Below are positions 1 through 40,115 of a stretch of DNA of 40,115 bases, piece by piece. The position numbers and the translations under genes were made by a program. Every line of letters starts with the position of its first letter. Positions within the stretch are counted from its first letter, which is position 1. The stretch is from a virus. The notes under the pieces were generated by a model. It had not been told where the DNA came from and made no database searches. It saw nothing but the letters and a program-made list of their open reading frames with translations. The stretch is from positions 1-40,115 of IMG/VR virus record IMGVR_UViG_3300032235_000137; one strand, given 5' to 3'.

Positions 1-134
1 ACTGTACCCTTGGTTACATGGTGCGTATTAGGTAGGTACGGATTCCATTTAGTGCCGTGGATAAACTCCTCGGGGTGGCTGTCCATGCGCTCAAGCAACA
101 ACTTAATTTGGTCATGACAAAAGACTTTTAGCAT
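1..134 (-). CDS. Partial leftward gene, N-terminal 44 codons of an unknown phage protein
   Basis: The reverse strand is open from an ATG at 134-132 to the left edge, giving 44 codons beginning MLKVFCHDQIKLLLERMD; the rest lies outside the window. The ATG overlaps the end of the VRR-NUC gene by seven bases (ATGCTAA), the tight coupling seen throughout this arm, which supports it as a real downstream member of the same operon. The visible part has one predicted helix followed by a Trp/His/Pro-rich stretch with no motif I recognise. Function unknown; too little of the protein is present to assign a family. Confidence 0.6.
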   Translation of the reverse strand, partial: MLKVFCHDQIKLLLERMDSHPEEFIHGTKWNPYLPNTHHVTKGT

Positions 135-439
135 CGGTCATCGTCCTCAGTAGTCATCATCTGCTTTACAAAAATCTCAAGGGTTTTTTGGTTGTCTTCG
201 TTGATGACAAAGGTAACTCCACGAGCGTCATTGATGCGCTTGAGTTCACGGTCTTGAAGGGCTGTCGTCTTACCTTTGCCAGCCTTACATTCAATGGCTA
301 CAAAGAGTCCGTGCATACAGCAGATGATGTCAGGCACACCTGACCTTCCAAAGCCATGTGTGGCTGGGAAGAAGTGATACACATTGTATTTTTTCAGTAG
401 CTTAACCACTGAGGCTTTAACCTTGGCTTCGGGCGTCAT
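128..439 (-). CDS. VRR-NUC domain nuclease (Holliday-junction-resolvase-like)
   Basis: This 103-residue protein is essentially a single VRR-NUC domain, the small PD-(D/E)XK nuclease found in phages and as the catalytic part of FAN1. Visible signatures are the G34-V-P-D37 motif, E50-x-K52 (ECK) on the following strand and Q62 after a GKGKTTAL stretch, which together match the family's catalytic core. Phage stand-alone copies are thought to cut branched DNA during replication, recombination or packaging. It has its own promoter (473-500) about 27 nt upstream of the ATG and lies beyond a terminator (571-596), so it starts a separate transcription unit that continues off the left edge. The assignment rests on motif recognition. 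Confidence 0.85.
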   Translation of the reverse strand: MTPEAKVKASVVKLLKKYNVYHFFPATHGFGRSGVPDIICCMHGLFVAIECKAGKGKTTALQDRELKRINDARGVTFVINEDNQKTLEIFVKQMMTTEDDDRC

Positions 440-472
440 TTTGTTTTCCTAGTTAATACTTATTATTGACAC

Positions 473-500
473 AGTATAGTCCTTAGCCGTAGCTTTGCAA
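473..500 (-). promoter_or_regulatory. Sigma70-like promoter for the VRR-NUC unit
   Basis: On the reverse strand a -35 like box TTGCAA (500-495) is followed after 16 bases by TATACT (478-473). Initiation would be near 466, leaving a short leader of about 27 nt with an AGGAAAA ribosome site before the ATG at 439. It sits just downstream of a terminator and of palindromic site 1. Confidence 0.55.
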
Positions 501-539
501 GCACTTTTTAAAATATATTTTCTAGGTGCTTTCCCTAGG

Positions 540-570
540 TTCACATTTCGAAGTTGTTTCGATTTGTGAA
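540..570. promoter_or_regulatory. 31-bp two-fold symmetric site, copy 1 of 6
   Basis: Two 13-base half-sites, TTCACATTTCGAA and TTCGATTTGTGAA, face each other across a 5-base spacer. This copy lies between the leftward terminator at 571-596 and the promoter at 473-500, unlike copies 2, 3, 5 and 6, which sit in leaders just upstream of start codons. The half-site consensus over all copies is TTCAC, three A/T bases, TCGAA. It is probably a protein-binding operator (inference). Confidence 0.75.
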
Positions 571-596
571 ATAAAAAAGCCACCCGAAGGTGGCTT
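571..596 (-). terminator. Intrinsic terminator of the left early operon
   Basis: Read leftward, an 8-bp stem (AAGCCACC/GGTGGCTT) with a four-base loop is followed by a run of six T. It ends transcripts arriving from the 743-9240 block. The 24 bases 573-596 are identical to 10353-10376, the terminator of the 10393-11058 gene, so the phage uses the same terminator twice. Confidence 0.85.
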
Positions 597-742
597 AGTG
601 TAGAGAAGGCAGATTACGCTTCTACTTGCGCTTTTGGAGATGCTCGGTTTCCCGACGCTGTAAGGCTACATCATGCTAGATAACCCCACAACATTGCATA
701 GTCATTGACCAATCAAGGTAGATCGAGTCAATAATTATTATA
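597..742 (-). other. Non-coding 3' region of the left operon
   Basis: I see no start-to-stop reading frame longer than about 20 codons here. The reverse strand holds a small stem TCGG-GAAA-CCGA with a GNRA-type loop near 640-655 and an imperfect GTAGAAG/CTTCTCTAC pairing before the terminator. The stretch may simply be a structured 3' untranslated end, or a decayed gene. No tRNA fold is evident. Confidence 0.4.
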
Positions 743-1654
743 TCAACTTTCTAATTGCATATCACCTGCGACGATGTAATACATATCCTCGGCAAACCTA
801 CACCCTAGGTGTGCATACGGCTCGTCGGCTGAAATAACTTTGAACATACCTAGCTTGCTCTGTATATCATCAGGCAACAAATCAAACGACGCATACTTCT
901 TGATAGTCCTGTCCACTAACCTGAGTACTACGAGCCCACCATTAGGATAGGACTTGACCGCATACCCTGCGTTGCTCTTTAGTTGTTCGTGTAGAAACGA
1001 TGCCGTAGTAAAGTGCTCACAGTTTTTATCGTGGTTCTTGGTATCTCTGACTGACTTGAGTACGCTTGGTACTGTAATCGTAGCTTCCCCCTTAAGCCGT
1101 GCCTGATACGCAAGCATAGCTAGGTTAAGCACCTCGTTGTTAGGGTCTGTCGAGTACTGTACATAGCTTCTAGACTGATTAACCAAAGAGGACAGGTGCG
1201 ACTCTACCTTATCCCACAGCAAGCGTTGCAGTTCATCGTCTGCCCTACTAACCAATACCTTCTTCACAGTACGCAGGGCTACCTTGAAGTTCTTAGTTAG
1301 CGTAGCTTCCCGATCACCTCGTTCTTTGTTAATACGGAACGAGTGCACACCATACACAATCTCCTTGTTGCCTTGATGGTATCGCTCAGCCATAGATATT
1401 GCGCCGAGTTCCTCACCCTCTTGGAACACCTTTATCTTGTAGATGGTCGTAGTGCGTGTCTGCTTAGCTACTGTCCTGCCATTCGCATCTGTTTCATCTT
1501 TGTAGCTGTACTCCGTTTTCAAGCAGTCGTCGTCAACCTTGAAGTTACACAAGGGCTTAAGCATAGATACCTCGTGAGCAAAGTCCTCTAACCCACCCCG
1601 CAAGGGGGCTTCACGCTTGTCTACATTTATTTCTGATCTGTCTAGCACTATCAT
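743..1654 (-). CDS. Conserved-looking phage protein of unknown function, 303 aa
   Basis: A 303-residue soluble protein, mixed alpha/beta by eye, with no signal peptide or membrane segment. The N-terminal third carries a charged stretch around YSYKDETDANG and a strand-rich segment (TTTIYKIKVFQEGEELGAI). The middle is basic and helical (NFKVALRTVKKVLVSRADDELQRLLW). The C-terminal part has a GYAVKSYPNGGLVVLRL segment. I do not recognise a family. It is the last gene before the operon terminator and overlaps the preceding exported protein by four bases (ATGA), implying coupled translation. A DNA- or RNA-related early role is possible from the basic middle but is not shown. Confidence 0.7.
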   Translation of the reverse strand: MIVLDRSEINVDKREAPLRGGLEDFAHEVSMLKPLCNFKVDDDCLKTEYSYKDETDANGRTVAKQTRTTTIYKIKVFQEGEELGAISMAERYHQGNKEIVYGVHSFRINKERGDREATLTKNFKVALRTVKKVLVSRADDELQRLLWDKVESHLSSLVNQSRSYVQYSTDPNNEVLNLAMLAYQARLKGEATITVPSVLKSVRDTKNHDKNCEHFTTASFLHEQLKSNAGYAVKSYPNGGLVVLRLVDRTIKKYASFDLLPDDIQSKLGMFKVISADEPYAHLGCRFAEDMYYIVAGDMQLES

Positions 1655-1971
1655 GTTCCGTACCTATTACCTTTCTTTTTAATTACTGTGAAGTTCTCGG
1701 CTGGGTAGCGCATACGCTTTGCCCCCGACGATGTAGCCCAAACTACCACTACCGTTTCGTCCTCAATAAAGAAGCACCCTTCACTGCTATATCCTGCCGT
1801 GGTGTAGTTGTAAGCCCTGCTTAACTCTTTGTATGTCTTGCCATCATGCTTGCACACCTCGTCAGTCAGCACGATCTTGCCACCGCCCTCGTTGGGCATT
1901 GTGGCTATCGCATCTGCAAAAGCTAAAGTCGGTAACATAAATGTTACTAATGCTATGTGTTTAAGTTTCAT
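1651..1971 (-). CDS. Small exported (periplasmic) protein with signal peptide
   Basis: The first 19 residues form a classic Sec signal peptide: a basic start (MKLK), a hydrophobic core (HIALVTFMLPTLAFA) and an AFA-D signal peptidase I site after A19. The mature part is about 87 residues, has two cysteines (C40, C66) that could form a disulfide in the periplasm, and ends with a basic tail. It sits inside the leftward early block with ATGA overlaps on both sides. Early phage proteins sent to the envelope often block superinfection or alter the host surface; that role is inference from location and topology only. No lipobox is present, so it is not a lipoprotein. Confidence 0.75.
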   Translation of the reverse strand: MKLKHIALVTFMLPTLAFADAIATMPNEGGGKIVLTDEVCKHDGKTYKELSRAYNYTTAGYSSEGCFFIEDETVVVVWATSSGAKRMRYPAENFTVIKKKGNRYGT

Positions 1972-2186
1972 TTCTCTTGTGCCTTTCTTAGTATTGCTCT
2001 AGCAAAACCCATCCAATTCAATAAACCCATGCTATGCCCTAAGTTTATTGTTGCCACTTCCATTATTTCCTCATCTGTTAGTTCTTTTACTGGATGGGTA
2101 TAGAGTGGAATAAAGTCAGGGCAGTAATTCTTCTGAACATAAAACTCTTTTCCATTTGACATCCAAGCTACTGGTTCATTGTTCAT
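1968..2186 (-). CDS. Small phage protein (VAWM...LYTHP...LTDEEI family)
   Basis: A 72-residue protein built from an N-terminal EPVAWM segment, a FIPLYTHP segment and a C-terminal helix beginning LTDEEI. This layout is widespread among hypothetical proteins of tailed phages of Proteobacteria, but I know of no assigned function. The start follows a strong AAGGGGG ribosome site. Its stop overlaps the next gene's start (ATGA). The C-terminal helix GLLNWMGFARAILRKAQEK is amphipathic. Confidence is high that it is a gene and low for any role. Confidence 0.75.
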   Translation of the reverse strand: MNNEPVAWMSNGKEFYVQKNYCPDFIPLYTHPVKELTDEEIMEVATINLGHSMGLLNWMGFARAILRKAQEK

Positions 2187-2195
2187 ACCACCCCC

Positions 2196-3065
2196 TTAGA
2201 AATTAAACTTGGACAAAATCGTATCGACCTTCATCTTAACTACCTCACGAGCATTGCTGTTATCACGCAAGCTATCAAGGCTGTGATGTGCGATGGCTAA
2301 CTCGAGTTCCCTGCGTGCCTGCTCAAGCGATGGGTCTTTGGTGATGTTAAGGTGCTTAAGCATATCCACTAACTCCACTCCATTCTCTACTAGGGAGTCA
2401 CGGAATATTTTTCGTGAGCCGTCAGCGTTGTCAGTAAGCCTTTCACTCATACGAGATAAGCAATCATGTAAGCGACTCCATGCCTCACGCATAGCGTTGT
2501 TCAGCCTGTCCTGATACGCAGAGTTGCAGTTCGCAATGATCTCGGCTTTGGCTTCTTCGTTAATGTCGATACGGAAATCACCTGCCGTTGGTACAGGGAA
2601 GAAACTATATGTGAACTTGAACTTCTTGCGTAGCGCATCTTCATGTGGATACTCGTTTCTGTCGAACAGGTTGCCCAGTTGGAACGCAGCAGCACTTACT
2701 AAGCTAGGATATGCCACGATAAACTTATCGACTAGGGCTTCGTAGTTGGTTTCGAGTTCACCGAGCTGCTGTTTGTAATTCATGAAGTTACTCATGGGTA
2801 GCAGTCGTGAGCCGTTGTCAGTCCAAGGCAAGGTCTGTGAGATGTGCCATGCTCTAGCATTAGCGGCATACTTCACGATGGTATCAAGCACCCCAGTACC
2901 AGCCATGAGGTTCTTGTTTGCATTGACCACCTTGGTCTTTGCGCCGTTATCTAAGTCGACCTGCGTAGATACACGCTTGTCTAGCTTGCGTGCAGTCCAT
3001 GTGCTGATGGACATTTCGACTAGCATTGCTGATGATGCGATTGAGATACTGTTACTTGTGTTCAT
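2196..3065 (-). CDS. DUF3150-like protein, partner of the MoxR/VWA pair
   Basis: From an ATG at 3065 preceded by AAGGAGAATCAC the product is 289 residues. An upstream in-frame start would run through palindromic site 2 and the end of the RHH gene and lacks a ribosome site. The N-terminus (LVEMSISTWTARKLDKRVS) and the later ARAWH...TLPW.D.GSRLLP and AYPSLV segments resemble DUF3150 proteins, which in integrative elements are encoded beside a MoxR ATPase and a VWA protein, as here. The C-terminal half is helical, probably coiled-coil. The role is unknown; a substrate adaptor for the ATPase is a reasonable guess. Family assignment is from memory of the pattern, not a search. Confidence 0.7.
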   Translation of the reverse strand: MNTSNSISIASSAMLVEMSISTWTARKLDKRVSTQVDLDNGAKTKVVNANKNLMAGTGVLDTIVKYAANARAWHISQTLPWTDNGSRLLPMSNFMNYKQQLGELETNYEALVDKFIVAYPSLVSAAAFQLGNLFDRNEYPHEDALRKKFKFTYSFFPVPTAGDFRIDINEEAKAEIIANCNSAYQDRLNNAMREAWSRLHDCLSRMSERLTDNADGSRKIFRDSLVENGVELVDMLKHLNITKDPSLEQARRELELAIAHHSLDSLRDNSNAREVVKMKVDTILSKFNF

Positions 3066-3083
3066 GTGATTCTCCTTGATTGG

Positions 3084-3114
3084 TTCACAAATCGAAATTA
3101 TTTCGAAATGTGAT
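3084..3114. promoter_or_regulatory. 31-bp two-fold symmetric site, copy 2 of 6
   Basis: TTCACAAATCGAA and TTCGAAATGTGAT across a 5-base spacer. It lies 19 to 49 bases upstream of the DUF3150-like start and overlaps the last codons and stop of the ribbon-helix-helix gene, so protein bound here could affect both genes. Confidence 0.75.
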
Positions 3115-3250
3115 GTTGGATTAAATGTTGTATTACTTGCGAATACGATGGTGTGAACCCCCATTCCTGGGCTAGCTTAACTTTCATCTCGGTAAGCTGA
3201 GCCATTGTCTCGGGGCGGATTGATACATTTACTTTATTTGGTGTTGCCAT
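3098..3250 (-). CDS. Ribbon-helix-helix DNA-binding miniprotein, 50 aa
   Basis: A short reading frame from ATG 3250 to TAA 3098 encodes 50 residues that read as an Arc/MetJ/CopG fold: a beta strand (NKVNVSIRP), a first helix (ETMAQLTEMKVKLAQEWG), the turn FTPSYSQV and a second helix (SQVIQHLIQHHISK). Such proteins dimerise and insert the paired strands into the major groove of palindromic operators. The gene starts one base after the stop of the 3252 gene, with a GGAG site in that gene's end, and its own 3' end contains symmetric site 2. I infer that it may be the regulator reading the six sites. A single strand residue pattern (V8, S10, R12) would face DNA. Confidence 0.75.
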   Translation of the reverse strand: MATPNKVNVSIRPETMAQLTEMKVKLAQEWGFTPSYSQVIQHLIQHHISK

Positions 3251-3251
3251 T

Positions 3252-3443
3252 TCATTTCTCCAAAAATTCAAGCCATTTAGTCATAACTTCTACATCTTCA
3301 AACTTAACTCCATTTAAAACTGGGCGTTCATAAAACCCAATGCGAATGATCTGATACCGATCACCTTTCTTGTGCGCCCTATGCTCAAACTTAACCCCCT
3401 CATCACGCTCATAATTCGCAATGATTTGGTCTAGTGCATCCAT
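3252..3443 (-). CDS. Small protein of unknown function, 63 aa
   Basis: A 63-residue acidic/basic mixed protein starting MDALDQIIANYERDEGVKF after a good AAGGAGTAGAG ribosome site. The centre (RYQIIRIGFYERPVLNG) predicts two strands and the end (VEVMTKWLEFLEK) a helix. It lies two bases from the preceding gene and one base before the RHH gene, so it is translated in the same cascade. I recognise no family. Its position beside the DUF3150-like and VWA genes makes it a possible accessory member of that set. Confidence 0.65.
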   Translation of the reverse strand: MDALDQIIANYERDEGVKFEHRAHKKGDRYQIIRIGFYERPVLNGVKFEDVEVMTKWLEFLEK

Positions 3444-3445
3444 CT

Positions 3446-3736
3446 CTACTCCTTATCTAAAAAGTTTAAGCCTTTGGCAACGCAATGTGCCTCATGCTTG
3501 GTTAAGTTATCTACTACTATCGGCTTACTTCTACTACTTAATTCGTTATACAAAAGTGGTGCGTTTAACTTAGCTACTGCCTTGTACTCGTAAATAACAT
3601 CTATACCCCAAGTATTTAGGTTGTAGTTTCCATACTTCTTTGCTACCTTAATCACGCACCAATCCTTGTAGTGGGACTTGTCGACCTTATTCTCCTCGGC
3701 TTTCTTAGCCCACCACGACTTCTTGTTACTCCACAT
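3446..3736 (-). CDS. Unknown 96-aa basic protein overlapping the VWA gene
   Basis: The start chosen is the ATG at 3736 (MWSNKKSWWAKKAEEN), 11 bases inside the end of the VWA gene; a longer frame to 3817 would be a 92-base overlap with a Ser/Pro/Leu-rich, unlikely leader. The N-terminus is Trp/Lys-rich; the rest (HYKDWCVIKVAKKYGNYNLNTWGIDVIYEYKAVAKLN) looks beta-rich, and the end HEAHCVAKGLNFLDKE helical. The last 30 residues, VDNLTKHEAHCVAKGLN, resemble small domains in which a helix follows an NLT strand in many phage hypothetical proteins. No function can be assigned; translational coupling to the VWA gene suggests a shared process. Confidence 0.65.
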   Translation of the reverse strand: MWSNKKSWWAKKAEENKVDKSHYKDWCVIKVAKKYGNYNLNTWGIDVIYEYKAVAKLNAPLLYNELSSRSKPIVVDNLTKHEAHCVAKGLNFLDKE

Positions 3737-4970
3737 GGACAGTCTTACCAATAGGGGCGACAAACCTACTATTGCCTTTGATGCACCACAGCACAGGGGC
3801 TTCGATGTTCCAGTCACTCACATTCTGATGCCCGATGTAGCCGTCACTCAGCATGAGCAAACACTCAGGCTTCATGTTGTGCTTGTTCATATACTTAGGC
3901 ACGCACGCTGGTTCAGTACCACCCCCACCCGCAGGCTTCGTGCTCTCCGTCAATCCTGCCAGCTCGTTCTCCGTATATGTTTCTCTAGCAGCCACATGGG
4001 TATCCCAATAAAGCAGGTCGATTACCTCGGGCGATACTTCCTCGCAGATGGACTTCACCTCGGATAGAAACTGACTTAGTTCCTCAGTACCGATCGAGCC
4101 TGATGTGTCGATAGCGATTGTGATACCACCTACCTTCTCAGAATACGATGAGGGCATGATGAGATCGGCCGCAAGATAACGCTTATGCAGTCTGCGCCAC
4201 GAGGACTGGTCTTTGCCTTGCGTCATGGACTTGACGAACTCACGCAGGGCTTCCTTCCAATCAATCTTCGGGGTTAGCATCTCGCTGATGTTGCGATCTA
4301 CATTGCCACCCATCTTACCTACGAGGATCGAACCTTGACGCAGGGCTTGCTCGATCTCCTTGCCAGCCGCTTCCTTCTCCTCTTGGGTTGCATCCCCAGC
4401 CCCTTCCCAATCATGCTCATCGAATGTGGGAATTCCCTCGCCATCATCGGGACCGTTCCCATCACTTGGTTCTCCAGCAACAAGAATAGTTTTGCCCTTG
4501 CCGTAGTCCTCGCCCTTCTCCTCGATTAGTTTAAGGAAAACTTCTTGCGAGTCCATGCCCCGATACTTCTCATCTAAGCACCCCATCGGTTTGCCTTCTG
4601 CGTTGGTGGGCATCTCGGTATCAATGTGGTTAGGGTCATAGTCATGGATTTGTAAGTTGATTACATAGTCGCATGCAATGTTCGCAAGAATAGGATTGCG
4701 CTTGTATAGCTTCTCCCATACCACTAGGTGACGATAAGCCTTGTGCATATTCTCATGCAAGATAAGAAAGGCTAGTTGCTTGTCGTTCAAACTCTGCACG
4801 AACTCACGACCATAGCTTACATCTAAGCCGTTGGTACGAGCCGTAGGTGTTGTGTCATCTACGCTAACCTTGCCAATCATGAACAGCCCCGAGAACAATG
4901 CAAAGTTCTTGTGCTTCATTAACTGCACATGGCAACGCTCGATGCGTTGTTCTGCTGATAACTTACTCAT
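3726..4970 (-). CDS. DUF2201-type metallopeptidase-like / VWA domain protein
   Basis: The 414-residue product has two domains. The N-terminal metallopeptidase-like half carries H72-E-N-M-H76, an HExxH zinc motif in a helix (LAFLILHENMHKAYRH). After an acidic linker (about 150-200) comes a C-terminal von Willebrand A domain with a complete MIDAS: D288-T-S290-G-S292, T352 in GGGGTE and D376 in LMLSDGY. This matches the DUF2201_N plus DUF2201 (VWA-like) architecture. Such proteins work with MoxR AAA+ ATPases in chaperone or metal-insertion-like remodelling. It shares one base with the upstream membrane-peptide gene (TAATG). Both the zinc motif and the MIDAS are intact, so the protein is probably functional. 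Its substrate in the infected cell is unknown. Confidence 0.88.
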   Translation of the reverse strand: MSKLSAEQRIERCHVQLMKHKNFALFSGLFMIGKVSVDDTTPTARTNGLDVSYGREFVQSLNDKQLAFLILHENMHKAYRHLVVWEKLYKRNPILANIACDYVINLQIHDYDPNHIDTEMPTNAEGKPMGCLDEKYRGMDSQEVFLKLIEEKGEDYGKGKTILVAGEPSDGNGPDDGEGIPTFDEHDWEGAGDATQEEKEAAGKEIEQALRQGSILVGKMGGNVDRNISEMLTPKIDWKEALREFVKSMTQGKDQSSWRRLHKRYLAADLIMPSSYSEKVGGITIAIDTSGSIGTEELSQFLSEVKSICEEVSPEVIDLLYWDTHVAARETYTENELAGLTESTKPAGGGGTEPACVPKYMNKHNMKPECLLMLSDGYIGHQNVSDWNIEAPVLWCIKGNSRFVAPIGKTVHVE

Positions 4971-5101
4971 TATCTACCCCCATTAAATACTTCAAACAAT
5001 TTAAGTCCAACCCAAAGGATTAGAACTATCCCACCTAAGAACAGCCCTAGGGCGATCAACCATGCACCTATGTCCGCCATTAACATGCCTAGTTCAAACA
5101 T
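4970..5101 (-). CDS. Single-span membrane miniprotein, 43 aa
   Basis: A short frame from ATG 5101 to TAA 4970 encodes 43 residues: a short N-terminus, a hydrophobic span of about 23 residues (IGAWLIALGLFLGGIVLILWVG), then KLFEVFNGGR. Its start overlaps the upstream gene by eight bases and its stop overlaps the VWA start in TAATG, so it is fully embedded in the coupled cascade between the MoxR and VWA genes. A second Met at residue 8 could also be the start. The charge distribution (acidic before, Lys after) suggests the C-terminus is in the cytoplasm. It could tether the ATPase/VWA machinery to the membrane; that is inference. Confidence 0.65.
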   Translation of the reverse strand: MFELGMLMADIGAWLIALGLFLGGIVLILWVGLKLFEVFNGGR

Positions 5102-5303
5102 GGCCTATGTCCTTCTCTATTAAGTCGATGTTGTTACCTACTGCGTTTAATATCTCAGCCTTGCTCATACCTTCTTTTCTAGCCGTTAGAATTAAACACA
5201 TACCCAGCGCCCCCATTGCAATGTTCGGTGGCACTTCTTCTTCCATGAACATGGTCATAACTCTTATTGCTAGATCTTGTACAGGGTGTAGTGGTTTTGA
5301 CAT
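5094..5303 (-). CDS. Small helical protein of unknown function, 69 aa
   Basis: The start at 5303 is chosen because AAGGAGAAACAA precedes MSKPLHPVQDL; an earlier in-frame ATG at 5336 lies within the end of the MoxR gene. The product is 69 residues, almost entirely helical: HPVQDLAIRVMTMFMEEE, then a moderately hydrophobic IAMGALGMCLILTA, then MSKAEILNAVGNNIDLIEKD. The middle hydrophobic stretch is short and may be a buried helix rather than a membrane span. It is located between the MoxR ATPase and the membrane miniprotein. I recognise no family. Confidence 0.7.
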   Translation of the reverse strand: MSKPLHPVQDLAIRVMTMFMEEEVPPNIAMGALGMCLILTARKEGMSKAEILNAVGNNIDLIEKDIGHV

Positions 5304-5313
5304 TTGTTTCTCC

Positions 5314-6408
5314 TTAAAATAAGTATTGGTTTTCACGCATCCAAGTAACGAATGACTGGCTAGTAAAGAATAGCTTTTTCTTCTCGTCGTCCTTCATACC
5401 AGTCAAGCAGAACACAGACTGCAACTCCTTGGGTGTGCGCTTGAGATACTCAAAGAACTTACCGATGCTTTCACGATCAATCTTCTGCACCGCAGAGAAC
5501 GCTAGCAAGCACAATGCGGCTGGGCTTGTCGGCACTACGGCTGTCGATGGGCTCTTGCAAATCTCCTCCCAAGTCGGAAGACTGTCGGCTACGGCAACAT
5601 ATGACATCAAGTCACGCGCTGCGGGCGCCCCAATCGTACCTTCTAGTGCACAAAGGGTTGCGTTCTCCGTTACCAGATGACGATTGTTAATAAGATGTGA
5701 TGCTCTAGCAAGGGAACGAGGCGAAACAAAAGACTTCTGCACTTCCTTTGGGTTGAAGATGTACTTGTTACCTGCCTGACTTGGCTCGAGGTACGACCCT
5801 AGGGTGTGTGGATTCTCCTTGACCCATGCAAGAATCTCAGGTGCAACTCCGTTACGCAATGCCCAGTAACCCCATGAGTCCTCATCAACCGAGCCATCTA
5901 CATTGAACCCAGCGTGTGGTTTCTTAATATTGATTACGCTCAAACGATTTCTTGAATGGCTCATCATATTGTCGCCCACTCCGTCGGTGGTGTAGTTACC
6001 AGCAGTAATCACAATGGTATCGGGATGCAGAGGGATACCCATGATCTGCCGTGGCTCGTTCAGCATGGGGTGTAGCATATTCTTAACTGACTGATGCCCC
6101 TTGGTGAACTCGTCGGCAAAGATAACGAGTGGCTCGTTCAGATGGAAACCCCATTGCTCGTTCGGATATATCTTGGTGGTCTTGGTTGTGTGGTCAGGAA
6201 TCGGAATACCCAGCTCGCCCAGTTCCACATTAGGCACATCGATATAGATACCCTTGAACCCTGTACGCTCTACGATATTCTTGAACATAGAAGTCTTGCC
6301 GACCCCAGGCTCACCCATGAGGTGAAAGGTTGAACCCGAGCCCATTGCGACAATCATGTCCTCAGCTTCTTTGAGGGTTGCATTACGGTTTAATAATACT
6401 TCTGACAT
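5314..6408 (-). CDS. MoxR-like AAA+ ATPase
   Basis: A 364-residue single-module AAA+ ATPase. The Walker A motif is G32-E-P-G-V-G-K-T (32-39), the Walker B LVIFADE ends at E100, sensor 1 is the Asn of TAGNYTT (about 138), and the segment DNMMSHSRNRL (146-156) supplies arginine-finger candidates; HPMLNE after Walker B is typical of the MoxR branch. MoxR proteins form hexamers that remodel protein targets together with VWA-domain partners, encoded here four genes downstream in the same operon along with a DUF3150-like protein. The start follows AAGGAGAATTAA, and symmetric site 3 lies just upstream, so this module may be regulated as a unit. The substrate is unknown. Confidence 0.88.
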   Translation of the reverse strand: MSEVLLNRNATLKEAEDMIVAMGSGSTFHLMGEPGVGKTSMFKNIVERTGFKGIYIDVPNVELGELGIPIPDHTTKTTKIYPNEQWGFHLNEPLVIFADEFTKGHQSVKNMLHPMLNEPRQIMGIPLHPDTIVITAGNYTTDGVGDNMMSHSRNRLSVINIKKPHAGFNVDGSVDEDSWGYWALRNGVAPEILAWVKENPHTLGSYLEPSQAGNKYIFNPKEVQKSFVSPRSLARASHLINNRHLVTENATLCALEGTIGAPAARDLMSYVAVADSLPTWEEICKSPSTAVVPTSPAALCLLAFSAVQKIDRESIGKFFEYLKRTPKELQSVFCLTGMKDDEKKKLFFTSQSFVTWMRENQYLF

Positions 6409-6433
6409 TTAATTCTCCTTGATTGGTTGTTGA

Positions 6434-6464
6434 TTCACTTATCGAAACCATTTCGATTTGTGAT
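6434..6464. promoter_or_regulatory. 31-bp two-fold symmetric site, copy 3 of 6
   Basis: TTCACTTATCGAA and TTCGATTTGTGAT across a 5-base spacer. It fills the gap between the end of the 6465 gene and the ribosome site of the MoxR ATPase. The A/T bases in the two arms do not pair (T opposite T), which favours a DNA-protein site over an RNA hairpin. Confidence 0.75.
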
Positions 6465-7415
6465 TTACTGCATGTACTTCTTGTTCTTATCGGGAAACGC
6501 ACACCCGATCGGATACTCCTCTTTCTCAAACACTACCTCGTGATGCTGATACTTGAGCATTTCTGTAAAGCCACGCTCGAACGCTTTGGGTGAACAGGAA
6601 TACGCTGAACTCTGATAGTCATATCCAGCAAAGGAAGCCCCAATAAACTGTGCTAGCTTATAGCTTAAGTCTAAGTCGTTAGTGTCCATAGCCTTCTGCA
6701 CATGACGGAAGAACAGTTCACGATTAGGCTTGGAATACTGACGACCATGCCAGCCTTGTGGTGTCAAGCACTTGCCTGCAAACCCAAGCGCCTCCCCCGT
6801 GTCCATAGTTATCCGACTGTCCATTGCCAGCATAGTGCGTGTGTAGTCCATGAACTCCTTGTAGTACTTACGCAACTTGTTCAGTTCCTTGCGCTTAGCC
6901 TTGTAGGTGTACTCCTGCACAGGGTTAGTCGGCCTCATGATGCCATTCTCACCAGCCACAAGTCGTAGCCCATGACGCTTGTCCTTCTCATACTCGGGTA
7001 GCACATACTCCTCGCCAGCCTTGTTCTTGAAGTACCACTTGCCATCATGTGATGCGATAGTCCCGTAGTTAGTCAAGCTATGCGTGATAAAGCCCATCGC
7101 CGTCGGTGTATGCCAGCTTGCATCTCTGATAACAACCGAGCCGTCTTTGAAGAACTCAACCATGTCGTTGCCCCACAGGTGGCAGGCATAAGACTTCTCA
7201 AGCCAACCAAGTGGCTGATCGTCTGACATATAGCAGTTGGTGTTCTCCTTGATCTCGAACCATGTGTAACGGCGGTTCTTACCCAAGGGCTTGCACTCCT
7301 TTGACCTGCCTTGGATAGGCTTAACGGACTTGAAGTGATCCCGCATAAACTCAAAACCCGTAATCGCTGGTATGCGTGCGGAGTTGTACATTCGTGTGTT
7401 ATATCCCCAACCCAT
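6465..7415 (-). CDS. Unknown 316-aa early protein
   Basis: A 316-residue protein starting MGWGYNTRMYNSARIPAI, rich in aromatic residues throughout (many W, Y, F) with an apparent beta-rich N-terminal half (RYTWFEIKENTNCYM, NDMVEFFKDGSVVIRD, THSLTNYGTIASHDGKWYFKN) and a helical C-terminal half beginning TYKAKRKELNKLRKYYKEFMDYTRTML. No transmembrane segment or signal peptide. I do not recognise the family. Its start shares one base with the stop of the upstream winged-helix-like gene (TAATG). Symmetric site 3 follows its stop. The beta-rich half recalls domains that bind nucleic acid or carbohydrate, but nothing specific supports either. Confidence 0.7.
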   Translation of the reverse strand: MGWGYNTRMYNSARIPAITGFEFMRDHFKSVKPIQGRSKECKPLGKNRRYTWFEIKENTNCYMSDDQPLGWLEKSYACHLWGNDMVEFFKDGSVVIRDASWHTPTAMGFITHSLTNYGTIASHDGKWYFKNKAGEEYVLPEYEKDKRHGLRLVAGENGIMRPTNPVQEYTYKAKRKELNKLRKYYKEFMDYTRTMLAMDSRITMDTGEALGFAGKCLTPQGWHGRQYSKPNRELFFRHVQKAMDTNDLDLSYKLAQFIGASFAGYDYQSSAYSCSPKAFERGFTEMLKYQHHEVVFEKEEYPIGCAFPDKNKKYMQ

Positions 7416-8125
7416 TATTTACTCCCGAATAGTTTGGACTCAAGATACTCAACCGTTGCCCGTAACTTAGTTACTTCTTCCATAACCTCGGTTACTTCGC
7501 TAGTTACATCACGGGTCTTGCGAGCTTTGGCTAGGGCATCACGCAGTTCAAGGATTTCATGCGCTTGTTTGCGTGATTCTGCCTGCCATTCGCTTATCCG
7601 TTTCTCGAGAAACGCAGCATAGTCCCCCTTGCTTGAGAGTGTTCCGAATGGGTTTGGGACTGGTTTGCCATCATTTATGCGAACACGGAGGGTTTGTTTG
7701 TCGGCGGATAATTTTGCGGTTACAGAAGATGACCGTTTTTCTACTTTTTTAGGCTGGGCATCGGGCTTGTAACCCTTGGCTTTAGCCTCGTCAGGTGTGT
7801 AGTAACGGGTGATACCTGAGTCCTTGTTGGTATATCTGACTAGCTTACCGATGTTCATGAGGCGACCTAGCTGCATATTAACTATCTTAATATTGTCTTC
7901 TCCACAATAGGTTGCGATTGCTTGGGGCGTACGCAGCCCACTACCCGTAACTGCACTCATGATGCGGTCTTGCAAGGGCTTGATGTGCTTGGGGTAGTTG
8001 ATAGCACGCTTGGGCTTTTCTTCACTAATCGAATTAGTTTCGATTTGTGGTTCTTGCAGGTTGTAGCCCGAGAGGTGGTTCTTGATCTGAAACTCTTTGA
8101 GTTTGTCGATTGCTTCTTGGTTCAT
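7415..8125 (-). CDS. Putative winged-helix DNA-binding protein with C-terminal coiled coil
   Basis: A 236-residue protein. Residues about 45-110 (IKPLQDRIMSAVTGSGLRTPQAIATYCG...NMQLGRLMNIGKLVRYTNKDSGITRYYTP) look like a winged-helix domain: a three-helix core followed by a beta wing. A basic linker (KPDAQPKKVEKRSSS) leads to a predicted coiled coil (about 170-232, WQAESRKQAHEILELRDALAKARK and EVMEEVTKLRATVEYLESKL) suited to dimerisation. The ATG at 8125 has the AATCAAGGAGAATTAC leader shared with two other genes in the arm. Symmetric site 4 lies inside its coding region, around codons 25-35. It is a candidate regulator or replication-associated DNA-binding protein. The fold is inferred from pattern, not from a search. 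Confidence 0.7.
   Translation of the reverse strand: MNQEAIDKLKEFQIKNHLSGYNLQEPQIETNSISEEKPKRAINYPKHIKPLQDRIMSAVTGSGLRTPQAIATYCGEDNIKIVNMQLGRLMNIGKLVRYTNKDSGITRYYTPDEAKAKGYKPDAQPKKVEKRSSSVTAKLSADKQTLRVRINDGKPVPNPFGTLSSKGDYAAFLEKRISEWQAESRKQAHEILELRDALAKARKTRDVTSEVTEVMEEVTKLRATVEYLESKLFGSK
8021..8051. promoter_or_regulatory. 31-bp two-fold symmetric site, copy 4 of 6 (intragenic)
   Basis: TTCACTAATCGAA and TTCGATTTGTGGT across a 5-base spacer. It is the most diverged copy and the only one inside a coding region, about 75 bases into the winged-helix-like gene. Coding constraint may explain the drift, or the site may act as a roadblock within the gene. Confidence 0.6.
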
Positions 8126-8139
8126 GTAATTCTCCTTGA

Positions 8140-8403
8140 TTAGTTAAATTGAACTGCTGTATCAAAAAATGTCGCTAGCAAATACAAGCTAGACAACAGT
8201 ACTGCCCACATCACACCCCATAAGAGGTATTCTTTTGCCCTGTCCCAGTCGGACTCGCACCGCCACATGGGTGTGGCATAGTCGGCATCACGCAGGGTAG
8301 GTTTCATCTTCTCCTTGTGCCACTCCATGAGGGCATCGCCACCCTCGTATGGTTTCTTTAGCCTTGTGATCGGCTTGCGTGGCGCTGGTTTAATCTTCTT
8401 CAT
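8140..8403 (-). CDS. Tail-anchored small membrane protein, 87 aa
   Basis: The start at 8403 (MKKIKPAPRKP) has an AAAGGAGAAATGTC ribosome site and overlaps the previous gene by 14 bases. A longer frame to 8472 would add an unlikely leader overlapping the neighbour further. The first 60 residues are basic and hydrophilic (PRKPITRLKKPYEGGD, EWHKEKMKPTLRDADYATPMWRCESDWDRAKEY). A single hydrophobic span follows (LLWGVMWAVLLSSLYLLATFF) with only DTAVQFN after it. The topology is therefore N-terminus in the cytoplasm, C-terminal anchor. It resembles no family I can name. An early inner-membrane protein might protect against superinfection or alter host transport; this is speculation. Confidence 0.7.
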   Translation of the reverse strand: MKKIKPAPRKPITRLKKPYEGGDALMEWHKEKMKPTLRDADYATPMWRCESDWDRAKEYLLWGVMWAVLLSSLYLLATFFDTAVQFN

Positions 8404-8614
8404 GACATTTCTCCTTTGCTTCTTTAAGTGTGCGTAGTGCTGTCCATACCAGCACCTTGCGGTGATCGGCAAATATGCCTTTGCCGTTGGCTTTCTCCAA
8501 ATCCAGAATGGCTGAGTTCACAGCATTCTCGAGAATAGAGTACTTATTAGGTGGCTCATAGGATGCGCTAGGTTCTAACAGCATTTCAAGCCACATCTTT
8601 TTCATATGTCCCAC
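8390..8614 (-). CDS. Unknown helical protein, 74 aa, likely GTG start
   Basis: The frame opens at a GTG (8614) in TTAGTGGGACATATG, six bases after a GGGGGG ribosome-like run; an ATG three codons later (8605) is the alternative. The product begins M/V-GHMKKMWLEMLLEPSASYEPP and continues with two predicted helices (YSILENAVNSAILDLEKANG and HRKVLVWTALRTLKEAKEKC). Its stop lies 14 bases inside the next gene, and its start overlaps the stop of the preceding one. I recognise no family. Small, charged helical proteins like this in early operons often target host proteins, but nothing here shows it. Confidence 0.6.
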   Translation of the reverse strand: MGHMKKMWLEMLLEPSASYEPPNKYSILENAVNSAILDLEKANGKGIFADHRKVLVWTALRTLKEAKEKCHEED

Positions 8615-8799
8615 TAATTCCCCCCTTGCAATGCAGTTAGCTTTGCTTTCATGATTGCCAGCGTTGCCTCGCCAGCTACCACTTGCTGAGCTTGTTCTGC
8701 GTTTTCGATAGTGTGTTTAGTCGCCTCGAGTATGTCCTGCAAGCGTGCAATGTCCTCAAGTAACTCGTCGATGCGCACTCCCTTGTAGTGGCTAGTCAT
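8614..8799 (-). CDS. Small coiled-coil protein, 61 aa
   Basis: The ATG at 8799 (MTSHYKGVRIDELLEDI) is preferred because TTTTGGAGAAAAGA sits just before it; the frame can be extended to a GTG at 8823 but that removes the ribosome site. The product is 61 residues, essentially one long amphipathic helix (DELLEDIARLQDILEATKHTIENAEQ) followed by a second (ATLAIMKAKLTALQG), probably an antiparallel hairpin or oligomeric coiled coil. It overlaps the preceding gene by eight bases. Function unknown. Confidence 0.6.
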   Translation of the reverse strand: MTSHYKGVRIDELLEDIARLQDILEATKHTIENAEQAQQVVAGEATLAIMKAKLTALQGGN

Positions 8800-8980
8800 T
8801 CTTTTCTCCAAAATATTTCCCACTAAATCCCGCTATAAACCCCTGCTCGAACGCATCTTTAGCTTTGACATTGTCCATGCCAGTCAGGTTGTAGCCCCAA
8901 ATGCTTTTCTTTTGGTACTTCTTCCACTCGTCGCCCATGATGCGTGTCATTGTTAGGTACTCCATCACTTCTTCGCTCAT
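8792..8980 (-). CDS. Small protein of unknown function, 62 aa
   Basis: The ATG at 8980 (MSEEVMEYLTMTRIMGDEW) follows an AGAGGACAAC ribosome site and overlaps the zinc-protein gene's stop (ATGA-type overlap at 8977-8980). A longer frame to 9310 would run over the zinc protein and the operator region and is rejected. The 62-residue product has an acidic helical start, a KKYQKKSIWGYN basic/aromatic centre, and ends AFEQGFIAGFSGKYFGEKND. The last part resembles the small glycine-containing helix hairpin (AF..GF.AG) seen in many phage hypothetical proteins. No function is assigned. Confidence 0.65.
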   Translation of the reverse strand: MSEEVMEYLTMTRIMGDEWKKYQKKSIWGYNLTGMDNVKAKDAFEQGFIAGFSGKYFGEKND

Positions 8981-9240
8981 GTTGTCCTCTTGGGGTTGGT
9001 TGTGCGCAGGTCTGCTGGGTTGTGGATGTACTGGTATGCACCCTTGGAGTAGGGAATCTGCACCATACTTGCTTTTCTCTTGCTTTCCTTGTGCGCCTCG
9101 GCATCGCCACATGGCATACACAACATACGCTTGCCTTGCGACCGCAACAAAGTAGCCCTGCCATCTGATATACGAAAGAACCCGCACTTGGAACAGATGT
9201 GCTGTGACAGGTCTAGCGTTTGGAATCTTGCTTGATACAT
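8977..9240 (-). CDS. Zinc-ribbon protein, first gene of the left operon
   Basis: An 87-residue protein with two CxxC pairs, C16-S-K-C19 and C41-M-P-C44, spaced as in a zinc ribbon; between them is a strand-rich segment (FFRISDGRATLLRSQGKRML). The tail is basic (AHKESKRKASMVQIPYSKG). It is the promoter-proximal gene of the left operon, starting at 9240 after AAGGAGATGTC with symmetric site 5 immediately upstream. First genes of phage early operons frequently encode host-takeover or transcription-modifying factors, and a zinc ribbon would fit binding to nucleic acid or RNA polymerase; that role is inference. Confidence 0.75.
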   Translation of the reverse strand: MYQARFQTLDLSQHICSKCGFFRISDGRATLLRSQGKRMLCMPCGDAEAHKESKRKASMVQIPYSKGAYQYIHNPADLRTTNPKRTT

Positions 9241-9257
9241 GACATCTCCTTGGTTGA

Positions 9258-9289
9258 TTCACAAATCGAATCGGGTATCGAAATGTGAA
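9258..9289. promoter_or_regulatory. Two-fold symmetric site, copy 5 of 6 (6-base spacer)
   Basis: TTCACAAATCGAA and ATCGAAATGTGAA across a 6-base spacer, 32 bp in all. It lies in the leader of the left operon, about 40-70 bases downstream of the expected start point of the promoter at 9337-9365 and just upstream of the first ribosome site. Confidence 0.75.
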
Positions 9290-9336
9290 GGTTGGTAAAA
9301 AATAAAACATGAATACGAATTCCCACTAACATATAT

Positions 9337-9365
9337 AGTATACCACAGTTTCCCACCAATGTCAA
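9337..9365 (-). promoter_or_regulatory. Near-consensus sigma70 promoter of the left operon
   Basis: Reading leftward, a perfect TTGACA (9365-9360) is followed after exactly 17 bases by TATACT (9342-9337). It would direct host RNA polymerase leftward into the zinc-ribbon gene and the long overlapping block, so this is likely an immediate-early promoter. The leader of about 90 nt contains symmetric site 5. Confidence 0.85.
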
Positions 9366-9381
9366 GTTTTTGTGAAGGGTA

Positions 9382-9410
9382 TTGCGACAATGAACAATTA
9401 GTACTATAAT
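9382..9410 (+). promoter_or_regulatory. Near-consensus sigma70 promoter of the rightward gene 9440
   Basis: TTGCGA (9382-9387), a 17-base spacer and a perfect TATAAT (9405-9410). Initiation near 9417 gives a 23-nt leader with a strong AAAAGGAGG site before the ATG at 9440. It is back to back with the leftward promoter; the two -35 boxes are 16 bases apart. Confidence 0.85.
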
Positions 9411-9439
9411 GTGATTTGAACAATTAAAAGGAGGTTGAG

Positions 9440-9955
9440 ATGGCTAGGTTTGACTTTGTTTATCTAACAATCAATGGCAAGAAAGGCACGCTTTCGTATT
9501 GGGCTAGGCATTACGATATTGACTACGCTACATTTCGCCAGCGGTATCGCAGGCACGGGGACAACTTAGCCAAGCTAACAGCTAAAACGATTAAGCAAAA
9601 AGGTTATGCACAGAAGAAATACAGAGTACTTAGAGCTTCCCCCGAAGATGAGCTGCCCGAGGTAAATTCGACTGGTTATGTAGATTGGTACTCATTGATA
9701 AAGAAAGATGGCAGAACACAGAGTATTAAAGAATGGTGTAAGGAGTTGAAACTATCTCTGCCAGCGGTAAGAAGAAGGATTGAACGAGGTGTGCGAGGTA
9801 CTGCGTTGTTAGATCCCGTGCGTGAGCATATATCACATAAGATGGGGATAAAAAATAGGTTAAGGCATGAAGCCCGAGTGCGTCTTGAACGAGAAAAGAA
9901 ACTAGAGGAAGCTGAGGGTTTGCAATGTTCTGAACGCCTGCGTGACATGTTCTGA
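9440..9955 (+). CDS. Putative DNA-binding protein with two related HTH-like repeats
   Basis: A 171-residue basic protein containing two similar segments: residues 11-40 (INGKKGTLSYWARHYDIDYA then TFRQRYRRHG) and 89-118 (KDGRTQSIKEWCKELKLSLP then AVRRRIERG). Each reads as a short strand followed by a helix-turn-helix in which the second helix carries several arginines, as in the DNA-binding repeats that accompany phage HNH enzymes, but no nuclease domain is present. The C-terminus is a charged helix (RHEARVRLEREKKLEEAEG). It is the only rightward gene in the switch region and is opposed to the left operon, a typical place for a lysis-decision or early-late regulator. Function inferred. Confidence 0.75.
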   Translation: MARFDFVYLTINGKKGTLSYWARHYDIDYATFRQRYRRHGDNLAKLTAKTIKQKGYAQKKYRVLRASPEDELPEVNSTGYVDWYSLIKKDGRTQSIKEWCKELKLSLPAVRRRIERGVRGTALLDPVREHISHKMGIKNRLRHEARVRLEREKKLEEAEGLQCSERLRDMF

Positions 9956-9962
9956 GGGAATG

Positions 9963-10015
9963 GAACAATATAAACCCTTATGGTATATAGATAAAAGGTA
10001 TATTGTTCTATTTTT
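9963..10015 (+). terminator. Hairpin with T-run after gene 9440
   Basis: GAACAATATA (9963-9972) is the exact inverse complement of TATATTGTTC (9999-10008), giving a 10-bp stem with a 26-base loop. TATTTTT follows. The stem is A/T-rich and the loop large, so it may be a weak terminator or a stabilising 3' hairpin. Confidence 0.5.
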
Positions 10016-10144
10016 AGAATAGTTTTAAGATTTAATGAACGGGATTTAAAAAAGGGTAGCGTGAGCCTGCACTATGCGAAGGGGGTCTTGCGATCCTGCA
10101 AAAATAAAAAATGCTTAAGTAATTCCCAAAACTATTGTAAAAAT

Positions 10145-10198
10145 AGAACAAAGCTCGCAAAGTCAAGCCCAGTAAGGCTTTGAGCGTTCTGTTTTTTT
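10145..10198 (+). terminator. Bulged stem-loop with T7 tail, terminator or small-RNA 3' end
   Basis: The right arm GGCTTTGAGCGTTCT (10176-10190) can pair with AGAAC, GCTC, AAAG and CC on the left, leaving three bulges on the left strand only. G and seven T (10192-10198) follow. A rightward transcript would end here. The one-sided bulges are unusual for a simple terminator. Confidence 0.5.
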
Positions 10199-10275
10199 GG
10201 AACATGTCACGCAGACGATCTAGAACGGGGCTAATGCGTTGTTACAAGATGACCGTTCTTTAATAAAATAAGTGC

Positions 10276-10318
10276 TTGACAGGCAAAAACATATAGTGTA
10301 TTCTCTGATATCAGAGAA
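10276..10318 (+). promoter_or_regulatory. Promoter overlapped by a perfect 18-bp palindromic operator
   Basis: TTGACA (10276-10281), 17 bases, TATTCT (10299-10304). The perfect palindrome TTCTCTGATATCAGAGAA (10301-10318) covers the end of the -10 box and the start point, the classic place for a repressor. Rightward transcription would run antisense to the 10393-11058 gene. No sense gene lies downstream. Confidence 0.5.
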
Positions 10319-10349
10319 CGACGCAAACGAATTTAGCAAAATGAAGGCG

Positions 10350-10376
10350 AAAAAAAAAGCCACCCGAAGGTGGCTT
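10350..10376 (-). terminator. Intrinsic terminator of gene 10393-11058
   Basis: Leftward, AAGCCACC/GGTGGCTT with a four-base loop is followed by nine T. It begins 17 bases past the stop of the gene. The sequence 10353-10376 is identical to 573-596. Confidence 0.88.
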
Positions 10377-10392
10377 GGTTGTACAGAATGGA

Positions 10393-11058
10393 TTAGATAG
10401 ATACAGGCAACATCGCCTGTATTTTCTTGAGTACGGAAACATCGCCGACTAACTTAATACGCTTGGCAATATCCGCACGCAATTCTTTAACAATGGCTTC
10501 TTGATCTTTGCCCGCCAATTTCTCACGGCGAGTAATCTCATCGCGAACCTCGATAGCCTTCTTGAACTCATCGTTCGCCTTGAAAGCGGCGAGGGCTTCG
10601 CGCAATTCAGAATCCACCATCTTGCCCAGTTTCTCAGCAGTAGCAGAGCGGGACTTGGACATCGACTGAGCCGAGGCCGACTTGGACTTAGGCTTCTCGA
10701 GCCCAGTTTCTTTAGTCATACGCTTGACCAGATCTTCCCACTTTTTCTGCGCCGATTCTTCGTTTGCTTGTTTTTGCATCGACATAATCAGCTTGATAAA
10801 GCTAGCCCGATAAGCCATGTAAGCAATATAAGTCGGTTCAGTCCCGAGCAACTTAGCCAGCGCTTTACCGCAGGTCGAGAGCAATACATCACCTTCAAAC
10901 AGCAGATTCTCGGACTCCAAGAACTTCTCAGCAATCTGAGATAGATCGCCGTACTGAGTACTAGACAATACAAACTCAGCCTTGGGCGCTTCGACCATCT
11001 GAACTACAACACCCTCAAAAGGGTTTACTGGGTTTACTGCATTAGCTTTAGTAGCCAT
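10393..11058 (-). CDS. Unknown 221-aa early protein with its own operator and terminator
   Basis: The ATG at 11058 (MATKANAVNPVNPFEG) is chosen because GGAGATGTTAATC precedes it; upstream ATGs lack a ribosome site. The product has a helical N-terminal part (EFVLSSTQYGDLSQIAEKFL, PTYIAYMAYRASFIKLIMSMQKQ), a Ser/Lys-rich linker (KPKSKSASAQSMSKSRSA) and a charged helical end (SELREALAAFKANDEFKKAIEVRDEIT). No membrane segment. I recognise no family; the basic linker between two helical parts would fit a nucleic-acid-associated or scaffolding role. It stands alone as a leftward unit with symmetric site 6 in its leader and a private terminator, so it is probably regulated with the left operon but made in its own amount. 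Confidence 0.75.
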   Translation of the reverse strand: MATKANAVNPVNPFEGVVVQMVEAPKAEFVLSSTQYGDLSQIAEKFLESENLLFEGDVLLSTCGKALAKLLGTEPTYIAYMAYRASFIKLIMSMQKQANEESAQKKWEDLVKRMTKETGLEKPKSKSASAQSMSKSRSATAEKLGKMVDSELREALAAFKANDEFKKAIEVRDEITRREKLAGKDQEAIVKELRADIAKRIKLVGDVSVLKKIQAMLPVSI

Positions 11059-11086
11059 GATTAACATCTCCATGTTGCAGGTTAGA

Positions 11087-11117
11087 TTCACATATCGAAC
11101 CATTTTCGATTTGTGAA
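11087..11117. promoter_or_regulatory. 31-bp two-fold symmetric site, copy 6 of 6
   Basis: TTCACATATCGAA and TTCGATTTGTGAA across a 5-base spacer, the most symmetric copy (one mismatch between arms). It lies 29-59 bases upstream of the ATG at 11058. An A/T-rich TACTATATACATATG stretch (11157-11143 leftward) may be the -10 region of its promoter, but no convincing -35 is visible. Confidence 0.8.
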
Positions 11118-11487
11118 GTGGGTTATATGCAACGCTCTAGCCCATATGTATATAGTACACGAATAGATAGGAAAGAGTAGGATTTCCACAGGATAAAGCA
11201 GGACAGAGCGCAGAGGGATTAAGCCGACTACGGCGAAAAAGCGCCCCGAAAAAAATTTTCTCTCACTTCGTGGATATAGTGTGGTTAATCAAATTTTGTT
11301 GATTAGTGGTGGTGAAATTCCAATTATGGTTGACCCACCATATCCGACCCCCCAAGATAGGTAGTTGATGTAACTACCGTCAGATATACACAATGATGTG
11401 GTCATTACAGCACTCAATTTTAAAAAATAATTTTTTGCAAAAAATTTAAAAAACCCCACCCCCCAAAGTTTATGATATAATAATTTT
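11118..11487. other. Non-coding region with four consecutive hairpins
   Basis: No gene is apparent in these 370 bases. Four inverted repeats follow one another: TAATCAA/TTGATTA (11286-11305), TATGGT/ACCATA (11325-11342), GGTAGTT/AACTACC (11360-11378) and AATGA/TCATT (11392-11406), with centres about 30-38 bases apart. Then comes an A/T-rich block and the C-tract CCCCACCCCCC (11454-11464). A replication origin, a packaging signal or a structured RNA are all possible. Confidence 0.5.
11473..11481 (+). promoter_or_regulatory. Extended -10 promoter giving a leaderless HNH transcript
   Basis: TG-A-TATAAT (11473-11481) is a perfect extended -10 element. Its usual start point, seven bases after the last T, is 11488, exactly the A of the HNH gene's ATG. 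No ribosome site precedes that ATG. No -35 is needed or seen. Confidence 0.6.
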
Positions 11488-12171
11488 ATGGAATATAAAA
11501 CATCACAGATAGAGGCACTGCGGGCGGGGGAGTCTAGGTATATAGGTCGCCCTTGCAAATATGGGCATGGCACACTTAGACATACAAAAACATGGGATTG
11601 CATGGTGTGCAGAAAAACTAGGAATAAAAAACTAGCTCAAGCAGCTAAGAAAAAAGCTAGGGAGATTAAAAGGGCACTAATTCCCCCACACCCAACACCA
11701 AGAGCAGATGCGCTAGCTAAAGGAGAAGCTACATATATAGGTAGCCCCTGCAATTATGGGCATGGCACACTTAAGTTCACGGCTACATATTCTTGTGTAG
11801 AGTGTTCTAAACTACGTACGGCTAAGACTAATGAAGTAGTAAAAATAGCCCGCGCTGCTAGAGGACACAAAAAACCTGGACGTAAGCCAAAGCATGCACC
11901 AGTAGAAGGTTTTAGTAGTAAGCAGTTAAAAAGATTGAGGCGCAAAACCGCACAGAAAGAGCGCACTCCAGTATGGCTAACTAAAGACGATAAGTGGATG
12001 ATCCGAGAAGCCTATGCATTGGCAGCGCTTAGAACAAAGTTATTTGGGTTTCCGTGGGAAGTTGACCACATTATCCCTTTGCGTGGCGAGTATGTATCAG
12101 GCTTACATGTGCCCCTAAACCTACAGGTAATACCTAAAGAAACTAACCGCAAAAAAGGAAGTAGTTTTTAA
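11488..12171 (+). CDS. HNH endonuclease with duplicated zinc-binding repeats
   Basis: A 227-residue protein. Two copies of a C-x3-H...C-x2-C module occur at the front: C23, H27, C38, C41 and C88, H92, C103, C106, each beginning YIG.PC.YGHGTL. A basic linker (GHKKPGRKPKHAP) leads to a C-terminal HNH domain with D193-H194 (EVDHIIPL), a central N211 (LHVPLNLQV) and N220. HNH enzymes next to terminase genes can be needed for cos cleavage with the large terminase; others are homing endonucleases. The position just before the terminase genes fits the first, the flanking ACCCCACCCCCC repeats and private promoter fit the second. The start is leaderless. The two zinc repeats are also nearly identical as DNA, showing a recent duplication. 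Confidence 0.88.
   Translation: MEYKTSQIEALRAGESRYIGRPCKYGHGTLRHTKTWDCMVCRKTRNKKLAQAAKKKAREIKRALIPPHPTPRADALAKGEATYIGSPCNYGHGTLKFTATYSCVECSKLRTAKTNEVVKIARAARGHKKPGRKPKHAPVEGFSSKQLKRLRRKTAQKERTPVWLTKDDKWMIREAYALAALRTKLFGFPWEVDHIIPLRGEYVSGLHVPLNLQVIPKETNRKKGSSF
11539..11575 (+). repeat. Internal direct repeat in the HNH gene, copy 1
   Basis: This stretch and 11735-11771 share almost the same DNA, including ATATAGGT followed by the block ATGGGCATGGCACACTTA. It encodes the YIG.PC.YGHGTL zinc module. The DNA-level identity points to a recent in-frame duplication. Confidence 0.7.
11735..11771 (+). repeat. Internal direct repeat in the HNH gene, copy 2
   Basis: Second copy of the zinc-module repeat, differing from the copy at 11539-11575 in only a few bases. 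The two are 196 bases apart. Confidence 0.7.
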
Positions 12172-12440
12172 TACCCCACCCCCCTATGTTTTACCTAGGG
12201 TTTACCCCACCCCCTCAATATAGAACAAGGCCCCCCTACTCTTTTTATTTCGCACCCCCCGGGGGGTATATATTTTCCGTATAATTTTCTTGCAATCATT
12301 CACGTGAGAGCACGGGGGGCAGTAGTGTTTCGCTTCGCATACTTGGTGCTATTACCCCCCACCTATATAGAAAACAACGATATTTATACAGTTCCCAAAA
12401 ACATGTATACTTCGCTCATACAAACCTCCACTAAGGTTTT
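12172..12440. other. Candidate packaging (cos) region between HNH and small terminase genes
   Basis: No gene is supported in this 269-base gap. It holds two more CCCCACCCCC tracts (12174-12184, 12205-12214), the 14-bp palindrome ACCCCCCGGGGGGT (12254-12267), and a strong hairpin in which GGGGGGCAGTAG (12314-12325) pairs with CTATTACCCCCC (12349-12360) apart from one mismatch. G/C-only palindromes beside HNH and terminase genes are where cohesive ends are found in HNH-containing phages, so this is the best cos candidate in the window (inference). Confidence 0.45.
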
Positions 12441-13055
12441 ATGCCAATACCCGTCGAGCCAAACCTCGAGACACCCATGCCGGAGCATCTGATTGCTCAG
12501 ACCGGCGAGACTTACGAACAGCGGTTAAAAATCGCTGGGAACACTGCGCTCATCCTAAATGAACTTGGGATGGAGGACGACTGCACGGAAGAAGAAGCCG
12601 CGGCAGCTGCAGACATGATCGCTAAATTAAAGCCAGCAGACAGCAAAAACTCAAAACCCACTAAAGAAGAAACTGGTGCACTGCAGCGTACTGGGGTTGC
12701 ATTGAAGTTAGGCGCCTATTTAAGTGAGTACGAGAAGCAGGTAGTGGATGACAAAGTGCAAGTGCGCACAGTAGTAGTGAATAGACTCATGGAAATCAGC
12801 CAGGACGAAGATAACAAGGTGGCTTTAAAGGCCCTCGAACTCCTTGGGAAAGCGTCGGACCTGTTTACTGAGCGCTCTGAGATCACTATTACCCACAAAA
12901 CGAGCGATGAACTTAAGGCTGCGATCAAGCAGCGCATTCAACTCTTGATGCAAAACCCGATGAAGACGATTCCAACCCAGTCTGAACGTAGATTGGCGTC
13001 GTTATCAGACCCAAACAATATAGAAGACGCAGAAATCATCGAGAACGATGAGTAA
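12441..13055 (+). CDS. Terminase small subunit (probable)
   Basis: A 204-residue protein directly before and overlapping (8 bases) the large terminase. It has an acidic N-terminus, an Ala/Glu-rich helical stretch (CTEEEAAAAADMIAKLKP), a central helical part (LGAYLSEYEKQVVDDKVQVRTVVVNRLMEISQDEDNKVALKALELLGKASDLFTE) that looks like the oligomerisation core of small terminases, and a basic helix (ELKAAIKQRIQLLMQNP) followed by an acidic tail. Small terminases form rings that recognise the packaging site and regulate the large subunit. Sequence conservation in this family is low, so the call depends on position, length and helical pattern. The start follows AAGGTTTT. Confidence 0.75.
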   Translation: MPIPVEPNLETPMPEHLIAQTGETYEQRLKIAGNTALILNELGMEDDCTEEEAAAAADMIAKLKPADSKNSKPTKEETGALQRTGVALKLGAYLSEYEKQVVDDKVQVRTVVVNRLMEISQDEDNKVALKALELLGKASDLFTERSEITITHKTSDELKAAIKQRIQLLMQNPMKTIPTQSERRLASLSDPNNIEDAEIIENDE

Positions 13056-14589
13056 ATTAGACGAGCTTAGCCAAGAGGAGCTGCAGTATCTCCTTGATAA
13101 TCTTGATAATTTGCCTGCGGCGCAGCTTCGCGCCCTAGATGTAGAGACTTCAGAAGTAGCCGAAGGGGTAAAACGCGAGAATTGCCAACTTAATTTCATG
13201 GATTTCGTGCATACGGTATGGCCTCACTTCATTGACGGCGAACATCACCAAGAAATGGCACGCGCATTTGAGAGGGTAGCCAATGGCGAATGTAAGCGCC
13301 TTATTATCAATATGCCTCCTCGGCATACTAAGTCTGAGTTTGCTTCTTATTTACTACCCGCTTGGTTTTTGGGTAAATTTCCGAAAAAGAAGATCATTGA
13401 AACGGCGCACACCGCTGAATTGGCGGTTGGTTTCGGTAGAAAAGTACGTAACTTGGTGGATTCTGATGTATATAAGTCCATTTTTCCGGGCGTCGGGTTA
13501 CAAGCCGACTCCAAAGCGGCAGGTCGGTGGGCAACTAACCAGGGCGGAGACTACTTTGCTATTGGTGTGGGTGGCGCTGTCACGGGTAAGGGCGCGGATA
13601 TTCTCATTATTGACGACCCTCACTCGGAACAAGAAGCAACCATAGCGGAAAACAACCCCGAGGTGTACGACAAGACCTATGAATGGTACACATCAGGTCC
13701 ACGGCAGCGTCTACAGCCGGGCGGCGCGATCATAATAGTTATGACACGGTGGAGTAAGCGGGATTTGACAGGTCAAGTAGTCAAGTCAGCTATGCAGCGC
13801 AGCGGAGAAGAGTGGGAAGTTATTGAATTTCCTGCAATTTTGCCTGATGGTGGGCCGTTATGGCCTGAGTTCTGGAGTTTGAGGGAGTTAGAGGCGCTCC
13901 GGCAGGAATTACCCAATGGCAAGTGGATGGCTCAGTACATGCAAAGCCCCACATCAGACGTTTCAGCGATTGTGAAGCGGGAATGGTGGAAGATTTGGGA
14001 GCACGAAGACCCTCCGATGTGCGAATTTGTTATCCAGAGCTGGGATACGGCATTTTTAAAGACCCAGCGGTCAGACTACTCGGCGTGCACGACATGGGGT
14101 GTGTTCTACCAAGATAATGAGCGGGGCGTTATGGTGCCAAACATCATATTGCTCAATTCGTTCAAGCTGCGGATGGAGTTCCCTGAGTTAAAAGCGAGGG
14201 CCTTTCAAGAATATAAAGAGTGGGAGCCTGATGCACTGATTGTTGAGGCTAAAGCCTCGGGCGCTCCGCTGGTGTTTGAGCTTAGAGCGATGGGTATCCC
14301 AGTTCAGGAGTATGTGCCTAGTAAAGGCAACGATAAAATTGCCCGTTTGAACGCAGTTGCTGATATATTTGCATCTGGGAGAGTATGGGTCCCGAATACG
14401 CATTGGGCAGATGAGTTAGTAGAAGAAGTAGCTAGCTTTCCTAGTGGCGAGAAGGACGACTTGGTCGACTCTATGACCCAAGCATTGTTACGCTTCAGAA
14501 GGGGCGGCTTTATTAGCTTAGATAGTGATGAGCCGGATGAACCGAAGTATTTTAAATCGTACCGGAATGCCGGCTACTACAACGTGTAG
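13048..14589 (+). CDS. terL: Terminase large subunit
   Basis: A 513-residue packaging motor. The ATPase has a Walker A-like loop PPRHTKS (90-96), Walker B ILIIDD (185-190) and the coupling-type segment VMTRWSKRDLTG (230-241). The C-terminal RNase H-like nuclease shows D332 (QSWDTAFLKTQRSDYS), E399 (ALIVEAKASG) and D470 (GEKDDLVDS), the usual acidic triad. The length is normal for the family. It pumps DNA into the prohead through the portal encoded next and cuts concatemers at the packaging site. The start lies inside the end of the small terminase gene, indicating coupled translation. Confidence 0.96.
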   Translation: MSKLDELSQEELQYLLDNLDNLPAAQLRALDVETSEVAEGVKRENCQLNFMDFVHTVWPHFIDGEHHQEMARAFERVANGECKRLIINMPPRHTKSEFASYLLPAWFLGKFPKKKIIETAHTAELAVGFGRKVRNLVDSDVYKSIFPGVGLQADSKAAGRWATNQGGDYFAIGVGGAVTGKGADILIIDDPHSEQEATIAENNPEVYDKTYEWYTSGPRQRLQPGGAIIIVMTRWSKRDLTGQVVKSAMQRSGEEWEVIEFPAILPDGGPLWPEFWSLRELEALRQELPNGKWMAQYMQSPTSDVSAIVKREWWKIWEHEDPPMCEFVIQSWDTAFLKTQRSDYSACTTWGVFYQDNERGVMVPNIILLNSFKLRMEFPELKARAFQEYKEWEPDALIVEAKASGAPLVFELRAMGIPVQEYVPSKGNDKIARLNAVADIFASGRVWVPNTHWADELVEEVASFPSGEKDDLVDSMTQALLRFRRGGFISLDSDEPDEPKYFKSYRNAGYYNV

Positions 14590-14596
14590 GTAAATT

Positions 14597-17089
14597 ATGG
14601 CTATTGAAAAAGGTTTATACGCAGCTCCTCTCGGAATTGCCAATATTAATAATGATGAAGCCCCAGATATGGAGATCGTCATTGAGGACCCCGAGTCTGT
14701 TGAGCTAGATATTGATGGCAACCCCATCCTTCGGATTGAGAAGGAAGAGCCCAGCGACAAGGACTTTGATGCAAACTTAGCCGAGTACATGTCAGAAGAC
14801 GAACTAACTCAGCTCTCAGGTGATTTGATTGGTGAGTTCGAGGAGGACATCAGCTCACGCAAAGATTGGATCCAGACTTACGTGGATGGCTTACAGCTGC
14901 TAGGTATGAAGATTGAAGAGCGCATGGAGCCTTGGCCTGGCGCTTGTGGTGTGTACCACCCACTATTAAGTGAGACGCTGGTTAAGTTTCAAGCTGAGAC
15001 TATCATGGCTATCTTCCCAGCCGCGGGTCCAGTTAAGACCCAGATCATCGGTAAAGAGACACCAGAGAAAAAAGCGGCGGCGGAGCGGGTTCAGGATGAC
15101 ATGAACTACCAGCTGACTGACGTGATGCAAGAGTACAGACCAGAGACAGAGCGCATGCTCTGGGGCTTGGGCCTCTCGGGCAATGCGTTTAAGAAAGTGT
15201 ATTTTGATCCGAGCTTGGATCGCCAGGTAAGTATGTTTGTGCCAGCAGAAGACTTAGTTGTCCCTTACGGCGCAGCGTCATTGGCACAAGCACCACGCAT
15301 TACCCATGTGATGCGCAAGACTAAGAACGAGCTACGCAAACTGCAAGTGGCTGGCTTTTATAAAGATGTGGAGCTAGGCGACCCAGCTGATTCGTTTGAT
15401 GAAGTTGAGAAGAAGATTGCAGAGAAGATGGGTTTTCGGGCAACAACCGACGACCGCTATAAGTTACTCGAGATGCAGTGTGACCTCGACCTAGAGGCAT
15501 ACCCAGATGTAGATAAAGACGGTGAGCCTACTAGGGTTGCGCTGCCATACATCGTGACTATTGAGAAGTCCTCCGGCGAGATCCTAGCTATCCGTCGCAA
15601 CTGGAGACCAGAAGATGAGAATAAACAAAAGCGTAATCACTTTGTTCACTACGGCTACATTCCTGGTTTTGGTTTCTACTGTTTCGGTCTCATTCATCTT
15701 ATCGGTGCATTTGCTAAGTCGGGAACTTCCATACTTAGACAGCTCGTGGATGCTGGATCACTTAGCAATCTGCCCGGTGGATTCAAAACTCGCGGACTTC
15801 GTACTAAGGGCGACGATACCCCGATTAGCCCCGGTGAGTTTAGAGATGTAGACGTGCCAAGCGGTACGATGCGTGACAACATCATGCCGTTGCCATATAA
15901 AGAGCCTAGCTTAGTTCTGGCTGGTCTCTTAGATAAGATCATTGAAGAAGGTCGTCGCTTTGCGTCCGCTGCTGACTTAAACGTCAGCGATATGTCAGGC
16001 CAAGCACCAGTAGGTACAACACTAGCTATTCTTGAGCGCACACTCAAGGTGATGTCTGCTGTTCAGGCACGCATCCACTACTCCCTCAAGGACGAGCTTA
16101 AGTTACTGCGCGACATCATTCGTGACTACACACCAGACGAGTACACATATGAACCGAACGAAGGTCCTGCACGCGCGAAGAAAAGCGACTACGATGACTG
16201 TGATGTTATCCCGGTCTCCGACCCTAATGCGTCGACGATGGCGCAGAAGATTGTTCAGTACCAAGCAGTTCTTCAACTGGCACAAGGGGCGCCTCAACTA
16301 TATAACCTCCCGCTGTTACACCGCCAGATGCTCGACGTGCTGGGCATTAAGAATGCTAACAAATTGGTCAAGCTACCGGAGGATCAAGTGCCAGAAGATC
16401 CGGTTAGTGAGAACGCGAACATCCTAATGATGAAGCCGGTCAAGGCGTTTCTGTACCAAGACCACCAAGCTCACATTACTGTCCACATGGCAGCGATGAA
16501 AGATCCAAAGATCATGCAGTTAGTTGGGCAAAACCCACAAGCTCAGGCTATGCAAGGTGCAATGCTGGCTCACATTAATGAGCATATTGCTTACGAGTAC
16601 CGCAAGCAGATGGAAATGGAGATGGGTCTTGAGTTGCCGTTCCATCCAGATGAAGATGACCAAGAAGCCCGTCAGATGCCTGAGATGCTCGAAGTTGCCA
16701 TTTCACAGAAAGCAGCCATGGCAGCGCAACAGCTATTGCAACGCAACACCCAAGAGCAACAAGCTCAGCAGGCACAACAAGCCGCGCAAGATCCGATTAT
16801 TCAGATGCAGCAACAAGAATTGCAGATTAAGCAGGCAGAAGTTGATATTAAGAACCGCAAACTCATGGCGGACTCCGCAGCCAAGGCAGATCAGCTGGCT
16901 ATCGAACGTGAACGCATCAAATCACAGGAGATGATTGCCGGTATGAATGCCCAGATTAAGGTCAACCAAGAAGACAAGAATCGTATGGCTAAAGAAGGAG
17001 AGATGGGTGCCAAGTTAGGCATTGACCTAGCTAAATCCAGGGCGCAAATGATGCGTCAGCAAACCCCTAAAAAAGGTGAAAAAGTATGA
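14597..17089 (+). CDS. Portal protein, P22-like
   Basis: An 830-residue protein right after the large terminase, the size of the long portals of P22-type podoviruses. After an acidic N-terminus come segments typical of these portals: RKDWIQTYVDGLQLLGM, WPGACGVYHPLLSETLVKFQAE, GLSGNAFKKVYFDP, and a central GTSILRQLVDAGSLSNLPGGFKTRG. The C-terminus is a long Gln/Ala-rich helical stretch (about residues 710-790), matching the barrel helix that projects into the P22 head. Twelve copies should form the channel through which DNA enters and leaves. It overlaps the next small gene by four bases. Confidence 0.93.
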   Translation: MAIEKGLYAAPLGIANINNDEAPDMEIVIEDPESVELDIDGNPILRIEKEEPSDKDFDANLAEYMSEDELTQLSGDLIGEFEEDISSRKDWIQTYVDGLQLLGMKIEERMEPWPGACGVYHPLLSETLVKFQAETIMAIFPAAGPVKTQIIGKETPEKKAAAERVQDDMNYQLTDVMQEYRPETERMLWGLGLSGNAFKKVYFDPSLDRQVSMFVPAEDLVVPYGAASLAQAPRITHVMRKTKNELRKLQVAGFYKDVELGDPADSFDEVEKKIAEKMGFRATTDDRYKLLEMQCDLDLEAYPDVDKDGEPTRVALPYIVTIEKSSGEILAIRRNWRPEDENKQKRNHFVHYGYIPGFGFYCFGLIHLIGAFAKSGTSILRQLVDAGSLSNLPGGFKTRGLRTKGDDTPISPGEFRDVDVPSGTMRDNIMPLPYKEPSLVLAGLLDKIIEEGRRFASAADLNVSDMSGQAPVGTTLAILERTLKVMSAVQARIHYSLKDELKLLRDIIRDYTPDEYTYEPNEGPARAKKSDYDDCDVIPVSDPNASTMAQKIVQYQAVLQLAQGAPQLYNLPLLHRQMLDVLGIKNANKLVKLPEDQVPEDPVSENANILMMKPVKAFLYQDHQAHITVHMAAMKDPKIMQLVGQNPQAQAMQGAMLAHINEHIAYEYRKQMEMEMGLELPFHPDEDDQEARQMPEMLEVAISQKAAMAAQQLLQRNTQEQQAQQAQQAAQDPIIQMQQQELQIKQAEVDIKNRKLMADSAAKADQLAIERERIKSQEMIAGMNAQIKVNQEDKNRMAKEGEMGAKLGIDLAKSRAQMMRQQTPKKGEKV

Positions 17090-17280
17090 TGGACAAAACC
17101 CTAGAACTATTAGACCAAAAACTAAAGGTTCAAATTAAGGGACTTGAAGAAAGCTTGGGAACCGGTACAGCCAAAGACTATGCCGATTACCAGTTTACGT
17201 GCGGGAAGATTCGAGGTCTTCTTACTGCGCAGATGGAACTAAATGACCTCGCAAAAAACCTGGAGCATTCAGATGAGTGA
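17086..17280 (+). CDS. Small helical protein between portal and GroES-like genes
   Basis: A 64-residue protein (MMDKTLELLDQKLKVQIKGLEESLG...) that is nearly all helix, with a short turn at GTGTAKDYADYQF. It starts in an ATGA overlap with the portal and its end overlaps the GroES-like start by eight bases. Small proteins of this kind and position occur in related phages but have no assigned role that I know. A chaperone cofactor or head assembly factor is conceivable from location only. Confidence 0.7.
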   Translation: MMDKTLELLDQKLKVQIKGLEESLGTGTAKDYADYQFTCGKIRGLLTAQMELNDLAKNLEHSDE

Positions 17281-17689
17281 AATACTAATTGGATCAAACC
17301 CAAATAGTCCACAAGTAGTAGGTAGTTATCAGTACACAGCAACAGACGAAGATAAAGCTAAGCAGCTCCCAAACCCATCAGGCTATCGCATCCTCTGCGC
17401 TATCCCTGAAGTCGAAGAAGAGTATGAAAGCGGAATCTTAAAAGCAGACGCAACCATTAACTATGAAGAGAAGCTAGCTACAGTTCTGTTTGTTGTTAGT
17501 CTAGGGCCCGACTGTTACAACGACAAAACCCGTTTTCCAAACGGACCTTGGTGCAAGCAAGGTGATTTCGTAATTGTCAGACCAAACGCTGGCACACGTC
17601 TTTTAATTCATGGACGTGAATTTAGAATGATCAACGACGATAGCGTAGAAGCAGTCGTACAAGATCCTAGAGGAATTAAACGCGCTTAA
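17273..17689 (+). CDS. Phage GroES-like co-chaperonin (Cpn10)
   Basis: Using the ATG at 17273 (MSEILIGSN) the product is 138 residues. The core from GYRILCAIPEVEEEYESGI to the VEAVVQDP end follows the Cpn10 pattern: the opening strand with its Pro, a mobile-loop region with a GI(L) motif, then VSLGPDCYNDKTRFPNG, a WCKQGDFVIVRPNAGTR strand pair, and INDDSVEAVV. It would cap the host GroEL, helping fold the capsid protein, as gp31 of T4 does. It sits between the portal and scaffold genes, so it is produced with the head proteins. Such viral Cpn10 genes are known from aquatic phages. Confidence 0.85.
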   Translation: MSEILIGSNPNSPQVVGSYQYTATDEDKAKQLPNPSGYRILCAIPEVEEEYESGILKADATINYEEKLATVLFVVSLGPDCYNDKTRFPNGPWCKQGDFVIVRPNAGTRLLIHGREFRMINDDSVEAVVQDPRGIKRA

Positions 17690-17699
17690 GGAGCATTAA

Positions 17700-18674
17700 A
17701 TGGATAAAGAACAATACAAGTTCCCCGATGAAATAGAGCCAGAAGATAAGGGTAAACCCTTAGATGACGATACTATTAGCATAGAAATCGAGGACGATAC
17801 ACCCCCAGAAGACCGTGACCAGAAGCCAATGCCTGCAGATAAGGTAAAGGAACTCGAGGATGCTACTGACGAGGAAGAAGAAAACATGCCTCATCGGAGC
17901 CAGAAAGAACGGCTCCAGCAGTACAAAAAGGTCTGGAATGACGAGCGTAGGGCTAAAGAAGCTGCCCAGCGTGAGCAGCAAGAGGCTATTGAACTAGCTC
18001 GTAAGGTGCTTGAAGAGAACAAAAAACTCAAAGCACAGTACTCTGCTGGCGAGAAAACCTACATTGAAACTGTACAGAGCCACACTGATACGCAGGTGGC
18101 AATGGCTAAACGCGAGTACAAGGAAGCTCTTGAATCTGGCGATGCCGATCGGGTTGTAGAAGCGCAGACTAAATTAAGCGAAGCTACCTATGCAGCACAG
18201 CAAGCAAAACAATTTAAGCCAACCGCTTTACAAGAAGATGAAAATGAAGTACAAATACAACAAGTAGAGCAGCAGCGCCCCAAAGTTGACGCCAAAACGG
18301 CAGCTTGGTTGGATGAAAATCCTTGGTATGGCACCAAAAAAGCCATGTCGAATTTCGCTGTTGGCATACATGAAGAATTAGTGGATGAGTACGGCAAGGA
18401 CATTGTTGGTACTGACCAGTATTACAAGCGCATCGATCAAACCATGCGCAAAAAGTTTCCAGAATACTTTGAGTTGGATGGAGACAGCAGTACGGTAGAG
18501 CCTAAAGAGAATCAAACCTCTCAGCGGACTAAGCCTAGCACGGTAGTAGCTCCGGCAACACGCAGCACGTCCTCCAAACAGGTACGGCTGAAAGCGTCGC
18601 AGATGGCCTTGATTAAGAAACTGGGCCTAAGCCCTGAGCAGTATTCCCGTGAAGTATTAAAATTGGAGGTTTAA
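17700..18674 (+). CDS. Scaffolding protein (probable)
   Basis: A 324-residue, very charged protein: an acidic N-terminus (PDEIEPEDKGKPLDDD), long coiled-coil helices (KERLQQYKKVWNDERRAKEAAQREQQEAIELARKVLEENKKL and neighbours), and a basic C-terminus (SKQVRLKASQMALIKKLGL). This composition and the position between portal and capsid genes are those of podovirus internal scaffolds, which drive prohead assembly through a basic C-terminal contact to the capsid protein and then leave. No protease is visible nearby, so exit rather than cleavage is likely. The start has GGAGCATTAA ahead of it. Confidence 0.82.
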   Translation: MDKEQYKFPDEIEPEDKGKPLDDDTISIEIEDDTPPEDRDQKPMPADKVKELEDATDEEEENMPHRSQKERLQQYKKVWNDERRAKEAAQREQQEAIELARKVLEENKKLKAQYSAGEKTYIETVQSHTDTQVAMAKREYKEALESGDADRVVEAQTKLSEATYAAQQAKQFKPTALQEDENEVQIQQVEQQRPKVDAKTAAWLDENPWYGTKKAMSNFAVGIHEELVDEYGKDIVGTDQYYKRIDQTMRKKFPEYFELDGDSSTVEPKENQTSQRTKPSTVVAPATRSTSSKQVRLKASQMALIKKLGLSPEQYSREVLKLEV

Positions 18675-18677
18675 AAA

Positions 18678-19124
18678 ATGGCTACAAATAGAATCGTTCG
18701 TGAATTAGAAACCCGTGCAACTTTTGAGCGTCCTACCGCTTGGGCTCAACCAGAGCTCTTGCCAGAACCTGATAAGCAGCCTGGTTATGACTATCGTTGG
18801 ATCCGCGTAGCTACTCTTAATCAGGCTGATCCTCGCAACATATCCGCAAAACTGCGTGAAGGTTGGGAGCCAGTGCGTATTGAAGAGCAACCCCAGTTTC
18901 AGCTGTTAGTAGACCCAAGTAGTCGTTTTAAAGACAACATTGAGGTCGGTGGGTTGTTGCTTTGCAAAACACCTTCTGAGTTCGTTGAACAGCGTAACAG
19001 ACATTATGCTGCCCAAGCCGATGCTCAAATGGTCGCTGTAGACAACACCCTTATGCGCCAAAGTGACCCGCGGATGCCTATCTTTAACGAGAAAGAATCC
19101 TCAGTGCGCTTTGGTAAAGGTTAA
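18678..19124 (+). CDS. Unknown head-region protein, 148 aa
   Basis: A 148-residue soluble protein (MATNRIVRELETRATFERPTAW) with a YDYRWIRVATLNQADPRNIS segment, a REGWEPVRIEEQPQF strand pair and an IEVGGLLLCKTPSEFVEQRNRHYAAQADAQMVAVDNTLMRQSDPRM helical part. It lies between scaffold and the next structural gene, where similar small proteins are found in many uncultured aquatic phages; its placement suggests a head-assembly or minor head role. I know no assigned function. The ribosome site GGAGGTTTAAAA is strong, indicating high expression. Confidence 0.72.
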   Translation: MATNRIVRELETRATFERPTAWAQPELLPEPDKQPGYDYRWIRVATLNQADPRNISAKLREGWEPVRIEEQPQFQLLVDPSSRFKDNIEVGGLLLCKTPSEFVEQRNRHYAAQADAQMVAVDNTLMRQSDPRMPIFNEKESSVRFGKG

Positions 19125-19145
19125 ATTTAATTTAGGAGTATACAA

Positions 19146-19736
19146 ATGGCTTATCCAACCGTTTCAGCTCCCTACGGCTTCGAGCCAGTTAACCGTGTAG
19201 ATGGTATGCCTTATGCTGGCGCAATTCGCCAGATTCCTGTGACCCAGGCTGGCGCTATGTACAACGGTGACTTGGTTGAATTAGACGTAGGTGGTGTAGT
19301 AGGTACAGCAACATCCCTTACAGCAGGCGCTAAGCTTGGTGTTTTCGTAGGTTGCCAGTACACAAATACCCAAGGCCAGACCGTTCAGGCTCAATACTAT
19401 CCAGGTTCCAGCGTAACAAACGCTGTAGCTTTCATAGTTGATGATCCTATGGCTGCGTTTAAAGTAGCCGTTACAACCTCTGGTGGCGCAATTGCTACAG
19501 TAACTAGCGCTGCTGTTGGTACTAACGTAACTGCTTTGGCAGGTACACCGTCTGCAACTACAGGTAATTCTGGTCAGTCTATTCTGAACACATCACCTGC
19601 TGCTACAGACACTTTCCCACTTCGCGTTATCGCTGTTGTCCCTGAGACAGCTACCGGTGCAAATGCTTTCACAGAAGTAATCGTGAAAATTAACTTGCAT
19701 CAGTATCTGACCGCTCTCGGCAATGCCGTCGCTTAA
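19146..19736 (+). CDS. Structural protein preceding the capsid gene (decoration-like)
   Basis: A 196-residue, Ala/Thr/Gly-rich, beta-predicted protein starting MAYPTVSAPYGFEPVNRVDG. This opening and the following GAIRQIPV...MYNGDLVELD pattern recur in proteins encoded just before capsid genes of uncultured phages and annotated as structural. A repetitive Ala/Thr/Gly section (about 110-160) may be an exposed loop. It could be a head decoration or minor capsid protein; a strong ribosome site (TTAGGAG) and capsid-adjacent place support abundance. The exact role is inferred. Confidence 0.72.
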   Translation: MAYPTVSAPYGFEPVNRVDGMPYAGAIRQIPVTQAGAMYNGDLVELDVGGVVGTATSLTAGAKLGVFVGCQYTNTQGQTVQAQYYPGSSVTNAVAFIVDDPMAAFKVAVTTSGGAIATVTSAAVGTNVTALAGTPSATTGNSGQSILNTSPAATDTFPLRVIAVVPETATGANAFTEVIVKINLHQYLTALGNAVA

Positions 19737-19750
19737 CTAAGGAGCTATAA

Positions 19751-20659
19751 ATGGCTATTTCACGCGCACAACTACTGAAAGAGTTGCTCCCAGGTTTGAA
19801 CGCATTGTTCGGTCTTGAGTACGCAACATACGGTGAACAACACAAAGAGATCTACGAAACTGAGACCTCCGAGCGTTCGTTCGAAGAAGAAACCAAGTTG
19901 TCTGGCTTTAGTGCTGCTTCCGTTAAAAACGAAGGTGCACCAATCCAGTATGACAACGCACAAGAGGCATTTACTGCTCGCTACACCCACGTAACGATCG
20001 CTCAGGGTTTCTCTCTGACCGAAGAAGCAATCGAAGATAACTTGTATGACTCCTTGTCAGCTCGTTATACCAAGGCTTTGGCTCGTTCCATGGCGTATAC
20101 CAAGCAAGTTCGTGCAGCTTCTGTATTGAACAATGGTTTCAGCAATAGCTTCCCAGGTGGTGACGGTGTTGCGCTGTTTTCTACAGCTCACCCATTAGTA
20201 TCTGGCGGCACCAACAGCAACCGTCCTACAACTGGCGCTGACTTAAACGAGACTTCTTTGGAAGCCGCCGTTATTCAGATCGCTCAGTGGACAGACGAGC
20301 GCGGTTTGCTCATCGCTGCTAAGCCTAAGAAGCTGATTGTTCCACCACAACTTCAGTTCGTTGCAACTCGTTTGCTCGAAACCGAATTGCGTGTTGGTAC
20401 AACCGATAACGACATCAACGCACTCAAAAACAACGGTTCCATCCCAGAAGGTTATACAGTTAATAACTATCTGACCGATGTAAACGCATGGTTCTTGACC
20501 ACTGATGTTCCAAACGGTATGAAGCACTTTGTCCGTACACCTCTGACCAACTCAATGGACGGGGACTTCGATACAGGCAACGTTCGCTACAAATCACGTG
20601 AGCGCTACAGCTTTGGCTTCAGCGATCCACTTGGTATGTTTGCTTCACCAGGCGCTTAA
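19751..20659 (+). CDS. Major capsid protein (HK97 fold, Mu-gpT-like)
   Basis: A 302-residue protein with the order expected for an HK97-fold capsid protein without a long delta domain: N-terminal helix (LLKELLPGLNALFGLEYA), an EETKLSGFSAASVKNEGAPIQYDNAQEAF extended region, the spine helix (LTEEAIEDNLYDSLSARYTKALARSMAYTKQVRAASVLNN), the GVALFSTAHPLVSGGT loop and the QLQFVATRLLETELRVGT...NDINALKNNG segment. These last two are hallmarks of the Mu-type capsid family. It is followed by the strongest rightward terminator in the window, as is usual for a highly expressed capsid gene. Confidence 0.9.
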   Translation: MAISRAQLLKELLPGLNALFGLEYATYGEQHKEIYETETSERSFEEETKLSGFSAASVKNEGAPIQYDNAQEAFTARYTHVTIAQGFSLTEEAIEDNLYDSLSARYTKALARSMAYTKQVRAASVLNNGFSNSFPGGDGVALFSTAHPLVSGGTNSNRPTTGADLNETSLEAAVIQIAQWTDERGLLIAAKPKKLIVPPQLQFVATRLLETELRVGTTDNDINALKNNGSIPEGYTVNNYLTDVNAWFLTTDVPNGMKHFVRTPLTNSMDGDFDTGNVRYKSRERYSFGFSDPLGMFASPGA

Positions 20660-20692
20660 GTCCTACCCCCCTTGTTACTTCGGTGACTTGGA

Positions 20693-20718
20693 GCCCCTCT
20701 TCGGAGGGGCATTTTTTT
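20693..20718 (+). terminator. Strong intrinsic terminator after the capsid gene
   Basis: A perfect GCCCCTC/GAGGGGC stem with a stable TTCG tetraloop (20693-20710) is followed by A and seven T. It closes the packaging and capsid operon. Confidence 0.95.
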
Positions 20719-20729
20719 ATCTAAAACAC

Positions 20730-20757
20730 TTGCACAAAGCCAAAATAGTAGTAAGAT
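20730..20757 (+). promoter_or_regulatory. Promoter for the post-capsid structural operon
   Basis: TTGCAC (20730-20735), a 16-base spacer, and TAAGAT (20752-20757), directly after the capsid terminator. It is moderately close to sigma70 consensus and explains how the downstream genes are expressed. The leader of about 80 nt contains ACTGG/CCAGT and CTATTAA/TTAATAG pairings. Confidence 0.5.
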
Positions 20758-20842
20758 TGTGGAAACTGGATTAACCAGTCTATTAAACCGATCCAGCGGA
20801 CGCATACACGATTAATAGGCTTACTTTGTATGGAGAATTAAT

Positions 20843-21307
20843 ATGGGTTTCGCTACTCACTTAGGCCCCTGGCTACTCGGCACAACCAAAAATACTACTG
20901 GTACTACTGCTGATTTAGTACGTAATACTGGCTGCACAGTTGTTTCTCAGTCTGCTCCTGTTGTTTTCGGCACTTTGACAGGCAACTTAATTGCCGTCCC
21001 AGCTGGCTCACAGATTGTTGACGTTAAAGTTGTTACTACAACTGTATTTAGTGCTGCTACCACTTGCGTACTAAACATCGGTGGCACAGCTTTTACCACT
21101 ACTGGCACTATTACTGATGTAGGTTCTGTCACTTTGGGCGCAAATGCAACTACCCCTGCTGGCTGGCTAAACGTTGGTTCTACTGATGTGTTTATTGCTT
21201 ACACATTGGCTGGTACTAGCTTGACTACTGGTGCAGCGACAATCATCGTTACTTATGCTGTACGTGATTCAAGTGGCAACCAAGCTCAACCTGCTAACCA
21301 GCAATAA
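20843..21307 (+). CDS. Beta-rich structural protein, 154 aa
   Basis: A 154-residue Thr/Val/Gly-rich protein with many predicted strands (SQIVDVKVVTTTVFSAATTCVLNIGG, ATIIVTYAVRD) and a short hydrophilic tail (SSGNQAQPANQQ). It begins MGFATHLGPWLLG after GGAGAATTAAT and is the first gene of the operon after the capsid terminator. Proteins of this composition and position in related phages are virion components, possibly head decoration or fibre-base proteins. I cannot assign a specific family. Confidence 0.7.
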   Translation: MGFATHLGPWLLGTTKNTTGTTADLVRNTGCTVVSQSAPVVFGTLTGNLIAVPAGSQIVDVKVVTTTVFSAATTCVLNIGGTAFTTTGTITDVGSVTLGANATTPAGWLNVGSTDVFIAYTLAGTSLTTGAATIIVTYAVRDSSGNQAQPANQQ

Positions 21308-21318
21308 TTAATCTGGCG

Positions 21319-21338
21319 GACTAGGGTTTTCCCTAGTC
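21319..21338 (+). other. Perfect 8-bp hairpin between two structural genes
   Basis: GACTAGGG and CCCTAGTC flank a TTTT loop. No T-run follows, so it is not a standard terminator; it may be an RNA processing or stabilising element that separates expression of the two flanking genes. Confidence 0.5.
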
Positions 21339-21363
21339 TACTCAACATCTTAGGAGATTAATT

Positions 21364-21642
21364 ATGCAAAGTGATGTAAATGCGATAAGCCTAACGGCAA
21401 GTGGCAATGTATACGACGGTCGGGTCCGCGTGCGTGGAATGGTTATTGTCCCCGGCACAAGCGCTGGCAGCGTAGTACTTAAAGATGGTGGTGCTTCAGG
21501 TACAACCCTTTTTACTATTCCTACTATTGCTAACGGTGAGCCGTTCAATGTGCTAATACCAGACCAAGGCGTACTGTGCGAAGTAAGTGCTTATGCTACT
21601 TTATCTGGCACTGCTACCGGTGTAACGGTGTTTTATGCCTAA
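21364..21642 (+). CDS. Small beta-rich structural protein, 92 aa
   Basis: A 92-residue protein (MQSDVNAISLTASGNVYDGRVRVRG) predicted as a small beta sandwich: VRVRGMVIVPG, SVVLKDGG, TTLFTIPT, PFNVLIPDQGVLCEVSAYATLSG, TGVTVFYA. This looks like the small jelly-roll or Ig-like decoration proteins common in phage virions. The ribosome site TTAGGAGATTAATT is good. It overlaps the next gene by eight bases. A virion role is inferred from fold pattern and operon. Confidence 0.7.
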   Translation: MQSDVNAISLTASGNVYDGRVRVRGMVIVPGTSAGSVVLKDGGASGTTLFTIPTIANGEPFNVLIPDQGVLCEVSAYATLSGTATGVTVFYA

Positions 21643-21892
21643 AAAGAAAGGTGTCTCCCTTGCGGTTGGTCGTGGTGAAAAGCTGCCTGTATCTAAGGGT
21701 GCTGGGCTTACCGCCAAAGGTCGTGCTAAATATAATGCAGCGACTGGCTCGAATCTAAAGGCTCCACAGCCTGAAGGTGGTGCCCGCAAGAAGTCATTCT
21801 GTGCCCGTATGTCGGGCATGCCTGGTCCAATGAAAGACGAGAAAGGTCGCCCTACACGTAAGGCGGCTAGTCTAAAGAGATGGAAATGCTAA
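21635..21892 (+). CDS. Basic Cys-containing phage protein (DUF6321-like)
   Basis: An 85-residue, strongly basic protein with the segment GLTAKGRAKYNAATGSNLKAP, then GGARKKSFCARMSGM and KDEKGRPTRKAASLKRWKC. This series is familiar from many phage genomes and, I believe, corresponds to DUF6321; no function is established. Two Cys and many Lys/Arg suggest nucleic-acid binding. It opens the cluster of lysine/glycine-rich miniproteins between capsid and adaptor genes. The start overlaps the preceding gene by eight bases. Confidence 0.75.
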   Translation: MPKKKGVSLAVGRGEKLPVSKGAGLTAKGRAKYNAATGSNLKAPQPEGGARKKSFCARMSGMPGPMKDEKGRPTRKAASLKRWKC

Positions 21893-22086
21893 TGAAAGAC
21901 CCATTCAACAACATAAGCGAAGGCTCCAAACACATACTGGATGGGCTCTCCCTAGTTACAGTGTTAGGAACACTCGTGGATATATTACCTGCCATAGCCG
22001 CAGCCTTTACTATTATCTGGACGGCTATTCGTATATACGAAACTGAAACTGTGCAAGGTTGGATTAATCGTGCCAAGCGTAAGTAA
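21892..22086 (+). CDS. Small membrane protein, holin-like
   Basis: The ATG at 21892 sits in a TAATG overlap with the preceding stop and gives 64 residues; two in-frame ATGs six and twelve bases upstream are alternatives. The product has a short polar N-terminus, a hydrophobic stretch (LSLVTVLGTLVDILPAIAAAFTIIWTAIRIY) that can be one long or two short spans, and a polar end (ETETVQGWINRAKRK). The pattern resembles small membrane proteins annotated as holins in aquatic phages. A stronger holin candidate is encoded at 37172, so this may instead be a virion or accessory membrane protein. Confidence 0.65.
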   Translation: MKDPFNNISEGSKHILDGLSLVTVLGTLVDILPAIAAAFTIIWTAIRIYETETVQGWINRAKRK

Positions 22087-22483
22087 GAAGCAACACAACT
22101 TCATGGCTGCAGTTGCCAATAACCCAAAGTTCGCCAAGAAAGCTGGCGTACCTAAATCCGTAGGAGAAGAGTTTATGAAAGCAGATAAAAAGAAACCAAT
22201 GAAGATGAACGAAGGCGGTATGCCAATGGTCGAGAAGGACGGTAAGAAAGTCCCAGCGTTTGCTGCTGACGGCAAAGGTAAGATGGCTAAAGGTGGTATG
22301 GCTCATTCAGATATGGCTAAAGACAAGCCAATGATGAAAAAAGTAGCTGCATCTGCAGTTAAAGGCCACGAGAAAAAGATGCACAGTGCTGGCGTTAAGA
22401 AAATGGCTAAAGGCGGCGGCTGCGAAGTTCGCGGCAAGACCAAAGGCACGATGATTAAGATGAAAAAAGGCGGAGCCTGCTAA
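22070..22483 (+). CDS. Lysine/glycine-rich phage protein (MPSVSKKQHNFM family), GTG start
   Basis: The frame starts at GTG 22070 and overlaps the preceding gene by 17 bases. The 137-residue product opens with M/V-PSVSKKQHNFMAAVANNP, a recurrent N-terminus in uncultured phage proteins with PKFAKKAGVPKSVG following. The rest is Lys/Met/Gly-rich with repeated KMAKGG blocks and ends GGGCEVRGKTKG then TMIKMKKGGAC. The C-terminal C-x-x-RGKT motif is shared with the next two proteins. No function is known. High positive charge suggests binding to DNA or to an acidic surface within the virion. Confidence 0.75.
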   Translation: MPSVSKKQHNFMAAVANNPKFAKKAGVPKSVGEEFMKADKKKPMKMNEGGMPMVEKDGKKVPAFAADGKGKMAKGGMAHSDMAKDKPMMKKVAASAVKGHEKKMHSAGVKKMAKGGGCEVRGKTKGTMIKMKKGGAC

Positions 22484-22485
22484 CC

Positions 22486-22722
22486 ATGGAAGCCCTAAAA
22501 ACCCTGAAAGATAAAGTCATGGGTACAGACGAGCAGAACAAAGCTGCCGCTGAACGCATGAAGAACAATCCAATGGAGAAGAAGTTCCAGAAGATGATGG
22601 GTAACGAGCCTAAAGACGAAAAAGAAGCTAAGCCTGTTGAAAAAGCCAAAGGCGGCATGATTAAATCTTCCGCCTCTAAACGTGCTGATGGCTGTGCTAT
22701 TCGTGGTAAAACGAGAGCGTAA
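22486..22722 (+). CDS. Lys-rich miniprotein with SKRADGC-RGKTRA tail
   Basis: A 78-residue protein starting two bases after the previous stop. The N-terminal part is a charged helix (LKTLKDKVMGTDEQNKAAAERMKNNPMEKKFQKMMG), then an acid/basic linker, and finally a tail KGGMIKSSASKRADGC followed by AIRGKTRA. The tail is almost identical to that of the next protein, although the N-terminal parts are unrelated. This suggests a detachable C-terminal module, perhaps a sorting or interaction signal. The stop is in a TAATG overlap with the following start. Confidence 0.75.
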   Translation: MEALKTLKDKVMGTDEQNKAAAERMKNNPMEKKFQKMMGNEPKDEKEAKPVEKAKGGMIKSSASKRADGCAIRGKTRA

Positions 22723-23114
22723 TGGTTAAGCCAGTCGATCCAGCGCAGGGTGCGTTTGATTTTGGGGAAAACCCAGAGAAGCCACAGCGTGGAAAGGCTG
22801 GCCCTAGTCCTTTTGATGAAATACTGACACGTGAAGAAAAAGCACGTGAAAAGGCTAAAGATAGGGCTGTTGAGAATAAAGAGTTTGAAGATAAGCGTCA
22901 GCCAAAAAGCGACCTAATCCGCCAAACTGAAATTGCTAGGATGAAAGAAATACTAGATAAATCCAAAGGCGGCGGAGGTGGTGGAGGTGGGGGAAGTATG
23001 ACCGATCCCATGGAGCGTAAAACAAAGCCATACAATAAAGCTAAAGGTGGCATTATTAAATCAGCGTCTAAACGTGCTGATGGCTGCTGCATAAGAGGGA
23101 AGACAAGAGCATGA
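22722..23114 (+). CDS. Charged protein with Gly-run and SKRADGC-RGKTRA tail
   Basis: A 130-residue protein. The N-terminal half is highly charged and helical (PFDEILTREEKAREKAKDRAVENKEFEDKRQ), then a run of nine glycines (encoded around 22971-22993) acts as a flexible linker, and the end is KAKGGIIKSASKRADGC with CIRGKTRA. The 20 bases coding for SKRADGC are identical to those in the preceding gene. The acidic/basic helix plus linker plus shared tail make it look like an adapter or tethered protein. Function unknown. It overlaps the next gene in ATGA. Confidence 0.75.
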   Translation: MVKPVDPAQGAFDFGENPEKPQRGKAGPSPFDEILTREEKAREKAKDRAVENKEFEDKRQPKSDLIRQTEIARMKEILDKSKGGGGGGGGGSMTDPMERKTKPYNKAKGGIIKSASKRADGCCIRGKTRA

Positions 23115-23386
23115 GACCAAGCAGAGGTATGGGCGCCATAATGCCATCTAAAATGGGCAAAGCTAAGACCATCAAACGGAAAGATAACCCGAATGATGTG
23201 ACTATGTACGCCGAAGGTGGTAAGGTTAATGCTGCTGGCAACTACACTAAGCCAGAGCTTCGTAAGCGGATTGTTTCTCAGGTTAAAGCAGCTGCAACAC
23301 ATGGCACAGGTGCTGGTCAATGGTCAGCCCGTAAAGCCCAGCTAGTAGCTAAGAAATACAAGGCCGCCGGTGGCGGATACAAATAA
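23111..23386 (+). CDS. DUF5872-like small basic protein
   Basis: A 91-residue protein. Its C-terminal half, YTKPELRKRIVSQVKAAATHG then GQWSARKAQLVAKKYKAAGGGYK, is the recognisable pattern of DUF5872 proteins found in phages, bacteria and giant viruses; their function is unknown. The N-terminal half (PSRGMGAIMPSKMGKAKTIKRKD) is basic and the middle has an AEGGKVN segment. It lies in the run of basic miniproteins, starting in an ATGA overlap and ending in a TAATG overlap with a small alternate frame. Confidence 0.75.
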   Translation: MRPSRGMGAIMPSKMGKAKTIKRKDNPNDVTMYAEGGKVNAAGNYTKPELRKRIVSQVKAAATHGTGAGQWSARKAQLVAKKYKAAGGGYK

Positions 23387-23658
23387 TGTTTAAATGGCTC
23401 TGGAGGTTACTCGGTGGCACTAGCGAAATCACAACGCAGCCTCAAAGCGTGGGGCAAGCAGGACTGGACAACCAAGTCGGGAAAAAAATCGTCCGAAACC
23501 GGCGAGCGGTACCTGCCAAAAAAAGCAATCCAGTCGCTAAGCCCGCAGGAGTACGCAGCAACAACGCGAGCAAAACGAGCGGGAAAAGCCCAAGGCAAGC
23601 AGTTCGTGCCCCAGCCAGCAAAAGTAAAAGCAAAAGTAAAGCCGTTTCGAAAGGTTAA
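23386..23658 (+). CDS. Possible overprinted frame opposite the KSQRSLKAW gene
   Basis: This +1-shifted frame is open for 90 codons with an ATG in a TAATG overlap with the preceding stop. The first residues, MFKWLWRLLGG, look like the start of small phage membrane-associated proteins, while the rest is Lys/Ser/Ala low-complexity that could arise from the overlapping basic gene. Because it overlaps almost the entire recognised gene, either it is a short-lived overprinted protein or only its start is meaningful. I keep it at low confidence. Confidence 0.3.
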   Translation: MFKWLWRLLGGTSEITTQPQSVGQAGLDNQVGKKIVRNRRAVPAKKSNPVAKPAGVRSNNASKTSGKSPRQAVRAPASKSKSKSKAVSKG

Positions 23659-23662
23659 GTAA
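23414..23662 (+). CDS. Basic phage protein (KSQRSLKAW family), GTG start
   Basis: An 82-residue protein starting at GTG, seven bases after a strong TGGAGG site. The sequence MALAKSQRSLKAWGKQDW, TKSGKKSSETGERYLPKKAI and SPQEYAATTRAKRAGKAQGKQFV matches a widespread family of small phage proteins with no known role. It is preferred over the other open frame (23386-23658) because of this recognisable sequence. Its stop lies in a TAATG-type junction with the adaptor-like gene. Strongly basic, as are its neighbours. Confidence 0.75.
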   Translation: MALAKSQRSLKAWGKQDWTTKSGKKSSETGERYLPKKAIQSLSPQEYAATTRAKRAGKAQGKQFVPQPAKVKAKVKPFRKVK

Positions 23663-24591
23663 TGGCAAATACATCGGGTACCTCGTCGTTTAATTTAGAG
23701 CTAACAGACCTCGTAGAAGAGGCTTTTGAGCGTTGTGGGCTCGAGATGCGCTCTGGATATGACCTGCGTACTGCACGGCGTAGCTTGAACCTATTGACGA
23801 TTGAGTGGGCTAACCGTGGTATTAACCTGTGGACAGTTGAGCAGGGCCAGATTTTGATGAATACTGGGCAGGCCATTTACCCCATCCCTGCCGATACGAT
23901 CGACCTTTTAGATACCGTAGTTAGAACCAACAACGGGCAAGGTACTAATCAGATCGACATCAATATCACTCGCATATCTGAGTCTACCTACATTACGATT
24001 CCAAACAAAAATGCGGTAGGACGCCCGATTCAGGTGTGGATTAACCGCCAATCAGCGCAGCTTCCTGCTATTGCGCAAGCTACTTTAAACGGAGCTATTA
24101 GCTCTACAGACACAACTATTACCCTAAACGACGTATCTCAGTTGCCAACCCAAGGGTTTGTGAACATCGGATCCGAGACTATTGGGTATCAAAATATCGT
24201 TGGTAATCAGATAGTTAACGCTTGGCGGGCTCAGAACAATACAGTTGCTGCAGCGCACGCAAATGCAGCTCAGGTGTTTGTAAACAACTTACCGTCAATT
24301 AACGTATGGCCTACTCCAAACTCACCGGGCGACCAGTACACCTTTGTGTACTATAGAATGCGTCGTATACAGGATGCTGGTGGTGGTGTGAACGTGGCTG
24401 ACATCCCATTTAGACTTATTCCGTGCATGGTAGCGGGCTTGGCTCATATGATAAGTATGAAAACCCCAGCTGCTGACCCAAACAGGGTGCAGATGCTCAA
24501 GATGGACTACGAACAGCAGTGGCAACTAGCTGCCGACGAAGACCGGGAAAAAGCAGCGGACAGGTACGTACCACGACAGCTGTTCTATTAA
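23662..24591 (+). CDS. Head-tail adaptor-like protein with inserted beta module
   Basis: A 309-residue protein. The N-terminal helices (LELTDLVEEAFERCGLEMRSGYDLRTARRSLNLLTIEWANRGINLWTVE) and the C-terminal part (DIPFRLIPCMVAGLAHMISMKTPAADPNRVQMLKMDYEQQWQLAADEDRE) match podovirus adaptors of the P22 gp4/T7 gp11 kind that sit under the portal. Between them is a module (about 140-215) with TTITLNDVSQLPTQGFVNIGSETIGYQNIVGN...AHANAAQV, a pattern familiar as an add-on domain in phage virion proteins. It should form a ring at the portal exit. Start at 23662 in a TAATG-like junction. Confidence 0.8.
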   Translation: MANTSGTSSFNLELTDLVEEAFERCGLEMRSGYDLRTARRSLNLLTIEWANRGINLWTVEQGQILMNTGQAIYPIPADTIDLLDTVVRTNNGQGTNQIDINITRISESTYITIPNKNAVGRPIQVWINRQSAQLPAIAQATLNGAISSTDTTITLNDVSQLPTQGFVNIGSETIGYQNIVGNQIVNAWRAQNNTVAAAHANAAQVFVNNLPSINVWPTPNSPGDQYTFVYYRMRRIQDAGGGVNVADIPFRLIPCMVAGLAHMISMKTPAADPNRVQMLKMDYEQQWQLAADEDREKAADRYVPRQLFY

Positions 24592-24599
24592 GGTAAAAA

Positions 24600-24989
24600 A
24601 TGCCTAGTAAATACGCTTCTGGTAAGTATGCGATTGCAGAGTGTGACAGATGTGCTCAGCGGTACATGCTCAAGGAACTGAAGAAAGAGGTTATTAAGAC
24701 CAAGCTGTATCAAATTAAGGTATGCCCAGCATGTTGGGATCCAGATCAGCCACAGTTGTCGTTAGGGTTGTACCCAGTAAATGACCCACAAGCAGTGCAA
24801 GAGCCAAGACCAGATGTAAGTTATCAAGTCTCAGGTGATGGGCCAGATGGATTTCCTGAAGGTGGTAGCAGGGTGTTTCAGTGGGGCTGGTACCCAGTAG
24901 GTGGTTCACGAGAAAATGATGATGGTTTAACACCAAATAACTTGGTAATTAACGTAGAAATCGGTACAGTATCAATAACGGTAACTTAA
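24600..24989 (+). CDS. Zinc-ribbon virion-cluster protein, 129 aa
   Basis: A 129-residue protein with CDRC (C15, C18) and CPAC (C42, C45) pairs forming a zinc ribbon, followed by WDPDQPQLSLGLYPVNDPQAVQEPRPD. The second half is Gly/Pro-rich with a strand-rich end (NNLVINVEIGTVSITVT). The same zinc motif plus DPDQPQ arrangement occurs in proteins located between adaptor genes of related phages, so it is probably a small structural or assembly protein. It starts eight bases after the adaptor stop. Confidence 0.75.
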   Translation: MPSKYASGKYAIAECDRCAQRYMLKELKKEVIKTKLYQIKVCPACWDPDQPQLSLGLYPVNDPQAVQEPRPDVSYQVSGDGPDGFPEGGSRVFQWGWYPVGGSRENDDGLTPNNLVINVEIGTVSITVT

Positions 24990-24999
24990 GGAGTTTAAA

Positions 25000-25185
25000 A
25001 TGTACAAATCAGGCGCAGATGGCATTACCAAAAAAGGCAAAACCGAGGGTAAAAACCTTGGTGATTCAGGCCCTAAAGCAATGGGTTTAAAAGGTGGCAA
25101 GAAAACTGCCGGTGTAAAGAACATGGATCTTAAAACAATGGGTCGTGGCCTTGCTAAGGTCAAGAACCAAACACGAGGTCGTTAA
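25000..25185 (+). CDS. Lys/Gly-rich miniprotein, 61 aa
   Basis: A 61-residue, very basic, low-complexity protein (MYKSGADGITKKGKTEGKNLGDSGPKAMGLKGGKKTAG), ending AKVKNQTRGR. No hydrophobic core is evident, so it is probably disordered alone. Good ribosome site (AAGGAGTTTAAA). It belongs by composition to the miniprotein cluster at 22070-23662, although it lies after the first adaptor gene. Function unknown. Confidence 0.7.
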   Translation: MYKSGADGITKKGKTEGKNLGDSGPKAMGLKGGKKTAGVKNMDLKTMGRGLAKVKNQTRGR

Positions 25186-25187
25186 TC

Positions 25188-25454
25188 ATGGCTAAATATT
25201 CTAAAAAAGTAATGGGTAAAGAAATTGGTGACGCTGCAGTTTATGCAGAGCCACATACCATGTCGGGTAAAAAGACCGACGTCAACACATACTCAAAAGC
25301 AGAAACAGGTGCTGAGTGCATGACCAAGATGAATATGTCGGTTGGCGGTATTAGCAGAGGTAATTACCCACCTGAGAATCGCTACGGTAAAATTGAGATG
25401 CGCGGAGCAGGCGCTGCAACTAAAGGCAGAATGTCTAGCGGCAAAATGGGCTAA
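25188..25454 (+). CDS. Small basic protein, 88 aa, unknown
   Basis: An 88-residue protein (MAKYSKKVMGKEIGDAAVYAEPHTMSGKKTD) with a Gly/Met-rich centre (AECMTKMNMSVGGISRGNYPPENRYGK) and a tail IEMRGAGAATKGRMSSGKMG. The MRG.GAATKG tail is common at the ends of small proteins in related phages and recalls the RGKT tails of the proteins at 22070-23114. It starts two bases past the previous stop. Function unknown; placed between adaptor genes. Confidence 0.7.
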   Translation: MAKYSKKVMGKEIGDAAVYAEPHTMSGKKTDVNTYSKAETGAECMTKMNMSVGGISRGNYPPENRYGKIEMRGAGAATKGRMSSGKMG

Positions 25455-25463
25455 GGGTAACTG

Positions 25464-26378
25464 ATGAATTACGTTCAGCTGTATCAAGCAATACAGGATT
25501 ATGCCGAGTCTAGCGAACAGCTATTTGTAGATAATATATCTACGTTTGTTCGTCAGGCTGAGCAGCGCATCTACAACACGGTGCAGCTGCCCCCACTGCG
25601 TAAGAACGTAACAGGCACATTAACAGCAGGCAACAAGTATCTTTCTGCGCCAAACGACTATCTGTCTACCTTTTCGCTGGCGGTAATTAAAGCGGATGGT
25701 AGCTACGAGTACTTGCTTAACAAAGATGTTAACTTTATCCGTCAGGCATACCCACAACCGACTGATACGGGAGAGCCTAAGTACTATGCGTTGTTTGGAC
25801 CTCAATACACGCTTACCAACGAGCTTAGTTTTATTCTTGGACCAACACCAGACTCAAGCTACAACGTAGAGATGCACTATTTCTACTACCCAATATCGAT
25901 TGTTCAGGGTGCTATAACCTCTGGCACTATTACCGCAGGCTCTGGGTATATCAACAACTTGTACAGTAACGTACCTATTACAGGCGGTTCTGGTAACGGT
26001 GCTACGGCAAACATTACTGTTTCTGGCAACGTAGTTACCAACGTGCGGTTTAACAACCTAGGTAATTTCTACGTGGTTGGTGACGTTGTTTCAGCATCTA
26101 CAGCATCTCTTGGTGGTACGGGTTCTGGGTTCCAGTTCACTATTACTGCGGTTGATAACACCCTTGGCACAAGCTGGGTTGGTGATAACTATGACCCATG
26201 TTTACTTTATGGTGCACTGCGGGAAGCGGTTATTTTCCAAAAAGGTGAGCAGGATATGGTCGCTTACTACGAGAAACAGTTCCAAGAGGCTATGACTCAA
26301 CTGAACCGCCTGGGTACTGGCCTTGAGCGTGGTGATGCGTATCGTGACGGGCAAGCAAAAATTAGGGTTAACCCATGA
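25464..26378 (+). CDS. Second adaptor/tail-tube-like protein with inserted module
   Basis: A 304-residue protein. Its N-terminal helices (YVQLYQAIQDYAESSEQLFVDNISTFVRQAEQRIYNTVQLPPLRKNV) and the C-terminal part (DNYDPCLLYGALREAVIFQKGEQDMVAYYEKQFQEAMTQLNRLG) match adaptor proteins of the T7 gp11 type. A module at about 150-230 (GTITAGSGYINNLYSNVPITGGSGNGATANITVSGN...GNFYVVGDVVS) is inserted; this GSGY...GGSG.GA...V.N.G..Y..GD pattern is a known stand-alone beta repeat in phage tail proteins. The protein should connect portal or first adaptor to the tail. Ends in ATGA overlap. Confidence 0.78.
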   Translation: MNYVQLYQAIQDYAESSEQLFVDNISTFVRQAEQRIYNTVQLPPLRKNVTGTLTAGNKYLSAPNDYLSTFSLAVIKADGSYEYLLNKDVNFIRQAYPQPTDTGEPKYYALFGPQYTLTNELSFILGPTPDSSYNVEMHYFYYPISIVQGAITSGTITAGSGYINNLYSNVPITGGSGNGATANITVSGNVVTNVRFNNLGNFYVVGDVVSASTASLGGTGSGFQFTITAVDNTLGTSWVGDNYDPCLLYGALREAVIFQKGEQDMVAYYEKQFQEAMTQLNRLGTGLERGDAYRDGQAKIRVNP

Positions 26379-26785
26379 TTCAGCAAGGCGCTACAACGAT
26401 ATTCAAACTCAACCTCTTAAACGGGGTTGAGAACTTTACTACAGGCGTTTACAAAATTGCCCTGTACACAGCGCTAGCTGATTTAGGTCCTACGACAACT
26501 GCGTACACAACGACCAACGAGATTACGGGTACAGGCTATGTGGCTGGTGGTAAGACCCTTACAAACGTTGTTCCTGCTGCTAGTGACAGCGTGGCATACC
26601 TTTCGTTTTTAAACACAACGTGGAACCCAGCGTCCTTTACTACTAGGGGTGCGCTAATCTACAATAGTGCAACTAACGCTGCTGTAGCCGTATTAGATTT
26701 TGGGTCGGATAAAACCGCAACAAATACTTTCACGGTAACTTTCCCAACGGCGACAGCATCTGACGCCATTATTCGGTTAAATTAA
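26375..26785 (+). CDS. Small tail-structural protein, 136 aa
   Basis: A 136-residue protein, start in an ATGA overlap. The sequence FKLNLLNGVENFTTGVYKIALYTALADLGPTTTAY, ITGTGYVAGGKTL and SVAYLSFLNTTWNPASFTTRGALIYNSATN belongs to a recurrent beta-sandwich family in phage tail regions. The GALIYN and VLDFGSDKT segments are typical strands. It is probably a fibre or tail-surface component. It opens the block of tail-fibre genes. Exact function unknown. Confidence 0.72.
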   Translation: MIQQGATTIFKLNLLNGVENFTTGVYKIALYTALADLGPTTTAYTTTNEITGTGYVAGGKTLTNVVPAASDSVAYLSFLNTTWNPASFTTRGALIYNSATNAAVAVLDFGSDKTATNTFTVTFPTATASDAIIRLN

Positions 26786-26794
26786 GGAGTATTT

Positions 26795-27388
26795 ATGAGT
26801 TCTGAAAAAACAAAATTAGGCGATAGCTTCGGAGCTAATGCTTCCTATGGTGGCGGTTCAGTTGAAACTGTTGGTTTAGAAGGTACTTATGTTGCTACTT
26901 GCTATGATGCAGACGGCAATGAAAAGTGGTCTGATACTATTAAAAACTTAACTACCAACGTAGGCCGTGCCAACTTAATGAATTCTTACTTCGGTAATAC
27001 TGGCGGCGGTGCTATTGTTATGGGCCTAGGAGGCGCTAATGGTTCTAGTACGTTTACTCCTGCTTATGCTGATACTCAAGCTAGCCATGCTGGCTGGTTT
27101 GAAGTTGGTGGTGCCAATGCCCCAACCTACTCTGGAACTCGTAAAACCCCAAGTTTCTCAGCAGCAACAACGGCGAACCCCTCCGTTCTGTCAACGAGTT
27201 CCGCTGTCGTGTTTAGCATGACTGGTTCTGGCACAGTTTACGGTGCGTTTATTAACGTAGGTGGATCTACAGCGATTGATAACACCACAGGCACTTTGTT
27301 TAGTATCGGTGCATTTACGGCTGGTTCTAAAACGGTTACTTCTGGTGACACGATTAACGTAACTTATACACTCAGCGCTGCTGGCTAA
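26795..27388 (+). CDS. Tail-surface/fibre protein, 197 aa
   Basis: A 197-residue Gly/Thr/Ser-rich protein. It has an N-terminal ETVGLEGTYVATCYDADGNEKWSDTIKNLTTNVG segment, a GGGAIVMGLGGANGSSTFTPAYADTQASHAGW section and a strand-rich end (VVFSMTGSGTVYGAFINVGGSTAI, GDTINVTYTLSAAG). This organisation is frequent in fibre-associated proteins of uncultured phages. The ending INVTYTLSAAG is a typical last strand of a trimeric or sandwich domain. Good ribosome site (AAGGAGTATTT). Role as virion component is inferred. Confidence 0.72.
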   Translation: MSSEKTKLGDSFGANASYGGGSVETVGLEGTYVATCYDADGNEKWSDTIKNLTTNVGRANLMNSYFGNTGGGAIVMGLGGANGSSTFTPAYADTQASHAGWFEVGGANAPTYSGTRKTPSFSAATTANPSVLSTSSAVVFSMTGSGTVYGAFINVGGSTAIDNTTGTLFSIGAFTAGSKTVTSGDTINVTYTLSAAG

Positions 27389-27400
27389 TAGGAGACTAAC

Positions 27401-27979
27401 ATGGCGTTAGTCTTAGCAGATCGCGTTCAGGAAACCACAACCACTACTGGTACTGGTTCAGTTACGCTTGACGGAGCAGTACTTGGGTTCCAAAGCTTTG
27501 CCGTTATTGGTAACGGTAATACCACTTTCTACACCATCGCAGATCAAGGCGGTGCAAACTGGGAAGTTGGTATTGGCACGTACTCAACTACTGGGCCTAC
27601 TCTTGCTAGGACTACTGTTCTTGCCTCTTCCAACGGCGGCAGTCTAGTTACTTTTACTGCTGGTATTAAAACCGTATTTGTTACTTATCCGTCTGAGCAG
27701 TCTGTAAACCTTGATGCTTCTGGCAACGTATCGCCACTTGGCACTGTTACTTCGGGGACTTGGAATGGATCTACAATTACTACTGTCTATGGCGGAACAG
27801 GGCTATCTTCCTATACTGCTGGCGATATTAATTACTATAGTAGTGGCACTGCTTTATCAAAACTAGCAATCGGTGCTAATGGCTACGTTCTTACATCAAA
27901 TGGTACAGCCCCGACATGGGCGGCAAATACAGCGGCAACCGCAGACGATGCGTACTTCTTATCCTTTATGATGGGCTAA
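27401..27979 (+). CDS. Tail-fibre N-terminal-type protein, 192 aa
   Basis: A 192-residue protein starting MALVLADRVQETTTTTGTG with the blocks SFAVIGNGNTTFYTIADQGG, WEVGIGTYSTTGPTLARTTVLASSNGG and FTAGIKTVFVTYP. This series is a well-known conserved domain at the base of fibres in many phages. It is followed by VTSGTWNGSTITTVYGGTGLSSYTAG, the GGTG-type fibre linker, and ends with DDAYFLSFMMG. It probably attaches distal fibre parts to the tail. The gene stands between other fibre genes with one- to twelve-base gaps. Confidence 0.8.
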   Translation: MALVLADRVQETTTTTGTGSVTLDGAVLGFQSFAVIGNGNTTFYTIADQGGANWEVGIGTYSTTGPTLARTTVLASSNGGSLVTFTAGIKTVFVTYPSEQSVNLDASGNVSPLGTVTSGTWNGSTITTVYGGTGLSSYTAGDINYYSSGTALSKLAIGANGYVLTSNGTAPTWAANTAATADDAYFLSFMMG

Positions 27980-27980
27980 T

Positions 27981-28307
27981 ATGGCAACTTATTCAAACAC
28001 CTCGTACGTAGCCAAAAACGTTGGCACATCTGCGGTAAACATTATTCCTAGCGTTGCTTCTGGTACTGTAGCTATCTCTAGCTGCATTGTGTCAAACACT
28101 TCAGCTTCGCCAATTACCACTTCTGTTTATTTGACTAGAAGTTCGGTTAACCACTATCTGGTCTACAACGCTACTGTGCCTGTTGGTGGTTCGCTTGAAG
28201 TTATCCAAGGCAACCGTGTGGTAATGGTTGCTAGTGATGCTCTTTACATTCAGAATAGCGCTGCTACTTCTGGTGACGCTGTGGTATCTGCTTTAACGGC
28301 GGTTTAA
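27981..28307 (+). CDS. Small beta-sandwich tail protein, 108 aa
   Basis: A 108-residue protein (MATYSNTSYVAKNVGTSAVNIIPSVASGTVAISSCIVSN) with alternating strands: SPITTSVYLTRSSVNHYLVYNATVPVGGSLEVIQGNRVVMVASDALYIQNSAA. The pattern is that of a single Ig-like or jelly-roll domain, a frequent small virion protein near fibres. It starts one base after the preceding stop. The central VPVGGSLEVIQGNR stretch is characteristic. No specific function is known. Confidence 0.72.
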   Translation: MATYSNTSYVAKNVGTSAVNIIPSVASGTVAISSCIVSNTSASPITTSVYLTRSSVNHYLVYNATVPVGGSLEVIQGNRVVMVASDALYIQNSAATSGDAVVSALTAV

Positions 28308-28308
28308 C

Positions 28309-29652
28309 ATGCCTTATATAGGAAATACCGTACAGAACCAGGGCTTTGCCCCAGCCATTGATTACTTCAATGGTGACGGTGTTACTGTAACCTTTACTTT
28401 ATCTCGCCCTATTGCTTCTGTAGCACAGGTTATTGTTGCGGTTGATAACGTAATCCAGAACCCAAGTTCTGCCTTTGGGGTAGTTGGCAACTCGATTACC
28501 TTTACCTCTGCCCCGCTATCTGGCACAAACAACATCTGGGTTGAGTACACAAGTCTAATTACGACTTTCCAAGGCATATCCCAAGACCCAACCGTTATTG
28601 GTGACATCAGAGCTACTGGCGGCTACTTAGCCGAGGGCGACTTTGGTAACTCATTTATTGACGGCGCAATCCTTGATTATGTAACAGGCAACGGGCGTAT
28701 TACTGTAGGTGATTTAGATGGTTTTATTATTTACAACGGTGGCACTGCTGCTAGAGCACATTTACTATCGTTAACTGCTAACGGCGCTTTGGGTGTAGGA
28801 ACAAGCCCTTCATATGGAACAGCAGGTCAAGTATTAACGTCGCAAGGCTCCAGCTCTCCTCCACAATGGACAACTTTGCCTTATTCAGTTTCTTATTTAT
28901 TAGTTGCTGGTGGCGGTGCTGGCGGTGGGTACAATGGTGGCGGTGGCGGTGCTGGCGGTTATATAACAGGAACAGCTACACTTACTAGTGGAACTACTTA
29001 TTCATTTACTATTGGTGCTGGCGGTGCAGGCACATCTTCTGATGCAGTAGGTGGTAGTGGTGGCAATACTACTGGATTAAGCCTAACTGCAACTGGTGGT
29101 GGCGGTGGTGGCTATAGAGGAACTAATAAAAACGGCGCTTCAGGTGGTTCAGGTGGTGGTGGATGCTTCCAAAGCGGTACTGGTGGTTCAGGTACTTCAG
29201 GCCAAGGTAATGCCGGGGCTAGTAACAACGGCGCAAACGGTGCGGGTTCAGGTGGTGGCGGTGCTAGTGCGGCTGGTGTTCAAAATACAAGCAATGGTGG
29301 TGCTGGTGGTGCTGGTACTGCTTCATCAATTACCGGTTCATCGGTAACACGTGGTGGCGGTGGCGGTGGCGGTTCAGATAGTTCGGCTGCCGGTGCTGGT
29401 GGTGCTGGTGGTGGTGGTGCTGGGTCATTTACTGCTTCTGCTGGTACGGCTGGAACTGCCAATACTGGCGGTGGTGGTGGCGGTGGTGGTAATCCATCCG
29501 GTTATGCTGGCGGTAATGGCGGTTCTGGCGTGGTAATTCTATCAGTCCCTACGGTATCTTATTCTGGTACAACCACAGGCAGTCCTACAGTAACTACGTC
29601 TGGGTCTAACACAATTCTTACATTTAACGCTTCAGGGAGTTACACAGCATGA
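28309..29652 (+). CDS. Glycine-rich tail fibre / adhesin, paralogue A
   Basis: A 447-residue fibre protein. Residues 1-90 (NGDGVTVTFTLSRPIASVAQVIVAVDNVIQNPSSAFGVVGNSITFTSAPLSGTNNIWVEY) form a fibre-base domain shared with the 30913 gene. Then comes an SLTANGALGVGTSPSYGTAGQVLTSQG linker. From about 197 to 412 the protein is Gly-rich (runs of GGGGG), as in receptor-binding adhesins that fold into sandwiched polyglycine helices. It ends with a capping strand module (VVILSVPT...SPTVTTSGSNTILTFNASGSYTA) found in paralogues B and C. The distal Gly-rich part is the likely receptor-binding element. Overlaps the next gene in ATGA. Confidence 0.85.
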   Translation: MPYIGNTVQNQGFAPAIDYFNGDGVTVTFTLSRPIASVAQVIVAVDNVIQNPSSAFGVVGNSITFTSAPLSGTNNIWVEYTSLITTFQGISQDPTVIGDIRATGGYLAEGDFGNSFIDGAILDYVTGNGRITVGDLDGFIIYNGGTAARAHLLSLTANGALGVGTSPSYGTAGQVLTSQGSSSPPQWTTLPYSVSYLLVAGGGAGGGYNGGGGGAGGYITGTATLTSGTTYSFTIGAGGAGTSSDAVGGSGGNTTGLSLTATGGGGGGYRGTNKNGASGGSGGGGCFQSGTGGSGTSGQGNAGASNNGANGAGSGGGGASAAGVQNTSNGGAGGAGTASSITGSSVTRGGGGGGGSDSSAAGAGGAGGGGAGSFTASAGTAGTANTGGGGGGGGNPSGYAGGNGGSGVVILSVPTVSYSGTTTGSPTVTTSGSNTILTFNASGSYTA

Positions 29653-29948
29653 GTCATTTTGCAAAAGTAGTTGACGGTAAAGTTACACAAGTGATTGTGG
29701 CTGAACCTGATTTCTTTCAAACATTCGTAGATTCAAGCCCTGGTGAGTGGATTCAAACATCCTATAACACCATTGGCAATCAGCATACTCAAGGTGGCAC
29801 ACCATTGCGTGGAAACTTTGCCGGTATTGGGTTCACATACGACAGAGAAAACGATGTGTTTATTGCCCCAAAACCAACTGATGACGCTACACTAAACACC
29901 GAAACATGGCTATGGGAAGTTCCTGTAGCTGAAGAACCACAAGGTTAA
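29649..29948 (+). CDS. Small fibre-associated protein (SHFAKV family), 99 aa
   Basis: A 99-residue protein starting MSHFAKVVDGKVTQVIVAEPDFF, then EWIQTSYNT, a TPLRGNFAGIGFTYDRENDVFIAP segment and WLWEVPV near the end. This is a recognisable family of small phage proteins encoded among fibre genes, related to domains fused to the ends of some fibres. It may be an assembly factor or a small virion protein; its function is not established. Start in ATGA overlap with the glycine-rich fibre gene. Confidence 0.78.
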   Translation: MSHFAKVVDGKVTQVIVAEPDFFQTFVDSSPGEWIQTSYNTIGNQHTQGGTPLRGNFAGIGFTYDRENDVFIAPKPTDDATLNTETWLWEVPVAEEPQG

Positions 29949-29950
29949 AA

Positions 29951-30913
29951 ATGCCGATAAGCACCATTGGGACTAACGGATTAGGGGCTGGAGCAGTTAC
30001 TTTAACTACTCAGGTTACTGGAGTATTACCTATTGCTAATGGTGGTACTGGGTCGGCTACAGGATTGGCTACGCCCATAGTTAATTATTTAGTAGTTGCT
30101 GGTGGCGGTGGTGGTGGTGGGTCAAGACAATCTCCTGGCGGCGGTGGTGGCGGAGCTGGTGGATTTCTTACTTCGTTTGCTGTTATTTCTGGCGGTGTAG
30201 CCTACACAATCACTGTTGGCGCTGGTGGCGCTGGTGGAACTGATAATTCACCCACTGGTATTGGAACATCAGGGTCTAATTCGGTATTTGGTTCTATAGC
30301 AACTGCTATTGGCGGTGGTGGTGGTGGGTCATATTCAGGTGGAACTGCGAGGTCTGGTGGCTCTGGAGGAGGCGGTGCTTTTGATGCCGGTCCGGGTTCA
30401 GGTACATCAGGTCAAGGTAATGCTGGTGGAACTAACCTTCAACACGACAACCAAAACGGTTCTGGTGGTGGCGGAGCCGGGGCTGTTGGCGCATCTCCCG
30501 TAAGCGGTGTAGGTGCTGTTGCGGCTGCTGGCGGTGTTGGCTTATCAAACTCTCTTTCAGGATCTGCTGTTTTTTATGCTGGTGGTGGTGCTGGAGGTAA
30601 TGGATACCAAGGAAGTACGACAACTGCTGCTGTTGGCGGGAATGGCGGCGGCGGTGCTGGCGGACTAAATATTAATTCTACTGCAGCAAATGGTATTGCT
30701 GGAACTGCAAACACTGGCGGCGGCGGTGGTGGAGCAGGAAGTATAGGTAGTGGTCTTGTTGCAAGAACTGGTGGAACAGGCGGTTCTGGGATAGTTATTA
30801 TTTCATACCCATCAGGATATAGAACGGCTACTACCACAGGCACAGTCACTACATCAACTTCTGGTGGTAATCAAATTTACACATTTACAGGGTCGGGAAC
30901 GATTACTTTCTAA
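29951..30913 (+). CDS. Glycine-rich tail fibre / adhesin, paralogue B
   Basis: A 320-residue protein. A short fibre linker (ITLTTQVTGVLPIANGGTGSATGLATP) precedes VNYLVVAGGGGGGG, after which Gly-rich repeats run for about 230 residues, and the end is IVIISYPSGYRTATTTGTVTTSTSGGNQIYTFTGSGTITF. Relative to paralogue A it lacks the N-terminal fibre-base domain and has a shortened, diverged capping module. The same NYLVVAGGG entry and AG(G)TANTGGGGGG motif are kept. It is likely to be an alternate or accessory adhesin. It ends in a TAATG overlap with the next gene. Confidence 0.82.
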   Translation: MPISTIGTNGLGAGAVTLTTQVTGVLPIANGGTGSATGLATPIVNYLVVAGGGGGGGSRQSPGGGGGGAGGFLTSFAVISGGVAYTITVGAGGAGGTDNSPTGIGTSGSNSVFGSIATAIGGGGGGSYSGGTARSGGSGGGGAFDAGPGSGTSGQGNAGGTNLQHDNQNGSGGGGAGAVGASPVSGVGAVAAAGGVGLSNSLSGSAVFYAGGGAGGNGYQGSTTTAAVGGNGGGGAGGLNINSTAANGIAGTANTGGGGGGAGSIGSGLVARTGGTGGSGIVIISYPSGYRTATTTGTVTTSTSGGNQIYTFTGSGTITF

Positions 30914-31929
30914 TGCCAATCATCGGAAACCCCATATACCAATCGGCTTTTGTAGTCGATCAATTCAGCGGTAACGGCACTACTGTTGCTTTCACAATGT
31001 CGGTTGCTCCTGCTGGGGTTACTAACGTTTTAGTTGCGGTTTCTGGTGTACTGCAAGACCCATCTACTTATGGTGTTGTTGGCAACACAATCACTTTCTC
31101 TGCTGCGCCGCCCACTGGTACAGGCAATATCTCATGCCGCTATCTTGGCGTTCCAGTAACAGGCGTAACTACCACGGCCTACAGAACCGTAACGGAGTTC
31201 ACAGCAACCGCATCACAGACTACATTCACACCACCTTCTTACACCGTGGGGTTCATCAATGTCTACCTTAATGGAGTTTTGCTGGGCAGCGCTGACTATA
31301 CTGCTACTAACGGAACTACTGTTGTTCTTGCTACGGGCGCTTCGGCTGGTAATCTGGTTACTGTAGAGAGCTTCTTGGTATCTAGCGTTTTAAACGCCAT
31401 ACCAAATACGGCAGGGTCAGTCTCAAGCGCAAACATCCAAACAAGCGTAACGTTGACAACACCTCTTTTAGGAGCCCCTACTTCTGGGACTTTAACTAAT
31501 TGCACAGGTTTACCACTAACTACTGGAATAACTGGAACTTTAGCTATTGCTAATGGTGGAACAGGCGCTACAACTGCTGGAACTGCACTATCAAATTTAG
31601 GTGGTATAGCTGGTTCTACATCACAGCTTGCAAAGGCTTGGGTAAATTTTGATGGTACTTTAAGCGGGACAATAACACCAAGAGCATCTTACAACGTAAC
31701 GTCTGTAACAAAAAATGCCACAGGTATTTACACCATTAACTTTACTAGTGCTTTAGCTAATGCTAATTATGTGGGCGTTTTTGGTTGCAACGATAATGGA
31801 AATACAACCACCATGAACTATCGAAGTGGTGGCACAAAAACAACTACAGCATTTCAAGTAAGTACAGTTGCAGATGGAGCAAATCTAGCAGATAACAATA
31901 TGTGTATGGTCGCCGTTTTTGGTTCTTAA
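30913..31929 (+). CDS. Tail fibre with N-terminal base domains and AKAW-type tip
   Basis: A 338-residue protein. Residues 1-80 (FSGNGTTVAFTMSVAPAGVTNVLVAVSGVLQDPSTYGVVGNTITFSAAPPTG) match the start of paralogue A at 28309. A second related repeat follows (AYRTVTEFTATASQTTFTPPSYTVGFINVYLNGVLLGSADY). The GTLTNCTGLPLTTGITGTLAIANGGTG linker leads to a C-terminal domain (AKAWVNFDGT...PRASYNVTSV...TINFTSALANANYVGVFG) shared with the 33108 and 33519 proteins. The C-terminal module is the likely exchangeable receptor-binding tip. Confidence 0.83.
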   Translation: MPIIGNPIYQSAFVVDQFSGNGTTVAFTMSVAPAGVTNVLVAVSGVLQDPSTYGVVGNTITFSAAPPTGTGNISCRYLGVPVTGVTTTAYRTVTEFTATASQTTFTPPSYTVGFINVYLNGVLLGSADYTATNGTTVVLATGASAGNLVTVESFLVSSVLNAIPNTAGSVSSANIQTSVTLTTPLLGAPTSGTLTNCTGLPLTTGITGTLAIANGGTGATTAGTALSNLGGIAGSTSQLAKAWVNFDGTLSGTITPRASYNVTSVTKNATGIYTINFTSALANANYVGVFGCNDNGNTTTMNYRSGGTKTTTAFQVSTVADGANLADNNMCMVAVFGS

Positions 31930-31938
31930 GGATAAACA

Positions 31939-32844
31939 ATGACACAAGCAGCTAACTTAGGCGCTCTCGGTACTAACGTAAATACGGCTGGTGACGTTTC
32001 TTTAACTACTGGTGTGACTGGTATTTTGCCCACCGCAAATGGTGGTACTGGCGCTTCAACTTTTCCTGTTTACTTTGCAGAATATTTAGTTGTTGCAGGT
32101 GGAGGCGGTTCTGGTCCTGGAGCAGGTGGAGGCGGCGGTGCTGGTGGATTACTTACAGGGTCGCAAATATTAATTGGTGGCACAGTCTATACAGTTACTG
32201 TAGGTGCAGCTGGAGCCGCTGGAACTAATGCAAACGGCGGTAACGGAGGTAACTCCGTATTTGGCTCTATAACAGCTATTGGTGGTGGTGGCGGTGCTGC
32301 TGGCTCTGGTACTGCTGGTTTAAATGGTGGTTCGGGCGGTGGTGCTGGAGCTAATAGCGGACAAGCAGGTGGTTCTGGTACTACTGGGCAGGGCAATGCT
32401 GGAGGTTCTGCACCAAGTGGAAGTGCTCCATATCCTTCAGGTGGTGGTGGTGGCGCTGGTGCAGCTGGCGCTAACGGTTCTGGTTCTCAATCAGGTGCTG
32501 GTGGGGTTGGTCTTGCGTCATCTATTACAGGTACATCTGTTTTTTATGCTGGTGGCGGTGGCGGTGCTGGTACTGTCCAAGGCGCTGCTAATGGTGCTGG
32601 TGGTAACGGTGGTGGCGGTGCTGGTGGAAACCCACCCACTGCAGGTGCTGCTAATACAGGTGGTGGAGCTGGTAGTCAAGTAAACACAGGCGCAAGTTCG
32701 GGAGTTGCTGGCGGCTCTGGTGTAGTTATTCTTTCTGTACCAACGGCAAACTACTCAGGTATCACAACAGGCTCGCCTACAGTTACAACATTTGGCTCAA
32801 ACACAATATTAAGATTTAACAGCTCTGGCTCTTACACAGCTTAA
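31939..32844 (+). CDS. Glycine-rich tail fibre / adhesin, paralogue C
   Basis: A 301-residue protein starting MTQAANLGALGTNVNTAGDVSLTTGVTGILPTANGGTGASTF, a short linker as in paralogue B, then AEYLVVAGGG and about 210 Gly-rich residues, and finally VVILSVPTANYSGITTGSPTVTTFGSNTILRFNSSGSYTA. The cap is nearly the same as in paralogue A at the protein level but differs in many synonymous bases, implying an old duplication or capture from a relative. A preceding AAGGATAAACA provides the ribosome site. Confidence 0.83.
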   Translation: MTQAANLGALGTNVNTAGDVSLTTGVTGILPTANGGTGASTFPVYFAEYLVVAGGGGSGPGAGGGGGAGGLLTGSQILIGGTVYTVTVGAAGAAGTNANGGNGGNSVFGSITAIGGGGGAAGSGTAGLNGGSGGGAGANSGQAGGSGTTGQGNAGGSAPSGSAPYPSGGGGGAGAAGANGSGSQSGAGGVGLASSITGTSVFYAGGGGGAGTVQGAANGAGGNGGGGAGGNPPTAGAANTGGGAGSQVNTGASSGVAGGSGVVILSVPTANYSGITTGSPTVTTFGSNTILRFNSSGSYTA

Positions 32845-32853
32845 GGATAAATA

Positions 32854-33105
32854 ATGCCATTAACTAAAGTCCAAACAGGTTTAATTAACGCTACTGGAAC
32901 GCCGTCAGATAGTACCTTTTTGCGTGGGGATGGCGTCTGGGCTGCGGCTGGTGCAATCAATAACATCTTTTACCTAAACGGGCAAACCGTAACCTCGAAC
33001 TACACAATAGCAGACAACACTAACGCAATGAGTGCTGGGCCTATTACGATTGATACAGGGGTTACTGTTACTGTTGGTACTAACTCTAACTGGACGATTG
33101 TTTAA
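32854..33105 (+). CDS. Short fibre-linker protein, 83 aa
   Basis: An 83-residue protein (MPLTKVQTGLINATGTPSDSTFLRGDGVWAAAG) with the STFLRGDGVW element common before fibre tips, then NNIFYLNGQTVTSNYTIADNTNAMSAGPITIDTGVTVTVGTNSNWTIV, a small beta segment often found at the ends of phage fibres. It is complete in itself but looks like a free-standing piece of a larger fibre, a stage expected from module shuffling. It starts after AAGGATAAATA. Confidence 0.72.
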   Translation: MPLTKVQTGLINATGTPSDSTFLRGDGVWAAAGAINNIFYLNGQTVTSNYTIADNTNAMSAGPITIDTGVTVTVGTNSNWTIV

Positions 33106-33107
33106 TC

Positions 33108-33509
33108 ATGGCTGGAAGAATAACGGTAAGCACACTAAACAACGATACAGGCGTTCTTGCAACACAGAACGGAATGACTGGTATTGCTAAAGCATGGGCA
33201 CAATTTACTTTAAGTGGAACTACACCAGTAATAAACGGTTCTTTCAATGTTTCTTCTATAACAAGAACAGCCGCTGGAAGATATTATGTAGATTTTACAA
33301 CTCCAATGGCAAATGCTAATTATTCAGTAGTTGGCTCTGGAAGCGTGGACACATCTTTTGGTGCTTTTACAGTGTTTGTAAATTCAGGAACTGCGTCATC
33401 TCCTTTTTACATAGCACCTACAACCACAAGATTTTATTTTTCCATGCTTATTCCAGCAAGTGCCGTAGCAGATTCGTTTTATACAACATTTGCTATTTTC
33501 AGTTCATAA
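33108..33509 (+). CDS. Free-standing AKAW-type receptor-binding module, copy 2
   Basis: A 133-residue protein. After a short lead (GRITVSTLNNDTGVLATQNGMTGI) comes the AKAWAQFTLSG...INGSFNVSSITRTAAGRYYVDFTTPMANANYSVVGSG module, followed by a variable end (FGAFTVFVNSGTASSPFYIAP). The conserved front and variable end resemble the C-terminus of the 30913 fibre. This suggests exchangeable tips encoded as separate genes, or a mosaic produced by recombination. Virion location inferred. Confidence 0.75.
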   Translation: MAGRITVSTLNNDTGVLATQNGMTGIAKAWAQFTLSGTTPVINGSFNVSSITRTAAGRYYVDFTTPMANANYSVVGSGSVDTSFGAFTVFVNSGTASSPFYIAPTTTRFYFSMLIPASAVADSFYTTFAIFSS

Positions 33510-33518
33510 GGATAGCCC

Positions 33519-33908
33519 ATGTCAACAGTAACAGTACAAACAATATCCAACGGAACAGTAAGTACCAGTTCAGCAAATGTGATTCAAGGCTCTGCAAAGG
33601 CTTGGGTGAACTTTAATGGTGTAACTGGAGCAATTCGTGCTTCTTATAATGTAAGCTCTATTACGCAAATTGCAGGAGCTACATATCAAGTAAACTTCAC
33701 TAATGCGTTTGCGGATGCAAATTATTCAGTAAATGCTTCTTGTTCAATAGAAACTATTGGTGCTTTTCCAATGATTTGTAACGTAGCAAGCACCGCAAGT
33801 TCTAACCCCCCAACAACAAGTAATGTAAGAGTTTTACAACGGGTTTATAACGATAGTGGTGTTGATAGTTACAAATCTAGTTATGTATATGTTGCCGTAT
33901 TCCGTTAA
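33519..33908 (+). CDS. Free-standing AKAW-type receptor-binding module, copy 3
   Basis: A 129-residue protein: TVQTISNGTVSTSSANVIQGS lead, then AKAWVNFNGVTGAIRASYNVSSITQIAGATYQVNFTNAFADANYSVNASC, then a variable part (IETIGAFPMICNVASTASSNPPTT) and a closing strand (YKSSYVYVAVFR). It is closer to the 30913 tip (AKAWVNFDG, RASYNV) than to the 33108 copy. Good ribosome site (AAGGATAGCCC). Probably a small receptor-binding protein or a spare tip. Confidence 0.75.
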   Translation: MSTVTVQTISNGTVSTSSANVIQGSAKAWVNFNGVTGAIRASYNVSSITQIAGATYQVNFTNAFADANYSVNASCSIETIGAFPMICNVASTASSNPPTTSNVRVLQRVYNDSGVDSYKSSYVYVAVFR

Positions 33909-33923
33909 TCAAAGGACTTTCAC

Positions 33924-34340
33924 ATGAGCCAAGCAATCATATTCACAAACGATAACGGTGGTGTATCCACCTGCATCCCTACTGGCGAAATCAGCATTGA
34001 AGCTGTGCTAGACAAAGATGTACCCAAGGGCAAGGGCGCACGAATCGTCAACCTAGCTGACCTGCCTAACCAGTACAACGACTTTTACGATGCGTGGGAG
34101 ATGGATGCTACCAGCGTAACCGTCAACCTAGACAAAGCCAAAGAACTCACCAAGAAGCGTTTACGAGCAGAGCGTGAGCCTTTGCTTGCCGCACAAGATG
34201 TTCTATTCCAACGAGCCCAAGAAGATGGTGCAGACACCACAGCTATCGTAGCTGAGAAGAATCGTCTGCGTAATGTCACTGGTTTAGTGGATGCCGTAAC
34301 CACTCTTGAAGGTTTGAGAGCAATTAAAGCAGGAGTTTAA
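33924..34340 (+). CDS. Tail-fibre assembly or structural helper, 138 aa
   Basis: A 138-residue protein. The N-terminal half (IIFTNDNGGVSTCIPTGEISIEAVLDKDVPKGKGARIV, LPNQYNDFYDAWEMD) is beta-rich, and the second half a long charged helix (LDKAKELTKKRLRAEREPLLAAQDVLFQRAQEDGADTTAIVAEKNRLRNVT). The helix KRLRAEREPLLAAQDV resembles those of proteins found after fibre genes and taken to be fibre chaperones or DUF4376-like domains. It differs in base usage from its Gly-rich neighbours. A fibre-assembly role is inferred from location. Confidence 0.68.
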   Translation: MSQAIIFTNDNGGVSTCIPTGEISIEAVLDKDVPKGKGARIVNLADLPNQYNDFYDAWEMDATSVTVNLDKAKELTKKRLRAEREPLLAAQDVLFQRAQEDGADTTAIVAEKNRLRNVTGLVDAVTTLEGLRAIKAGV

Positions 34341-34341
34341 T

Positions 34342-34866
34342 ATGCCATTAGTTCTAAATGGGACAACGGGTGTCCAAGACAACTCAGGTGCTTTTGTAGC
34401 TGGTACTGCTGTAGCTTCTACAAGTGGAACAAGCATTGACTTTACTGGAATACCTAGCTGGGTAAAAAGAATTACTGTTAATTTTAGTGGTGTGTCTACT
34501 AATGGTGCAAGCCCTTTATTGTTGCAAATAGGCGATTCAGGTGGTGTTGAAAATACTGACTATAGTGGAATGTCTGGTTTAATGCACTCAACCGGAGCAA
34601 ATACATATACAGGAGTTACATCAGGAATCCCTCTTGGTTATTCAACTATGAGTGCGGCATCTACATATAGCGGTACTTTGACAATAACAAACCTAAGTGG
34701 AAATGAATGGACAGTTGCAGGAACATTGGCTACTACAGGCGTTCTTTATTTAATGGGTTTTGCTGGAGTTAAAACATTGTCTGCAACCCTTGACCGTGTA
34801 CGCATAACAACCGTAAACGGCACAGACACTTTTGATGCTGGTTCTATCAATATTTTGTACGAATAA
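34342..34866 (+). CDS. Tail fibre-domain protein, 174 aa
   Basis: A 174-residue protein starting MPLVLNGTTGVQDNSGAFV, then TSGTSIDFTGIPSWVKRITVNFSGVSTNG, a domain widely fused to phage fibre ends. The following LLLQIGDSGGVENTDYSGMSGL, GTLTITNLSGNEWTVAG and LDRVRITTVNGTDTFDAGSINILYE complete a beta-sandwich. The product is probably a separate fibre tip or decoration. It starts one base after the previous stop and its end overlaps the next ATG (TAATG). Confidence 0.78.
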   Translation: MPLVLNGTTGVQDNSGAFVAGTAVASTSGTSIDFTGIPSWVKRITVNFSGVSTNGASPLLLQIGDSGGVENTDYSGMSGLMHSTGANTYTGVTSGIPLGYSTMSAASTYSGTLTITNLSGNEWTVAGTLATTGVLYLMGFAGVKTLSATLDRVRITTVNGTDTFDAGSINILYE

Positions 34867-35594
34867 TGTTCGGAATCTCAGCCTTTGCTCAATCGCCTTT
34901 TGCTGCATTAGGTGGCAATGCGTTTCCAGTAGACGTTGCTGAGAGCTTTACCCTGTCTGACGTTTATGCAGGGCAGGGTGCATTCCAAGGCTTGTACGAT
35001 GAGTCCTTTGCCCTAGCCGATAGTGACAACGGTGGCACAACCTTTGACTTCTTCTTAACCAATGCTGAAAGCTACTCGTTAGATGACCAGTCGTTTGGCG
35101 TAGCCGACCTGCTAGTTGCGCAGGCTGATTCTTTCTCGCTCTCAGATGCCTATGACGGTCCAGTTGATTTTGCTGGGGCTTATGCCGAAACCCTAACCCT
35201 GACTGACGAATACGCAGGTACGGGTAACTTCCCACAAGACAGCGCCGAGACCGCTACATTTACTGATGTCTATGGTGGCAGTGCAACATTTAACCCAAGC
35301 GTCGAAGACCTAATTACTTTTACCGATGCTACTACTGGCTTAATTGACATTGTGGTGGTTAACAACGAAGCATTTACCCTGTCTGACACCTTTGCTGGGC
35401 GGGTTGATTTTGGACCGTTAATTGCTGAATTAATGACCGTTACGGAGTCGCATATTGCCCGTGGTTGGTTTAGAATTGATGACGATCAGACTGTGACTTG
35501 GCAAGCTGCGGATAACTCACAAAGCGTTACATGGCAACAAATTGGGGAAGACCAAAATCCCAACTGGACAGTAATCAACAATACGCAAGAATAA
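34866..35594 (+). CDS. Tandem-repeat virion protein (E-x-F-T-L-S-D repeats)
   Basis: A 242-residue acidic protein. Residues about 24-200 consist of seven imperfect repeats of roughly 25 residues, each containing a core like AESFTLSDVYAG, DESFALADSDNG, AESYSLDDQSFG, ADSFSLSDAYDG, AETLTLTDEYAG, AETATFTDVYGG and NEAFTLSDTFAG. The C-terminus has a small W-repeat (TVTWQAADNSQ, SVTWQQIGEDQN, NWTVINNTQ). Repeat proteins like this can form elongated fibres or bind acidic ligands or calcium. I recognise no family. The acidic repeats are unlike the neighbours. Start in TAATG overlap. Confidence 0.75.
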   Translation: MFGISAFAQSPFAALGGNAFPVDVAESFTLSDVYAGQGAFQGLYDESFALADSDNGGTTFDFFLTNAESYSLDDQSFGVADLLVAQADSFSLSDAYDGPVDFAGAYAETLTLTDEYAGTGNFPQDSAETATFTDVYGGSATFNPSVEDLITFTDATTGLIDIVVVNNEAFTLSDTFAGRVDFGPLIAELMTVTESHIARGWFRIDDDQTVTWQAADNSQSVTWQQIGEDQNPNWTVINNTQE

Positions 35595-35603
35595 GGATTA
35601 ATC

Positions 35604-36695
35604 ATGGCATCTACCTTTTCACCCTCGTTACGCATCGAATTAGTCGGTGACGGCGACCAGTCTGGTATCTGGGGTCAGACCACAAACAATAATCTCGGTG
35701 CTCTTGTTGAGCAGGCAATCGCTGGGGTTGTAACTATTAACATGCTGGATACGAACTACACGCTGACAAACTTTAACGGCGTAACAGACGAGGCTAGGAA
35801 CCAAGTTATTGTGCTAACAGGCACAAATACTGCCCAGCGCAACCTGATTGCCCCCTTGGTAGAAAAGACCTACGTTGTCAAAAACAGCACCGTTGGCGGT
35901 TTTGCAGTGCAGATTATTGGTTCTTCTGGAACTGGTGTGACTATCCCTAACGGCGTCACTACCTCAGTCTACTGCGATGGGCTTAATTTTTATTCCGCTA
36001 CAGAAGGTACAACAGGCAACTTTACAGTCAACGGCAACCTAGCGGTTACGGGTACAACTACTTTAACTGGGGCTTTGGGCGGCTCAACTGCTACCTTCTC
36101 AGGTGCTATTAGCTCGGTATCTCCAGCATTTACAGGGGTCCCAACAGCGCCGACAGCTGCGGCAGGAACTAACACAACCCAGATAGCTACGACAGCTTTT
36201 GTGCTGTCTAACGGCGCTCCTACAGGTGGTTTGGTTATGTGGCCTACAGGTTCTGCCCCAACTGGCTGGCTGTTATGTAATGGCGCTGCAGTATCTCGCA
36301 CGACCTATGCTGCCTTGTTTGCCATAGTGGGTACAACGTTTGGTGTTGGTGACGGCTCAACTACATTTAACGTGCCAAACTACACAAACCGTATGCCGTA
36401 TGGTACTACTGTAGGTGCGACCGGTGGTTCTGCAGATGCCGTTGTAGTAAGCCATACCCATACAGCTACTTCAGTGGTTACTGACCCAGGCCATACCCAT
36501 ACATATCAAGGCTCTAACTACCAGCCAAATAATGCTGCGGGTTCTGTTCCTGACTGGATTGGGGCAAGCACCATGACAACTAATTCAAACTTTACTGGAA
36601 TTACAGTAGCTACAACTAACGCATCGGCGGGTGTATCTGGTACAAACGCTAACCTGCCACCGTATCTTGGTATTAACTTCATTATCAAGACTTAA
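35604..36695 (+). CDS. Tail fibre with C-terminal tail-collar domain
   Basis: A 363-residue fibre protein. The N-terminus (FSPSLRIELVGDGDQSGIWGQTTNNNLGALVEQAIAGV) is a common fibre-base domain. A GNLAVTGTTTLTGALGG linker and PTAPTAAAGTNTTQIATTAFV repeat follow. The C-terminal part is a phage tail collar domain (GGLVMWPTGSAPTGWLLCNGAAVSRTTYAALFAIVGTTFGVGDGSTTFNVPNY) with SHTHTATS and GHTHTY histidine motifs that usually bind metal, ending LPPYLGINFIIK. These mark short tail fibres for irreversible host attachment. The last gene of the fibre block. Confidence 0.88.
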   Translation: MASTFSPSLRIELVGDGDQSGIWGQTTNNNLGALVEQAIAGVVTINMLDTNYTLTNFNGVTDEARNQVIVLTGTNTAQRNLIAPLVEKTYVVKNSTVGGFAVQIIGSSGTGVTIPNGVTTSVYCDGLNFYSATEGTTGNFTVNGNLAVTGTTTLTGALGGSTATFSGAISSVSPAFTGVPTAPTAAAGTNTTQIATTAFVLSNGAPTGGLVMWPTGSAPTGWLLCNGAAVSRTTYAALFAIVGTTFGVGDGSTTFNVPNYTNRMPYGTTVGATGGSADAVVVSHTHTATSVVTDPGHTHTYQGSNYQPNNAAGSVPDWIGASTMTTNSNFTGITVATTNASAGVSGTNANLPPYLGINFIIKT

Positions 36696-36715
36696 TAAGG
36701 TGCAAAAATTGATAT

Positions 36716-37171
36716 ATGTCCGATCCGTTGGGTTTGTCCGAGGGGGTAAAGGGGCTCAGTAGCGGGCTGGATTCTGCTCGTGAAGCGGGCAAGTCGGTTA
36801 CTAAGAGTATTGAAGGTATACAAAAAGACGGCCTAGATGTAGCCCAGCAAAGAGCGCAAGAGCGCATACGGGCAAGGCGAGAAGCAGAATTTAAGAAAGA
36901 GCGAGCGCTGATTAAAGCGCTTGACGAGTGGAAGCGAAAGAAGCAAATCTCCGATGAGGAGGCTGATTTAAAGATTAAGTTTGTAAAGCAGTACGGTGCT
37001 AAAGAATGGGAAGCGCTACTTAAGATTAAGCTGGATATTGAGAACTTGGAACGCAAGAACAACGATGAGTTCCAACATGATTTAAAGGCAATAAGGCGGG
37101 TGCAGTTCTATTGTTTTCTTGCTGCATTGGTTGTGACTTTGTGGTTAAAATTTATTTTAGAGGCTTTTTAA
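36716..37171 (+). CDS. C-terminally anchored coiled-coil membrane protein
   Basis: A 151-residue protein: a Gly/Ser-rich start (MSDPLGLSEGVKGLSSGLDSAREAG), long charged helices (AQQRAQERIRARREAEFKKERALIKALDEWKRKKQISDEEADLKIKFVK), and a C-terminal hydrophobic span (FYCFLAALVVTLWLKFILEAF, 131-151). It is directly before the holin and endolysin, with the holin ATG following immediately after its stop. The topology is reversed from a typical inner-membrane spanin (N-terminal anchor). It may be a lysis regulator or virion ejection component. Function inferred from position only. Confidence 0.7.
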   Translation: MSDPLGLSEGVKGLSSGLDSAREAGKSVTKSIEGIQKDGLDVAQQRAQERIRARREAEFKKERALIKALDEWKRKKQISDEEADLKIKFVKQYGAKEWEALLKIKLDIENLERKNNDEFQHDLKAIRRVQFYCFLAALVVTLWLKFILEAF

Positions 37172-37672
37172 ATGGAAACTTTACTTGGACTTCTTAAAGG
37201 TGTTGCTCCTGTCTTGGCTACTGCTGTCGCTGGTCCTGCTGGCGGAGCTGCTGTGGGCTGGCTGGCTTCTAAACTCGGTATCCCTGACGACACTATTGAG
37301 GGTGTAACTGCTGCACTGCAGGGCAACCCTGAGATGACTATGAAGCTCAAAGAGCTTGACCTTGAGTACGCTAAATTAGACGCAGCCGACCGTGATTCCG
37401 CCCGCAAGATGCAGATTGTTGCTCTTCAACAAGACGACCTGTTCTCCAAACGCTTTAACTACTACTTTGCAATGGCTTGGTCTTTATTCTCTATGTTCTA
37501 TTTTATGATGGTTACTTTTGTAGACTTGCCTGATGATGGAGTGAATTTTGCCAATATCATTCTTGGCTTCTTGCTTGGTACTGCTATCGCTGCAATCTTT
37601 AACTTCTACTACGGTTCTAGCCAAGGCAGCAAAGATAAAACTAAAGACATTGAAGGGTTGATGAAAAAATGA
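37172..37672 (+). CDS. Three-TM holin (GTA holin family)
   Basis: A 166-residue protein. The first hydrophobic stretch (GLLKGVAPVLATAVAGPAGGAAVGWLASKLG) is followed by a charged helical region (KELDLEYAKLDAADRDSARKMQ) and two spans, FNYYFAMAWSLFSMFYFMMVTFV and FANIILGFLLGTAIAAIFNFYYG, then a short basic tail. The D-x-x-SAR motif between the spans is a hallmark of the GTA-type three-TM holins. It makes holes in the inner membrane to release the endolysin. It overlaps the endolysin by four bases (ATGA). Confidence 0.85.
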   Translation: METLLGLLKGVAPVLATAVAGPAGGAAVGWLASKLGIPDDTIEGVTAALQGNPEMTMKLKELDLEYAKLDAADRDSARKMQIVALQQDDLFSKRFNYYFAMAWSLFSMFYFMMVTFVDLPDDGVNFANIILGFLLGTAIAAIFNFYYGSSQGSKDKTKDIEGLMKK

Positions 37673-38124
37673 ACTTAAGCGAACACTTTTCCCTTGCCGA
37701 GCTAACCGTCTCAGATATTGGTGCACGTAACGGCTGGGATAACACTCCCAATGCTTCTGAGATTGCTAACTTAGTACGTTTGGCAGAGATGCTTGAACAA
37801 GTACGGGCGCTCCTAGGTAAGCCGATTTTAGTAAATAGCGCGTTTCGCTCTAAGCAGGTGAATGATGGGGTTGGAAGCAAAGATTCGTCACAACATCGTG
37901 TTGGGTGCGCTGCTGATATTCGCGTGCCAGGTATGAATCCAGACGAGGTTTGCCGTGCCATCATTGGTGCTAAGCTGCCGTACGACCAGATTATTCGTGA
38001 GTTTTATAACCCTGAGACTAAGGCTGGTGGTTGGACGCACATTAGCGTGCCAAATACAAAAGAGATGACACCACGTGGGCAAGCGCTTATCATTGATAAA
38101 TCAGGAACTCGCACCTTTAGCTAG
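37669..38124 (+). CDS. M15-family endolysin (peptidoglycan peptidase)
   Basis: A 151-residue peptidase with a peptidase M15 zinc site: S74-Q-H76-R-V-G-C-A-A-D83 (SxHxxGxAxD) and W-T-H124 later, with the intervening NPDEVCRAIIGAKLPYDQIIREF helix. These ligands match VanY-like and phage T5-type endopeptidases that cut peptide cross-links of peptidoglycan. There is no signal peptide, so export depends on the adjacent holin. The N-terminal half (LSEHFSLAELTVSD, LPILVNSAFRSKQVN type) is the M15_3 pattern. Complete and of normal length. Confidence 0.92.
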   Translation: MNLSEHFSLAELTVSDIGARNGWDNTPNASEIANLVRLAEMLEQVRALLGKPILVNSAFRSKQVNDGVGSKDSSQHRVGCAADIRVPGMNPDEVCRAIIGAKLPYDQIIREFYNPETKAGGWTHISVPNTKEMTPRGQALIIDKSGTRTFS

Positions 38125-38135
38125 GGTAAACCCGT

Positions 38136-40115
38136 ATGCCATTACAGAAACTTCAGTTCAGACCAGGGCTTAACCGAGAAGGTACCGACTACTCCAACGA
38201 GGGTGGGTACTTTGACTGTGACAAGGTGCGTTTCCGTTCTGGTTTTCCTGAGAAGATTGGTGGCTGGGTGCGGTTATCAAACGACACGTTTTTGGGTATA
38301 TGCCGTGCGCTGTGGAACTGGGTTGCGTTAAACGGTGCAAACTATTTAGGTGTCGGTACAAACCTTAAATACTACATTGAGCAGGGCGGCGACTATAACG
38401 ACGTTACGCCTATCCGTGTTACGTTTACCCACGCTTCTTCGCCAACGACAGACAACTGCATAACCACGACTAACGGTTCAAACGTTATTACTATTAACTA
38501 CCCTAACTATGGTGGTTTAACCAACGACTTTGTAACTATTTCTGGTGCTACAGCTGTAGGCGGAATACTTGCATCTGAGCTTAATGCCGAACACCAGATT
38601 ACATATGTAGACACAGATACCTTTACCTTTACCGTAGCTAGCAATGCTACGTCTACTGCTACTGGCGGCGGTGCGACCATCACAATGGCGTTTCAAGTAA
38701 ATACTGGTTTGGATACCTTTATTGTTGGTACGGGCTGGGGTGCAGGATCTTGGCCTTCGTATGTAAATACAACCTTAACAGACCCATTTACGGCTGCTGG
38801 TGTTGGCGTTTCAACCCTTACAGTAACTCAGGCAGCTCATGGTTTAACTACAGGGGACTACGTTTACTTTGTTAGCATTGCTTCTGACCCATGCGGAATC
38901 AATCGTTTAGTCCTGCAAAAGGCGTTTCCAGTCACTGTTACTGGGGTTAATACCTACACAATCTCTACCGTAATTGGCAGCAATACGTACCTAACTACCT
39001 CGACTGCGGCTTCAGGCGGTACGGTTATAGTGTCTACTCCTGTTGCTCCTGTACGGGGCTGGGGTACTGCGGCTGCTGTGGGTATTGGTCAGCAGCTACG
39101 CCTTTGGACAAACGACAACTTCGGCGAAGACCTGCTTATTGCCCCTCGTGGCGGTTCGGTTTATTACTGGGATGCCACTACAGGCGTGTCAACTAGAGCA
39201 ATATTACTAAACACTGTTTCAACAGCCAATGGTTTCCAAGGGCAGTTTGTTCCCAATAATACTAACCAGATTATCGGCTCGGCGATTCAGCGTTTTGCTA
39301 TCTGTTTTGGTGCTAACCCATACGATCCACTTAACGCTAATAATCAGTTTGACCCCCTTTTAGTACGCTGGTCTGACCAAGAAAACCCATTTGACTGGGT
39401 ACCTGCTGCAACTAACCAGTCGGGTGAGTACCGCTTAAATATTGGCTCATTCATCATGTGCGCACGGTCAACCCGTCAGGAGATTCTAGTATGGTCTGAT
39501 GCGGCTATTTACTCTATGCAGTATTTAGGGCCACCGTACGTTTGGGGCTTTCAGTTGTTGCAGGACAACATCTCCATCATGTCACCAAATGCCTCGATTA
39601 CGGTAAACAACGTAACTTACTGGATGGGTGTGGATAAGTTCTTCTCATACACTGGTCGTGTGGAAACCTTGCCGTGCACGCTGTGGCAGTTTATTTTTGA
39701 CGATATTAATAAAGACCAAGCGTTCCAAGTATTTGCTGGCTCAAACGAATCCTACAACGAGGTATGGTGGTTCTACTGCTCGCAAGGATCTAACTCGGTT
39801 AATAAATACATTATTTACAACTACCTTGAACGGGTTTGGTCGTACGGCACAATGAATAGAACGGCTTGGCTGGACTCAGGTTTGCGTCAGTATCCAATGG
39901 CTGCCTACCCCCTAGGTAATAAGATTTTGTTTCATGAAGCCAACGTAGATGACGTATCAGGGTTAACCCCAGTACCGATCGAGGCATACATTCAGTCGTC
40001 TGACTTTGATATTGGTGACGGGCATAACTTTGGCTTTGTATGGCGCATCCTGCCAGACATTACGTTTAATGGCTCAAATGCAAATCAGCCCTCGGTTACG
40101 ATGACCCTGCGCCCA
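38136..40115 (+). CDS. P22 gp10-like tail stabilisation protein, truncated by window end
   Basis: An ATG at 38136 (MPLQKLQFRPGLNREGTDYSNEGGYFD) opens a frame that stays open for 660 codons to the right edge. The N-terminus matches packaged-DNA stabilisation proteins: KVRFRSGFPEKIGGW, ICRALWNWVALNGANYLGVGTNLKYYIEQGG. Later blocks (LLIAPRGGSVYYWDATTG, VRWSDQENPFDWVPAATNQSGEYRLNIGS, ISIMSPNASITVNNVTYWMGVDKFFSYTGRVE) are typical of the beta-propeller part. Two inserted strand modules lie at about 85-190 and 215-300 (TNDFVTISGATAVGG; HGLTTGDYVYFVS). It seals the tail channel after packaging. Unusually, it follows the lysis genes rather than the adaptors. Confidence 0.82.
   Translation, partial: MPLQKLQFRPGLNREGTDYSNEGGYFDCDKVRFRSGFPEKIGGWVRLSNDTFLGICRALWNWVALNGANYLGVGTNLKYYIEQGGDYNDVTPIRVTFTHASSPTTDNCITTTNGSNVITINYPNYGGLTNDFVTISGATAVGGILASELNAEHQITYVDTDTFTFTVASNATSTATGGGATITMAFQVNTGLDTFIVGTGWGAGSWPSYVNTTLTDPFTAAGVGVSTLTVTQAAHGLTTGDYVYFVSIASDPCGINRLVLQKAFPVTVTGVNTYTISTVIGSNTYLTTSTAASGGTVIVSTPVAPVRGWGTAAAVGIGQQLRLWTNDNFGEDLLIAPRGGSVYYWDATTGVSTRAILLNTVSTANGFQGQFVPNNTNQIIGSAIQRFAICFGANPYDPLNANNQFDPLLVRWSDQENPFDWVPAATNQSGEYRLNIGSFIMCARSTRQEILVWSDAAIYSMQYLGPPYVWGFQLLQDNISIMSPNASITVNNVTYWMGVDKFFSYTGRVETLPCTLWQFIFDDINKDQAFQVFAGSNESYNEVWWFYCSQGSNSVNKYIIYNYLERVWSYGTMNRTAWLDSGLRQYPMAAYPLGNKILFHEANVDDVSGLTPVPIEAYIQSSDFDIGDGHNFGFVWRILPDITFNGSNANQPSVTMTLRP

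Follow-up and report, generated by a model that had tools for sequence, protein, structure and literature searches.

The closest known system to the sites described here, in both layout and lineage-specific spelling, is that of the extended start-associated sequences (ESAS) of Cluster K mycobacteriophages. ESAS are long, imperfect inverted repeats whose spacer varies, found in several copies upstream of start codons at a subset of non-structural-arm genes; they are kept with the same gene families and have a subcluster-specific half-site consensus, and the reports that describe them do not establish what they do or what reads them (PMC3203893; PMC11373665). A second system is provided by the stoperators of Cluster A mycobacteriophages, 13-bp asymmetric, oriented sites of the temperate-phage immunity repressor (PMC9283540), which are present many times over in the short gaps within transcribed regions and whose genome-specific motif diverges with its repressor, a monomeric two-domain protein (PMC6550527; PMC9283540). 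In prophage SPbeta, SPBRE is a 15-bp motif repeated in the promoter regions of many genes under one master regulator, MrpR, which has a tyrosine-recombinase fold (PMC10516654).

Here we describe a freshwater bacteriophage group in which one long mirror-image DNA site is present in 4-11 copies before early genes. The window, the whole stretch of DNA that was analysed, is a virus record of 40,115 bases and probably a fragment. Like ESAS, its sites are imperfect inverted repeats with a variable spacer that lie upstream of start codons and have a lineage-specific consensus. However, ESAS arms measure 17 bp and are tied to the 13-bp SAS, whereas the arms here are 11-13 bp with no conserved box beside the site; SigA-like promoters lie inside the repeat in Adephagia, whereas here promoters are outside or absent; and the ESAS phages are temperate. 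The initial annotation had likened the sites to stoperators. The likeness holds for the layout, a repeated site at transcribed and mostly promoter-free positions with a genome-specific spelling, but membership does not follow: in nearly all lineages the sites are 29-32-bp dyads, the candidate protein is unrelated to the Cluster A repressor, and no integrase was found. SPBRE resembles the present sites as a repeated element at many genes under one regulator, but differs in layout, and no match to Phage_integrase (PF00589) was found here. More broadly, integrase, serine recombinase (resolvase), ParA and ParB gave no match in the contigs searched, two of which are complete genomes, and a scan of 84,980 species genomes returned no prophage relatives. 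These phages are likely lytic, although other lysogeny functions may be present. Named phages share the ATPase or DUF3150 gene with the group only distantly.

All six copies reported by the initial annotation were recovered at their positions (Table 1). Measured against TTCACnnnTCGAA, the spelling of the window, eight of the 12 half-sites are exact, three have one mismatch and one (8039-8051) has two; the halves are separated by 5 bp, or by 6 bp at site 5. The five sites with a 5-bp spacer were found at ≤3 mismatches, against 0.00 expected from 100 dinucleotide-preserving shuffles, and no copy occurs at 12-40 kb (≤3 mismatches), in line with the claim that the structural arm is free of them. 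The proposed placement of the copies was also borne out, with four upstream of start codons on the sense (minus) strand, one between an intrinsic terminator and a promoter, and one intragenic as the ORF is called. In this last case, the orthologous gene of several relatives starts 21-27 nt past the site, and thus the start codon in the window may be miscalled.

Table 1. Dyad sites and neighbouring genes of the window
Feature	Position	Strand	Remarks
Dyad site 1	540..570	−	Right after intrinsic terminator; 5' of the TTGCAA-16-TATACT promoter of the VRR_NUC-like gene
Dyad site 2	3084..3114	−	18 nt 5' of DUF3150-like gene (start 3065); overlaps 3' end of RHH gene
Dyad site 3	6434..6464	−	25 nt 5' of AAA ATPase gene (start 6408)
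Dyad site 4	8021..8051	−	Within called ORF 7415-8125
Dyad site 5	9258..9289	−	6-bp spacer; 17 nt 5' of small Cys-rich gene 8977-9240
Dyad site 6	11087..11117	−	28 nt 5' of gene of cl16 (start 11058), the candidate reader; autoregulatory position
VRR_NUC-like endonuclease gene (cl5)	128..439	−	Downstream of site 1 and promoter
DUF3150-like gene (cl3)	2196..3065	−	Under site 2; weak Pfam match, relative annotated DUF3150
Small ribbon-helix-helix-like protein (RHH)	3098..3250	−	Assigned by sequence; no Pfam match
DUF2201 metallopeptidase/VWA-like gene	3726..4970	−	Same operon as ATPase; Pfam
AAA ATPase (cl0)	5314..6408	−	Under site 3; used as anchor
cl16, 221-aa orphan all-helical protein	10393..11058	−	Candidate DNA-binding partner of the sites, from universality and covariation

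To gather relatives, the ATPase under site 3 served as query against a viral collection and yielded 45 loci; the comparison of spellings took in about 28 contigs, and more were found later. Nearly all relatives have a dyad of the same build, in other letters, before the ATPase start, and this orthologue of site 3 is present in every relative with coverage except the far outgroup (L049 and L050). Site 2 has an orthologue in nearly all relatives, and the terminator, site and promoter arrangement of site 1 recurs in nearly all relatives that have the region. Each genome carries its own repeated dyad, with 4-11 copies in most contigs and 2-3 in short fragments, compared to 0-1 in Markov and reversed controls. 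In five relatives of 55-67 kb, two of which are complete with end repeats present (66,656 and 63,498 bp), there are 9-10 well-scored sites each, all within about -5.2 to +5.1 kb of the ATPase start. Thus, the confinement to the early arm holds in complete relatives too, over ~10.5 kb of early genes.

The letters of the site differ between lineages, while all copies within one genome agree. We distinguish at least 12 lineage-specific spellings, each common to all copies of its genome: GGACAnnCTTAG, GGACAnnGTGTCA, GGACAnnGTTAC, GGACAnnnTGACA, GGACAnnnCGGA, ACTTnGCGACA, GCACAnnTCAAG, RAACAnnnCGACA, the spelling of the window given above, GAACnnTCTAAC, CACCnnCTGACA and CACAnTCnGACA. More distant contigs have further spellings; for these, contigs lacking cl16 served as background for the family score (scores of 1-3 for most), since a dyad remains a dyad on reversal and reversed sequences are thus no valid control. 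The distance between the outer edges is mostly 28-32 bp; the ACTT lineage has 25 bp plus flanks. The places of the sites are conserved, before cl16, a cl16 paralogue, cl19, cl42 or cl10, cl0 (the ATPase), cl29, cl3 (DUF3150-like) and cl5 (VRR_NUC), while the site sequence itself diverges: in genomes that differ in spelling, orthologous sites have 38-69% identity, and most have diverged more than at least one flank. For example, at the ATPase site of G007 and G004 the flanks are 85% and 79% identical and the site 56%. Since all copies in a genome share one lineage-specific spelling, comparison of the sequences indicates that the sites evolve in concert with a trans-acting reader.

The reader would most simply be a homodimer of one phage-encoded, sequence-specific protein that binds the dyads as double-stranded DNA. 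Each half-site of 11-13 bp would then be bipartite, with an outer box (often GGACA-like), a weakly specified gap of 2-3 bp and a lineage-specific inner box. Our best candidate for this protein is cl16, which we judge slightly more probable than not. It is encoded in all 20 of the genomes whose upstream region is covered, and its gene, the first of the early module or one of the first, also lies under a site. Among the families tested it has the highest same-motif similarity score (0.97, which the very fast change of the family could inflate), followed by RHH (0.95), a virion protein (0.94) and cl1 (0.83). In relative G002, where the ATPase and terminase score 0.94 and 0.96 against the window, the sites and cl16 are both of the GTGTCA type, with cl16 scoring 0.10 to the window and 0.80 to the GTGTCA type. 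Only one other viral contig, L005, contains the site type of the window in an exact copy; it encodes a cl16 that is 93% identical to that of the window, with the site just upstream. Among distant contigs, cl16 occurs in 19/19 having the site family versus 2/18 without sites (weak matches), a co-occurrence that represents 1-2 independent events on the tree. When motif class was counted by parsimony on gene trees, cl16 did not stand out from the genes around it. Searches of PHROGs, PDB sequences and annotated phages returned no homologue, and the window protein has no Pfam match. Two AlphaFold models are all-helical (mean pLDDT 86); fold searches with them gave no match above the level usual for helical proteins, barely covered the C-terminal part, and revealed no recognisable DNA-binding fold.

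It is unlikely that the sites are instead read by another protein, such as the ribbon-helix-helix protein encoded beside site 2, cl1 or an unseen factor. Both RHH and cl1 do track the motif in G002, and the RHH gene occurs only in site-bearing genomes. However, it is absent from some of these, including large contigs of several spellings, which rules it out as a universal reader, and the strand predicted to face the DNA hardly differs between spellings. In addition, G001, which has the spelling of G003 and G006, has cl1 and RHH proteins closer to those of the window.

Where the sites lie relative to genes and promoters suggests how a bound protein might act. Most end 15-40 nt before a start codon, in leaders or gaps between genes and mostly without an overlying promoter. 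At the cl16-paralogue and cl19 sites there is often a near-consensus TTGACA-17-TATACT promoter whose -10 box is about 36-51 nt before the site, which places the site in the leader. At the cl0, cl3, cl29 and cl42 sites, promoter scores are on average no better than those of shuffles. With promoters either outside or lacking, many sites lie in transcribed DNA without promoter overlap. Based upon this arrangement, we propose that bound cl16, the candidate reader, would obstruct RNA polymerase in leaders and between genes, so that the accumulating protein lowers or shuts off early transcription, its own included. If the specificity of the reader shifted, by mutation or gene exchange, all sites of the genome would follow, giving rise to many lineage spellings. 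Silencing of early genes by such a roadblock is a tentative reading, to which we assign less than an even chance. At cl5 the site is upstream of the promoter rather than in the leader, and a single roadblock role would there need a function in backing up the terminator. For the explanation as a whole, one phage protein acting on the dyads, this protein being cl16, and a barrier to transcription, we consider the chances about even.

A conventional alternative is that the sites are operators or activator sites through which the protein controls initiation at nearby promoters rather than elongation. Near-consensus sigma70-like promoters near many of the cl16-paralogue, cl19 and cl5 sites speak for such control. 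Yet the site falls at about +26 to +70 at the cl16 paralogue and cl19 and at about -90 to -60 at cl5, and promoter scores at cl0, cl3, cl29 and cl42 are on average not above shuffles, which together exclude a common promoter-operator geometry for most sites. An alignment on the dyad edges, in which no column outside the dyad is conserved, also counts against such control. We therefore regard control of initiation as improbable.

The sites could also act in RNA, as an mRNA hairpin with an internal loop by the ribosome binding site that is bound by a protein or acts on translation. The short distance to start codons would suit this, and the arms do covary in a stem-like manner across relatives: when one orthologous site is aligned across genomes, 8/11 pairs change on both sides. 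Within genomes, no such covariation was detected. In 185 sites, deviations from the lineage consensus at the fixed arm columns are one-sided in 122 cases and compensated in 1, where 8.1 compensated changes are expected under independence, and wobble pairs show no strand preference (19 sense, 22 antisense). The initial annotation had suggested that half-sites rather than an RNA stem are under selection, and these counts agree, pointing to half-sites in DNA; its proviso that compensatory arm changes in relatives would indicate a hairpin fared less simply, since relatives show many such changes from one genome to another but none inside a genome. The between-genome test misfires because each lineage rewrites both arms of all copies together. 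On the within-genome counts we reject the RNA stem as a paired element, and the cl5 site, which precedes its own promoter in nearly all relatives that have the region, further argues against RNA-level control, which we consider quite improbable overall. Thus, concerted evolution of a DNA site can produce covariation across genomes that mimics an RNA stem, and comparing copies inside each genome separates the two.

The central columns of the halves behave differently from what had been claimed. The A/T triplets of the two arms, said to vary independently, are in fact anti-matched over the clade: relative to a shuffle of half-sites that preserves their side, the free central columns of distinct sites have 371 mismatches between halves versus 316 ± 8. 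Pairing is thus rarer than chance, which again disfavours an RNA stem, and perfect symmetry is avoided, perhaps because a perfect hairpin before the ribosome binding site would be harmful. The mismatches are mostly A opposite A on the sense strand (A.A in 103 sites, T.T in 37, with reversals between orthologues). A symmetric reader does not account for this excess, nor would a fully symmetric DNA site be expected to show it; the A.A mismatches are a point in favour of action at the RNA level.

That the dyads serve partition, replication or packaging instead of gene regulation is very improbable: scattered dyads bound by ParB-type proteins are found with KorB and in plasmid-like phages, but neither ParA nor ParB was matched in the contigs searched (for ParB family PF02195, 7 contigs, including the two complete genomes), and the strict placing before start codons would be left without a reason. 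N4-like hairpin promoters found no support: the 2074-aa virion protein gave no polymerase match; a search with PF00940 (single-subunit RNA polymerase) gave no match, and its control was silent as well.

Returning to cl16 as the reader, it may represent an undescribed all-helical phage DNA-binding family that controls early genes through bipartite dyads in apparently strictly lytic phages, with fast turnover of specificity and half-sites selected to differ; this fuller picture is possible but doubtful as a whole. If it is true, the sites are mutually foreign even between relatives whose ATPases are 80-90% identical, which would amount to a heteroimmunity-like diversification in phages that do not lysogenise. 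The matched site spellings and candidate readers, at least 12 in related genomes, form a natural series for direct tests of how a regulator changes specificity jointly with all its sites, in a protein family that has no convincing fold match.

Several other genes of the window merit comment. The DUF2201 metallopeptidase/VWA-like gene carries the PHROG label 'HNH endonuclease' (phrog_1314), probably a misannotation given its Pfam assignment. Between sites 5 and 6 there is an HNH-type endonuclease-like gene at 9440-9955 (+), encoded on the other strand from the early genes. An Endonuclease VII/HNH-like gene at 11488-12171 (+) also runs against the early direction; it looks like a mobile insertion, since the surrounding DNA continues without it in L005. 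The small Cys-rich protein under site 5 has the C-terminal peptide KRKASMVQIPYSKGAYQYIHNP...TNPKRTT, which is nearly identical in some relatives of different site spelling. The short protein encoded at 1968-2186 (−) belongs to a family that is multi-copy in some relatives (LTDEEI...FARAILRKAQE), and its DNA gives the sole near match to a named phage record (MW202753). Finally, a small early-arm protein encoded at 1651-1971 (−) has a signal-peptide-like N-terminus.

Follow-up and report, generated by a model that had tools for sequence, protein, structure and literature searches.

The window, that is, the whole stretch of DNA analysed here, is an IMG/VR virus contig of 40,115 bases in which the genes of the module run leftward on the minus strand. 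The four open reading frames named in the initial annotation were all confirmed by an ORF check. They encode a MoxR-type AAA+ ATPase of 364 amino acids (5314-6408; phrog_1297), identified by Pfam, PHROG, motif alignment and PDB profile match; a 43-residue peptide with a single transmembrane segment (4970-5101); a protein of 414 amino acids with a DUF2201_N metallopeptidase-like domain and a VWA (DUF2201) domain (3726-4970; phrog_1314), whose HExxH and MIDAS motifs are intact; and a DUF3150 protein of 289 amino acids (2196-3065), the third member of the triad by profile homology. The three small unknowns counted previously had to be corrected to four small genes. The product of 5094-5303, whose ATG lies at 5303 (the ORF was listed from a GTG at 5336), is a small helical protein and a likely member of a family of about 90 amino acids found here in relatives (HMM 15.9 bits, E = 5e-7 as a single target). 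The ORFs 3446-3736 (matched in 15 of 76 loci) and 3252-3443 (matched in the window only) encode small proteins with no assigned family, and 3098-3250 encodes a ribbon-helix-helix-like protein.

On the same strand, a conserved protein of 303 amino acids (743-1654) is encoded downstream of DUF3150. Its model has a pLDDT of 94.2 and gave no match at E ≤ 0.001 in a PDB fold search, and Pfam and PHROG scans of its relatives returned scattered chance hits only. The protein of 316 amino acids upstream of the ATPase (6465-7415, minus strand) is conserved in relatives, and comparisons with Pfam, PHROG and isolate phages gave no significant match for it. An Hjc/VRR-type nuclease (128-439, minus strand; PF01870 Hjc above cut-off) starts a DNA-metabolism block. 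A strong sigma70-like promoter at 9365-9337 lies ahead of the early-looking leftward arm that holds the module.

A pattern search found six copies of the dyad CACAwwTCGAA-N5/6-TTCGAwwTGTG in the window, with at most one mismatch (542-568, 3086-3112, 6436-6462, 8023-8049, 9260-9287 and 11089-11115). Three of these 27-bp dyads precede the Hjc gene (542-568), the DUF3150 gene (3086-3112) and the ATPase gene (6436-6462, 27 nt before its ATG). The module had been described as one translationally coupled operon, and this holds only in a narrower form: the dyads mark about three units, and the DUF3150 gene is not translationally coupled to the preceding gene because 32 nt, containing most of a 27-bp dyad, intervene. 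A hairpin resembling an intrinsic terminator (577-596, minus strand) could close the leftward unit from DUF3150 to 743-1654; such hairpins in the region do not exceed shuffles in total. In relatives, too, a similar hairpin precedes the dyad that lies ahead of the Hjc gene.

Relatives carry dyads with the same layout and other letters (3-10 per locus), which appeared in 0 of 80 shuffled loci, and the dyad sequence is phage-specific (for example in relatives L014, L027 and L044). They lie mostly 13-36 nt upstream of start codons, a placement that recalls the stoperators of mycobacteriophages, and were found before the ATPase gene in 40/43 loci, before DUF3150 in 42/45 and before Hjc in 36/41, and only in 6/46 before the VWA gene and 0/43 before 743-1654. 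Reading them as RNA hairpins is disfavoured, since one or two positions per arm are often non-complementary. The divergence of the ribbon-helix-helix gene tracks that of the dyads when VWA divergence is allowed for (partial r = 0.38, permutation p = 6e-4, 22 loci), and its product has a weak CcdA match in relative L059. By this correlation, the 3098-3250 protein is a candidate regulator of the dyads.

The ATPase matches AAA (PF00004) and AAA_5 (PF07728), both over the Pfam cut-offs, and phrog_1297 ('ATPase') with E = 8.8e-45. The motif alignments of this protein and of the VWA protein comprised the relatives, cyanophage MinM2 and phage N4. In the ATPase, G35, G37, K38, D99, E100, N138, R155 and R231, which make up Walker A, the Walker B DE, the sensor-1 asparagine, the arginine finger and the sensor-2 arginine, are invariant across 22 aligned relatives including N4 gp24. 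Its best PDB profile match is to the AAA domains of midasin (E = 3e-29), the next family reaching 1e-9, and RavA is absent among the 60 matches listed. Judged by its closest solved relatives, the protein is assigned to the midasin/MoxR branch.

The VWA protein matches both the DUF2201_N metallopeptidase domain (89.3 bits, E = 4.4e-25) and the DUF2201 VWA-like domain (53.3 bits, E = 3.9e-14) above the Pfam cut-offs, as well as phrog_1314 (E = 5.8e-87); its PDB profile match is weak. The HExxH residues (H72, E73, H76) and a complete MIDAS, consisting of DxSxS (D288, S290, S292), T352 and D376, are invariant in 34 relatives including N4 gp25. The third zinc ligand of the predicted metallopeptidase domain would be H81 or D101. 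The label 'HNH endonuclease', carried by phrog_1314 and by RefSeq records of N4-like phages such as NC_008720 gp25, was rejected for this protein, as no HNH family appeared in the Pfam scan at E ≤ 1, and is an apparent misannotation across many phage records.

Taken alone, the 2196-3065 protein scores 15.6 bits against PF11348, below the gathering cut-off of 24.9. Nevertheless, the DUF3150-like assignment was borne out at the family level. DUF3150 is matched by 19 of 30 relatives (best E = 1.1e-6), the plasmid homologues recovered with tblastn include proteins annotated as DUF3150, and an hhalign profile comparison between 29 phage sequences and six of plasmid or cyanophage origin gave a probability of 100 and E = 3.7e-56 over 278 columns. 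Moreover, one of these six, a Manganitrophus plasmid protein (L081, CP114559) that exceeds the Pfam cut-off with 35.3 bits is matched by the phage HMM at 1.6e-30. Membership is accepted as secure on this full-length homology, given the profile-profile match and the phage HMM match to the Pfam-passing protein. In Pfam scans of the window protein and its relatives, DUF3150 was the only match, with none to VMAP, STAND or FtsH. The predicted structure is mostly helical (pLDDT 87) and had no match at E ≤ 0.001 in a PDB fold search. A profile scan of genomes with the mixed alignment matched only five MAG contigs.

Concerning the linkage of the three genes, loci were fetched initially with the VWA protein. 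DUF3150 was present in 70/76 and the ATPase in 73/76 of them, nearly all having both in the window order, mostly with a homologue of 6465-7415 before the module and a homologue of 743-1654 and a nuclease after it. Because these loci over-represent close relatives, viral contigs were fetched again by DUF3150 alone: at least 590 encode it, 80 were kept, and those with at least 4 kb of flank on both sides were scored (n = 44). The ATPase and VWA genes are both on the DUF3150 strand in all 44, within a median span of 3.6 kb and in three orders of ATPase (A), VWA (V) and DUF3150 (D): A-V-D (20), A-D-V (17) and D-A-V (7). Every viral locus without a partner is truncated at a contig end. That the genes stay linked although their order changes argues strongly that they function jointly. 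The triad is also clustered in cyanophage MinM2.

The three families also occur together on plasmids, adjacent in Cupriavidus, Burkholderia and Rhodovastum and near each other in Simplicispira (four of the five plasmids examined). As in the window, they lie on one strand; unlike the window, their order is ATPase-DUF3150-VWA and homologues of 743-1654, 6465-7415 and Hjc are absent. The earlier remark that the set is known from integrative elements is thus true in the sense of plasmids. With these and the 44 loci, the proposal of a single module stands, and neither a failure of the DUF3150 call nor a separation of the ATPase and VWA genes, previously named as grounds against it, was found. On the fifth plasmid, from Manganitrophus, DUF3150 is next to an AAA ATPase whose match to the phage profile is marginal (E = 0.12), with no VWA hit, and for this reason DUF3150 may have additional partners. 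DUF1257 and DUF2997 also adjoin DUF3150 there.

The membrane peptide is a real ORF, recognisable in relatives L002 and L003, and is accessory. Its sequence relatives are confined to few loci. Counted by eye, some short hydrophobic peptide, frequently an unrelated one, is encoded between ATPase and VWA in about one fifth of the loci, while many have the helical protein of about 90 amino acids in this position and some have nothing. Recruitment to the envelope, which the initial annotation had suggested from this peptide, is not supported as a property of the module, since no peptide of this kind is present in most relatives and the existing ones are often unrelated.

The neighbouring families include DNA polymerase A, a PD-(D/E)XK nuclease, an SNF2-type helicase, DUF3310 and the Hjc resolvase. 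Across 121 triad loci (window excluded), the genes for DNA polymerase A, Hjc and the PD-(D/E)XK nuclease share the triad strand in every locus that has them. Three GenBank phages whose names refer to different cyanobacterial hosts (OQ594354, OL906435 and PP438419) have the same length of 65,014 and identical match statistics, and are possibly one genome in different permutations.

NorQ/NorD, RavA/ViaA and midasin likewise combine a MoxR- or midasin-type ATPase with a MIDAS domain, and have known cellular targets. To our knowledge, none of them has a DUF2201_N metallopeptidase domain or a DUF3150 partner. For NorQ/NorD, the plug of the ring has been assigned to the VWA domain and the target is bound through the MIDAS; MIDAS mutants lose activity and keep ATPase binding (PMC9976466). 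Among phages, a close parallel is gp24/gp25 of N4, the Schitoviridae core pair, whose ATPase and metallopeptidase-VWA homologues are adjacent in the same order, with 19% (ATPase) and 24% (VWA) identity to those of the window; DUF3150 was found nowhere in the N4 genome. This pair belongs to the small number of genes that are core to all N4-like phages and have no assigned function, and its expression falls in the middle phase, alongside that of DNA-metabolism genes (PMC4193335). It has also been noted in 0305phi8-36 (PMC2147016) and in ATV (PMC4124505). The ATPase-VWA pair is therefore already known from N4 and jumbo phages, and its tie to DUF3150 is, as far as found, apparently undescribed: a literature search of partial coverage found no paper mentioning DUF3150, nor the pair together with it.

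A MoxR/VWA-type remodeller, as proposed initially, is supported. The triad is probably, at moderate confidence, a three-part AAA+ remodelling machine with DUF3150 as its dedicated third subunit. By analogy with NorQ/NorD and midasin, the ATPase would form a ring on which the VWA protein docks, holding the target through the metal site of its MIDAS, and the zincin-like domain of the latter could clip or grip this target. The mostly helical DUF3150 protein might confer the choice of target; every complete phage locus contains it, as would suit a dedicated third subunit, and as its fold has no PDB match, this adaptor role is a guess drawn from linkage. Since the module is made with DNA-replication genes, the target would more likely be an intracellular complex than the virion. 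That it is DNA-associated is a guess, the neighbourhood being only a hint to the target.

A published alternative is that the pair acts as a chaperone of virion assembly that folds or processes structural proteins. This was proposed for the MoxR AAA+/metallopeptidase-vWA pair of jumbo phages (Iyer 2021, PMC7824862), which has the same fused partner with the N-terminal metallopeptidase (the VWA proteins of phage G and PA5oct are 31% identical to that of the window) and where DUF3150 is unreported. It has been shown in part for ATV p618/p892, also a virus-encoded MoxR ATPase and VWA partner, which interact and of which p618 binds tail proteins; unlike the window, ATV is an archaeal virus with extracellular tail growth, and its pair has no peptidase domain and no reported DUF3150. 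Some virion genes also lie near the gp24/25 homologues in roseophage RPP1. However, the triad is neither encoded nor retained with virion genes, as such a chaperone would be. The terminase and portal genes are always on the opposite strand in the 121 loci, and phages HTVC027P and DSL-LC04 lack all three triad genes despite related virion genes (terminases 55-57% identical to that of the window; in HTVC027P, capsid 65% and portal 40%). These two phages, together with plasmids that have the triad and no virion to build, make a role in virion assembly unlikely.

Two further readings concern conflict with the host or with other elements. The machine could dismantle or inactivate a host complex or a defence system, which would suit the early-looking arm behind the strong promoter, the presence of the triad in plasmids and phages, both of which face defences, and its patchy distribution among phages with similar virions. 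Against this, the set is nearly fixed in related contigs and the N4-like pair is core, unlike fast-swapping anti-defence genes, and PADLOC, which covers defence and not counter-defence systems, gave no meaningful match; we regard host takeover or counter-defence as rather doubtful. It is very unlikely that the triad is instead a conflict or superinfection-exclusion system related to the bacterial MoxR-VWA ternary systems (VMAP, iSTAND, FtsH). The logic of a MoxR-VWA core with a distinctive third protein is the same, and plasmids carry it, but this third protein matches none of those families, and no effector or death-type domains were seen beside the triad, whose neighbours are replication genes.

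Regarding the three-part remodelling machine, the linkage of the triad argues against the published virion-assembly proposal for phages of this kind. It is conceivable, although quite tentative, that DUF3150 defines a class of MoxR-VWA ternary machine common to phages and conjugative plasmids, which would remodel a DNA-processing complex that both need. With at least 590 viral contigs encoding DUF3150, the three-gene system is common in environmental phages, and the third gene tied to the pair in a larger phage family and in plasmids provides a defined complex to express.
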